DNA from: Chrysoperla carnea
Taxonomy: Eukaryota > Arthropoda > Insecta > Neuroptera > Chrysopidae
Direction of reading: 5' to 3'
Length of the DNA: 64,000 nucleotides
NCBI RefSeq assembly: GCF_905475395.1
Contig: NC_058337.1
Span: 111,408,368 to 111,472,367 of the forward strand
Below are positions 1-64,000 of this stretch, piece by piece. Both the position numbers and the translations under genes were made by a program. The notes beneath the pieces were generated by a model, which was given only the letters and a program-made list of their open reading frames with translations, made no database searches and had not been told where the DNA came from. Positions within the stretch are counted from its first letter, which is position 1; each line of letters opens with the position of its first letter.

Positions 1-218
1 CAGAAATCTGTAATTTATGGTAATCACAAATATCAAATTAAATTAAATTTTTTTATTTTTTTTTATTATATTTTTATAAATTATAGTTCATGTGTTATTC
101 TGATATATCAGCTATATTGCTGTACAGTTTCATTAAAAACCATTCACTAGTTTAAGCGTGAAAGCGTAACAAACAAACAAACAAACATGCTTACTTTCAC
201 ATTTATAATTTATAGAGA
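1..218 (-). mobile_element. Helitron, 5' part, cut by window start (family H1)
   Basis: On the minus strand the element starts with TC at 218, after a host A at 219, and reads inward through TCTCTATAAATTATAAATG and a short (GTTT)n stretch. The sequence matches the 5' half of the complete Helitron at 33687-33236 almost base for base, including the run around 'acagtttcattaaaaac'. It therefore belongs to the same family. The 3' hairpin and CTAG end must lie left of the window. No coding capacity is visible; this is a non-autonomous copy. Confidence 0.75.
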
Positions 219-519
219 TATGAAGTTTCGAATAAATTCACAGTCTAAATAAGGGTTTTGTTGTTTCAATTGTTTATTGTTTTAAGACATTATTATTACC
301 TATAATTTAAGGTCTATTGTATCTTACAATTATTTTATAGATAGATTATTTAGTTAGATAAAATCAAATAAGCGAATAAACATCTGGTTATTAAAATTTA
401 AAATACATATAATTAGTATAGTTTGTGTACTAAATTGTTTTGTGAATTTAACGTGCATTCATCCATTTTTAGTAAGGATGCCTTTAAGGTAGGTTCGAAC
501 GCTAGGTTAAGTTTAGACT

Positions 520-655
520 TGTAGTTATTATTTGTAACTTATTTTCATCTTTGATGATGAATTTTGTTATAACTTCATAAATGTAGACGAAAAATAAGAA
601 TATAATTTTTCGATATCTGCCTTAGCTTTCGAAATATCGAAAGCTAAATATTTAA
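520..655 (-). repeat. Foldback repeat family F, truncated copy
   Basis: Contains GACGAAAAATAAGAAT followed by a TTTCGATATCTG-type stretch and a TTTCGAAATATCGAAAG palindrome. The same blocks and the same flank ('gaattttgttataact') occur at 29095-29300 and 38411-38630. Relative to those copies it is inverted and lacks the second arm. A poly(A) run (about 679-696) follows. A short reading frame over this stretch is not a gene. Confidence 0.6.
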
Positions 656-2520
656 GCGCCTTAATTGTTAAAAAATGAAAAAAAAAAAAAAAAAATTGTG
701 AAATACTCAAATACAAATACAAAATTGGGAAATTTAGTTTTTCAACGCCCGCTTTAGACGGTGTCTGGTGTAGCGGCACCTTATACGCACTCCCTAGGGT
801 CGATGCTGATATCAGATTATGTTATGATGTTATTAGTATGCGTTTGATAAATTTTATTTTACTTAATTAAAATTAATTAATGTAAATAAAATTAGCAAAA
901 ATATTCATAAAATTAACTCGGGAAAAATGAATTTACTCACCTGGCTTAGTTAAAATCGCATTGTTAATATCTTAAATATTTAATTACTTATATTTATACA
1001 ATGATTCAATTACAAATATGTATTTATTTGCCTTGACTTTCAAAGATTGAAATTCCTAAAAATTCTCATTTGACAAAAGCTCAAAAAGATTGGTATTTTG
1101 ACAGGTATTTCTAGATTTCATACAGAGTTCCAGGCGATATCTCTTAAAACTACCCAATCCTTAAATGTATTCGATTTTTGGATTTTTTGGGTCAAAATTA
1201 TTTTATACACCAAGTTTTTCAATTCAATTTTTTCAAGAATCATTTGTTTAGAGTAATTTTTAACCTAAATTATGAAAAATTCGTATCAATTTGTCGATTT
1301 GACGTTTGGTTTCTGAGATGCCACATAAAATCTTAGTCAAAAGGCGAAATATTAGACTAATTTAAGTTTATTTTACTTTTTGTGTTCCTCACTTGCACTT
1401 CCAAGTAGACAAATGATCCAAAGTAGGCAAAGAAATAAATTAAAAAATAATCGTATGAGAAGTTACAATTTTTAATTACCCAAAAAATGAAAATTTTCTG
1501 CACCTGTAGACGAGAAAATTTAGCATTTTACTATTATTGCCCTCGTTTGCGCATTAAAAATAAAAGGTTTGTGCGAGGGTTTTGGGGGTCGCTGAACACG
1601 AATCCGATCTAAAAAAAATTTCTCCGAGTATCTGTGGATCTGAGCATTCTGATTTCAAAAGCAAAAAAAAAAAAATTGGAAAAAATTTGACTAGGTTACA
1701 TTTTATTAAAAAAAAAGTTGGACTCATTTCATAAAAAGCTTGTAGATAATGCTTATGAAACGTAAAGATATAAAAAAAAAATTCATTTTTTAATCATTAT
1801 TTGCTATGTTATATGTATCTTTGTGTCACAAAAAATGCACGGATTACATATAGTACTATATGTAAATACTATAGGGAATACCTTCTAGAACCTAATGCAA
1901 AATGCAAAAAACCGCATCTCCATCCATCTTACTTCAGAAATTTTCGCGGTTTTGACGTTTTTGTGTTAAATTTGCTCGTCTATTGTCTTTCCACCAAGAG
2001 ATTGAATTCTAATAAAACGATTATAATATTTATTAGTGAACAATTTTATTTTAAATGTTATAACTATTTTGGACCTCATGTAAAACATGTGATACAGTGA
2101 TTAAAATGAGTAAACATTAAAAGTATATTTTACTCATTGTATATACAGTATAGATTTACCGGTATCTATCACCTGTGGGTTGTTGACGTATCAGACAAAT
2201 TCTTGTACATATCATTATATTGTCTTGACTGTGGTGTGTTGATTCAATAAATTTAAATAATCAAACTATAAAAGCTATAAAAAAAATAGACAATACAAAT
2301 AATAATAATTCAAGTTCGTATTCAAATTAAATTTGTTTGTCTGTACACGTAAATTATAAATTTAATAGCTACAAAATATTTATAATATCCAAATGAATTT
2401 TAATATCTACAAAATAAATAACAATAAAGATATATACTCTTCGCAGTTTCTTAAGCTACAAATCAAATAAAGATAATAATTTTCGTCTGGCTTTGGATGT
2501 TCAATAGTAAAATTTTTTGC
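656..2520. other. AT-rich spacer, no gene seen
   Basis: No exon with coding-like composition and splice sites was found. The stretch 1550-1690 is less AT-rich ('gggggtcgctgaacacgaatcc') and looks like an old dispersed repeat, but I cannot place it in a family. Nothing else stands out. Confidence 0.4.
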
Positions 2521-2534
2521 CATTAAGTACCAAA

Positions 2535-2800
2535 ATTCATGCAATTTCGCAGGTAGTGTGCCTAAGGCTGGCGTATTGGATTCTCGCCGACACAACTTAA
2601 ATTAAATTAATTAACAGTTGTGATGGTCTGTTGATGAAGGAAGTGCACCCATCCTCTCAAAATAATTTAGGAGCTGAAATAATGAGTAATAAAGGTGTTC
2701 AAATACAAATAGGCTATCACTATGACCCTCTGTCCTCCGAATGAGAATCGGTAATGCCGATTCTATATAAATAAAGTGATAAACGTTACGTATAAATCTA
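2535..2800 (+). mobile_element. SINE, old diverged copy (family S1)
   Basis: The segment from 'gtgtgcctaaggctgg' through 'acagttgtgatggtctg' and 'aataatttaggagctg' aligns with the two younger SINE copies at 54254-54532 and 59090-59342. The box B region is decayed (about 2576-2592), and I see no clear box A or target-site duplication. It is an old, inactive tRNA-derived SINE. Confidence 0.6.
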
Positions 2801-2897
2801 AGCTAATTAAAAATGACCGCATTCAACTAACTCGGTCGACGGCTCAAAATAGTATATAGTTTGAATTAATATTGATCTTTAGCCAAGCCTATCTTAG

Positions 2898-2926
2898 CCT
2901 TGACCCAGAAAATATCTGGGTCAAGG
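2898..2926. repeat. Short perfect inverted repeat
   Basis: CCTTGACCCAG and CTGGGTCAAGG are exact 11-base reverse complements separated by 7 bases. It would form a small stable hairpin. No flanking gene suggests a role. Confidence 0.6.
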
Positions 2927-2929
2927 AAG

Positions 2930-7880
<4,951 letters not shown>

Positions 7881-8345
7881 CAAAGAAGTTCGAGAGTTAT
7901 TTCTTTTCTTCTTTCATTGAAAATAAGTTTGTATATGACTTGTCTTAGAATACCCGGTAGGAACGAAGTATCTTTCAATATCGATATTAACACCATTAAT
8001 TAACACCATTTGACGGTAGCCATATGAAAAATAAAGTTATAAAAAACAGGTCCAAACTGGAAGCATTAATATTAAATTAATGGATAGCATCTGCTTCCGA
8101 AAACAATGCCAAAGAATTTCGAGAGTTATTTCCTTTCTTCTTTTATTGAAAATAAGTTTGTATATGACTTGTCTTAGAACACCCGGTAGGAACGAAGTAT
8201 TTTTCAATATCGATATTTCGAACAGGCATATAATAAATTAACACCATGTGCCGGTAGCCATATGAAAAATAAAGTTATAAAAAAATAGGTCCAAACTGGA
8301 AGCATTAATATTAAATTAATGGATAGCATCTGCTTCCGAAAACAG
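7881..8345. repeat. Tandem direct duplication, two units of about 230 bp
   Basis: Unit 1 starts at 7881 and unit 2 at 8110. Both run from 'caaagaa' through 'cgagagttatttc', 'acccggtaggaacgaag', 'ggtagccatatgaaaaat' and 'ggtccaaactggaagc' to 'tctgcttccgaaaaca'. Differences are scattered substitutions plus about 10 extra bases in unit 2 near 8220. The two units are clearly one local duplication. No protein is encoded consistently in both. Confidence 0.9.
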
Positions 8346-11252
8346 TTTGTTCCGGGTCCGCTTGACTTACCATGAAATTTTAAAATATAAAAAAGTTTTG
8401 TGGCAGTAAAAATGTTACACTGTTTTCGGTTAACGTTACCCATGAAATGTGAAACGTGCGATAAGTAAATTAGTTCCATCAGTTGAAAATATCTTTGTGC
8501 TAGTCAATTCAGTAAGAATCGATACTTTTTGTTCTTTCAAGGACCCAAGTAAAAGGAAATATATCACTTCTTGCGTCTGTAAGAGTAAATAAAAAGATTG
8601 CATTAAAAGTGTTGTATCTATATCATATTTAACAAATTAATTTTTGTTTTAGAAACATTTTTGAATACAATAAAACAATGTCAGATTACCAAAATATAAA
8701 TAATAAATATTATTAAGTAATAATTTATAAAAATTACATCCTACATATTAGAACTATAGTAATATTTCACCCACTAAAAACATGAATAATTATATTTATA
8801 AATTATAAAATCAACGTAATAGCCTTAAAACACAAAAACCAATTGATAAATCATCTTCTCAAGACCATGTTGTCTATATCTATTACGTGAATTAAATTCC
8901 AAATTAATTATTTATAAAGAGACGGATGCAGGATCGGATCAGGCATTTAATGGGTCCTAGATCAGGCATTTAATGGATCCTATTTTCAGGATTGAGAGCA
9001 GAAGACTCTGTCCCGAAATCAGCGGTGGTTCAGTGTAAGCATAGGTTTATAATACCACTTGCATAAATAGACTTTGTTTTGCAAAATATCTTCTTTTCAT
9101 TGATTAGAGACTTGCTGGTTCCTGTAAGTATAAGCTGTTTTGCCACTATTTTCAAGACTTTAAATTAAAGAGATATACTCGGGGGGGGGGTGGGTTTCGG
9201 TGAGAAGGCGGTAGTGTTATACTTGAAAATTTTTCTTCTTTAACCAAGTGTCTGCGCTTTGAAATCTTTTCAAATTTTTGTTGTTACATAATGGACTCTA
9301 TTTATAAATAGGTTTATTAGTTAATCCAACCCTGGTCATATGTGTAAATGTTTGTTCAGCTAGACGCCATAAAAATTACTTTTTGTATTTTACAAGAGCT
9401 ACTACTACTATTAAATCACGTAGCTAATAAACTTAAACTTCGAGTAATATTAAAGATTAGTCATTTTTTCAAATAAAATTAGTTTTGAGCATACTTTTCA
9501 ATTTATATTAAACCATGGTTTTATCTTAAAATAAGCATGGGTATTCTACATTTACAATTAACAGACAAAAATTCTGTTTTTGGCGAGTCTATCAAACTTT
9601 ATCTCTACAAATTTTTTCGAAAGTGCTGTGCTTTCTAATAGATAACGTCGACAGCACTGTTTTTGCTAAATGATTAGTACATACGGGAAGTCATCGGTCT
9701 AAGAAAACACAGCAGGGAATTTCGGACACTATGACCACTTGATAACATTACAATTAAAGTTATCAAATTATTGTATAGTCATGATTTTATTACATTGTTT
9801 ATATGTTAAAAACAGTTCGTTGTTCCTGAATCCTGAGTATCCCACGTGGCAGGGCCCTTTATTGAAAAGATGGATTTTTAAAATCCCTATCTTCCACTCC
9901 AACATGAAACAAAAAGTGTCTAGTAGCTATTTTACTTTTGTATTTGAATTCTGGTGGGAGCGCTAGAAACACTGAATTTTGTAACAAATGCATACGTTAT
10001 TTACAATGACCTGCACTTCCACCAATATGATGATTTCAACTATCTAGGAAAAAGTTGATAATCTTAAATCGGCTGAATAGATTTAAAAAAAAACATCACC
10101 AATTATAATCCTAATTAAACTCCTTTGATTAAAAAAATACTAAGTCGGCCTTGACGTTGCCTAGAATGTCAAAGGCTAACTTATCAGCCTTATAACCGTG
10201 CGTTTGAGCGAGGGACAAAAATAGGATAAATTAAGATATTAAGTAAATTAAGATTATATTACGCAATCTCAACGTGACGAATGTTTGAATATTATAAAAA
10301 TTATTTTTAACATTTTAAAGTGTATACCTATATCTATTAAAATTAACTTTAATATTTAATATTTAATAATATTATAATCTATTCAAGACTAATTAATACT
10401 ACAGAACGAACATCTTCTGAAATAAATAACCAAGGAAATCGGTATATTGACTTAAGTGTTACACACACAATTAAAAAATGTACATAGTATTAATTCAAAA
10501 TGTACTTAAGTAATAATAATAATTTATTTATTATAATACAAAATATTTATTATTACAATAAAAATAACTAATAATGTATTGTACCTGTATTCTGCCTTTT
10601 TATATACAAGAAGTAACAGAACAAATTGTCCTGCACAAATGAATTCAATAATATCCAAATTTATAAACAAAATTCAATTTTCTGAAAGATAAAATTCAAT
10701 TTATTGAAAATTTAGAATTCGAGTCACAAATACCTGAAATTTATTTGTATTGTTGATTTAATTAAAATTGACTTTCTTGTTAGTCCATTTCTTTAAGCAA
10801 AAGTTTACCTTTAGCAAGTAAGTACTTTGTGCTTAACTCGAGAGTCTAATAAATGTAGCAGATTGTTTATAAATAATTTTCCTTATCATACACATCTTTC
10901 AAGATCTGACCATGCTGTGTCTTACAATTGTTACTAAATCTGTGTCTGGGCTTTTGCAAATGATCTTCGATTTACTTAAAACTATCTTTCTCTGCGCATA
11001 ATCAGTACCTGAACTTAACGAGACCGTTAACTAAAAAGATTTTTTATGGAGTTTTTGTAATTACCATTTCTGCTACATGTTGTATAAAAATATTACTAAA
11101 TTATTTTTGTATTTATAATCTGAAATCAAATTAAATACCATATACTTACTTACTTGTTAAAAGGAATTGATTGGCGCATAATTAAATTAAAAAAACTAAC
11201 TTAAAATTATTTATTGCTCTTGCTAAAGAATCTTCTATGTAGAGAAACTTAC
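8346..11252. other. AT-rich spacer with two minor repeats
   Basis: A small tandem pair of the unit 'gatcaggcatttaatgg' lies at about 8937-8980. A run of ten G follows at 9181-9190, which is unusual in DNA this AT-rich. No gene was recognised. Confidence 0.5.
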
Positions 11253-11705
11253 CGTTTTTGGGGTAGTGTCCAAAAATCCAATGCCCTTAATTTGATTTAC
11301 CATATTCCTTACCACTATGTACGCGATTTCTGTCATGACATATTCAAAACACCATTGCCAATAACGAGTCACGATCTGGGACATTCTAGTTCGGCTGTCT
11401 CTATTATTGGCCACCTCACTTATGGGATTAAGAAACTTCCATGTTCCAGTAAACATTGACGTTTAAGTTAATTTTCGTCAATTACTGCTTGAGTTCACAG
11501 CTCCCCCTTGTTTGATTGTCCACACTTTTTTCGAAGCGATTTTTGGTGACTATGTAATCTGTTGTGCGATTCAGAAAAACTCGATTTTAAAATTGTCCAC
11601 TTTTATTATCTTCGTTCATATCCTGTAGTGTGCGTTTCTTGCGCCAGAAATTAGACCCAGTATGTCTTCCACTTCTCTTTATCGCCAACTGTTTAATGCA
11701 TCAAG
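11253..11705 (-). pseudogene. Decayed coding region of unknown family
   Basis: This stretch is visibly richer in G and C than its surroundings. On the minus strand one frame reads from about 11705 with only isolated stops (after ...NKSGQF and after ...SCELKQ). The reading then continues in another frame as a 68-codon open segment from ATG at 11456 to 11253. That last segment includes RYWQWCFEYVMTEIAYIVV and ends exactly at a consensus GTAAGT donor in phase 0. Two stops plus a frame change suggest a broken gene or a degenerate transposon ORF. I do not recognise the protein. An alternative is that 11456-11253 is a real exon and the upstream frame is chance. Confidence 0.35.
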
Positions 11706-13309
11706 TTATCTGCAGATACAGATTTTTTGATATTGCAACAAATATTGAGAATATCCAAAAGACAAGAAAAATTTCTTATAGGAAAAATAATTTTTTATTA
11801 TGCGCCAATCTAGCCTAGACTTTAGTAGACATAATGCGTATTTAATGATTACGTATGCATTGAATAAATGTAAACACCTGGGTCTGGGTTATAGTTTTTA
11901 ATTACATACATATAATTTTTTTTAGATAGGTATTCACATTAATTTTTCTTAATTTCTAATAAGCAACATCTAATTTTAATTGCATAACATCTTGTTTTGA
12001 TATTTAAATAATTTTATAAAAGGTTTATTAGAATTATGTTTTGATATAATAAATAAATAGCTATAGGTACATAAAATATCTAGATATAACATTAATAGTA
12101 CTTGACTACGCGGATTTTGGATAGGAATCTTGGTTAATTTTCATGGCATTGACACATTGCTTTATTAATCTTATTTTATGGATGAACATATAAGTTTATG
12201 GTTTGTATATATGGCTTATATTAAAAATTTAATTAAATTTGTCTATCAAATTTATATAAATTATTATGTTTCTCTCATTTATGCAATTTCGTATCCTAAT
12301 TTTCACAATTTTTAATGCAACAAGTTTAAGTAGGTAATTGTTATCATTCAATAATTGTTTTTGACATACCAATTATCTACATGTAAACAATTAAAAATAG
12401 TTATATTTTAAATAAAACGTGGGATTTATTGCAAATTTCATAAGAGAGTAGCACTGTGATTAGAAAAATAGAACTGTCATAGAACTTTTTATATTCGGAT
12501 TATTTTTCGGAAGACATAGTTAAGAAGGGATTGCAGAAAACTTTAATTACAAAATTGATTTGTTGCTATAAAACATGTTAATTAAGTTTTATGGAAACTA
12601 ATATATTGTAAGTAGAAAAACATATTTTCATTTTAAAGGGCTGTCCACTTTCTGCTGTTTGAGTAGTGAGGAAGGGTATTTTTTTTTAAAGGATTCCGAA
12701 TTAAAACATTCCGAGTAAAATTACAACAAGCAGTTCCGTAGGTACACAGATAATACAAATTTAATGAAGAAACAAATAATTTTAATATTACAATCATATT
12801 TAAAATGACCTTAGTCAATAAATTGTAATAAAATTTAAAAATAAACCGCTTACATTTTTAGGTGATATTTATCCTTACCTATACAAAAAGATTGTCTCAA
12901 AAAATTTGTACAAAAATATCGTCTGTAGAGTGTGATAGATTGGAATATTTATTGCATAATAATTTTGTATGTAGGTATGAGTACCTATTATTACGCTTAA
13001 ACTATGTTAATGGCCAATTTTAATTGGTTAATTGAACATAAGGTGATAATATTTGACTTAAATTAATTTATTTTGCTAACTTTTATATTTTTGGTGTACT
13101 TTAAATAAACAGTAGTGATACAAATCAATTTTGTACACATGACTTCAAAAAAAGGTTATTGTATTTGAACAAAAATGGTACACATGTTATCAAAAATGAG
13201 GAATTTGAAGAAATTTAGGTCGCTAAAAAATGATCCAATTTTATGAGTGTGTCATATACGATTTATTAAAGGATGTAGGTACTCTTTATTTTTAAAAAGT
13301 AAAAAATCA
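11706..13309. other. AT-rich spacer, no gene seen
   Basis: Long A/T runs and no supported exon or repeat. Confidence 0.4.
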
Positions 13310-13520
13310 TCTATACATATAAAATGCTTTGTCTTCAATGACTGACTGACTGACTGACGGATCAACGCAAGGTTAAACCGCTGCGCTGATCGTAGAGACC
13401 TGAAACTTGGAAGGTGTTTTCTCTGTATGACTTAGGCACCAGAAAAGTAGGATTTACCGAAATTCTACTCTTAAGGGGGTGAAAACGGGGGAAAAAATTT
13501 GTAAGGGACATTGTGATTCC
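13310..13520 (+). mobile_element. Helitron-like 5' end
   Basis: Begins TCTATACATATAAAATGC after a host A, continues through (GACT)n at 13339-13357 and then a less AT-rich body with 'gagacctgaaacttgg' and 'gggggtgaaaacggggg'. This layout (5' TC, TA-rich leader, GACT repeats, 'acctgaaacttgg') is typical of non-autonomous insect Helitrons. I could not find the matching hairpin plus CTAG end, so the right boundary is a guess. Confidence 0.55.
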
Positions 13521-14399
13521 TTGGTTCAATCTAATTCAAATTTTGCATAAAAATTCTTTAACTTTAAAATAATACTTAACATATAAATCAAATAATTTCA
13601 AGTATCTCAGTGTGGCTTTTGAGCTAATCCCTTTCTTTTCTTGACCGGGCTACGTGGTTAATGCCTTGTCCTGACCATGAAACGTAAAGATATGTTGAAA
13701 ATTTCGATTTCGAAAATGGAACCACTACAATATATTGAGAAGTAAACAAAATTATTTGAACGTGCATTGTTTGTAAATTGTGACCAATTTTTCATATATT
13801 TTTTTGGGTACGAGTTTAAAAATCTTAATTTGTTATTAATCATAATCCAAGATTATTTTTAGTGTGTGTATTTCAAATAAAATATGAACTAAAAAAAACA
13901 TTAAATGCTGGTTTCGCAGAAATAATGCTAGATTTTCTAATAATTTATATTTTTTTAATAGTTTTTGCAAGGTAAACAATAAATTCTACTTTTTTCCAAT
14001 TAGGTATGTATGTGAATTATTAAATGTACATTTTATAAACATATTTTTATTTTTTTAAATTAAATGAATAAAATATAATTCATTGATTTTTTTTTTTCGA
14101 TAAATTTTGAAAAATAACAAAACTATCAGAAAATTTCTATTCATTCATGTTGATTGATAATTATTGTTTAGTTGGCAAAAAATTTATATTGTTATTGTGG
14201 AAATTTATTAAATGTTTATATCCGGTCGGAATGAAGTAAGAGGAACTTATTTTGTTGCTTAATTCCCAGTGATAAATGTTGCATCATTCAACTTAGTAAA
14301 CTCCCTATGTAGACGTAAAGGTGAAAGAAAGAAAATGAGCTTTTTTATTGAATTATACAGTTTTTAGTATATTTGGTGTTGTGAAAGGGTAAAAAGCCG
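13521..14399. other. AT-rich spacer downstream of the protease pseudogene
   Basis: No supported gene. The right edge of the Helitron-like element may lie here. Confidence 0.35.
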
Positions 14400-14735
14400 A
14401 AAATCGAACCTCTTAAACTTAGAACACGTGTGTAAACACCTGAATATGGAGAAATTCAACGGGGTTTCAGTGGCTAGTGAGCACTAAGCCAACAAATTTT
14501 TCATTCAATATAATCGACTGATAGAGTCACTCCTAAAATCACAAATAAATAAATTTTAACTCTTAAAACCTCTTAAAAGTAACTTCGCATGGCCCTTTCC
14601 CACCTTATGGAATTCTAGCGAATACTTGGAATTAGTACGGGGCAAAACGAATAAACATTTTAGTTGGTTAGAAAGTGTTCTCGATTCTTTTCATCAACAT
14701 TATCAATTTCAGGTGGGAAAAATCAGATCACTCAT
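14400..14735 (-). pseudogene. Remnant of a tandem S1 protease paralogue (last two exons)
   Basis: The minus strand at 14532-14400 aligns with exon 7 of the intact protease, and about 14735-14584 aligns with exon 6. The acceptor AG before the exon 7 copy survives, but the copy is dead. The Asp-Ser of the active-site motif remains while the following Gly-Gly-Pro has changed to Ile-Ser-Arg. A one-base deletion follows shortly, and the exon 6 donor GTAAG is lost. The pseudo-intron is only about 50 bp against 420 bp in the intact gene. Exons 1-5 were not found. It shares the orientation of the functional gene and lies about 430 bp beyond its stop, so a tandem duplication followed by decay is the simplest history. 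Confidence 0.8.
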
Positions 14736-15141
14736 TTTTTTTTCAATTACTTATTTTTTTCTCTTTTCTTTTGTCAGCTCATTTTATTAATAAAATTTAA
14801 AATTAAACCAGATAAATTTAAAACTAAACCAGAAATATCTCGTTGAAGCTTCATGGTCTAATAGAAAGAAAAGTAGGTAATCTTTTGGAATTCTACATGG
14901 GTGAGTTTTGACTGTATCGACGCTATAATTTGATTTGAAGTTCAGTAGATTCGCATCGTTTTTGTCTGATTTTTATTTACAATTCTCACAATTGCATACA
15001 AAATACCCTCGATTTAGATAATCGTGGGTTCTTTGATGATGAAGGTGAAGGTTCTATTTTTTACTCAATACTTTGAGATCTGTTTCCAAAACAACCAACG
15101 AAACGAAGAGGAATAACAGTAAAAGCATATACTTATTATAG

Positions 15142-15151
15142 TTTATTTATT
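15142..15151 (-). terminator. Poly(A) signals of the protease gene
   Basis: Two overlapping AATAAA hexamers on the minus strand lie 14 to 26 bases past the stop codon. The predicted 3' UTR is therefore very short, as is common for insect digestive proteases. Confidence 0.7.
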
Positions 15152-15165
15152 TTAAATTAAAAAAT

Positions 15166-17025
15166 TTATACACCTGAATTTTTACGTATCCAATCTCTGA
15201 AACTTGCAACTCGCGTGTAAACGCCTGGATATGGGGGTGTTGTGCATGGTTTAATTGACCATGATACCAAACCAACAACTTTTCCATTCAAAGTCAATGG
15301 ACCACCAGAGTCACCCTAAAAATCATAAATAGTTAAATTTTCACGCTTAACAGGACGACGCGACGTACAAATCTTATGGGAATTGGCTCCCAACTAAATT
15401 AGCTGAATTTTTTTTCCGTTGTTGTTATAAACTTTCTGAATAGATACCTCAATGGATACAAAGAAAAATAACAGTTTTGAAATCCATTTGTTTTTTTAAA
15501 TAAAGAGAATGTGTTGTCTGGAAATAGGGTACTTCTGTCCTACTTTAGGTTTTGTTGAGAACACTCAGACAAACATTTTCCACCCGCTCCCATAACAATC
15601 TACAGCCGAAGAGTTTTTTCCTGGGTTAGGCTGTTTCTTCAGTTTTATTTCCTTGATTAACAACATATCAAAAAACAATCTAGCCAATTCTTATAAGGTA
15701 TATGTGCGTTATCATTTATCAAAAACAAAACTTACATTGCATTGTCCTTTCCATCCTTCTGGAACTCCAGCGCACAAATTACTATTATAAACAGTGTTGT
15801 AATGTATATTTTTGCATTCTTCAATGTCCACAATGGTTATGTTTACTTTTTGTAATCGTTTAGGTAAAATTCCACCACTCTGAAAGGAAATAAATGATTT
15901 TCAGATGAAATTTTTTTTTTACACTCCGTAGATCACTCGAACATCATAATAACAAATTCTAAGATGCTTTCATGATTTCTCAGACTATATTTAAAGTTCA
16001 TAAATATTTTAACTTACAGCAGTGTATCCCCATCCAGCTAAAAGTACGTTGCTTCCTCCTGGTGCAGGTTCATCTTGTTCAGGTAAAACTGCTGGTTGAA
16101 CATTTCCACCAAATACTGCTGGTTCAGCCAACTTTTAAAATTTAATATCGGATTAGTTAATTTCGTATGAATTATAAAAAAGAATTTATATTTTACATAC
16201 TTTTAATAATGCAATGTCATTTTCACTGCCATAATAATTCTCGTGAATAATTTTTGATGCAACATCAATTACTGTTTTATCATTTGCGTTTGGATCGATG
16301 TCCACAACACCATATTGTATAGATTGGGCTCTATATGAAAACAAACAAAATTTTAATAATTGGCTTTTAAATCTAGCTTCGATACTAATATTCTTCTTGA
16401 ATTTTTTAAGCGTAACATGAAATATACTTATTTACAAAACCGCGATGTATTCGAGCAAATATTAGCCTTGTCTAAAATGTAAAATTGTTATTGTTTTTGG
16501 GGACATAACTCTCAACAGCCTACAGGAGATGTGAGCCTCCTTACTTAGATGATTGATTTACAATGATAATTACTGTATTCACAATCTGCTTTGCAAGTAA
16601 ATAGCTTTTAGGGCACAGCAATTATAAATATGAATGTCAAAGTCGGGGATAGTGTAAAAAAAAAAATTAATAATAAATTTCTTACGAAGAAGCACAATGT
16701 CCTGCTGTTAACACGTAATCTTTAGAAATTAAAACTCCACCACAGTTATGACTGCCACCATAACTTCTTAATGAAATCTTTAAAAAAATAATTTTCTCAT
16801 TAGTTAAACAATCAATTTATTCAAATAATACAAGAATACTTACTATTGATGGAACATCTCCTAAATTAGCATCTACTCCCCCTACAACTCTACCTTCAAG
16901 GGATGCCCCTACAAACACAAAAATATAAATTGTTAGTAATACACTTTTGAAAATTATTTTAACTAATTATTAATACCTAAAATTGGCGCAGCCAATGAAA
17001 TTAGAAGTATACAAAATTGAAACAT
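15166..17025 (-). CDS. Secreted chymotrypsin-like S1 serine protease, 7 exons
   Basis: Exons (minus): 17025-16977, 16908-16844, 16777-16686, 16330-16201, 16131-16018, 15879-15736 and 15315-15166. All introns are GT-AG, and joining them gives 247 residues. Residues 1-17 form a signal peptide, followed by a short propeptide ending LEGR. Cleavage after Arg23 would free the mature N-terminus VVGG. The catalytic triad is His65 (TAGHC), Asp107 (NDIALL) and Ser201 (GDSGGP). Six cysteines fit the three conserved disulfides (42-58, 168-182, 191-220, chymotrypsin numbering). Specificity residue 189 is Gly in the context GQCNGDSGG, not the Asp of trypsin, and 226 is Gly. A chymotrypsin-like or broad specificity is inferred. 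Residue 216, usually Gly, is Ser (VSWSIKPC), which may narrow the substrate cleft. A secreted digestive role is likely, but an immune or venom role cannot be excluded. The start is the only ATG preceding the signal peptide. Confidence 0.95.
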
Positions 17026-17044
17026 TATTGTATAATTAAGTTGC

Positions 17045-17084
17045 AAGTACTGTTCAAAATTCTTCCAAAATGTTAGATTTTATA
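17045..17084 (-). promoter_or_regulatory. TATA box and initiator of the protease gene
   Basis: On the minus strand TATAAAA lies at 17084-17078 and an initiator-like ACAGT has its A at 17051. The TATA box therefore begins 33 bases upstream of the presumed start of transcription. The resulting 5' UTR would be only about 25 bases before the ATG at 17025. The spacing fits a standard insect core promoter. Confidence 0.6.
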
Positions 17085-19012
17085 TCGTTTTTTCCGACAT
17101 GTACTTTTTATCTTAAATATATTTATAAAACGTTTCAATGTTATCAAGCATTGTATCAATTATTTAGGTGTAAATTTGGAATTTATTGGATTATTTTTAA
17201 TTATATGAACGAAGTTAGCCCTTTCCTTAATTGTTTAAATCTAAATTTAGTGATTTTTCAATTAAAATTACATATAATTATTTAAGGGTAATAGAATTTT
17301 CGACAGTATTCAAATTAGAGTCGACGAAAATTGACGAAAATTTTAGAATCAACCTTTACTAAATTATCTAAAGGCATTATTTGGGTTTGATTTATTTCTA
17401 GCGTTGTTGATTTTGAGCATCATCAGTTGATTTGGCAACGAATTGTTTTCCCTAATTTTCGAACTTTAAATTATTTTTCACTTTTATCAAAAATATCATC
17501 TAAAATTTTAAGAAGAAAATAGAAAAATTTTTTAAGGTAGCTAATGAACGGATCTAACTATAATGAAGGGATTCTCTTTTCGATGGTAAACACACCGATA
17601 AACTTTCGTTAACTCTATAATTATCAAACAATGATTTCTTTATCATTTCTTAAAATATTTCAAATCTCATAGAAATTTTTATATTTATAAAAATTATCTA
17701 TTAATACCCAATTCATAAAAAACAATAATATTTGGAAAAATATACGTCAATGATGATCTGTTTGAAGTGGTTTAATTCAAGCTTGACATCATGTGGTTCT
17801 TAGTCAATTTTTTCTTCTTGTCTCTTATTTTGATTTTTTTAAATCTAAAATGTAGTTTCGATGGCCATTCAAGTTCAAAAATTGGGGTATAACTCGCAAA
17901 CATAGGATAAAACAGTTAAGTTTTCTACGATCTTAAGAATTTTACGATAAAATTTATCCTACTTAATTCACTCTAATCAAACACTGCCTGAGAATTTATT
18001 TTTATATACGATATTACATCATTGTCTGCAAGTACCTACTCTTATTTCCGCACATGACTCGGCAATAATTACATATTATAGATCCAGTGCTCATGGGCAT
18101 TAATAATCAATCATTGATAATAATCTAAACACACAAATTGTTGTGTATCTAGATTAAGTACTAGTACCGAAATAAGAGCTGAAAAGGTCCCAGGGAAAAA
18201 CTAAATTGGGGGCCTCATCCAAAAATCACTCGTTATAATAATATTGTGGAAATGCAAAGTTATAAAAAAGTACTTGGTCGATAAAAAAATTTTACTGCAA
18301 CTTGTAGAAAGAGTCATGATATTTATGATGTCTGACTCATTGAAAAGACTCATTATACAAGCGCTTTCAAAACATTTCATAACATAAAAACCGCAAGAAC
18401 TTATAACTAAATCCTCTTTTTCCAAGATTTTACGGTAGAATTTTCGTTTATTATTTTTTGTTGAAGTTAATTTTGCGAACTCTTTAAGTTTCGATGGACA
18501 GTATCGCTAAATTAGTATATCTTGTCCCATTGACCAACGTAAACAGTTTTTGATAAACGCTCTTATAACTACGAAAATTCTTCCAGTAAAATCTTATAAA
18601 AATTGGTACCAAAATATGGTCATTTTCCGAAAAAATATTTCTTTTTTTGAGAAATATGAGATGAAAATTCTTATTAGTTCAACTTATATAGAGATTTGAA
18701 AATAAAATATTTTTCTTATTTTTCAGATTTCAAAAAACGGCGAAGATCAAAACGACCTTTCAATAATTTGTGGAAAAAATAAGCGAGAAAATTTTTCAGT
18801 TTCGAGTGTTTTTTTACAAAAAAAATTATGAGTGTTAATTACAATTTCGAAATTTTTTATAGAAATTTGACAACATTCAAATTGAATGAGAATATATCCA
18901 ATAGATAAATTTTGTTTCGTAAAAATTTACATAAAAAGAATTAAATCAAAAAATTATTATTTTCCTTGAACTGTTTCGTTAGAGAAGAAAATAGAAGAAA
19001 CTGTTGTACGAA
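17085..19012. other. Spacer between divergent genes
   Basis: This about 1.9 kb lies between the protease (minus) and the membrane-protein exon (plus), so it should hold the regulatory regions of both. I see no exon. The segment 18170-18800 looks like an old repeat ('ggtcccagggaaaaactaaattggggg'), but no second copy was found in the window. Confidence 0.4.
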
Positions 19013-19337
19013 ATGACATCGCGATTAAATCAACGTGCAATAAGCATTTTAGCTGGTTTAGCTATAATTTTATTATTGTTATTAATAATCTTCTTATGGA
19101 CGGGTGTACAAAATGGTTTATTTAGTAAATCACATCATAGTAGTGGTAGTGCCCATAAATTAACCGGGAAATCGAGTGTGATCAGTTCAATATCAAAAAC
19201 AATTAGTGGTAATATAATGACACCATCGTACTCAATATCACATAAAACGAGTGTCGATGATCTGCTAAAATCGAAAAATACGGAAAGTGTTGGGAAGAAA
19301 ATTTTTATACCTCCTACGAATATTGACTCAACAAAAG
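19013..19337 (+). CDS. First coding exon of a type II membrane protein, family unknown
   Basis: The ATG at 19013 has a purine at -3. It opens 108 codons that end in phase 1 at a consensus GTAAGT donor (19338). A short basic N-terminus (Arg4, Arg8) is followed by one strong membrane segment, about residues 10-33, with ILLLLLIIFLW at its core. Next comes a Ser/Thr-, Lys- and His-rich stalk of about 75 residues. The positive-inside rule places the N-terminus in the cytosol. This layout is typical of Golgi glycosyl- or sulfotransferases and of type II surface enzymes, where the catalytic domain follows in later exons. No catalytic domain is visible here, so no function is assigned. A frame starting nine bases earlier lacks an ATG. 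Confidence 0.65.
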
Positions 19338-19526
19338 GTAAGTTTTTAGATATATACATTTATTCCAAGACCGTTTTTGTTCAAATTGAATGAACAAAAG
19401 CACAAAAAGCAAGATTTTTTGCTATAAATTCTAATAATTCTGTCTAAAGTATTCGCTTTACAAAAAATGTTTGCGTATTTATAAAGAACAACTTTCTAAT
19501 TAAAGCATTCATCTAATGTTTGTCAG

Positions 19527-19684
19527 TTATGAATGAGATTGAGATTTTAATTGAACCTGAAAACTTAGATCAAATTCGATTCCGGCTTAAGATGTGTGCC
19601 TTTAAAACTGACATTTTCCTTTTGAAGCATTTTCCCCGATTAAATTTATCAAGTTTCAAGCATATATCAACAGATTTAAGCAAG
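19527..19684 (+). CDS. Candidate second exon of the type II membrane protein
   Basis: The acceptor TTTGTCAG at 19519-19526 leads into 158 open bases that end at AAG/GTAAAA. The incoming phase fits: the G left by the first exon plus TT gives GTT (Val). The 52 codons that follow are open (start MNEIEILIEPENLDQIRFRL). The exit phase is 0. I do not recognise the domain. A possible tiny terminal exon follows an acceptor at 20071-20072 (GTG GTC CCT to TAA at 20106-20108), but this is weak. The intron between exons 1 and 2 would be 189 bp. Confidence 0.35.
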
Positions 19685-21690
19685 GTAAAATTCCCGATGA
19701 CTTTTTAAAATTATTTTTTGCAAATCATTTATTTCTCAAATCAGATTTGTGATTTAAAAAGCGAATCGATTTTTTGTTTTTGTAAAAATTAAAATTATCG
19801 GCTTGACTGGAAAGCGTCTAGCATATTTCCGGCTGCGATATTTTAATGTTTCATCTTAACATCGATTGTTGATTACCAAATAAAACAAAATCATGTTCTA
19901 ATATCGATTGTGAAATCAAGTAGTTTATATACTTAGAATTAAGTATGATGTAAATCTTCAATTTTACCGACTTAAAAAACATGTCAATCAAAATTCACTT
20001 TTGTTTAATTTTATTGAGATATTCATAAATTTTCAAACAAATTCTAAACGAAAATCCTTTCTGTGTTTGTAGGTGGTCCCTCGATTCTATTTAAACACAA
20101 ATAAATAATTTTTTGTTTTATTTTTAAGTGAATCTTGTAGATATTTATCGCACGTATGTTAAATATTAATGGTTTTTTTAATATAGGTTTTATTTCGTAA
20201 CAATTTCTTTTTAAAAGTTAATCAAGCATGAGTTTTATGATTTAAAGATGTAAATGACCACAATTTATAAACAAAATTGATTTTTGCTTAATTTATTAGT
20301 TACCTACTAAACACTCGGTTTTCTTATTTGTTACTTTAATTAAACCTCCGTAAATCTTTAAAAATAATTTTTAAAAAAGTGAACATATGGTGGTACCTAC
20401 CATGTTTGCCTTTAAGAAGTAATGTTTTTCGTTCGTTGATATATTTTCAACTAATTTTTATGTTTTAAGCTCTTCGAAATCCAAAAATATTATTTTAGTC
20501 AACTTTCATCAATGGATGTGTTGCTGAAGCATATCAAATTGCTCTCAAAAGATAGGCTTGTGAAAATTGCAGAAAAGGCGTTAAATCCCAATTGCAATAA
20601 TTGCATTAATCGAAGTAAAATAATTGAGTACGATTTTTGTTAAAGCAAAAACTGTCTTACTGGGGTATAATCCATAGTATTATGACCCTTTACGGTTTGC
20701 AGTAAAGTAATGAAAAATAGGCGTGAAATAAATTCTAGTTGTAAAACCGGTCAAGGATAATATAGAATATATATCTAGTCGAAATTTGTGTAAATTTCGA
20801 CTAGATTTATCAGTATCAATTTGGTACAAAATCCTAAAAAACTGAGAGTTAATAATAATTAAAGTAGCTGACATTAAGACATTTTTAAGGTATATTTTTT
20901 ATGTATTATTTTTTTGAAAGACTAAATACCTGTAACCGTAAATCATTCCTTCTTAAGTAAGTATATTTATTACCAATTAAGTGTCTTCTTTTAAAATTTA
21001 TGGCATTTTTTGTTATGACGAAGTGTTATAGTTTTTTAAACACTTTCTACTGTTTTTTTAACGATCAATTTCTTTTGATGACGTAATACTCTGATTGTTT
21101 CCGTACATGAATCCACAAAATTGGTAATGGTTTTGACCAAACTTTGAAATGAAAAAGTTAGTATTTCTAAATTCTATGCTTATTTTTACTGAGGAAGAGC
21201 AATTTATTTGCAAAATTTATCTGTAACATTTAGGTTTCAGAGCGTTTCGGAACGTTTAGAATCATTTTCATAGCATTGTATAATATTGTTGAAATCTTAA
21301 GTAATAAATTTCTTCTTTAACAAGATACGAGCAACAAACCTTCTTCAAGTAAACAATAAAAAAACTTCGTGTGATAAAAGTTCTACATGCTATACAGAGT
21401 TTTACAGAAATAATGTTAAATATTCAGCTTCTTAAATCTATAACTGGGTATACCTATAGGTATGATTCTATCTTTATTGAATTTTCTATATGCAGACGCA
21501 GAAAGTACTCCAGCGCTGATCATGATTTTTTTTTCTTCAAAATTTTATAATTGTTTTTAGAAATGTGAACTATTATAATTGAAATAGAACCACTGTCCGT
21601 CCTATCTGTTAGGCTAAGCTATGTTAGAGTTATCCTAGAATGAGAAATACTCAGACCATAGGATCCGCTGTGATACCAATCAGTGGGTCC
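19685..21690. other. AT-rich sequence, perhaps intron of the membrane-protein gene
   Basis: No further exon could be supported. If the gene at 19013 continues rightwards, this is intron. A perfect hairpin lies at 20773-20806. Confidence 0.3.
20773..20806. repeat. Perfect 15-bp inverted repeat with 4-base loop
   Basis: ATCTAGTCGAAATTT is followed by GTGT and then its exact reverse complement. The arms are perfect, so this is either recent or constrained. It is too short for a transposon and may be a hairpin of unknown role. Confidence 0.8.
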
Positions 21691-21990
21691 CCGGCCAGAT
21701 CTCTGCCACTATTCCATGAACCATTTGGAACTGTTTAAGAGCTCGAGTGATTTGGCATTAACGGACTTCAGAGTGAAGGCGTCGCCAAAGAAAGGTATGA
21801 CAAGAGCTAGGCAGTGGCATAGAAGATAAGACATTAATTCCTCCTCTTCCCACTGTAACATTCCTGGAATAATCGTGATGCAATGGTGGACCCAGTCGTT
21901 CAGCGTGCTTGCCATCTAGCTAGTGTCCTGTAATAGTTGCAACGATTTTGCCTGTTGTGGCTCTTTGAAGTGAGATAAAATCTTCGGAAC
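21640..21990 (-). mobile_element. Non-LTR retrotransposon fragment (ORF2 C-terminus)
   Basis: This stretch is much less AT-rich than its surroundings. On the minus strand 21915-21709 it encodes a 68-residue fragment with EEEELMSYLLCHCLAL followed by FFGDAF, LLNSS and KWF. That arrangement (E-rich, LLCHC-AL, then a Leu-rich end) resembles the C-terminal tail, after the RNase H region, of Jockey/R1/I-type ORF2 proteins. The reverse transcriptase itself is absent. The homology call rests on motif spacing only. Confidence 0.5.
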
Positions 21991-24910
21991 GATTATACTC
22001 CGCTGTCTTACAATACCACAAGTGTGTCTCCTATCTGTTACACCTTGTATATCTTGAAGAACAAAAGTAATAATGTATATTTAAAACCAGTGGGCGTTTC
22101 ATGTTTCACTATAATATTATATACTTACCTTTGAAATTAAATGACTTTACTTGTAGACAAGCATTCAGACAAGCAGGAGGCATTTTTGTTATTGTGGTTT
22201 GAAAAAAAAAACAGGCGATAATCACTTTTGAAGTTTATATATTTAATATACTAGTCAACATTAAAGTCGGATCACTAATTTCATTCAAATTTTTTGCAAT
22301 ATATATTGACCAAAGCAAAAAAACTAGGGCAATTTTACTAATTCTATAAATGGTCAGAGTCAAATTGTAGAATTAGTACCTTTTCGACGAAGCAGATTTA
22401 CAAAATATGAGAAATGTATTCTAATAGACTGTCTGTTAAACAGTGCCTCGAAGTAATAACTAGGAGAAACTTTTTATGAGTTTTTCTATTTTTGTAGCAG
22501 TGAAGATACAAACATATCTTAGAAAATATAGGGAAGGGAATAATTTTTAAAATCAAAATATGGCTGTGTTAACTTTATAAAATGAGCCAGGTAAATTTCC
22601 TCTTTGTTCTGAACAATCTTGCATTCGTTTATATTGACAGGGTAGTCGGAATTTACTTACTCTATTCGCACCATGTGTGAGTATTATTGGAGGCGTTTCC
22701 ATGGTAACGATACACTACTTTAATTATAGAATTGTATGGATGCATACATAATTTTATGATTTGCATTTATGACTGACATTGAAAATTTAATATTATTGTC
22801 TCACAAATTTAAATAAATAATTATGATAATTTACATTTGAAAAGTAATATTTGTGCAATTTGATTTCTTATTTTCACAATTTTTGATGCATTAAGTTTAA
22901 TTCCTTAGTGTTTTTCAATAATTTTAATTTGACATTTTCTATAACATTAACATTTAATCAATTGCTGGCATTGAATTTATTGTTCCTACCATGACTACGC
23001 ATACAACGAATAAGAAATCATTGATCACAAAGACCTATTTAATGAATTATATTACTTTTGTGTTATAAAAATTGGATTGTCAAGACCTTCGATTTGATAC
23101 AAAGTTATCGAAATATTTTGTGTTAAGCCAGAATTGACCTAATTTATGACGAACACTTTTTGTTTTATAAAATTCCAATATTGTCTCCAGGAAACTTGGC
23201 TGGACAGTCTAGCTTCTGGTATGTTTGTGTAAAGATGAAATGAATAAGAAAATTTTATTTTATATCTGCACTTTATCCCCAAAATTTATGAAGTGATTTG
23301 GTTTCTTTACCCATGAGTATATATATCACGCCATTTAATTTGATCAAGTTGTTAAATGTACCAATATATTTTTCAATAAAATTTTTTGTGGGAGATAATT
23401 TTCAATATTTTTGAATTAAATTACAATGTAAAAGATTTCGATTAAAAGTAGCACAATTTGTTGTCATTTGGAGCTAATTAACGCCTAATCTTTGAAGGGT
23501 ATCACGTGAGGTCTATTATTTTAGTCATTCAATCCTTAAATTTATTAAAATTTATATAAAAGGAGTGCCAACAAAATTTCTTATTGAAAGTGTCATCACT
23601 TGAACAAGAAGTATTTTTTCATTGTAATCGAAGTGCGTTGATAAATATGCTAAGCATAACAACTTTTATATCTACAAAATTTCTAAATTGGGCAGGCGTG
23701 TTCTTTCACCCAGATTGCACACACAGGCTTGAATTTGACGGATATCAATTTTTTGTTATTAAGAAGATAATTCTGACACTGAATTAAAGGGGATGTGAAA
23801 TTTTTGCGTTTGATATTCAAATATCTTATAAAAAAATATTTACTCGTCAAATGCATGCCTGCGAGGGGGATGAAAAATCTTGCTGAGCCTCGTCTAAGAG
23901 AAAGTGTCACTTTCAAGAATATTTGTAGATAAAAAAGTTGTTAAGCAAAGCTTAATTAAACCACAATTGGATTGGACTATGGCGAACAATAACTGTCAAA
24001 AATGCCGAAAATTTTGGTAAAATTATAATTTAGGTTTATTATTTCAGATAATAAATGAAAATCACGACATGGTATTCGAAATACGTGCTTATATAACACA
24101 AACTTGATCTAGAAAATTGAGAAAAAAAATCGAAATTTAATTCTTAAGGACAATATTTTTGGAGAAGCTACCTACTAAAATCCAAATAACAGTGTAATGG
24201 GGTGTAAAGACGGGAAAAAAGTAATATGTACATACATACGTAATGATATGCGTGTTAACCAAGAGGAAAAATTCTTTTTCCATTTTTTGCACATAAATCT
24301 ATGATTGTCTTCAAAAGAACTCATTAGTTCGTGCATTGCCTATGGCAAGTGGCGTCTGTCTTGCGCATTTATCTATTTGAACCAGAAGGCTAATTTAAAT
24401 AAACAGACTTCATGAAAAATACTGAAATAGTGATAAAGAAAAACAAATAATACTGCACCTAAAGGTAAATGAATCAATATTTATTCAACAAACAATCGTA
24501 TAGATCGCCCAGGTAGGCCATCAGATGAAATATATTAACTTGAAGTGTGCTATTGTTTCCGTTCCTTTTTTTTACAAAATAAACGAGTTTTTTTATTTTG
24601 TATATTAATATTCCAAGTCTTTGTGCGTTTTTTATACGTGTTTTTAAATAGGTATACGAATGTATGCGTATATATCTATCTCTATACTTTGTGTTTATTA
24701 AAAACACATAAATTTATGTTAAAAAATATATACCACCTCATGCCACAATCTTGTTAAATAATTTCTTATTAACAAAAGCCGTGGTGGATATGACCTTTAG
24801 GAATGGAGAGCACACCAATATGTTTTGGGCGAAGTAAATTATTGTGGGTACTACTTACACTAATCAAGATATTCTAAGTATACGGTTTTAATGTTATTTG
24901 ATTCTATTTT
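21991..24910. other. AT-rich spacer, no gene seen
   Basis: Near 23870-23960 the text 'caagaatatttgtagataaaaaa' recurs in altered form at about 34707-34735, which hints at an old dispersed repeat. No gene was supported. Confidence 0.35.
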
Positions 24911-24966
24911 GTATAATAGAGCTTGTTCTTTAAAGATAATTTTTAAAGAGCAAGCTCTTATTATAC
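24911..24966. repeat. Near-perfect foldback of 24-bp arms
   Basis: GTATAATAGAGCTTGTTCTT pairs with its complement ending at 24966, with about two mismatches and a loop of fewer than 10 bases. The size suggests a minimal foldback element or a stable RNA hairpin if transcribed. Confidence 0.75.
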
Positions 24967-25176
24967 TAAAAAGTAGAAAATAATTATTTCTATGAGCTAC
25001 TTATACATGACTATCTGTAAAACCGGGGGCGCACAATTTAACATATCAAGGATGATTTGAAGTGCCTCAAGCTTTTAAATTAAGCTATGTATGAGTGATT
25101 TATAGAAACAATTATTTTCTACTTCTTTGTACAATAAAAGTTTGTCCATTGAGAGTATTTTTTATGATAAAGGTAT

Positions 25177-25300
25177 GTACACTCACTGTCAAAAAAAGTG
25201 CCACATTTAAAACATTCTAAGCGTACTCATCATATGTTATGTTATGATAGTAACACTTAGAATGTTTTAAAATGAGCATTTTTTGTGACATTGAGTATAC
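25177..25300. mobile_element. Hairpin MITE, Tc1/mariner-like ends
   Basis: The element is a 124-bp hairpin with arms of about 57 bp. The ends read GTACACTCACTGTCA and TGACATTGAGTATAC, and both arms share 'aaaacattctaag'. The TA flanks and the C-A-C-T-C-A termini fit a Tc1/mariner-derived MITE. It has no coding capacity. Confidence 0.7.
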
Positions 25301-28003
25301 ATCAATTATGGTGGAAGTGATAGGAAAATCAAATCATGGTTATTCGTACTCTTCTCCGCAAAATTTCCCATTTGACTATTGTGGGAGTGCATAAAAAATA
25401 TCTAGTTAACTCCCTAAAAGTTTGTGTTTCCTCCCTAAAATAAAAAATTCAATTATTATAAAGTTACAAAAAAAATATATTAATGATAAATGTTAGAAAA
25501 AAACAAACTTCTGCAACTTTGCTTATTATAGTTCAGTGAATAATTTGTATTTTTACATTCTTGGCACTTTTCGATTTCGTTTCTTGGGATGAATACAATA
25601 ACTTTTTACGAGGAAATTAATAAACTAAAATGACAAAAAAGATTGTTAATTTATTGATAAAAATTTATAAATGCTATATTATTTTGTGGTTGATCTTGTG
25701 GTTTCGTCTTTGTGGGTTATAGAGAGATATTGTACAGTTAGTTATATTTGTAAAAAAATGGGCCAGTCTAAATAGTAAGGAGAAATACAAGTGTGAATGC
25801 TAAATCGTCATTAATATATAATCGTCATAAAGTCGTCATGCACAAATACACTTGTACTTAATAAAAACTGTCGAAAATTTGAAAATACCCAAAAAAAAAG
25901 ATGACAAAAAGGGAAATTAAAAGTAAAAGCGGTCAAGAAATGCGCATTTTTAAACTACTAATTAAACAGAGATATTTAGGACATAGTATTTGACGTCGTA
26001 TACTCTGTTTTTCATAAGAACTCCATGCTAAATTCTGGTTTGCTAGAAAGAAATACAAACAAATTTATGATGACTTTTCTCCTGGTTGTTCTTATAGTTA
26101 TTCGAAAAATAATTTTTCTCTGCTGTTTGTTATATGCCTTTTTGTTTCTCCACGAAAATCCACGGGACCCTCGGCACTCTATTCTCGGCACTAAATATGA
26201 GGTCATCTGTTGTAAATTCTTGTAAAAGTACAGAAAATCGCAATAAGGTACATGCTCACAATGAAGAAATAATAATTTCCGCCTTTGCTATTAGGTAATT
26301 TTCTCATATTATCAAGCTTGCTTAGCTGCATATTTCAAACGCCTACTGCGAATATGGAGCAAGTTTACCTTTTTATAAAGCAGAAAGGATGAACTATTTA
26401 ATTTTATCAAATATTTTGTCCAACCGCAAACCACAATAATTTCTTGTCGTTTAATTTGTGTAAAAACGAATCATCCGTTATTGCTAAACAATAAAAGGAA
26501 ACAACTTTTTTTTTTGGTCATATTTTTATTTTGTTGTAATGAATACCATTGCATGGCGCATTATTGTTGTCATGCGTCTGTCAAAGCAAGAAACAATATT
26601 GCAACAAAAGTTGTTTTTTTTACTGTTGTGGGTTTGAATTTCAACCAATAATACATATATATAAATATCGGGTGGCACCATAAAATCTTGCAAGTATTCT
26701 AGAGAATTAAATACTCAAACAATAAGTTTGAGAAAGTTCCTAAAATGATATTTTTGAAACGATGCCTTCGCGAGGTAGGCTGTTTTTTCTAGAAATGACA
26801 CAGGAGGACCTATTTAAGTAATAAAAATGCATTTGACGGATATGATCGATAGTTATATAAATGTTTGGAAGATACGAGAGATTCAAAACTTGAAAATATT
26901 TAAAGTTCCTGTTTTTGCAAGAAAATTTTGATCATCCAAGTGCAAATTAACATCTTTCCTTTTCTTGATCCAAGACGATATTGTTTTATTTTTTACGAAA
27001 AGTTTTTTCCTCCTCTCTGCTTCTTAGATAATAGCAAATCAGACAATGATATTTTTGTTCAGAATTTGAATCCCTATTCTATTTAAAAGTTTTCTATTTC
27101 TACAAAATTAGAGTTTAAATAATGTTTACAAGGTTTTTATTTATACTTTGAGGACACTCTGTCTATTTATGTTTTTTAAGAAAGAACATTATACGTAATT
27201 CTTCGAAATCAGGACACATATGGGAAATTATTGTTACTTAATCTTATTTCTTTTTTTTTATTTGGAATGCAATTAATTAAAATTTGAGACATTTTATATA
27301 TTTTTATTCGAATTATTTTGTCGTGTATATAGTAATTTTATCCTGTTTTCATTTATATTCCCATAAAATATGTTTCAATTTTATATTTATAAATATATGC
27401 CACAACAATTGTCTACATGTGTGTATTTTTTTCATTAGGGATGGCCAACTTTGAAAACTTTCTTTCGACTTTCTTTTCATTTTTCATCTTTCATGTTAGG
27501 ATTAGTCTCAGTTTGAATAAGAGTAAATCCAACTGACTACCAAACTCAGGGATTTAATAAATTTTCGTGTGGAATATGTTAAGAAATTGATGACATACTG
27601 TAATTGTTCAAGGGAGAGTTAAGCCAATGCACTTAATTTTTGGTACGGTCTTATGCAACAGCCTAATCACAGGCTTACGAACAACTCTAGGTCGGATCAG
27701 CATCTCGTATGGTATAAGAGACTATGGCGAAAATCTGACAGTGTTGAGCAATTCAAAAATCTAAGAATTACAAATGGTTCTGTGAAAATTGTTTGATCGC
27801 TTACGTAAGTTAGACTAGGTTCTAATCTATCGTCAATTATTTCCTCAAATCTGGTGACAATCAAAACAAAAAATAACAACTGACAGAATCAATTATGTTA
27901 ATTTTTCCAATTAAGTATTGAGTTGGTTTGCAATGGTCAAACATTATAATTACAAAGAATAAGATGTTTTTGGAATATGCTATATATCATACATAGATAA
28001 TAA
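25301..28003. other. AT-rich spacer, no gene seen
   Basis: Scattered short open frames only; none supported by composition, motif or splice sites. Confidence 0.4.
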
Positions 28004-28260
28004 ATCAGCTCAGTGGCGGTGCGAGTCAAAGCACAATCGACTTTGCTCGGTCGGCTACTGGCTGGAAAGTTGCGGGCTCGAATTCAGGCAGTGGCAGTCT
28101 GATCAATTATAATTATAATTAATGGGGCGACAAATTGATCGCACTGAAGAACAGGAATAGATCGACGGGAAGGCAGGGCGGAAGGAAGAGGGTCATTACG
28201 ATGATTTTATGAATATTCTATCAGTATTTCTAAGCTTAATAAACATTAAATTAAACTTAA
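28004..28260 (+). mobile_element. tRNA-derived SINE, second family (S2)
   Basis: A box A-like CAGCTCAGTGGCGGTGC at 28006 and a box B-like GGCTCGAATTC at 28075-28085 form an internal Pol III promoter. A body of about 170 bp ends in an A/T-rich tail near 28260. It differs from the S1 SINEs in both boxes and body. No target-site duplication was seen. It is not a functional tRNA because the acceptor stem does not close. Confidence 0.6.
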
Positions 28261-29094
28261 CATGTGCAACCTCCATACCGTGAGTATTTACTTTTTTCAA
28301 TTTGTATGTATTGACTTTTTTTTTATCAAAGAAGAGACATTTCAATATCAATAGAATTGATGATTATTGAATGAATGATTTTTACTTCCTATTTGCCTGG
28401 CTCCAATCAACCATGCATAATTCTTAAACAATTGCTCATCTATATTTAATACATTCAATAAATCAATGTAATCAATGAATGAGAATTATCAATTAGTTAT
28501 TTTGTATTAAAGTTAAACTAAAAACAAGAAATGCTTAAGACTAATAATTTGTTTCTTTTGGGGTTAATTAACTCTAATAGTTATAAATGCAATTCGTTTA
28601 ACTTAGTACATCAATTCTTTTATTAAAAATATATTGGGAACATATATTTTGTATAATAGATTAATTAATAGTTTTTAATTGACCTGAAGCCAACTTGAGA
28701 TTAAAATATTACTGATTGTAAGCGATATTAATTTAACAAATAAATGGGTACTTTTATGGTAACATAAAGAATGGGACAGTTTGCGCTGTCTGACAATTGT
28801 CTGAAAAAAAATTTGTTAAATTTTAGCATAATTTTATGAAATGTTTTGATTCGTAGAAAAATATGAACATAATTTAATCTGGTTTTGTTGTAGTTTATGG
28901 TAGAAGATATAGATATTTTTTAAAAAGTACAAAAAATCGTCTTCATTTCATAATTTAATTGTCAAATGTATTGTAATGGTTTAGTAATTTTAAGGATGTA
29001 TAAGTACGTACGGTAGTGGAGGCTCAAATTAAAAAAAATATATATTTTCAATTTGATAGTCAATTATGTGATATTATATAACTTGACGAGATAA
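28261..29094. other. AT-rich spacer, no gene seen
   Basis: Nothing supported. Confidence 0.4.
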
Positions 29095-29300
29095 GACGAA
29101 AAGTAATTATACAATTTTTCGATAACTGTCGTAATTTTGAAAAATATCGAAAATTTTGTTTAATTATTATGGTTTCACTATTTCTAAAACCAAGGCAAAA
29201 GGACAAATTTCATTCTTATTTTTCGTCTACATTCATGCAGTTATAACAAAATTCATCATCAAAGTTGAAATAAGATAAAAACAATTTCAACCCTAAACCT
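29095..29300 (+). repeat. Foldback repeat family F, second copy
   Basis: The arms GACGAAAAGTAATTATAC (29095) and 'cattcttatttttcgtc' (ending 29227) are inverted copies around a centre with 'cgaaaattttg'. The right flank to about 29300 ('acattcatgcagttataac', 'caaccctaaacc') is also shared with the copies at 520 and 38411. The mobile unit is therefore longer than the hairpin alone. Confidence 0.7.
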
Positions 29301-30164
29301 ACTCTGCTCGTACATATGGATATGGATGGAGATACGTATTTTTCTTTTCTATGTTATTTCTAATATGTTTACTTTTTATAAAAAGATTTTTTAAAGTTTG
29401 TTTTCATTCATTCTAAGTGAAAATTATCAAAAACAAAATATGTTTTTTTTGAGATTTTTTTCTTAAAAATTTACATGGATACCTATGCTGAAATTTTAAC
29501 CACACATTGTTGTCATGCACATACATCCTTAAATACCTGTGATAATTTTTTTCATTCAAATACTTTAGAAACGAATTTGAAGATTTGTGTATGGAATCTT
29601 CCTTGAAAAGATATTGTCGCTTTTATTAGTCGAAAATTGACTATGGAAGGAATTTTTGATTCTGAAATTACTCAAATGGTCCATTTTCTCTACCATAACA
29701 GCAAAACTCATAAGTATGAATTGACAACGAAGAGGGCAGTTCACAGCTAATTGAAAATAAACTGAATTATATAGACAACACGAATGAATAATTAACAAAA
29801 CTGAATTTACGTAGAATAAATAAGTAATAAAAACTTAAATTTCGAAGTACTCTCTTACATAATAATGAAACGCGCGTTTGTTTGATAAGAGCCATAATGA
29901 TGCCTAGCCATAATTATAAAATAAATTTGTGACATTCAATCTTATAATACAAGGTTTTTTATTCAGAATGATATTATCTACTTAATAAATTTCTTAGTAA
30001 TAGTCATTTAAAAAAATATCTTTTCTTATCATTATATTATTTTAAAACAAATATATTTATTACCGCCATTATAGTACACTAAGTCACTTCAGAGTGACTG
30101 ACTGACTGAATAAAAAGTTTTTTTTTTTCATGTTTCAAATTAATCTTATATTAATATCTATATG

Positions 30165-30596
30165 TTAAATAAACATCAGATTCGGAACATTAATGCAAGT
30201 GCAGTAGCTGCTATGATTATGATCACACTGTCTAGGATTTAGTAGGTTAAAGTTTTCATAAAATATTTCAGGAGCTAAGAGGAAATTTCTCAGATTGTCG
30301 TAAAAGAACTGCAGGCAGAGAAACTGGATCATATTAGATTCAAAATTTAAAAGTATTCTTGCCACACTATTTTCCGTTCGAAAAATAGCAATTGCGTTAA
30401 TTAGCCATTGCGGTAAGAAGAAGAAATCATTTGCGTACGATAGGTAAATTTGTAAGAGTTTCCATTGTACGGAGAATCGAGCAGAAAAAAAACTCCATCT
30501 TTCGTAAAAACGAAAGGTGGAAGAAACTCGTTTCATACATGCCCTAACAGAAAAACCATCTACTTCTTTCTCGTATATAAAAGACGATTTCTGCAC
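30165..30596 (-). CDS. Unrecognised open frame, doubtful
   Basis: This is the longest open frame in the window, about 143 codons. It is rich in Phe and aromatic residues and has a possible membrane-like stretch (FFFLPQWLINAIAIF). Its upstream end has no ATG; the first Met is about 20 residues in (MKRVSSTFRF). No splice sites or family were recognised. It may be a decayed receptor or transposon exon, or a chance frame. A weak hairpin ('ccatctttcgt'...'acgaaaggtgg') lies inside it at about 30491-30515. Confidence 0.2.
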   Translation of the reverse strand: MQKSSFIYEKEVDGFSVRACMKRVSSTFRFYERWSFFSARFSVQWKLLQIYLSYANDFFFLPQWLINAIAIFRTENSVARILLNFESNMIQFLCLQFFYDNLRNFLLAPEIFYENFNLLNPRQCDHNHSSYCTCINVPNLMFI

Positions 30597-31847
30597 TCAA
30601 TTAAGGACATTTTATTTTGATTGCAATTAGTAAAATTAATGTTTGGTAAAATTTCTCCACAATTATCCCAATAATTTTGGTAACAGATATAAGTAAGCAT
30701 ATGGTTTCCTTAGTTGTATGGCTCCAGAACCCTTATCAAAATATTTTTGTTCAAAATATACAGGCAGAATTTTGAAGAACAGGAGACGGTTTTTCTACTC
30801 CAACTGTGAATAACGAATTCAAACTTTCTATCGTGAAATTTATTTAAAATAATTGAATGTTCTTAAGCACTCCTACACAAATATATTTTTCTTTCTCTAT
30901 CTATTTTCTTCATATTTCTATAAATAATATAAAAACAGACGTTAAGTAAATATGACTATCCGCAAATTTCGCTATGAATTTCAAAGATAATCATAATTTT
31001 CCTTTTCTTTTACTGTGGCCCTTAATGGTTATAATTTGAAAATCAAAAGAAAAAATTCTATAAGTTGAAGAAGTGAAGCAAACAAGTTCATTTATTATAA
31101 ATATTATCAAAGATAATAAATAAGATCTCTAGGATATTTCGAAATAAACTTCGATTTTTGCCTCAATTTCCTAGATCAATATTTTTGTATTATATAAATA
31201 CGTATTTCGACTATCAAGTAGTCATCATCAGTATGATTTATCTAATCATAATAACTTTTATGTTACTTGTTGCTAATTTGGTGGCGGACTGCACTGCATT
31301 TTTTGAAGTGAATGATAATATTACTTATGCGAAAATAACATAACAGTCAAAGTTCTAAGTCGTTATGAAACATGAATAAATTATCTACGGACCTTAAAAG
31401 TGTAGTTCAGTAAATGAAGATGTTCATGTGGGTATGCAGACGACCTCTTCTAGTTCAAATGAAATGCAATTAATTTTAAGAATTTGTATTTTTTCTGTTC
31501 AACACTTGTTTGTTTATTCCATAGCAACATACAAAAATGAAGGTTACATTATTTACATTATCTCGAAATATTTTTACGTTTCGTTATTTCCACCAGTAGA
31601 TACTATGACAATTCAATCAGTTTTGATTTTTAGTTTTTGGCATTAAAACTAGATACAAAGTTATACATTTTTGGAATTATTTGTAACAAGCTAAAAACTC
31701 GGATCATAAACTAGCAGGGATAGTTAAGTCCAACAATACTAGCTTTTAGAGCACACAACATGACCAATTTTTAAATTTTAATAATCTTTCCATTATTTTC
31801 TAGATGAAAAAAAACGAACATTCATTAATTTTAAGGTCATTATCAAC
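30597..31847. other. AT-rich spacer, no gene seen
   Basis: Nothing supported. Confidence 0.4.
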
Positions 31848-32425
31848 AAATGAAACAAAAATTGACTGAGTTAATTGTTGAAATACCATGTATAGACAAT
31901 ATTGATTGCACTATTTTTTCTTTTTTTTGCGTCATGTAAGTAAAGATAGATATTCGGTCTTAGATAGCCCCATATAACTGATATTCCCATATAATACATA
32001 CTATATAATTTGCACCTTATTTGCACCCTCACGAATAAAAAGTGATGTTTACGAAAAAATGTTTCAAACAAAAGTTGTTTATTTTTTTCTAAGGAACATT
32101 TTTTATATCTTTTTGTTCTATCTCTTACAGTTAGAGCTTACGGGCCCAAGCCTGATTTGACTATGCTGCTCATTTACGATTTCAGTCTCACATTTTATGT
32201 CGTGAGCACACTATAAAAATTTCATCTTCATAGTTATCGTGTTCACAGACAGACAGACAGACAGACACGCAGGCAAATATCCGGACGGACATCCGAAAAT
32301 GGGCTTATTAGGTGATTTGATGAACATCTATACGTAATTTTGTTCGTAGTATCAATATTTTTAAGCGTTACAAACTTGGGACTAAACTTAGTGTACCTTG
32401 ATGTATTTTATATATACATGAAATA
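31848..32425 (+). repeat. Dispersed repeat family 1, copy A
   Basis: Shares the family 1 order of blocks: near-palindrome 'attgactgagttaattgt', 'gtgatgtttacgaaaaaatg', 'ctcatttacga', a (CAGA)n tract at 32250-32270, 'aaacttgggactaaactta' and a 'tatacatg' end. No open frame is conserved between copies, so it is a non-coding mobile or formerly mobile unit of unknown class. Confidence 0.85.
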
Positions 32426-33235
32426 CATCTTACTGTAATGTAACTTTTTATACCTATATTTGAAAATTTTTATTACTTAGATATTTGATTTTAACTAACA
32501 AATTAACAAAAAAGTATATTAAAGAAGATTTCATTTTTTTATAAATATTTACAATATTTACAAAAGAATTAAATTTTTTTAAATAATTTATTACGTTTTT
32601 ATATTTATGACTACAAGTTTGAATTATTTAATCAATGTGATGCTATTAAGTAAGTTGCTTAGAATTCATATAAAAAAAAATTAAATAAATTTAGTATTTA
32701 AGAATAAAAAAACACACCACTAAAATGAATATACACAAAAAAAAATAATTTTAAGATTATTTTTACCTATTTATAAATATCCAAATAGTTTTCTAATAAA
32801 AAACCTTGAATAAAAATTTATCAAGTTAAAATATATTTTTTTCTCTTAAATAAAATGCTATTTTTTTTTTTAAATTTTAAATAAATGATGACATCCGCAT
32901 TTTGCATATACCGGGTGTTTGGTAATAAAATTTGTTTAAAATATTTAGCAGGTAGTATCCTCCTCACAGTACTAAACTATTCTATTGATCTTTTACATCA
33001 AAGTATATAAAATGAGATTGGCCAATTTAGATAATAGTTTTTTCACTAAACGGCACAGGTAAAAAAATGGTTAAAAAATTGGTGGAAAAATTTCGAGGGA
33101 TTAATTACAAGTGTACCATATTTGCACACTTGACATTAAATTACTTTTTGCATTGTCAATCAATTTTTTTTCATAAATGAAAACTTATTTCCAATAATGT
33201 GACATTTTTTTACCAAACTTATAAATATATATATA
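32426..33235. other. AT-rich spacer with a possible transposon end
   Basis: 'ataccgggtgtttggtaa' at 32910 resembles the terminal motif of common insect hairpin elements, but I found no matching opposite end. No gene was seen. Confidence 0.35.
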
Positions 33236-33687
33236 CTAGAGTGATACCCACCCGCTTCGCTGGGTTTAAAAGTAAAGATTGATAAAGACTGCTCTCGCTT
33301 ATCCTCTTTCTGTAACACTCGATATAGTGGTAAGGATTGTTTTACAAACCTAAAATATATGTACGGTTTTCTATTTTTTAAATGTATAATAGTCGTAATT
33401 ATTCATTGAGTATATCAGAGAAGATGGCCGTGAAATATTTTATATTGACTGTTTTTACAGAAATCTACAATTATCTTATTATGGTATCTAATATCAAATT
33501 AAATTAATTTAAAATTTTTTTTTTTAATTTTTATTAATATATCATTATAAATTATATCTCATGTGTTATTCTGAAGTATGAGCTATGTTGCTGTACAGTT
33601 TCATTAAAAACTATTCGCTCATTTCAGCGTGAAAGCGTAACAAACAAACAAACATGCTTACTTTCGCATTTATAATATATATAGAGA
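33236..33687 (-). mobile_element. Complete non-autonomous Helitron, 452 bp (family H1)
   Basis: Read on the minus strand it begins A|TCTCTATATATATTAT at 33687 and ends TCACTCTAG|T at 33236. The terminal hairpin ACCCAGC-GAA-GCGGGT sits just before the 3' end (about 33249-33264). TC start, CTAG end, subterminal hairpin and A/T insertion are the Helitron hallmarks. The 5' half matches the copy at the left edge of the window. No Rep/helicase is encoded. Short AGAGATAT repeats follow outside the 5' end. Confidence 0.85.
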
Positions 33688-36600
33688 TATAGAGATATAG
33701 AGAAGATCGAAATTAATCATCTAAAGGGCAATTAAAAATCTATTACATCTTTCTATTATAATTTTATTCTAATGATATTAATTCTTAATTTCGAGATGGC
33801 TGAAGCTTTTTTTTTGAAGTTGCACGTATTGTACCTCAATAAATATTTTTTATAAACACTCGATATAAATTATTCATATTATAAACAAATGTTTTTTTAA
33901 TTTCCATTATTACAAATTTTTAAAGTTTAAATAATAATTAACATATAGATAATTAAATATTTTCCATTAATAGAGTTCAATAAAAGGTGACTTTTTGTCG
34001 GTGTGTAAGCGGAACATGTTTTAATGTATTCTATCAATGACCAGCAAAGATCTTCCATATCCGGCATAAAACTTCCTCTAATAACTTACCTACAGAAAAA
34101 ATTCCGTCATCATTCCGTCTAATCAAAAATATTATAGGTAATAAAATAATATTTCTATAGTGATAAAAATGAAGTGTTTTTATTTTAAATTCCATAAATA
34201 CTAAAAATTCTATAAAATATGATTTATTTTATGTTATTTTGCTCTAAAAGTTCAATCAATTGTAACGGTTTTAAGCGATCGATTATTATATATTTTATTC
34301 AATTGAAAACAAAATATTTGTATTGTAAGTGTTTTGAAAAATATCCATTTAAAATAATTTCAATAAATCTTCGATAATATTGAACATTGTTATAAAATTA
34401 TCTTATTCATGTGTCAAACCTCCTCTAAATCATACGGATGAACGAGCAACGTAAATTATGTAATAATCAGTCATTATTTTCATAAACTCAATATTTCCTA
34501 TTTTATATAGATTGTTAACACTCCGTCTCAAAGAAATTCTAACGCAGATGTTTGACAAAATATTACTTAAATTTTCTTATTATTATTCAATTATTCTTCT
34601 ATTTGAATATTAAAAAAACGGATATCCGTCAGACGCTTGTGTGGCCATTCAAAGTGTTTGAAAAATACCCTTACCGCGAGCCGCACGGATCAGATATACC
34701 CTACTTACAAGAATTTTGTAGATAAAAAACTCTTTAAATTAAGCATAATAGGAAACTGTACTTTAAATTGTATTTCAATATGACTTTCAATAATTTAGCT
34801 TTCTTGGAAGAAGGTTTTTAAGTGCTTAAAGCCATTATAGCTTGTAGGTAGTTTTCTCGCGGGTAAAATAAAAAAATCAAATCAAGAGATGTCGTGACAC
34901 TCGATAGAAACGGTAGAACTATATTCCATTCGCTATAAATTATCAAGCTTTAAAAATTGACCTAGTTGTTAAAAGCCATCTGTGAAAAGTAATCAGAAGT
35001 TACTTAAAATCAGAATCAGAATCAGAAATCAGTCCAAAATAGAATTTTGGACACCATAACCATAATATCATTGCCTTATTAAGAATGCTATTAATATTTC
35101 AAGATAATAAACTATAAAAAACGAGCACTTGCATAATTAAGTTCATATCGCAATCGAGACTAAAGAGAGAATTTCGCTGTACTAGAATTTAGGTCATTTC
35201 TTATTTACAGGGATAACGTTGGTGATATGTATCATAAAATTAACTTTTTTTTTTAAATCGTTATATTTTATAATAAAAATTTTATTTCAATATCAAATAT
35301 TCAATTAAATTTTACATGGCCATAAATTAAATCAAACATATAAAATGATTAAATGTACAAGATGACAAAATACTTTACTCACACAAAGATCCATCTCTAA
35401 TTTTATCAATTAAAAAAAATTTGTCGTCTTATGTTTTTTATTTTTTTGGACTACTACTACACAAGGTCGTCTCTTACATTTAAAATAAAGTGAAGATGTA
35501 TTTATTTGAATAATGTATAAAATTGAAATAAGTTTTAATATTTTAATAAAAAAGTATTAAAATTATTTATTGAATTTATACTGATAGGAACAAAAATTGG
35601 AACAGCTGATGTAATCTTTTGAATAACTGAAGGGTCGAATATGATGGCAAGAAAACATTTGTAACATTCAATTCAACTAGTTGAGAGTAGAAGCGTGCTA
35701 AATTCTAAGATTTTATTCTTGAAATTGAAACTATAAGAGAATCGGGTTCGTGAAGGTATTAATTCTATGGGCAAAAATTTTTTATGTTATTAAAATCGCA
35801 AATGTTACAAGTGCTTATTTATTGTATTTAAATTGCATAATGCTTATGATAGTTACTTTTCTTCAAGATACTTCGAAAAGTAATAGTAGCCTCCAAAAGG
35901 GTTTCAAACAAAGGGGGTCAAACTTTGGTTTACCTGGGTTTATTAAAACTTATGATTTATCGTTGACATTCCATGTTAAGTATATTCTCCTCTAAATTTG
36001 CAGAAAGAAGCTTCACATGTTTCATGTCTCATTTTTTGTACCCACCAAATAAAACAATTTCGGCTATTTTTTTTGTATTATTTAATCAGACGTATATGAC
36101 TTGCAAATGGTTTAAAATAAAATATTTAAAAATAAAATTATTTATTATACAGTGTGAGACAGTGACAGTGAATATATTATTACATTATTTTAATTATTTA
36201 TTGATAAAAGAGGTCAAGTTTATAATAATTTAAAAATATTTTTATTTTTATTATTATGGCAAACATTAGTGACTAGAAGATGTTAGTTCATAATTCTGTT
36301 ATTATTTATTATTTTTACTTTTTATATAATTTTTTATGACTTTTTTAAATAATTTCTCATTATAGTGTGTAATATTATTTTTGCTTCTTACTAATAGTTT
36401 GCTTAAGTTTGTTTTTTACTAATCCACGATTTTTTTTTCTCCAGAAAACAAATTGTGAACTTGTGACTCTAGAAACGATTTGTTCCTCCCTTCAATTTCA
36501 TCAATGGGTGCGATTTTAAACATTACCTAGACATTTACGAACTATTGAAAGGAATGGCATGGTCACAGCGCTGGACGTTTCAAAAAGACCGATTAAACGA

Positions 36601-38410
36601 ATAAACAAACAAAATTACGCCTGTAACACTTTTTTTTTTAATTAAATTCTCGCGATGTCAACGCAAAATACTGTGCAGTGATCCAGAAATTTTTTGTGTT
36701 AATGATTCAATGTTTAATAACATTCTTTAACTAGGAAATGCATATCATAGGTTAAAATTTACAGTTTTTATTGTTCTTATTCTAACAAAAATAATTGAAT
36801 AATAAATTTAAAATACTGACCATAAAACTTTATTAGTGTAAATATTTTTATATTTGAATTAGCTTCTGCACATATTACTTCTATATTTGTATGATTTAAA
36901 AATTCCACAAATAACCCAAAAACGCTATAAAATTTAACTGCATACAAAAAATTTGATTTACTTGTCTGTTTTTCAACATTTGCAGCAATAAAATAGCCGG
37001 ACACAGTATGTAAGGGTTTCTAAAAAAATTACCAAAAATTCATTTTACCAGACTTTCAATTCAGAATACTCTTTTAATTATTTTCAACGAGTTTAGCTGA
37101 AAATATCTTTACGTGGTGTAAAATCTTAACATATTTAATTGGTGTAAAATCTTTTACGATTTTTACAATTAGTTTTATTATCCAAAGATTAAAGTTGCAT
37201 ATGTTTTAACTTGAAATTATAGAAAAGTATTCCAAACGATAATACATAACATTTAATTGCCAGAATAATCCGTCATTTTTCTCCCATTCAATAAATTATT
37301 ATAAATATAGGTTTAGTATCGACATTTACGACTTCTATAAAAAATTGATTAACAAGCCTGTGATCATTTTATTGCCAATTTAAATATCGTTTGATGCAAT
37401 TTGTAGGTATCATCATATGTTGCACGTATGACCTCTTTAGCGAGTTTCTTCCTCTTTATTTAATTAGGAATTTTAAGCGTTCCTCTCTGTATACTAGATG
37501 CGCTTACTAGACTAAAATACGCTTAGTTTATGAAGCTCTTATCTGATGCATTTTTTACAATGCAAATATTAATGTTAATAGGTTTATTGTAATTTTTTTT
37601 GCTTTAACTAAAAACTGTTAATTCCAATACTTGAATAAAGAAATATAATGAATATCTATAAATTAAATACTATACAAAATACGGAAACACATAATTATGT
37701 TTCCTTAATAAATAATAAATAAATCAATAATAATATTTAACAATATATTTATTGTATGTATTATGAATCATTAGATAGATACTAATATGATTTATAAACA
37801 TGAATATCAATCATATTTTTTATTCTTATATTTATTTTTAAATATATTTTTATTCAATTATACATATTATAATAATGCTATGAGTATATAATTTTTTTAT
37901 TCTGACATATTTAATATTCAATTTTTCATAATAATTATCTATTAAATATACATAAATAGTTAATGCTTAAATGAACTTTATGATGCAGGTAAAGGTGCTC
38001 AAAGAACAATTAGTAAAAGATGTTCAAACAAAAATCGACTAATTAAAGAAAATGAAATCTCACTTTTTTTTTGCTAAAACCTGGTGGAATACTTGTTTCT
38101 CAGGTGTCAAATATCTTAGGTGTCACTAACGCATGAGTTAGTGAGGAAAATGTTTCTATTTGATAAAATGTTAATTTATTGAAGCCATGTAAAATTTGAC
38201 TTGAAAAATAATAAATAGGCAACTTGTATTATATTAGAGAAAAATTTTGAAATTCTTGCTTTACCATCACTAAATTGACAATTTTCCAAGTGTACAACCT
38301 TTAAATTAAATGGTTGTGCCCGATTAACTAAGAATGTGTGAGCGCGGTAGTGAGGACACAAATTTAAAAAAATATATTTGTAAATTTTGATTATGTTTTA
38401 TGTTATGAGT
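33688..38410. other. AT-rich spacer, no gene seen
   Basis: The stretch 34615-34700 is richer in G/C and holds the palindrome GGATATCC; it looks like a piece of an old repeat. Other open frames are short and without features. Confidence 0.35.
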
Positions 38411-38630
38411 TGCCAGTATAAGACGAAAAGTAAGAATACAATTTTTCGATATCTGAAGTAATTTTCGAAATATCGAAAATTGAAAATTTAGTTTAATTAT
38501 TTAGCTTTCGATATTTCGAAAACCAAGGCAGACATCGAAAAATTTTATTCTTATTTTTCGTCTACATTCATGAAGTTATAACAAAATTTTAAAGGTACAA
38601 ATAATTTCAACCCTAAATCTAAAATTACCT
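38411..38630 (+). repeat. Foldback repeat family F, third copy
   Basis: The best preserved copy. The arm from 38422 (GACGAAAAGTAAGAATACAA) pairs with the arm ending at 38562 (TTTATTCTTATTTTTCGTC), enclosing two nested TTTCGATATTTCGAAAA-type palindromes. The right flank matches the other two copies. Confidence 0.75.
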
Positions 38631-39711
38631 TGGTGATCGTACTCCTTTAAGCAAAACAAGTAATGGAAACTATGATGTGTTTTCATTTAATTCTAAACGA
38701 AAACTTATAGCTTAATTTATCCAGAACTAAATTTAAAAACAAATTACCATCTTTACCTTACAAGAATTCTTAGCAATGCATATTTTTATAATTTTTTATG
38801 GATATTGTACGGGTAGATAGATACATACTTAAAAAAATAGATATTAGTATTCAAATGATTAGTATTTAAAGGATATGTCTTGTGTTTGTGAATGTAATAT
38901 TTTTGCAAAAACATTTTTTTTTAAATAATTAACCTTGATCATATTGAAATTACTTATAGACAAATCGTAAAAAGAACAGTTTAAAAAATTTATTGTATGC
39001 TAATTAAGCATATTTGTGAATGTGTGTGTGAAAAGGTTTTTTTTAATATCTATAACAAAAAAAAAATGCAATATCTGAATTGCGTGAGCGAAATTAACTC
39101 AACGTCAGGCATGGTACATTTCGAGCATGCGCTCTTTTGGATAACTTTCATAACTTTATCTTACGAATCTAAATAGATGTCATGATAATCAGTTTTGTTA
39201 ATTATCTTAAAAATAACGTTATTATTTGACAAGAGAAACATAAAAAATTTATTAATATAATCATTAATATTTGAATTAGTACCTTATATAAACGGAATAT
39301 TTTCAATAGAACAGATCAATTTATCTTTCTATTTATACAATCGTTGGTGCGTCTGTTTGTCATTACGACTTCCTAACACCTGATTCAAGTTTAGACGATG
39401 ATTCTTTGCTACGTTAGGTTTGCTTCGATATCCATCTTAACCCGCTTATTGGTTTAAATTTTTGGAGCTTAGAATGCTCTAAGGTTAAAAGTTGGAGGCA
39501 AGCTTAAGGTTGTTTTTAGACCTCTTTAGGTTAATGATCCATCTTTAGGCTAATGGCCAAATATCACCTTCCTCAACATTTTACCCTGATTTGGGAGTAT
39601 AAATGCCTACAGTTTAGGATTGTACATACATATTTTTATACCAATGTGGTGGGTATTTTTAACACGCTTTTTTTTTTACTAGCTTCATGCGTATGCTAGT
39701 ATGTTAGTATG
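38631..39711. other. AT-rich spacer, no gene seen
   Basis: A short (GTATGTTA)n tract lies at about 39690-39720. Nothing else is supported. Confidence 0.4.
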
Positions 39712-39930
39712 TTAGTATGTAACGGAATCTTCGAACATGATTTTGACTCCTTCAAAACATCGGCTTAACTCGAAATTTGACATACTCATCAAGGACTGAC
39801 GACAATATAATAATTTAAAAGTTTATTTGATTATCCTGATCAGGATATTCAGGATTAACGATTTTCATATGTGAAAATATATACATTTATTTGCGCTCCC
39901 ATCATATTTATACTGAATTTTTAATAAATA
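39712..39930 (-). repeat. Dispersed repeat family 3, copy 1
   Basis: Read on the minus strand it contains 'agtataaatatgatgggag', 'gcgcaaataaatgtatat', 'cctgatcaggataat' and ends 'gattccgttacatac'. The same order of blocks occurs on the plus strand at 44329-44513, so the two copies are inverted and about 4.6 kb apart. Confidence 0.75.
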
Positions 39931-41975
39931 AATAATAGTCTAAAAAACAAAAAAACACAAATTAGTTCAGCTAGTAACAAAAGCGTGTTTTTTAGTTTTT
40001 TAAAACTATTATTTATTTTCTATTGAACTTTTAAATAAAGATTTTGGGGCAAAAATATCGTCACCTAATCCGCTGTTTCATGTTGACAAAAGGAGTCTGG
40101 ACAAATAAGTAATTTTCATCGAAATTCTTTGATTTATTATCAAATATCAGTTTTATGTCAAAATATATTTTAAGCACCATAGAAACAAAATAACAAATGT
40201 TCAAAACATTTTTAATCCAGTTATAATGTATTCCTTATCACCAGTTTTGTAAACTTTAAAAACTGTTGTGTATTTTTTTTTATGTGAACAACATATTGTT
40301 TCGCGACAATGTAGGCGACAATGTTTCTTACAAAAAACGCTAGATAGAGTATTTCTTAGCAGGAAAACGAAGACCAAAATCATATCAAAAGCCGAAAAAA
40401 GTACCTTATGATGCACAAGACAAAAAAAATGGGTTTATAAACATCCAGAATGTTCCAGCGAAACAATCAGATAACGGTTAGTTATAGATATAATTAAGAG
40501 ATTATAGCAACGATTTATGTAAAAACATGTCTATTTTTATTACATTATTACAAATTTGTTTAAAAAAAATTAATTATTTATGTATATAGGTAAGCTAATA
40601 AAATAATAAATGATGTATTAATTATCTTGTTTTGAATTTATTGAATTTATTAATATTTAAGAAAAAAAGTTCATTATTACCTTAAATGGTGGTAATCAAT
40701 TAATTAACATATTGAAAACCTTTGTTATGCATTTATATTTATGTAAAGACATACATGGTAAAACGGGAAGGATTTAATACATTTTTAGAAAAATATTTTT
40801 TTGAAATCGTGATAATATTTTTCTTCCGCACCCTGTGAATATTCTATCGCACCCTAGAAGTTAAATTTCATAAATTTTCTTATCTTTCATTTATTTTCTT
40901 TCTAATTCAAGATAGAACGTGTTCTTATTGGATTATTAATTTGCGCACTGTGAAATTGATATTTGTGTGAAACTGATATTGTCTAAAATTAGTGTTTCAA
41001 AAATCGTCGCAATGTGGAGAATTTATATCAAATTTTCGGACAAAATATAATGAAGGAATTTTTATGCTTAAAATTGATTCAAAAGACTGTTTAGATGCAA
41101 AAGTACCTTTTATCTATCAAAAATAAAAATAAAAATTTTTAGTCATATTCGTCTTCAACCCCAATTAATTTATTTTCTTGTTTTTGCTTTTGTGAGCTTC
41201 TTTTTTTATTATCTATGCTTGTTTTTGTTTTCACGTAAGAGTTACATGTTACAAGGTTTCACTGGAAAACTGCTTATCTTAATTAAAAGCTATGTTAATC
41301 GTTATCCTTATCTTAGTTTTAAAAGAAAAGGCGTAAGTTCACGCAAAATTTTTTTTCATATCCATAATAAAGAATAATTAAACTTTGCGTAGTTAAAAAA
41401 AATTTTGTCGGGCAAAACGTGACACATAGACAAACAGCTTTGAGTATGATAGATTTCTTGAAAAAAATTACTTCTTTAAAAGCAAATATGAATCACAAAT
41501 ATTTTATTATATTAATAGAAACATTAACATTAAATACTAATAAGTAAAGCACAAACCTTCATTTTCAGTATAAATAAAAATTCTTGCTCAATTGCACTAA
41601 CAAACATAGTAAAGGTAAATTGAATAACGTCCTTAAGATATTTAGAAAGGAATTTATACTTAAATCACATCTCCAATCCACGTATAGATAATGGACTTCC
41701 TTGTCCACATTATACAGAGTTTTCAGCATAAAAAGCTAGAAATAAAGTTTAATAAAATGAAATCTTTCATACATACATACTTTACATACATTTTTATGTA
41801 CCTACTTTATTAAAAGTATCATAAATGTGTAGTATAATAATAAAAATAAATATTTACATTTATTTATAAGTATATGTAGAATTGTAGAAGTTATAAGTTT
41901 TACACCTGTATACAAAATAAATAATAGTATTATTACACAGGGGAGTGTTGTCTAGGTTGGTAACTGCAATAATTT
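39931..41975. other. AT-rich spacer, no gene seen
   Basis: No supported gene or repeat. Confidence 0.4.
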
Positions 41976-42627
41976 CTTTTTATACCATGTATATATGAAA
42001 TATACATAGTATTATAAGTTTAGTCCCAAGTTTGTAACGCCTAAAAATATTGATGCTACAAAAAAAAATTGGTATAGGTGTTCATAAAATCACCTAATTA
42101 ATCCATTTCCGGTTGTCCGTCCGTCCGTCCGTCTGTGGTCACGATTACTCAAAAACGAAAAGAGATATCAAGCTGAAATTTTTACAGCGTGCTTAGGACG
42201 TAAAAAGTGAGGTCAAGTTCGTAAATGAGCAACATGGGTCAATTGGGTCATGGGTCCGTAGTACCCATCTTGTAAACCGTTAGAGATAGAATAAAAGTTT
42301 AAAAGTAAAAAATGTTCCTTACAAAAAAATAAACAACTTTTGTTTGAAACATTTTTTTGTAAACATCACTGTTTACCCACGAGGGCGTTAATTAGGTACA
42401 AATTTTATAGTATATATTAATATAGGAATATCAAAGTGAATATCTTTTGTTATTTACATGACGTCAAAAACAACAAACGATTGCGCATCAACACTTGCGC
42501 ATTATATGAGAATATCAGTTAAATATGTCAGATATGTATGTATGTGAAATGTGACAGAGTTATCAACACTGCCTATACATGGTATTTCAACAATTAACTC
42601 AGTCAATTGTTTGTTTTCACTTGTTTC
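41976..42627 (-). repeat. Dispersed repeat family 1, copy B
   Basis: Inverted relative to copy A and among the longer copies. It has the block order 'tttagtcccaagtttgtaac', 'ggtgttcataaaatcac', (GTCC)n at 42116-42133, 'aggacgtaaaaagtgagg', 'aaacatcactgtttac' and 'tgacgtcaaaaacaacaaac', and ends in the near-palindrome 'acaattaactcagtcaattg'. The TGACGTCA-bearing segment is shared in full with copy G only, so these two form a subfamily. Confidence 0.85.
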
Positions 42628-42655
42628 TGTCATAAATGTAACAGGTGAAATTTAC

Positions 42656-43012
42656 AAAATATAAAAACCCCCGACAAATTTTCGCTTATGGAACCCTAAG
42701 CTCGCACTTGATGCATATCTAAGAAAACTATCCATTTAATTACCTTTTCCCTTAGAGCGTTCTCCAAACTGAACCAATTTTGAGGCTCATCGAATATTTT
42801 TTAGTTATCCCCGGTACGAAACCCTACCTCGCACTTGAAATATACCTAAGAACACTCTTCATTGAATTATCTTTCAAACGAAACAATAAAAAATGAAAAT
42901 CGGATCATCCGTTTAGGTGCTACGAAAGCTACAGACAGACAGACACACACACACACATAGAGGTCAAACTTATAACACTTTTTTTTGGTTCGGGGGTTAA
43001 AAATACATTTGC
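42656..43012 (+). repeat. Dispersed repeat family 2, copy 1
   Basis: Starts near 'aaaaacccccgacaaatttt' and ends near 'cttataacactttttttt' and 'ggttcgggggtta'. Inside, two similar units 'cctaagctcgcacttga' and 'cctacctcgcacttgaa' follow one another. An (ACAG)n/(AC)n tract lies at 42931-42956. It sits directly beside family 1 copy B. Confidence 0.8.
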
Positions 43013-43324
43013 TTTGCAATCAGTGGTATTGAAATTTTAAAAGAATCTTTAAATACTTGTATAAGTTAAATAGAAACAATGAGCCATTATGATAATTATT
43101 GTGAATGTAGAGTATGGTTCACATTCGAAGTCATGAACTACTTTCTGCTGACATTTGGATAAAATTTTATCGAATATTAGAAATACGAGACGGGCTACTT
43201 TATTCTCTTCAATTTTGATTCCGAATAAAAACTTCCTTCAATTTTAATTCCTCGTCATTTTTAATCATTTCCAGCATATATTATTGCGTAGATTTTCAGC
43301 GATTGGCCAACTTTGCTTTATGTG

Positions 43325-43884
43325 ATAACAAACAATTGACTGAGTTAATTGTTGAAATACCATGCATAAACAGTGTTGATTACTCTATCACATTACACAT
43401 ACATACATGTCACACATATATAACTAATATAACTGATATTTCCTTATAATACATACTATACAATTTACGCATAATTTGCACACTCACGGGTAAACAGTGA
43501 TGTTTACGAAAAAATGTATCAAACAAAAATTGTTTTGTTTCTTTTAGGGAACATTTAAACTTTTATTCTATCTCTAACGGTTCACAAGATGGATCCTGCG
43601 GACCAAAGATCCAATTGACCTATGTTTCTCATTTACGAACTCGACCTCACTTCTTACGTCCTGAGTACGCTGTAAAAATTTCATCTAGATATATCTTTTC
43701 GGTTTGAGTTATCGCGTTGGCAGACAGACAGACAGTCGGGCAGACAACCGGAAATGGACTAATTAGGTGATTCTATGAACACCTATACCAAAATTTTTTT
43801 CGTAGTATCAATATTTTTAAGCGTTACAAACTTGGGACTAAACTTAGTATACCTTGCATATTACATATATACATGGTATAAAAA
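43325..43884 (+). repeat. Dispersed repeat family 1, copy C
   Basis: Complete block order, from 'aacaattgactgagttaatt' to 'acatggtataaaaat', with a CAGA tract at 43721-43734. Short open frames beyond its right end are not genes. Confidence 0.85.
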
Positions 43885-44328
43885 TTAATATGCGATGTAT
43901 AGAAGAATACTACTTTTCCGTAGTGTGCTTGGATTTCCCAAACTATTTCGTAAACGAAAATTACGGACCAAAGCTAAAAGTTTTTTCGACCTTGACAACT
44001 TTCCCATACATATATGCATACGTCTATGGCACTGAAAATGACGAGATATGTATGTAGTATTTACTATATTAAAGCTATTTATTCTATATTCGTATTTATG
44101 TGAAGACAAGTTTAAAGTTATAAAAAGATATTTTTTTAAATATATGTAACAAAAACATTAAAAAAGAACAAGTTCTATAAAAAAAAAGTTTTATATATTT
44201 ACATATTACAAAGATATACACTATTTATATGCTGTGATCTAGTTAGGTTGTTGAAATAAGAAAAACGCTAGTAATATTACCGTAGTACATTTGGTAAACC
44301 ATAATCTAAATAAATAATAGTTTAAAAA

Positions 44329-44513
44329 AAAAAAAAAATTCAGTATAAATATGGTGGGAGCGCAAATAAATGTATGTATTTTCAGGTATGGAAATCGTTA
44401 TTCCTGAAAATCCTGATCAGGATAATGAAATCAACTTATTAAATGTGCCAAACTTCGAGTTAATCGGACGTTTCGAAAGGAGCCAATGTTCAAAGTTTCC
44501 GTTACATAAGATA
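44329..44513 (+). repeat. Dispersed repeat family 3, copy 2
   Basis: Plus-strand partner of the copy at 39712-39930, preceded by a poly(A) run at about 44323-44338. Shared blocks are 'cagtataaatatggtggga', 'cctgatcaggataatgaaat' and 'ttccgttacata'. Confidence 0.75.
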
Positions 44514-44519
44514 ATAAAA

Positions 44520-44645
44520 GTAAAGCTGCTTTTTTGGAATGTTATTTGGACTCCTTAGGGGAGTGTGAAACTACGTTTTGCAAGCATAAACAAGTTTCAC
44601 ACTCTTCTAAGTGGTCCAAATAACATACCAAAAAAAGCAGCTTTA
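44520..44645. repeat. Long hairpin, about 53-bp arms
   Basis: The left arm (44520-44572, GTAAAGCTGCTTTTTTGG...) and the right arm (44593-44645) pair with about six mismatches around a 20-base loop. Both arms share 'gttatttgga' and 'gagtgtgaaact' or their complements. It could be a small foldback transposon. If transcribed it would form a hairpin of pre-miRNA or hpRNA size. Confidence 0.85.
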
Positions 44646-46540
44646 CAATGCGTTTTGCAATTTTCATGTAGAATTTGACTGGCGTAATATCGCTGAAAAA
44701 ATACAGGATCATTAAGGTACATTAAACTTTTGGGTATAATATCTTTCGTAGATCACTCCGTATACATGTAATATATAATATAATCTTAAAAATGTTTTAT
44801 TGATATATATTATTAGTGTAAATAAAATGTTTTAAAGTTCGTAATATAATTAACAACATTTTATTTTAATAAATATAAGTTAAAATATTTATTTATTTAT
44901 TTTAATATTCATCCATTTTTTAACTTAAACAAATACTATAAACCACATATTATTATTCATACATATACTGCGTTTAACGTGGATAAGTATCAAGAGAAAC
45001 TATAACTACCTTTGGCCCATACTTGGAAAATTTGAATAAATAAATTAAAATATTAACATTTTTTGAAATTTTAATATTTAAGATTTATTTTTTATCTGAA
45101 CAAATAGAAGGAAACGAAAAAATTACACAGAAGCATGGAATTAAAAAAGTTCAAAAAATGAAGAGAATAGACGATCCATCATTGTATCTTTCAACGTAGG
45201 TTCGTAGCGTGTTAATTGCTGCTCTGGCGTGTTAATTTCTGAAGTTTAATCCCATCATTTTCTAAGCTCACATTCGGCTCAAAAGCTCCTTTGGAAGCTT
45301 CTTCTTGTAGTATTGATAATTCACAGCTTTTGAAGCAGTTTGGTATGGTATTTACAGATACTTTCACTTCTACTCTCTCTGTTATCCTAATAGGGTATTC
45401 TACTATATTTGAAAAAGTACCTTAAAATGTTGATTTTGTTAATAAAAAGCCACCAAAAATTTATTTCGGAAAAATACACACGCTTTCTTGCCAAAAACTT
45501 AAATTAAATTTTAAAATTTTTAAAAATGTCAAAAACGAGGGCATCCAATTTGATGACGTAATATCGGTATCATTATACGAAATAACACAAATAAGTTTGA
45601 CAGATATATTCATAGATATCTGATTATAATAAATATAAATACTTATTATGTATGAATATATTATACCCAGCTGTCTACACTGAACTAACTGATGGTCTAT
45701 GGCTCATACCGATATGACATCACAGCAGGGCTTGCCCGCGTTTTAAGTCACGTGATATACAGTTTAAAAATAACGATTTTTAATTTTAATCTTTTAAAAG
45801 AAAAATATGCTTTTATGGCTCGAAATCAGAATATTTAAGTATATTTTTACATAAATTTTAACTTTTTTCAAATTTCATAATTTGTTTTTGACTAACGATA
45901 ATACCCTATTATGCCAATTAAAGCACATTTGCATTTTCCACGGTTCCGGATCTGTTTTAATTCGAAGTGTCAACTATTATCCTAAAATCTCATACTTTTA
46001 TCTCAAAACTAAAGTAACCACTGTTATTTATCCATACCAAATCACACTAAACAATTTATTTTTTTTAGCTTTTTATACAATTTATTATTGTAATATTTAA
46101 AGTTTATTATGTACCAAGGTGCATATTTATATTCTAATAGTTTTTTTCTTAGTTCCTTGTTGTATTTACATGAGAGTTCCTTTAATATGTAAACATTAAT
46201 TTTGTTTATTTACATTCCTTTTTCTTTTAATAAATAAATAAAATAAATAAAAGAAAAAAATATTTTTTTTATGATTTATGTAATATTTATTTTTTCTCAA
46301 ACTTACCGAGTGTAAATTAATAACAGTGCACCCGTTTCTTTCTCAGCTTTTATGTATGTTCAGTCTAAAAGGTTATAACCTCAGGTTTGGACCACGTTTT
46401 GTTGAACTTTAATCAAGAAAAAAGGGTGAAATTAACAAAAATCTTTCAATTCAAGTTAGATCTCTTTCATTCAAGAGAAATGATTTCACATATGGGAAAT
46501 TTTGTACCACATTTAAACAAATGAAAGTAATTTGAGAATT
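44646..46540. other. AT-rich spacer, no gene seen
   Basis: No supported gene. Confidence 0.4.
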
Positions 46541-47133
46541 CTCATTTAAACAATTGACTGAGTTAATCGTTGAAATACCATGTATAGTAGTTTTGACTAC
46601 GCAATTGTTTGTTTTTTACTTCATGTAAGTAAAAGAAGAAAGCCACTCTTATACACAAAGTAATAATAGTATCTTTTACTTCCTCAGTGGATATAGTATA
46701 TGCTATACATAAACAAACACATATATAATATATGTAACATATAAATTTAAAATATATACAATGATAATCTATCTAAACTAATTTGCGCCTTCGGGGGTAA
46801 AAAGTGATGTTTACGAAAAAATATTTCAAACAAAGTAGTTTATTTTCTTATAGGGAGCATTTTTTACATTTCAACTTTTCTTCTATGTCTAACGGTTTAC
46901 AAGACTTAATTGACCTATGTTGCTCATTTACGAACTCGACTTCACTTTTTACGTCCTAAGCACGCTATGGCATTTTCAGTTTGAAACATTTTTTCGTTTT
47001 TGAGTTATCGTGTTGATAGACAGTCAGACAACCAGAAAAGGACTAATTACGTGATTTTATGAACACTTATTTTTAAGCTTTACAAACTTGCGACTAAATT
47101 TAGTATACCTTGATACATACATGGTATAAAAAT
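46541..47133 (+). repeat. Dispersed repeat family 1, copy D
   Basis: Diverged copy. The block order is retained, but the CAGA tract is reduced to 'agacagtcagaca', and part of the 'gatgctacg' region near the right end is deleted. Confidence 0.8.
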
Positions 47134-48159
47134 GAATTAAATGAACAATGATAATTACATACTCGCTTTTTTTCTTCTACAATTTACTCCTACAGCAATG
47201 TCCGTCTTTTCCTTATAAAACGGGGTTTCATATGAATTTGTTGTAGTAATTTTCAAAAGTGAATCATTTTAAAAAATTTCAAAAACTAACTACACTATGC
47301 TGTACGTGAAGCAATTCTTCCTCTTTCATCATTTTTATGTTCGCTGTTGTAAAAATAAAACGTTCGAAGTTTTTGACAATTTTCAAACTTTATATATTTT
47401 GGAAAATGAACGTAATTATTTCTGTAAATATTCTAATAAATAAATAGTCAGATGAAAAATTCTAAAAGTAAAGTTTATTAACTATAATATTGTTTATTTT
47501 TGAAAGCTTCAGCTTCGTTTTTTTAATCAATAAAATTATATATACATTCACATAAAATAAAATATGCACAGTATAATATTAATTTAAAGGCAATAGAACT
47601 TTCATGACTACATTAAAAGCTTTTTATTTATTTTATTTCATACTTAGATATATAAGGTAATATCATTAATAATAATTAAACATCATATTGTATCTTACAA
47701 ATAATATTGATTTAGTCATATTATAAAGGTAGTTGTACGTAATATCAAGGTCATTTTGATCATTTCTGATCAATTTATCTTCCTTACTAGATTAAAATCT
47801 ATAGGGACTATTTAATTTATAGACTATTAAGTTTATCTATGGAGTGTTCTGTACGAGTATAAATCTCGTTTGAAATTCATCACAGAGGAACAAGTACTGT
47901 GAACAAATTTAATAAGTTCAAGTATACTATTTACTATTTGTGAAGTTTTTGAGATTGTAGTCCAGAGATCGAAATATACATTTACGTGCGTTTAAAGCCA
48001 TTTTTGAAATATAAGCACTGTTATTCCTACGAAAGATCATTAAGTACCATATGAATTCCTGTCGGTGTGTCATTTCAAAATTTACTTCCTCAACTGGGGA
48101 ATAATAACCATCAAAAAGCAATGATTTACTCGTTTTGAATTCTAAAACAAGTGAAACTT
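47134..48159. other. AT-rich spacer, no gene seen
   Basis: No supported gene or repeat. Confidence 0.4.
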
Positions 48160-48475
48160 TAAAAAATAAAAAACCCCGACAAATTCTTCGGAAACGGAAC
48201 CCTAGACTCTCATTTGATACATATCAAAGAACACTTTCCATTAAATTGCCTTTTTCCTTAAAGCATTTTTCAAACTTAGCGGATTTGGAAAATCATCGAA
48301 ATCTTTTATTAAAACATAGTTAAGGACACTCTCCATTAAATTACCTTTCAAACAAAACCAAAAAAATCAAAATCGGTTTATCCGCTTAGGCGCTACGATG
48401 GCACAGACAGACAGACACACACACATAACGGTCAAACTCATAACACCCTTTTTTTAGTTCGAGGGGGGGAGTCAT
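48160..48475 (+). repeat. Dispersed repeat family 2, copy 2
   Basis: Starts 'aaaaaaccccgacaaattc', passes the CAGACAGACAGACACACAC tract at 48401-48421 and ends 'cataacacccttttttta' plus a G-rich tail. The internal duplicate 'tccattaaattgcctt'/'tccattaaattaccttt' mirrors copy 1. Confidence 0.8.
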
Positions 48476-48710
48476 TTTTGTGTTATTTCCTTTTTGGTAA
48501 TTAAACTTTGTTCTAATAAGGTTTTCCTACCTTATAGTTCGTAATATCTGCCGAGAAGCTATAGAATTGCCCAAGGCAAAATTATCCGAGGTACTATTAC
48601 CATAAGTGGATACGTTTTGTATATTTCTTTCCATAAATAATATAGTAAGAAACTTTTGAATTATGAGAAATACGACAATAAAGTTCAAATTTCTTTCCCA
48701 ATTGTGATAA

Positions 48711-49346
48711 TCTATATATATATATAGAAAAAGAGTGTTTGTTTGTATGTCCCCGATTTTCCCTAAAACTAACCATTGACCTTCGGTAGGGGATTATGTC
48801 ATTGGGTAGCCCTTAGGCTCCCATTGTGAATAAGGGAGTTTGGTGGGGGTGGAATTAAAAATGATCTAGAAATTCATAGAAAATAGATTAAAAAAATAGT
48901 TCTAATAGTACAATAGGCCCCACTGTCAATAGTACAATTTTCACTAGATGGCGCTACTGGCGCAAATGTCTTTCGATTTTTCTCGAAAATTCTGGAATGT
49001 TCCATGGGTTTCTGTCGAATTTTCTAGAATTTTCTCGAACATTCTGGAATGTTCTATGGATTTCTATCGAATTTTCTAGAATTTTCTCGAACATTCTGGA
49101 ATGTTTTATGGATTTCTATCGAATTTTCTAGAACTTTCTCGAATATTCTGGAATGTTCCATGGGTTTCTATCGATCTTTCCCTTACTTTTCCGTACACAC
49201 AGAGAGTGTAGACATAATATTGGGATCGGACAAAAAAATCTTACTGTTCCGTACACACAGAGAGAATTAAAAAAAAAGTCTTTCATTTAACAATTTTGAT
49301 ATTTAAATGTGCAAAAACAACCCAGCGAAGCGGGTTTAACAGCTAG
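48711..49346 (+). mobile_element. Non-autonomous Helitron, 636 bp, carrying a heat-shock-element array (family H2)
   Basis: Host A at 48710 precedes the 5' TC of TCTATATATATATATAG. The 3' end is CTAG (49343-49346) before host T. The stem AACCC-a-GC, loop GAA and GC-GGGTT lie at 49319-49336, ten bases upstream of the end. This hairpin is nearly identical to the one of the Helitron at 33236, although the bodies differ. The interior holds 'gtccccgattttccctaaa', a 3.5-copy 52-bp minisatellite and a duplicated 'ttccgtacacacagagag' (about 49187 and 49247). No protein is encoded; it must depend on a helicase supplied elsewhere. Confidence 0.88.
48980..49158. promoter_or_regulatory. Array of perfect heat-shock elements in a 52-bp tandem repeat
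   Basis: Heat-shock factor binds alternating TTC and GAA triplets spaced by two bases. Here such triplets run without a spacing error in four blocks: 48980-49002 (5 triplets), 49017-49054 (8), 49069-49101 (7) and 49121-49158 (8), 28 in all. The core units are TTCTAGAA, TTCTCGAA and TTCTGGAATGTTC. The repeat period is 52 bp (copies start at 48991, 49043, 49095 and 49147). The only lost triplet is TTC to TTT at about 49104. Binding is predicted from the consensus, not shown. Confidence 0.8.
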
Positions 49347-50729
49347 TGATAAATAATAATAAAAAATGATTTCCATAATGAAATACTTTTATGAAAAGCA
49401 TGATTCAAAAATTTTCCATTATATATTTTTTGAATATGAAAAAGTTTTGGGTGTTATAATATGGACTCACTAATAACTTTGTGCAAGAAATCTCAAATGA
49501 AATATATTTTTGAATATAAATGATTCGCCCTGTATACGTATTACGTATTTTTAATAACAACTTATTGATTAGTTCATAAAACATATTGACAGGTCTGATT
49601 ATCATTATCAATTTTTGATCTGTATTATTGGTGAACGTAATTAATTTATTGATTTTTTTGTTTGTTCAAATAAAAATCCACAATGTTAATAAATATTACA
49701 GATTTTTTTTTGAGTTAAATGGTTTCCTAGTAAATAATTCATGTAATTATTAATAAATTTTCATTATATTACGAATAAAATTTTTTATTATGCCCAGAAG
49801 TATTTATTATTCTTTATTTATTAATTCTTTTCTATTGTTCTATTTTCTTATTTATTGGTGAAAGAGGCGATAAAAATTACGATATTAATATTTACAGCCT
49901 ACATAATACTGATACTATCAATCTCTACAAGCATTAATAATGATTATCGAATCGACAATTTATTAATAAAATTGACTCGGTATTATCTAATTGACTGCAT
50001 TTTTTAACTCTAGAATTAAGGTGGTTGGTGCAGTAAGAAATTTTAAAAAATTATTACGTTATTTTTAAACATATTCTTTAGTGTAACTTATCAAGATAAC
50101 GTCTAAGAATTTAAAAAAAAAGTTCATGCTTTGTTTATAATAATTTTTTTAAGTTAACAAAAAATGCATATTGAAAAATCATGCATCGAAAAATGAAAAA
50201 ACACGTAGTTTTTATACATACATTTTCAGCATTGAGTTAAATTAATAAGTATAGGAGATAGACTTCCGGGAATGGTAGTACTTTATTCAAATTTTCCTCC
50301 CTTTTAATAATCTATTTTTTAAATTGCTTAGATATTAATATTTTATCTTAAATATAAATATTATTAATTACTATTATAAGAGAAATTTTATTTGAATCGG
50401 CAATTATTTAAAAATATTCTTAATTAGTAATTAATTAATTTATTAGATAATTACGAAATAAAATTATAAATATGAATCAGAAACATTGAAATATTTATAT
50501 ATTTTAATTTTTCTATTTTCGTCATGTGTGGTATCCATTATGTTATAGAGATTTCTTATCTAAAAACTAGTAGATAAAATTATATATTTAACAGTTATGG
50601 TTGAGATGACAAGATCAATGGTATTTTATATCTTTATTGAGTGTCCTAGAAAGGCTGGACTATTTGTCGGAAGTAAAAGTGTGTTTCCAAAACTAGTTTG
50701 CTTTTGTTATTTTACAAAAATAATTTTTG
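49347..50729. other. AT-rich spacer, no gene seen
   Basis: No supported gene. Confidence 0.4.
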
Positions 50730-50815
50730 TTAGACACACACACAACCAGACAAACACACATAGCGGCCAAACTTATAACACCCTTTTGTTAGTTAGAGGG
50801 TTACAAAAACAATTA
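50730..50815 (+). repeat. Dispersed repeat family 2, 3' fragment
   Basis: Only the tail is present: an (AC)n tract, 'ggccaaacttataacaccc' and 'gttagagggtta', which match the ends of the copies at 42656 and 48160. The frame that crosses it is not a gene. Confidence 0.65.
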
Positions 50816-53280
50816 TTGACGGTTTGCATTTTTTCCTTTCTAGTTTTCAGCCCCTCGTTCCTATCAAGAAAATATTCTAGAATTAAGATTAGCATTAAAA
50901 CATATTATTTTATGTTAATTGGTGCTTCGAGGTACATACAAAAATTTCGAAAAGAATTGTCGATAGGTTATTATTGAGAAAATGACATTGACAACACAAA
51001 AACCTTTACAATATAATAAAACTATTTTTTACTGAGAATATAAGTTAGGTATACAAAAACCAAAAACTTAAATGCAGTTTAGTTTAATCAAATTTTAATG
51101 TATACAATGACCCCCCTATGCGTTATAGGCCCAGTAGCTATGCTAACTAGGCTATAAATTCATTTTTTTATTCAAAATAATATGGTAATTAAGTCATCTT
51201 AAGTAAGTTTATTTTTAAATTTTTGTATTAATTAAGTTATTATAAATTCTTAATAATTATCATGAATTTTTACGACTATTGATAATAATTATTGATATGA
51301 AATGGCGCCCGTCATATGGTTATTATTAAAAATCATATAAAAAATCATTTTTTTACCAAAATAATAAAAATTTTGGTTATTTTTTCATTTTTAATATACG
51401 ATTTTTTTTAGATGTATTTATTATGTTTATAAGTTTTAAATTATTTACAAAATTTTATTCGATACCCAAATATCAGAAAAAGAAACTCGAAATTTCATAA
51501 AATACTATCAACTCAACCAGGTGTCAAATCACTTCCAGCGTTTTTGAAATTATTCAGTTTATTATAATATTAAATATATAAATATGATACAGTCAAAATG
51601 CATAATTGATCAAAACTATGTAGAATATGTCATCAAACGAATTTAACTCGGTAAAACTTGAGTCAAACTAATTCAACTACAAATTTTAAACGATTAAGGT
51701 AGCAAAAACGATTCGGTTTTTGATAACCGAATGTTTGCCTAAAAAATCATGCGATAACAAGTGCCTTCAAATATAATTACAATAACAGACTTAACTTGAG
51801 ATTTACCTTGAATAAATATACGAATATTAAAAAACTGTAGTAGTTTATAACAATACTGTTCAAATGTATCAATGAATTGTAAAATAGCCTATTTTTATTT
51901 TTAAGCCTTGTTATGACGTCATAAGTTATTTTCCCAATACATTAACATATATGTTGGCATGCATTAAGAAATTTAGAAATAGAAAATTAATATTTTGTTA
52001 AGGGTGCGGTTAGCCGATTAGGAATGTTAACTGCAACATATATATATTTTTTAAACATTTACTATGTGAAAATTTGTTGTAAGTGTAATAAAAAACTTTC
52101 CCTTGAACTGTTTCACCTTTCATAGTTTACTATGCGATATAAGGAGTTTTTATTGTTTTTTTATGTTGAAACTCGAATTGTTGATAACAGATAATAACTT
52201 TATTGAATAGAATGAATTAATAAGCATTTTCATTCTTCATATTGTCTCTAGTCGGGCTTAGTACCTAACGACTTCGTAATACTCATTAATCGGATGAATC
52301 TTTTGCATTCTAACAACGATGCTGGAAAAAGGAATACAATTTGAAAACCATAGTTTACGCATTTCAACTTTATTTGAAATCCAAAGTTGAAACTCTCGAC
52401 TATTTCGTATCTTTTTCGAAATTTTTGGCGAGATAAATACTTCTATTATGACACAGTTTATAAAATCAAACTTCTATAATAACGCAGTAAATTTTTTTTT
52501 CGAATCAGAATTGAGACATTAACTTTTGATCTTATTAATAGTTATAAATCGAAAAGGATCACACTTAAGGAATGTCACACCAAGTTTGAACGCCATCAAT
52601 TGTCTTTGTGTAATTATATACTTAGTATGCAACGAAACGCTTAGCAAAGAACTATTTCAGTCCGGTTTTTTTGAAGAAAAAAACATCTTGTCAATGTAAA
52701 AAAATGTAAAAATTTGTACGAAGTTAGCTCCCATTTTAAATTTTCTAAGCAATTGTTTTATTATAAAGTTAGCGTTTGGGTTATTTGAATTTTTTCACGT
52801 GTTTCCGTTCTGGTATAGCAAATCTAAAAACGATGGTCTTAATTTTTTGCTTTTGTCTATAACTTTGGAAAAATCACTTTGCAAAAATACGATATTCCGT
52901 ATCGATTTTTGAAGATATTTCGAAAACTATCCATCTAAATTTTTGAATTTTTTGGGTTAAAATTACCTTATAAACTGAGTTTCATCAAAATTGGAAACAA
53001 ATATTTTTTTTTCGATTTTTTGCAATTTTCTTAAGGGATGTCCCTTAGAAAAAAATAAAAAAATCGAGATAATTTCAGAGACCGTGACATTTTTTATCTC
53101 AAATAAAATAAAAAAATCCTAGAGACAACAGGAGGAGACGATATTTTTAATGTCACTTGAGATATTGATAAAGTATTTTAATTTGACGAAGACGTTTGCT
53201 CAATGTCAATTAACGAAAGGACAGGTAATACTAGAAAAAGAATCGTTAACTAAACTTCATAATAAAATAAAATTTTCAAG
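50816..53280. other. AT-rich spacer, no gene seen
   Basis: About 52880-53040 ('gaattttttgggttaaaatt') resembles 1170-1240 loosely and may be part of the Helitron that ends at 53345. No gene was supported. Confidence 0.3.
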
Positions 53281-53345
53281 ATACTTCTCATCTATATCCA
53301 TGCAACCATAATGTCCCACAGCGAAGTATGGCGGGGTACAGCTAG
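53281..53345 (+). mobile_element. Helitron 3' end
   Basis: 'cccacagcgaagtatggcgg' followed by GGTACAGCTAG and host T is a standard Helitron 3' terminus with an imperfect hairpin. The 5' end was not located; the body probably extends several hundred bases to the left. Confidence 0.6.
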
Positions 53346-54238
53346 TAAAATATAAAATTTTCCAAATAATTCTTTGTTTTTACGAGTATTTCCAGGCAAT
53401 TAAGGATGTACTAACTTTATTATAATTACACAGAAATGTTTTATATACAGATGGTGACACTTTAGAATGAAGGATACACTTTATAGATTTTCAAGTTTAA
53501 AAGAAGGCAAAAGAAACAAATAAAAAAAATCAAAATATTTCATTACCATTGAGCTATAATTAACATAATAATAAATAAATTTTAAAATATCATGTTTATT
53601 TATTTTTTGTTTGTTCATTGTAAAACTCTACCAGTCTGTGTACTAGCTAGTACTCTTGACAGTCAGATAGTAAATTTAGAGCATTTCAAATGTATTTTTG
53701 TAAATCGTAAGTCAATGTTTAAAATTGTTTCATTATTTGAAGGTCATTCTGCATTCATTAAATCTTAATATTTAAGTATTTAGCTGTAAAATTAAATAAT
53801 ATTATTTAAAACTATTAGCTAAAATTAAAAACGGAATATAAAAAAAATATTATTAAATACATCCAAAATTGACTTTACACGGAAAATAGCTTTCACAAAT
53901 TTTTCATAGTTATTAGATATCTAAAAACATGACCCTTGGTTTAGATGATTTATAAAAAAATCGATTTTTGTGATATGCTAACGAAATTTGATACAATTTA
54001 TTAGATAATATTTGGTGTAATAAAATTGGATAAATGTAGGTACTAGGGATAAAGAAAAATGCATTTTTGTTTTTAACTGACGCAAAATGAAAACGGTTCT
54101 CAAGTCGATACGCATAATTTTTTAATGTTTGATTAAGCCTAACTTTTAACAGAGTAGTCCGATTTTGTTAATTCTTTTTTTTGGAAATGGTAGATCTCGA
54201 AGTGGGTTTCTTATCAATTTGGAAAAAAAAATCCTACT
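53346..54238. other. AT-rich spacer, no gene seen
   Basis: Nothing supported. Confidence 0.4.
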
Positions 54239-54547
54239 CTAAGGGTGGGAAAAGTCAACCCTAGTAGCAGATCAGTTGGTTAAGACATAACCAATTCCGT
54301 TAGTGGTATGCCTAGGGTAGCGGGTTCGATTCCCACCGCCATAACAAAAATTAATTAAATTAATAGTTGTGATGGGCTGGTGTAGAGCATGGTACATGCA
54401 TGGAAGAGGTACACTCAGCCTCTAAAAATAATTGAGGAACTGATAAATGACATTATCGGAAAAGGTGGTAAAACACATATATGGTATCACAATGTATGTC
54501 CTTCATAGACAGCCAATGTAACCTAAACTAACCTAAGGGTGGGAAAA
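54239..54547 (+). mobile_element. SINE with perfect 15-bp target-site duplication (family S1)
   Basis: The element proper is 54254-54532. Both sides carry the direct repeat CTAAGGGTGGGAAAA (54239-54253 and 54533-54547). Box A-like ATCAGTTGGTTAAG starts at 54271, and the box B consensus GGTTCGATTCC is at 54323-54333. The 3' tail is 'aacctaaactaac'. The perfect duplication shows insertion by LINE-type target-primed reverse transcription and a recent date. Confidence 0.88.
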
Positions 54548-55460
54548 TATGGGAGTGATTTGTTTTCTTCAAAACAAATCTCTTGGGTCTCAGCGGTTCA
54601 AAAAATTACTATTTGAATACATTTATGGAACTTTTCTTTTTTCTTTACCCTATGTTTGCTATATTTGTGGAAGAACAACTGATGGATTTCGGTATTTGAA
54701 GGTAAACCAAAAACTGAAGATTTGGATTTGTTAATGATTTAAGTTTGTGCATAAGGCTTTAAATTCAAATCGTCTCAAGATTTCTCTTTGCGTCCTACCT
54801 TTGAACATTCATTACATTACAATTGTGGGAACTCTCCTCTCTTAGTGTTACTTTAGCTTGCTACTTTGACTTCCGTTCCTTTGACTGGCATTAACTTCCA
54901 GTCTTGACTGAATCGAATAATATTTTTAAACATTCTGTATAAGATTTAATAATATATTATTTCCTCTAAAAATGCTGTAACTGATTTTAATTACATGTAT
55001 ATTTTTTTTTCAATTGTAAATATTTATAATGTGAACATGTTTAATTTTTAATTGAATTTATTAATTAATGATTTAGGTTAAAATCAATTTTTATAACTAA
55101 TAATTATTTAGATAGATAGTTTTTATAAGACAGACAACAAGCACACTGGCAATAGCCTTGCGTTTTTTTTTTATTCTTTGTAAATCGAAGATTAATTGAT
55201 TATGGAAGTTGGTAAAGTTGATGAAGGTTTTTAAATCTTTTTTAAACAAATATCCTTCATGCAAAGCTAACAGCGTAAATTAAGCGAGTTTCCTGATTAA
55301 TGACTAGGAAATAATAACGCGGCAGTAAAAATAATCGAAAGTTAGATTGTATTCAAAGTAAAGGAAATTAGATTGTTGACAATTGAGAACGATGTTACTT
55401 TTATTTTTCGAAATTTGCTGGGAGCTCAAACATCCCAAAAGCTCAAACACATCATTTAAA
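54548..55460. other. AT-rich spacer, no gene seen
   Basis: No supported gene. Confidence 0.4.
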
Positions 55461-56032
55461 AAACAAGTGAAAACAAACAATTGTCTGAGTTAATTGAAAT
55501 ACCATGCATACACAGTGTTGATTACTCTATCACATAACAAGTCCATACATGTCACACATACATAACTGATATTCCCATATAATAAATACCATAATAAAAT
55601 TTACGCCTAATTTGCGCCCTCACTTGTAAAAAATGATGTTTATGAAAAAATGTTTCAACAAAAGTTGGTTATTTTTTATATTTATACTTTTGTTCTATCT
55701 CTCATGGTTTACAAGATGGGTCCTACTGGACCCAAGACCCAATTAACCTATATTGCTCATTTACGAACTCGACCTCATTTTTTACGTCCTGAGTGAGCTG
55801 TAAAAATTTCAGCTTGATATCTTTTTTCGTTTTTGAGTGATCGTGCCCACAGGCGGACGGACGGACGGACGGGCAGACGGACAACCGGAAATGGACTAAT
55901 TAGGTGATTTTATGAACACCTTTACCAAAATTTTGTTCGTAGCATCAATATTATTAAGCATTACAAACTTGGGACTAAACTTAGTATACCTTGCATATAT
56001 ACATATATTACATATATGCATGGTATAAAAAT
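55461..56032 (+). repeat. Dispersed repeat family 1, copy E
   Basis: Full block order from 'aaacaagtgaaaacaaacaa' to 'gcatggtataaaaat', with a GGAC tract at 55853-55870. Confidence 0.85.
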
Positions 56033-56303
56033 ATTTTTACCAGAACGACCGCAATATGGGTGCCAAACTTCACATTTATTCCTAATAAACTAAACTAATA
56101 AACTAAATATAAAGTTTAGTCCTAGTAAATGACCGACCGCAGAAGTGATATTAGCTCCAATAATGAAAATTTCGCAAGAATTTCTAGATAAAACACATTA
56201 AGTATTTTTTCGGCCATTGAAATGAGCTGTATTTTTTTTATCAAATTGGAACAACACATAATTACGATACACGCGACGAGATGTGAAAATAGCTCTTAGC
56301 AAT

Positions 56304-56718
56304 AGGGACCATCCATAAATTTCTATACATGTTTAGGGAAGGGAAGGAGGTCAACAAAATGCGACATTGTGTGACAAAATCAGTGGCAGTGAAAAGCACT
56401 ATGACGGCACATGGTTATATCTAAAATATTAAAACGCAAAATGTATACGTAAACAAAAAATTTAAAAATATTACTAACTCGTTGTATATTTATAAGGATT
56501 GCGTTTCAGTCGAAAATAAAAAAATTGAATGAAAATGAAGAAAATTTTGAACTGCTGTTTTACTTTAATTATTTCGAAAAACAAAATTGAAAAATGTGAC
56601 GATATACCAGAGGGGGGAAGTTTTACAAATGTGACTACCTATGACAAAGACCGGAGGGATTTGGGTTTTTGCTAAAAAGATCATAGAATTAGTGTGGCGT
56701 AATTTATGGATGGCCCCT
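56304..56718. mobile_element. MITE with AGGG(A/G)CCATCCATAAATT ends
   Basis: The left end AGGGACCATCCATAAATT and the right end AATTTATGGATGGCCCCT are inverted repeats with one mismatch. The ends are flanked by AT on both sides. The element is 415 bp and non-coding. Elements with these ends are widespread in insects; I do not assign a superfamily. Confidence 0.75.
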
Positions 56719-57631
56719 ATTTGATTTAGAACTGCATTTTTTAAATATATATTGGAATATTAAAGATATAAAAAAACAAACTATTTAATTTAGACTTATC
56801 AACTGTTCTAATTATCCAATGATTGAATTAAATTGAAATAGTTTTATTAATGAATTGTCATATTAAAATATTTATTAAATTGAATAAGTAACGAATCATT
56901 ATTATTGTTACTTAAATTGTCATTATTTAAAGTAAAGTAAATATATTATACTTAAATAAAGTAAATATATTACTATTATATAGTTGGCATGATTTTTTAA
57001 TCAAAACGCATCACTTAATTAATGATTCAGACTGATATGACCAATTTAAATGCATTGTGTATTTGATTCAATTAATTAAGATATGAATGAATCATTTAAG
57101 GTTCATTAATTAAATCAAAACAATGCACATTTAAAAATAAAGCAGTGTACTTATACCCTGTGTATACGAAATAATATTTAAACAAATTAGATCTGTAAAT
57201 ATATTTTAAAAACTAAAAATAGCCTAGGCAGAGTTTTGAACGAGAAATTTTTTTTGCAAAAAGCCAGAAAAGGTTTAGAATTGAACCATTCTTTGGTAGA
57301 TTTGCAATCCAAGAATAAGCGCATGTGAAAATATCTATAGAGAACGAAACTTTATATAAACTTCTTCAAAAATTAGCATAAACGTTGATTATAAATTTTA
57401 CAAATATAAAAAATTATTGCTCAGTTTATTAAAGCACACAGTTCATCTTTAAATTTATAATCGATAAGTTTCCAGCTCCAAGAAAGAGATGTTTCATGGA
57501 GCACCCGGTAGGAATTATGTTCTTTTCGGGATAAATTACAAATTTAAGAAACATTCATCGTCGTAGAAGCGGGCGCTGTACCACAAGAGTGCGGCTTCAT
57601 TGAGAAAAATATTAATATTTCAGGATAATAA
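56719..57631. other. AT-rich spacer, no gene seen
   Basis: Around 57510 'cacccggtaggaa' recalls a motif of the tandem duplication at 7881-8345. No gene was seen. Confidence 0.35.
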
Positions 57632-57671
57632 TCTATATAAAAAAAATGTCTCTCTGTCGGTATCGACCGGT
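57632..57671 (+). mobile_element. Possible Helitron 5' end interrupted by family 1
   Basis: A|TCTATATAAAAAAAATGTC followed by 'tgtcggtatcgaccgg' looks like a Helitron 5' terminus. The family 1 copy starts about 40 bp later, so this may be a nested insertion. Confidence 0.3.
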
Positions 57672-58182
57672 TTTTTTTATAGGTGTTCATAAAATCACCT
57701 AATTAATCCATTTTCGATTGTCTGTCTGCCTGTCCGCCTGACAACACGATAACTCAAAACGAGAAAACATTTGAAATTTTATAGCGTGCTCAGGACGTAA
57801 AAAGTGAGGTCGAATTCGTAAATGATCAATATTGGTCAATTGGGTCTTATGTCCGTAGGACCTATCTTGTAATTGTAAACCCTTAGAGATAGAACAAAAG
57901 TTTAAGTATAAGAAATGTTCCTTATAAAAAAATTAATAACTTTTGTTTGAAACATTTTTTTCAAAAACATCACTGTTTACCCGTGAGCAAATTAGGTTCG
58001 AATATTGTATACTATGTATTTATATGGGAATAATAGTCTTGTGTGTGTGACATGTATGTATGGCTAGCTATCTCTCTTTACTTACATGACGTGAAAAAAT
58101 AAACGACTCCGTAATCAATACTATCTATCTATACATGTTATTTTAACAATTGACTCAGTCAATTGTTTGTTTTCACTTGTTT
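57672..58182 (-). repeat. Dispersed repeat family 1, copy F (truncated)
   Basis: Lacks the 'ataccatg...tttagtcccaag' end and starts at 'ataggtgttcataaaatcac'. The rest of the block order is complete to 'cagtcaattgtttgttttc'. Confidence 0.8.
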
Positions 58183-59077
58183 AACATAAATTTAAAACGG
58201 ATTCGAAATATATCAACTGTTTAGTTTGTCTCGCCTTAAAATAGCTAAAAATCCTGACGCCGTTTATCAGTTTTGTATCTGTTATCAATTTGCGTTCCAA
58301 AAGAATAATTGTAAAATCGTCATTTTTCGAAATAAACGTGTTCGAGAACTTTACACAGCCCTAAAAACTTCCGAAACTCTTGGTTTATCAAATGACATAA
58401 GACATTATTTTTCTTAAAATTAGATATAATTTACACTATGTTAAGAAAAAACAAGTTCTCGGAATGCACCAAATCAAATGTTAAAAGGCACTGGCCTTAT
58501 ACAATGGATAAACCTGTTATTTCTGGGACTCAAATATGAATCATTATTACAATATTAGAACTCATAAATTATGCATTTAATAAAAAAAAATTAATAAAAC
58601 ATAAAAATAAAACAATTAATTATTTTAATTTTATACAAGATATAATTTTTATAATAATAAGTTATTATATCGTATGCTTTTATAAATAAAAAAATATTGC
58701 AATCAATAATAGTTATTGTTTTAATTTCTTTTTCAACACATGATTGATAATGACATTAAAAAAGTGTAAATGATAATTCTGTTCAATTATCCTTGAACTG
58801 TAACTGCAACAAAGTGCAAACAATTTTTTTTTTTAAATTACCAATTTAATGTATTTGTTTCATTTTATTCAACAATTTTTTGTTTGATTCGGATTTATTT
58901 TTAAATAGTTTGTTAATTTTGATATGAAGCAATTAAAATATTATCATATTCAACTTTATTGAATAAAAATAAAATTCTTATTCGTACATAATTTCAATTT
59001 TGAAATTAATATCAAAAATATTTAATTAAAGGTATGCAAAAAATACATATTTTTAATTTGTGATAACTATGAAAATT
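58183..59077. other. AT-rich spacer, no gene seen
   Basis: The frame at 58226-58417 has somewhat coding-like composition but no start context, family or splice support; not called. Confidence 0.35.
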
Positions 59078-59354
59078 ACGGTATCTCAGGTCAGTTGGTT
59101 AAGGCGTAACCAATTCCGTTCGCGATATGCTTAGGGTAACGCGTTCGATTCCCACCGTCACAAGAAAAATCAATTTAATCAAGTTATGATGGGCTAGTGT
59201 AGTGCATGGTATAAATATAATTGAGGAGCTGATAAATAAAATTATCAGCGGAAAGGTGGTAAAACACATATATGGTATCACAATGGGCTCTATATCCTAA
59301 GTGCGTCCTTCGTGGACAGCCAATATAACCTAACCTAACCAAACGGTATCTCAG
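59078..59354 (+). mobile_element. SINE with 12-bp target-site duplication (family S1)
   Basis: The element proper is 59090-59342, flanked by ACGGTATCTCAG (59078-59089 and 59343-59354). Box A-like GTCAGTTGGTTAAGG, then box B GCGTTCGATTCC at about 59141, one base off the consensus. The tail 'aacctaacctaacc' is longer than in the other young copy. It lacks the 'gaagaggtacactcagcc' part of the body seen at 54254. Confidence 0.85.
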
Positions 59355-61380
59355 TCAAGCTGCAATCGCGTTTAATGAACTTTTTATATTAAACTTTGAC
59401 CTTCTAAATGGATTAACAGCTTAAATAAAAATTGTTCGAATCCGGCCCCATTCCATACAAATGAAGAGCTTAGATAATAAATTGCTTTTATTCAATGACA
59501 TTTTTACCTGTAGCCTTATTATTGAAGTTCATGGCTAAATTGGAAAAATGAAAGTTTTTAAAATCGTAGACACGTGTCAAAATTTATTTTATCTAAAATC
59601 GAAATTGTTTATATTAACAAGAAATAAATGTAACAGATTTTCTTAAATAATTCAAAAGTGAGTCAGAACTGAAGATTTGATTTATTGATGTTTTGTTAAT
59701 AGTTACATAAAATACCTGATCGATATTTCAGTTGATTTCGAGGTCCGTAGTTAATAAAACTTGCTCACGGTTGTATATACTTGACGTTAATTATTAGTAA
59801 GCAAATTATTAAAATTCGTTTATAATTTGACAAAATAGGGTATTAACAAGTTAAAGCGATGGCTAATAACCTATGGGATTGCCTCCCAAATGGATTGAGG
59901 GTTTCAATCGGAAGGATTTAGTTATGTTCTAGAAAATTGGTTTTAAAAATGTTAGACACATATTTTCTTAATGATCAGTTTATAAAACAAATGTGAACGC
60001 GTTGGGTATATCTTTACCTCCATTGGGTATCCTTTACCTTAACATTTATTTCGCTAAAAATGTAGCTTCTATTACTCCCTCAAAAATATAGCTTCTACTA
60101 GAAATATTTAATGATGAAATTTTTTACCTAATAGACATTAAATAAAATCCTGAATGTAATCTTTCTGTTTCATGCTTAACTAATTTTCCGTGTTGAAATT
60201 AACCATTCGGATGAACTTATTTTTACAATTTATTTATATTAAATTATCAAAATCAAAAATGAGTGTGAAAATAAACATTTCAACGTGGAAAATACCTCTC
60301 GATTCTCAATAGTTAAATTACTTAAACACAAATTACCTAATTAATATCAACACATACTTTACATTGTATTATCATAAATAAATTATCAAATTCATATTAT
60401 GTAATGATTATTTTAACATAAACATTGTATTTATAGAACAGGAGGCTATCGTATTAAATGTGTGCATTCACTTTTTGATTTTTCGCTTGATCCCAATTAA
60501 CGTGAACTTTGCTTAATCATAGTGGTCGGAAATATACAATGAAATGGACTGTTAGTAAAAGCACTTAAAATTTAATTATTTTTGAGTATCTGTAAAATTA
60601 GAAAATCACAAATGACTTCAAGCATTCTTTTTGGCAGTCATAAGTAGCCTATTTGGTAGTCATATTTATTCAACGTCTGCTGAAGCCCAATTTAAGATTG
60701 TGGTCGTCATTCTATTGTAAGCCACCAGTTATCACATAACAAAATAATTGTCCCAGAAACAAAGTATAAATGTTAATATAATATTGTAATTTCCGTCAGA
60801 TTACAAACAAATCACTTCAATCAACTCAATGTTTAGATGGTATGGTTGGAGTAAGCACGGGTTATGATGATTTTCGACCCTTTTTTGGAAGGCTAATTTA
60901 CAATTGATTATATATTTTACAATCTGACAAAAATTACAATATTACGGTGACGTATATACCTTGAGTAAATATGTCAGCATAGAAATAGATCATATAATAA
61001 ATCCAATGGCCTCCTGGTCTATTGGAAGCTGTTAAACGTATACAATGTTGCTAAAATCATTCCAATAGGTGAATCACACTTTTAAAAATGTATATAAACA
61101 TTTGTAAATTAAGTTAATTATTTATTGATACTTAGCTATCGTTTAAAACTGTTTTAGATAATTTTAACAATATTAACAATAAAACGCCATAGTTACTGAT
61201 AGTGTTAGCAAGCTTGAAACAAAATTATTTAATGAAAGATTTGATATTGTCATTAAAATGTTTCATAATTTTAGTTTTGAAGAATTTTTAATAAAGAGCT
61301 TTTACCTAATGAGAATTTTTATTATAAGCAAAGTACTAAACAAAACTAGCAAAAAAGAGACTACCATTTTTCACCGGATA
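59355..61380. other. AT-rich spacer, no gene seen
   Basis: No supported gene. Confidence 0.4.
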
Positions 61381-61870
61381 ACTTATTGGTAGTTACATCT
61401 AATCAGCACAAAACTGCCTCACATATGCCGCAGTACTCATCCAGGTGTACCATATGTGAACTACTCCTACATAAAGCATCATTAAGAAAGGCAATTATTA
61501 AGAAAAGAAAAATCTATTTTCGGTACTGGAAGGCTATAACCGCTAGAAATCAATCGGAGTCGGTTCGATTGATTTTACAATTTTCCTCCCATATACGTCA
61601 TATTGTAGCGGCTATCATAGAACAATGGCCGGAAGGCAAGCATATCCAGAAGCTGTTACAATAAAGAGGGGCAAAATCCATTAGTTATCTTCTCAAGAGC
61701 TGCCCAGCTCATGCAATGAGAAAACTACTCTATTCGGCCCATCTTTTAACAGGCTTTTGAAACTTAAATCTGTTAATTTCTAATCTCGTTTACTATTCCT
61801 GAACAGATCCCAATGGGTTAAGGACTAGAGACTTGGACCCGCAGGCCACCTATTTAAACTACTAACCTTA
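61381..61870 (+). other. GC-richer patch, possible LINE remnant
   Basis: The composition is clearly less AT-rich than the surroundings. An open frame 61386-61664 includes SRCTICELLLHKASLRK and EQWPEGKHIQKLLQ; I recognise no domain. Its first in-frame codon is not ATG. The following 'cccaatgggttaaggac' and 'tggacccgcaggcc' resemble 3' ends of insect non-LTR elements. The assignment is tentative. Confidence 0.3.
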
Positions 61871-61991
61871 TTAAACTACAGACTTAAAGTAAATAAAAGT
61901 TTTTTTAATTAAGTACTACATTGCTTTTAATTTTGTTGTCAACAATATTACATTTTTTTGTTCTTTTTTTTTTTCGTAAACTTTTGTTGAA

Positions 61992-62672
61992 TTTTTATAC
62001 CATGTTATGAAATATACATAGTATATTAAATTTCGTCCCAAGTTTGTAACGCTTAAAAATATTGATGCTACGAAAAAAATTTTGGTATAGGTGTTCATAG
62101 AATCACCTAATTAATCCATTTCCGGTTGTCCGTCCGTCCGTCTGTGGACACGATAACTCAAAAACGAAAAAAGATATCGAGCTGAAATTTTTACAGCGAA
62201 CTCAAGACGTAAAAAGTGAGGTCAAGTTCGTAAATGAGCATCATAGGTGAATTGGGTCTTGGGTCCGTAGGACCCATCTTGTAAACCGTTAGAGATAAAA
62301 CAAAAGTTTAAATGGAAAAATGTTCCTTATAAAAAAATAAAAAACTTTTGTTTGAAGCATTTTTTTGTAAACATCACTGTTTACCCACGAGGGCGTTAAT
62401 TAGGTGCAAATTTTATAGTATGTATTAATATAGGAATATCAGTTGTGTGTGTGTGTGTGTATTTAAAAGTGAATATCTTTTGTTATTTACGTGACGTCAA
62501 AAAAACAAACGATTGCGCATCAACACTATGTAATATAGTACCTATGTATTAATATGGGATTATCAGTTATATATGTGTGACATGTATGTTTGTGTAATGT
62601 GACAGAGTAATCAACACTGTCTATACATGGTATTTCAACAATTAACTCAGTCAATTGTTTGTTTTCACTTGT
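61992..62672 (-). repeat. Dispersed repeat family 1, copy G (long form)
   Basis: The longest copy, 681 bp. It matches copy B over its whole length, including the TGACGTCA segment, and adds a (GT)n tract at 62443-62460 and a duplicate of the 'taatatgggattatcagtt' stretch. Confidence 0.88.
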
Positions 62673-63004
62673 TAATAATTTTAGTTGTCATTTTAAAGTG
62701 GTTTAATACATTATATATTAAACATTTTGATAAATCAAAAAAGTGCACACTAATGATGCATTTAAAAATTAAATAGTAAAGTGTTTAGTATTTACAGATT
62801 AATGTAATAAATAAATAAGTTATAATTATTGAAATCCTTTTAAAAGCAAACTTAAAGCATTCAAACATTAGATATAATAAATATTGTAATATAATAATTT
62901 TATAACTGCATCAAATATAAAATATTATAAATAATATTGGCTTATATCCAATAAATTATGTTATTTTAGTATATTTTATAATATACTTAGTTTAAACTAA
63001 TATT
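62673..63004. other. AT-rich spacer, no gene seen
   Basis: Nothing supported. Confidence 0.4.
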
Positions 63005-63337
63005 TTATACTGGGTGTTTCAGAATTGCACCAGGAGTGGAGCCCGAGTTTCTTGCGTTCAATTGGATTTGGGCTTTTATATTTTAGCCATTGGCCAGTTA
63101 TTTGTCTTTATATTTTAGGCCATTGTATCATGAAAAACATCAATAAAATCGAAAGACTTTGACGTTTAAATTCGTATATAAAATTGCGTAAACAAAAGTA
63201 AATAATAAATCAATCTTTAAGCTTCCATATCTCGGTAATACATTATTTTTGGTCATATATATGAGCATTTTGTTTATATTGTAATAGAGAACACACACTT
63301 TAAATAGTTCTGTGAAATTCTGAAACACTCTGTATAA
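63005..63337. mobile_element. MITE with TTATAC(T/A)GGGTGTTTCAG-type ends
   Basis: Left end TTATACTGGGTGTTTCAGAA; right end, reverse complemented, TTATACAGAGTGTTTCAGAA. The inverted repeats span about 26 bp with three mismatches. The element is 333 bp and non-coding. The single open frame inside is a by-product. Confidence 0.75.
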
Positions 63338-64000
63338 CCTATTATTCAAATATTATATTACTACTGTGAGTATAGTACCCGATTGTGTGATTAATAATAT
63401 TATAGTTTATAATGTTATTTAATTGTAATCATATCTCTTAATTAGGTGAGATTGGAGCTCTTTCAACATGTAAAATGTTTTATGATGCTCAATGGATAAA
63501 AATCTGAAAATTATTTCTATACTTTTGAAACTTTTGAAAAAATATTATTTTTTACAGTAATCATTAAACGATATACGTGAAATATTGTAAACAGTATTGT
63601 AACTAGTTAGGGAAGGGTCTTTTCTAGTAGACAACGGCATTAAGGCTGACATATTAGATGAATGTGCGAATAAAAAAAAAACAAATACTGAGTGATGCAG
63701 TGGATATAAAAAATTTGTCCTCTATGGACAGTCATTGTGAACGGATTCTGTTACAGTGCATTGCTAAAAGTAGTTGCTTAATTATTGTTAAATATATTGA
63801 TTGCATTAAACATTAAAGTATGGCGAAGTTTTAAAAGACTTCTTAGGAAAATCAAAAGTAGAATTATTTTTCTGCCTTTGTGTTGAGTGTTAACTATTAT
63901 ACTTTTATATTTTATGGTGGAAGAGTAAGGAAATTGATCTGTTTGGAAAGTTAAATGATATACACAAAAGGCGGGACATTCATCCATCCAGATTAAAGAT
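63338..64000. other. AT-rich spacer, possible SINE trace
   Basis: 'tgtcctctatggacagtcat' at about 63716-63736 resembles the end of the S1 SINE body, so a decayed copy may lie at about 63640-63750. No gene was seen. Confidence 0.3.

Follow-up and report, generated by a model that had tools for sequence, protein, structure and literature searches.

A young Helitron family carrying arrays of predicted heat-shock elements in Chrysoperla carnea, and a candidate autonomous partner

The closest described systems are the Caenorhabditis Helitrons Helitron1_CE, Helitron2_CE and Helitron7_CB, which carry heat-shock elements (HSEs) (Garrigues 2019, PMC6927752; Schreiner 2019, PMC6765114). As far as the available text of these papers goes, C. 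elegans Helitron1_CE is bound by HSF-1 and its RNA is heat-induced in an HSF-1-dependent manner (PMC6927752, PMC6765114), and the worm elements hold 14 and 85 HSEs upstream of the Rep-helicase gene (PMC6927752). Among the UCSC genomes with annotated Helitrons, the same text reports HSE enrichment only in three Caenorhabditis species, and its authors consider that the phenomenon may be restricted to Caenorhabditis (PMC6927752). Transposon rewiring of an animal heat-shock response was thus thought possibly confined to this genus, and among the matches listed in the literature, mostly non-subscription, we recognised no HSE-bearing Helitron from a non-nematode animal.

The window (the whole 64-kb stretch of C. 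carnea DNA analysed here) contains a repeat that the preliminary description had read as a Helitron-borne array of HSEs, with 28 TTC/GAA triplets in exact alternation in blocks of 5, 8, 7 and 8 and a 52-bp tandem unit. A scan of the window for strictly alternating TTC/GAA triplets at 2-base spacing agreed exactly, returning 28 triplets in four chains of these lengths, and Tandem Repeats Finder likewise reported a period of 52 bp with 3.8 units, along with a 10-bp period. The components of the array are as follows.

48980..49002, no strand assigned: HSE chain of 5 perfect triplets (chain scan)
49017..49054, no strand assigned: HSE chain of 8 perfect triplets (chain scan)
49069..49101, no strand assigned: HSE chain of 7 perfect triplets, the eighth being TTT rather than TTC (chain scan and sequence)
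49121..49158, no strand assigned: HSE chain of 8 perfect triplets (chain scan)
48978..49174, + strand: 52-bp minisatellite (Tandem Repeats Finder: period 52, 3.8 copies, 93% matches)

Outside the array, the window holds just one chain of at least three triplets, a chain of four at 4826. As a null we used 100 simulated 64-kb sequences (order-2 Markov), which yielded 102 chains of three, two of four and none longer. The 28 triplets are not independent, there being about eight per unit and the units having been copied from each other; since triplets of different units are mutual copies, the independent observation is one unit with its 8-chain, and a single 8-chain alone surpasses this null. By its pattern, the window repeat is an HSE array, and its triplets are predicted HSF sites.

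Helitrons insert between A and T. The canonical element has a 5′ TC, a 3′ CTRR and a palindrome of 16–20 bp near the 3′ end (available text of PMC6544945), and the carrier of the array has a 5′ TC, a 3′ CTAG, a near-3′ palindrome and an A/T insertion site.

48711..49346, + strand: non-autonomous Helitron of 636 bp, lying between A (48710) and T (49347) (sequence and genome copies)
48711..48749, + strand: Helitron 5′ terminus TCTATATATATA...GAGTGTTTGTTTGTATG, with the TC start at 48711 (sequence)
49319..49337, + strand: subterminal palindrome AACCCAGCGAAGCGGGTT, the Helitron 3′ hairpin (sequence)
49343..49346, + strand: Helitron 3′ end CTAG, followed by host T (sequence)

Across 49 copies read from the genome, the base 5′ of TC is A in 43 of the 45 that are readable there, and the base 3′ of CTAG is T in all 46 readable cases. 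The arrangement TC...palindrome...CTAG with A/T flanks recurs across these genome copies, so the earlier assignment of the carrier to the Helitrons holds. The palindrome itself is thermodynamically weak (46 of 200 shuffles fold equally well; z −0.63). No TATA box was seen beside the array of the non-autonomous element, so the array is more likely to be an enhancer or opener than a promoter.

The window has other repeats and at least one likely gene. A second Helitron-like element lies at approximately 33236–33683 (− strand), with a different body, a similar 3′ palindrome (AACCCAGCGAAGCGGGT...CTAG followed by T) and no HSE chain, and positions 1–220 (− strand) are a copy of its 5′ part. One interspersed repeat of approximately 0.5–0.7 kb occupies seven places (31839–32420, 41977–42625, 43322–43885, 46548–47139, 55467–56032, 57672–58197 and 61992–62673); of 13 genome stretches sampled, six also contain it, one of the copies at 98% identity. 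Positions 15169–16966 (− strand) contain likely exons of a trypsin-like serine protease, the last of which matches trypsins/kallikreins, the others having been assigned by eye.

The genome searched comprises 559,487,470 bases in 337 contigs, six of them large; the window is 28% G+C. Searching with the whole element gave 322 first-look candidates and 40 scored places (55 match rows joined by hand) with row identities of 83 to 100%, and a script recognised both Helitron ends in 36 of the 40. The 49 copies consist of these 40, which include the window copy, and nine found by the six-chain pattern in the first 7.2 Mb of contig 1, all nine of which align to the element and carry its 3′ end. Every one of the 49 keeps a chain of six or more triplets, with a median of 29 triplets in chains (range 11–63), although array-less copies would be missed, as 40 copies were found by whole-element likeness and nine by the six-chain pattern. 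The perfect six-triplet pattern occurs at 1916 sites in the genome, against none for a reversed-pattern control. When the spacer bases of the family are added to the pattern, 919 + 933 = 1852 sites are retained (control 0), and 97% of the perfect six-triplet sites in the genome therefore bear the stamp of the array-bearing Helitron family. The HSE clusters, identified by pattern, are dense and perfect, lie within Helitrons and are enriched over the genome. The array-bearing family is young.

The preliminary description had named equal decay rates of triplets and other positions as an observation that would speak against its reading, and this is how the array units behave after insertion. Substitutions were classified in 26 of the 40 copies, which belong to three length classes, disregarding the first 40 bases of each element. 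In the 632-bp class (13 copies), private substitutions per base amounted to 1.51% in triplets, 0.62% in spacers, 1.28% between blocks, 1.03% in the 5′ part and 0.57% in the 3′ part. The corresponding values in the 788-bp class (10 copies) were 0.38, 0.40, 0.31, 0.31 and 0.70%, and in the 736-bp class (3 copies) 1.23, 3.23, 0.88, 0.44 and 0.18%; in this last class the triplets changed less than the spacers, but the three copies provide few events. The 40 copies contain 203 array units, with 3 to 10 full units per copy, falling into 55 kinds of which 46 are private. When units within three changes of a common kind were compared, private units showed 29 differences among the 24 triplet positions and as many among the 28 others (P 0.60). 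In the larger samples, triplets thus decay after insertion like the other bases, and individual copies are not kept up as HSEs. This speaks against post-insertion maintenance for the host, and not against use by the active element.

Variants shared between copies bear on the active lineage. Those present in at least two copies of the 13-copy class amount to 0.80% in triplets, 3.41% in spacers, 3.30% between blocks, 0.17% in the 5′ part and 0.08% in the 3′ part. The six unit kinds common to at least three copies differ from one another at 8 triplet positions and 10 others, which speaks against constraint in the active lineage. If three aberrant kinds are set aside (28 copies have the 5′ boundary unit, three have its variant and 18 have a degenerate unit), the count drops to 1 triplet and 7 other positions, and the remaining common kinds, together with the shared variants, speak weakly for such constraint. 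The degenerate unit, which has several broken triplets, has been copied to 18 of the 40 elements (as in L063–L065 and in the 788-bp class, where it lies mid-array), a point against the HSF reading; array units are therefore mobile and swapped as whole blocks.

The preliminary description had offered as an alternative that the transposon exploits the heat-shock factor of its host to have itself transcribed. This idea gains support from an autonomous Helitron of the same genome (genome stretch L091), in which a putative HSE and TATA box precede the Rep-helicase gene.

L091:1219-6535: autonomous Helitron, TC...CTAG between A and T (sequence)
L091:2030-6412: Rep-helicase open reading frame, 1460 aa, intact, with domains Helitron_like_N, PIF1 and Pif1 2B
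L091:1553-1570: leader HSE, a chain of four perfect triplets, the same in the second copy, L092; with an imperfect fifth triplet, GAG, the site reads GAAatTTCtcGAAtaTTCtaGAG
L091:1590-1597: TATA box TATATAAG, 19 bp 3′ of the HSE, which is itself approximately 460 bp 5′ of the open reading frame

The second copy, L092, is 99.9% identical to L091 over 5323 bp. GAGAGAG and CTCTCT stretches lie near the leader HSE, and all of these promoter parts (HSE, TATA box and GAGAGAG/CTCTCT) were assigned by eye. The leader HSE is the sole chain of at least three triplets in each of the two 8-kb stretches, L091 and L092. With a background of one chain of at least four per 185,300 bases, 0.004 would be expected in the 812-bp leader, a figure to be read with the fact that the leader was examined after the chain had been noticed. 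No chain of at least three was present in the 8-kb stretches around three other Rep-helicases (L093–L095), and the frame starts of L093 and L094 (windows of 1.5 and 1.4 kb) had no chain at 11 of 12 bases. The family of L091 and L092 has nine places in the genome with open frames of at least 1462 aa, with the leader matched near each. A 301-bp piece of the leader (L091:1530-1830) gave 23 match rows in the genome, of which 15 are at a rounded 100% over the whole length, and the autonomous family has therefore moved very recently; 15 of the 23 rows fall within approximately 2 kb of a Helitron_like_N match.

Helitron_like_N itself gave 64 match rows in the genome, some of them pieces of one element, and 35 of the 64 are on C6, which with 39 of the 559 Mb is the shortest of the six large ones among the contigs. 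This crowding hints at a special chromosome or heterochromatin. On another contig (G000 C3:3767553-3809834), seven matches lie in one orientation, with frames of 388–721 aa and five of the six steps measuring approximately 5.8 kb; the stretch is a tandem array of a predicted Rep-helicase unit, and L095 is one stretch of it.

The termini offer a comparison between the autonomous and array-bearing elements. L091 and the non-autonomous element share their first 12 bases; their last 29 agree at 25, in an alignment with four gapped columns. Against 20 shuffles of each, the 3′ terminus match scored 27 (shuffled maxima 26 and 25), whereas the 5′ match scored 28 and was not above shuffles (maxima 28 and 31). 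The L093 family has a similar 3′ palindrome, with a score of 24 against a shuffled maximum of 24. Of the four kinds of termini compared (L091/L092, L093, L094 and L095), those of L091 are the closest, the 3′ end barely above shuffles and the 5′ end not. The termini thus appear to resemble those of the array-bearing element only weakly above chance, and it is on the termini that we regard L091 as a probable relative and a candidate partner. The array might descend from the leader HSE; an array unit and this HSE agree at 20 of 23 bases, a likeness that 8% of chance trials also reach.

On the host side, the HSF DNA-binding domain has one match in the genome, with its recognition helix intact. The exon concerned encodes 38 residues, including NMASFVRQLNM, whose best match among solved structures is Drosophila HSF (E 8.3e-11). 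Matches to HSF, eIF4G and trypsin suit an animal without telling insect from nematode, and in nine of the sequence sources Rfam gave nothing at its gathering score. The host Hsp70 genes are single open frames of approximately 650 aa; three divergent pairs account for six of them, and one lies approximately 1 Mb from the window. Three Hsp70 promoter stretches were sampled; each has TATATAAG, and their longest perfect chains are of 3, 0 and 3 triplets, so that perfect chains are far longer in the Helitron arrays than in these three promoters. We also considered whether the leader is a captured present-day Hsp70 promoter. This was not supported, with none of the 23 leader rows at places on the Hsp70 list, and BLAST of the leader against the three promoter stretches found nothing better than E 0.019.

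Taking these observations together, we think it somewhat probable that the window element belongs, as its non-autonomous branch, to a Helitron population that was active recently and is wired to the heat-shock factor of the host. The best reading of the sequences is of a Helitron lineage that would have recruited HSF for its own transcription, in parallel to Caenorhabditis, and we favour a transposon acting for itself over benefit to the host. Under heat stress, binding of HSF to the autonomous leader would switch on the Rep-helicase, which could then mobilise both autonomous and non-autonomous elements. Slippage or copying may have expanded an HSE-bearing stretch into the 52-bp higher-order repeat, and the arrays in non-autonomous copies would bind HSF at the same time as the leader. 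Loaded with HSF, each array could serve as an enhancer or as a site of open chromatin, which might expose the element while the Rep-helicase is made; for neighbouring host genes, any consequences would be incidental. We advance more tentatively, as something that could well be wrong, the fuller proposal that a lineage outside nematodes independently made its transposase gene a heat-shock gene, with an HSE by TATATAAG as in host Hsp70 promoters, while its non-autonomous branch amplified HSEs to as many as 63 triplets, leaving a young family that supplies nearly all long HSF sites in the genome and is able to sink or spread the heat-shock response.

The chief rival is that the array is a passive minisatellite, a palindromic repeat of approximately 10 bp grown by slippage within a Helitron, in which the HSE pattern is incidental and HSF binding irrelevant. 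We regard this as unlikely, though it deserves to be taken seriously. The 10-bp period reported by Tandem Repeats Finder fits it, and such chains do arise without HSF, since 8-chains are present in 11 bacterial or archaeal contigs, eight being exact 10-bp repeats and three nearly so. In a viral collection, the five-triplet pattern occurs in 18 contigs and the eight-triplet pattern in three, two of which share one chain; contig L007 of this collection holds a ten-triplet chain with varied spacers, which also fits a passive origin. The viral contigs gave no matches to the 3′ end of the array-bearing Helitron, and the Rep-helicase had no relative there. Private decay, no slower in triplets in the two larger length classes and in private units, points the same way as the bacterial chains, as does the variation of the six common unit kinds at both triplet and other positions (8 and 10). 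However, once the aberrant kinds are set aside it is the spacers that vary while the triplets stay (7 other positions against 1 triplet), shared variants in the 13-copy class are likewise rarer in triplets than in spacers (0.80 against 3.41%), and a passive repeat does not predict an HSE and TATA box before the autonomous Rep-helicase gene. This leader is equally unexplained by a purely structural role, in which the self-complementary array would fold as single-stranded DNA during rolling-circle transfer and aid or stop copying, its likeness to HSEs following from the palindrome. The array does fold far better than shuffles (z about −8; RNA parameters, 100 shuffles), but any TTC/GAA palindrome array would do likewise, and the array length is not fixed, as copies hold anything from 3 to 10 full units; we consider this role very improbable.

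Two further explanations were considered. The device might go back to one ancestor with that of the Caenorhabditis Helitrons, through horizontal transfer or ancient vertical inheritance, rather than having an independent origin. The device is alike in both, and Helitrons move between species (available text of PMC4344730), but among solved structures, which may include no nematode HSF, the host exon most resembles Drosophila HSF, and we judge shared ancestry improbable. Alternatively, the arrays might be heat-shock enhancers domesticated by the host and kept by selection at particular genes, for which there is precedent near single genes in C. elegans (available text of PMC6927752 and PMC12062965). 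To this we give hardly any credence: the private triplet rate is not lower in the 23 copies of two length classes, the lower rate in the third (three copies; triplets 1.23%, spacers 3.23%) is a difference of few events, private units show no triplet difference, and the family is too young for single loci to be judged.

The DNA thus shows a real and young HSE-array Helitron, with an autonomous relative that is plausibly HSF-wired. If this wiring is true, it would be a second, very young case, making HSF recruitment a repeatable Helitron strategy; the element may be driven by heat stress, which could also rewire genes in its vicinity. The near-identical autonomous copies would permit a direct test of whether heat drives Helitron movement, and the family would permit testing whether strong HSF sites in such numbers, in the hundreds, titrate the factor or recruit genes.

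Other mobile elements offer partial parallels. ONSEN, a copia retrotransposon of Arabidopsis, is transcribed on heat and passes its heat response to neighbours (available text of PMC6927752), but differs in being a plant retrotransposon. DINE-1 and the oyster Helentrons are likewise short, non-autonomous rolling-circle elements, and those of the oyster carry satellite-like arrays (PMC4067079, PMC7492417); compared by description only, their repeats are not called HSEs in the available text of these descriptions. For the Caenorhabditis Helitrons, HSF binding and heat induction are established, whereas for the present elements they are predicted from sequence. They further differ from the worm elements in their setting, a 559-Mb genome with a window of 28% G+C, in the contribution of one 52-bp unit of a short non-autonomous family, which accounts for 97% of perfect six-triplet sites, and in having one 4-chain in the leader of L091 and L092 in place of 14 and 85 HSEs. 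What the two have in common is dense HSE clusters inside Helitrons, predicted HSEs upstream of a Rep-helicase gene and a large share of the HSEs of the genome.
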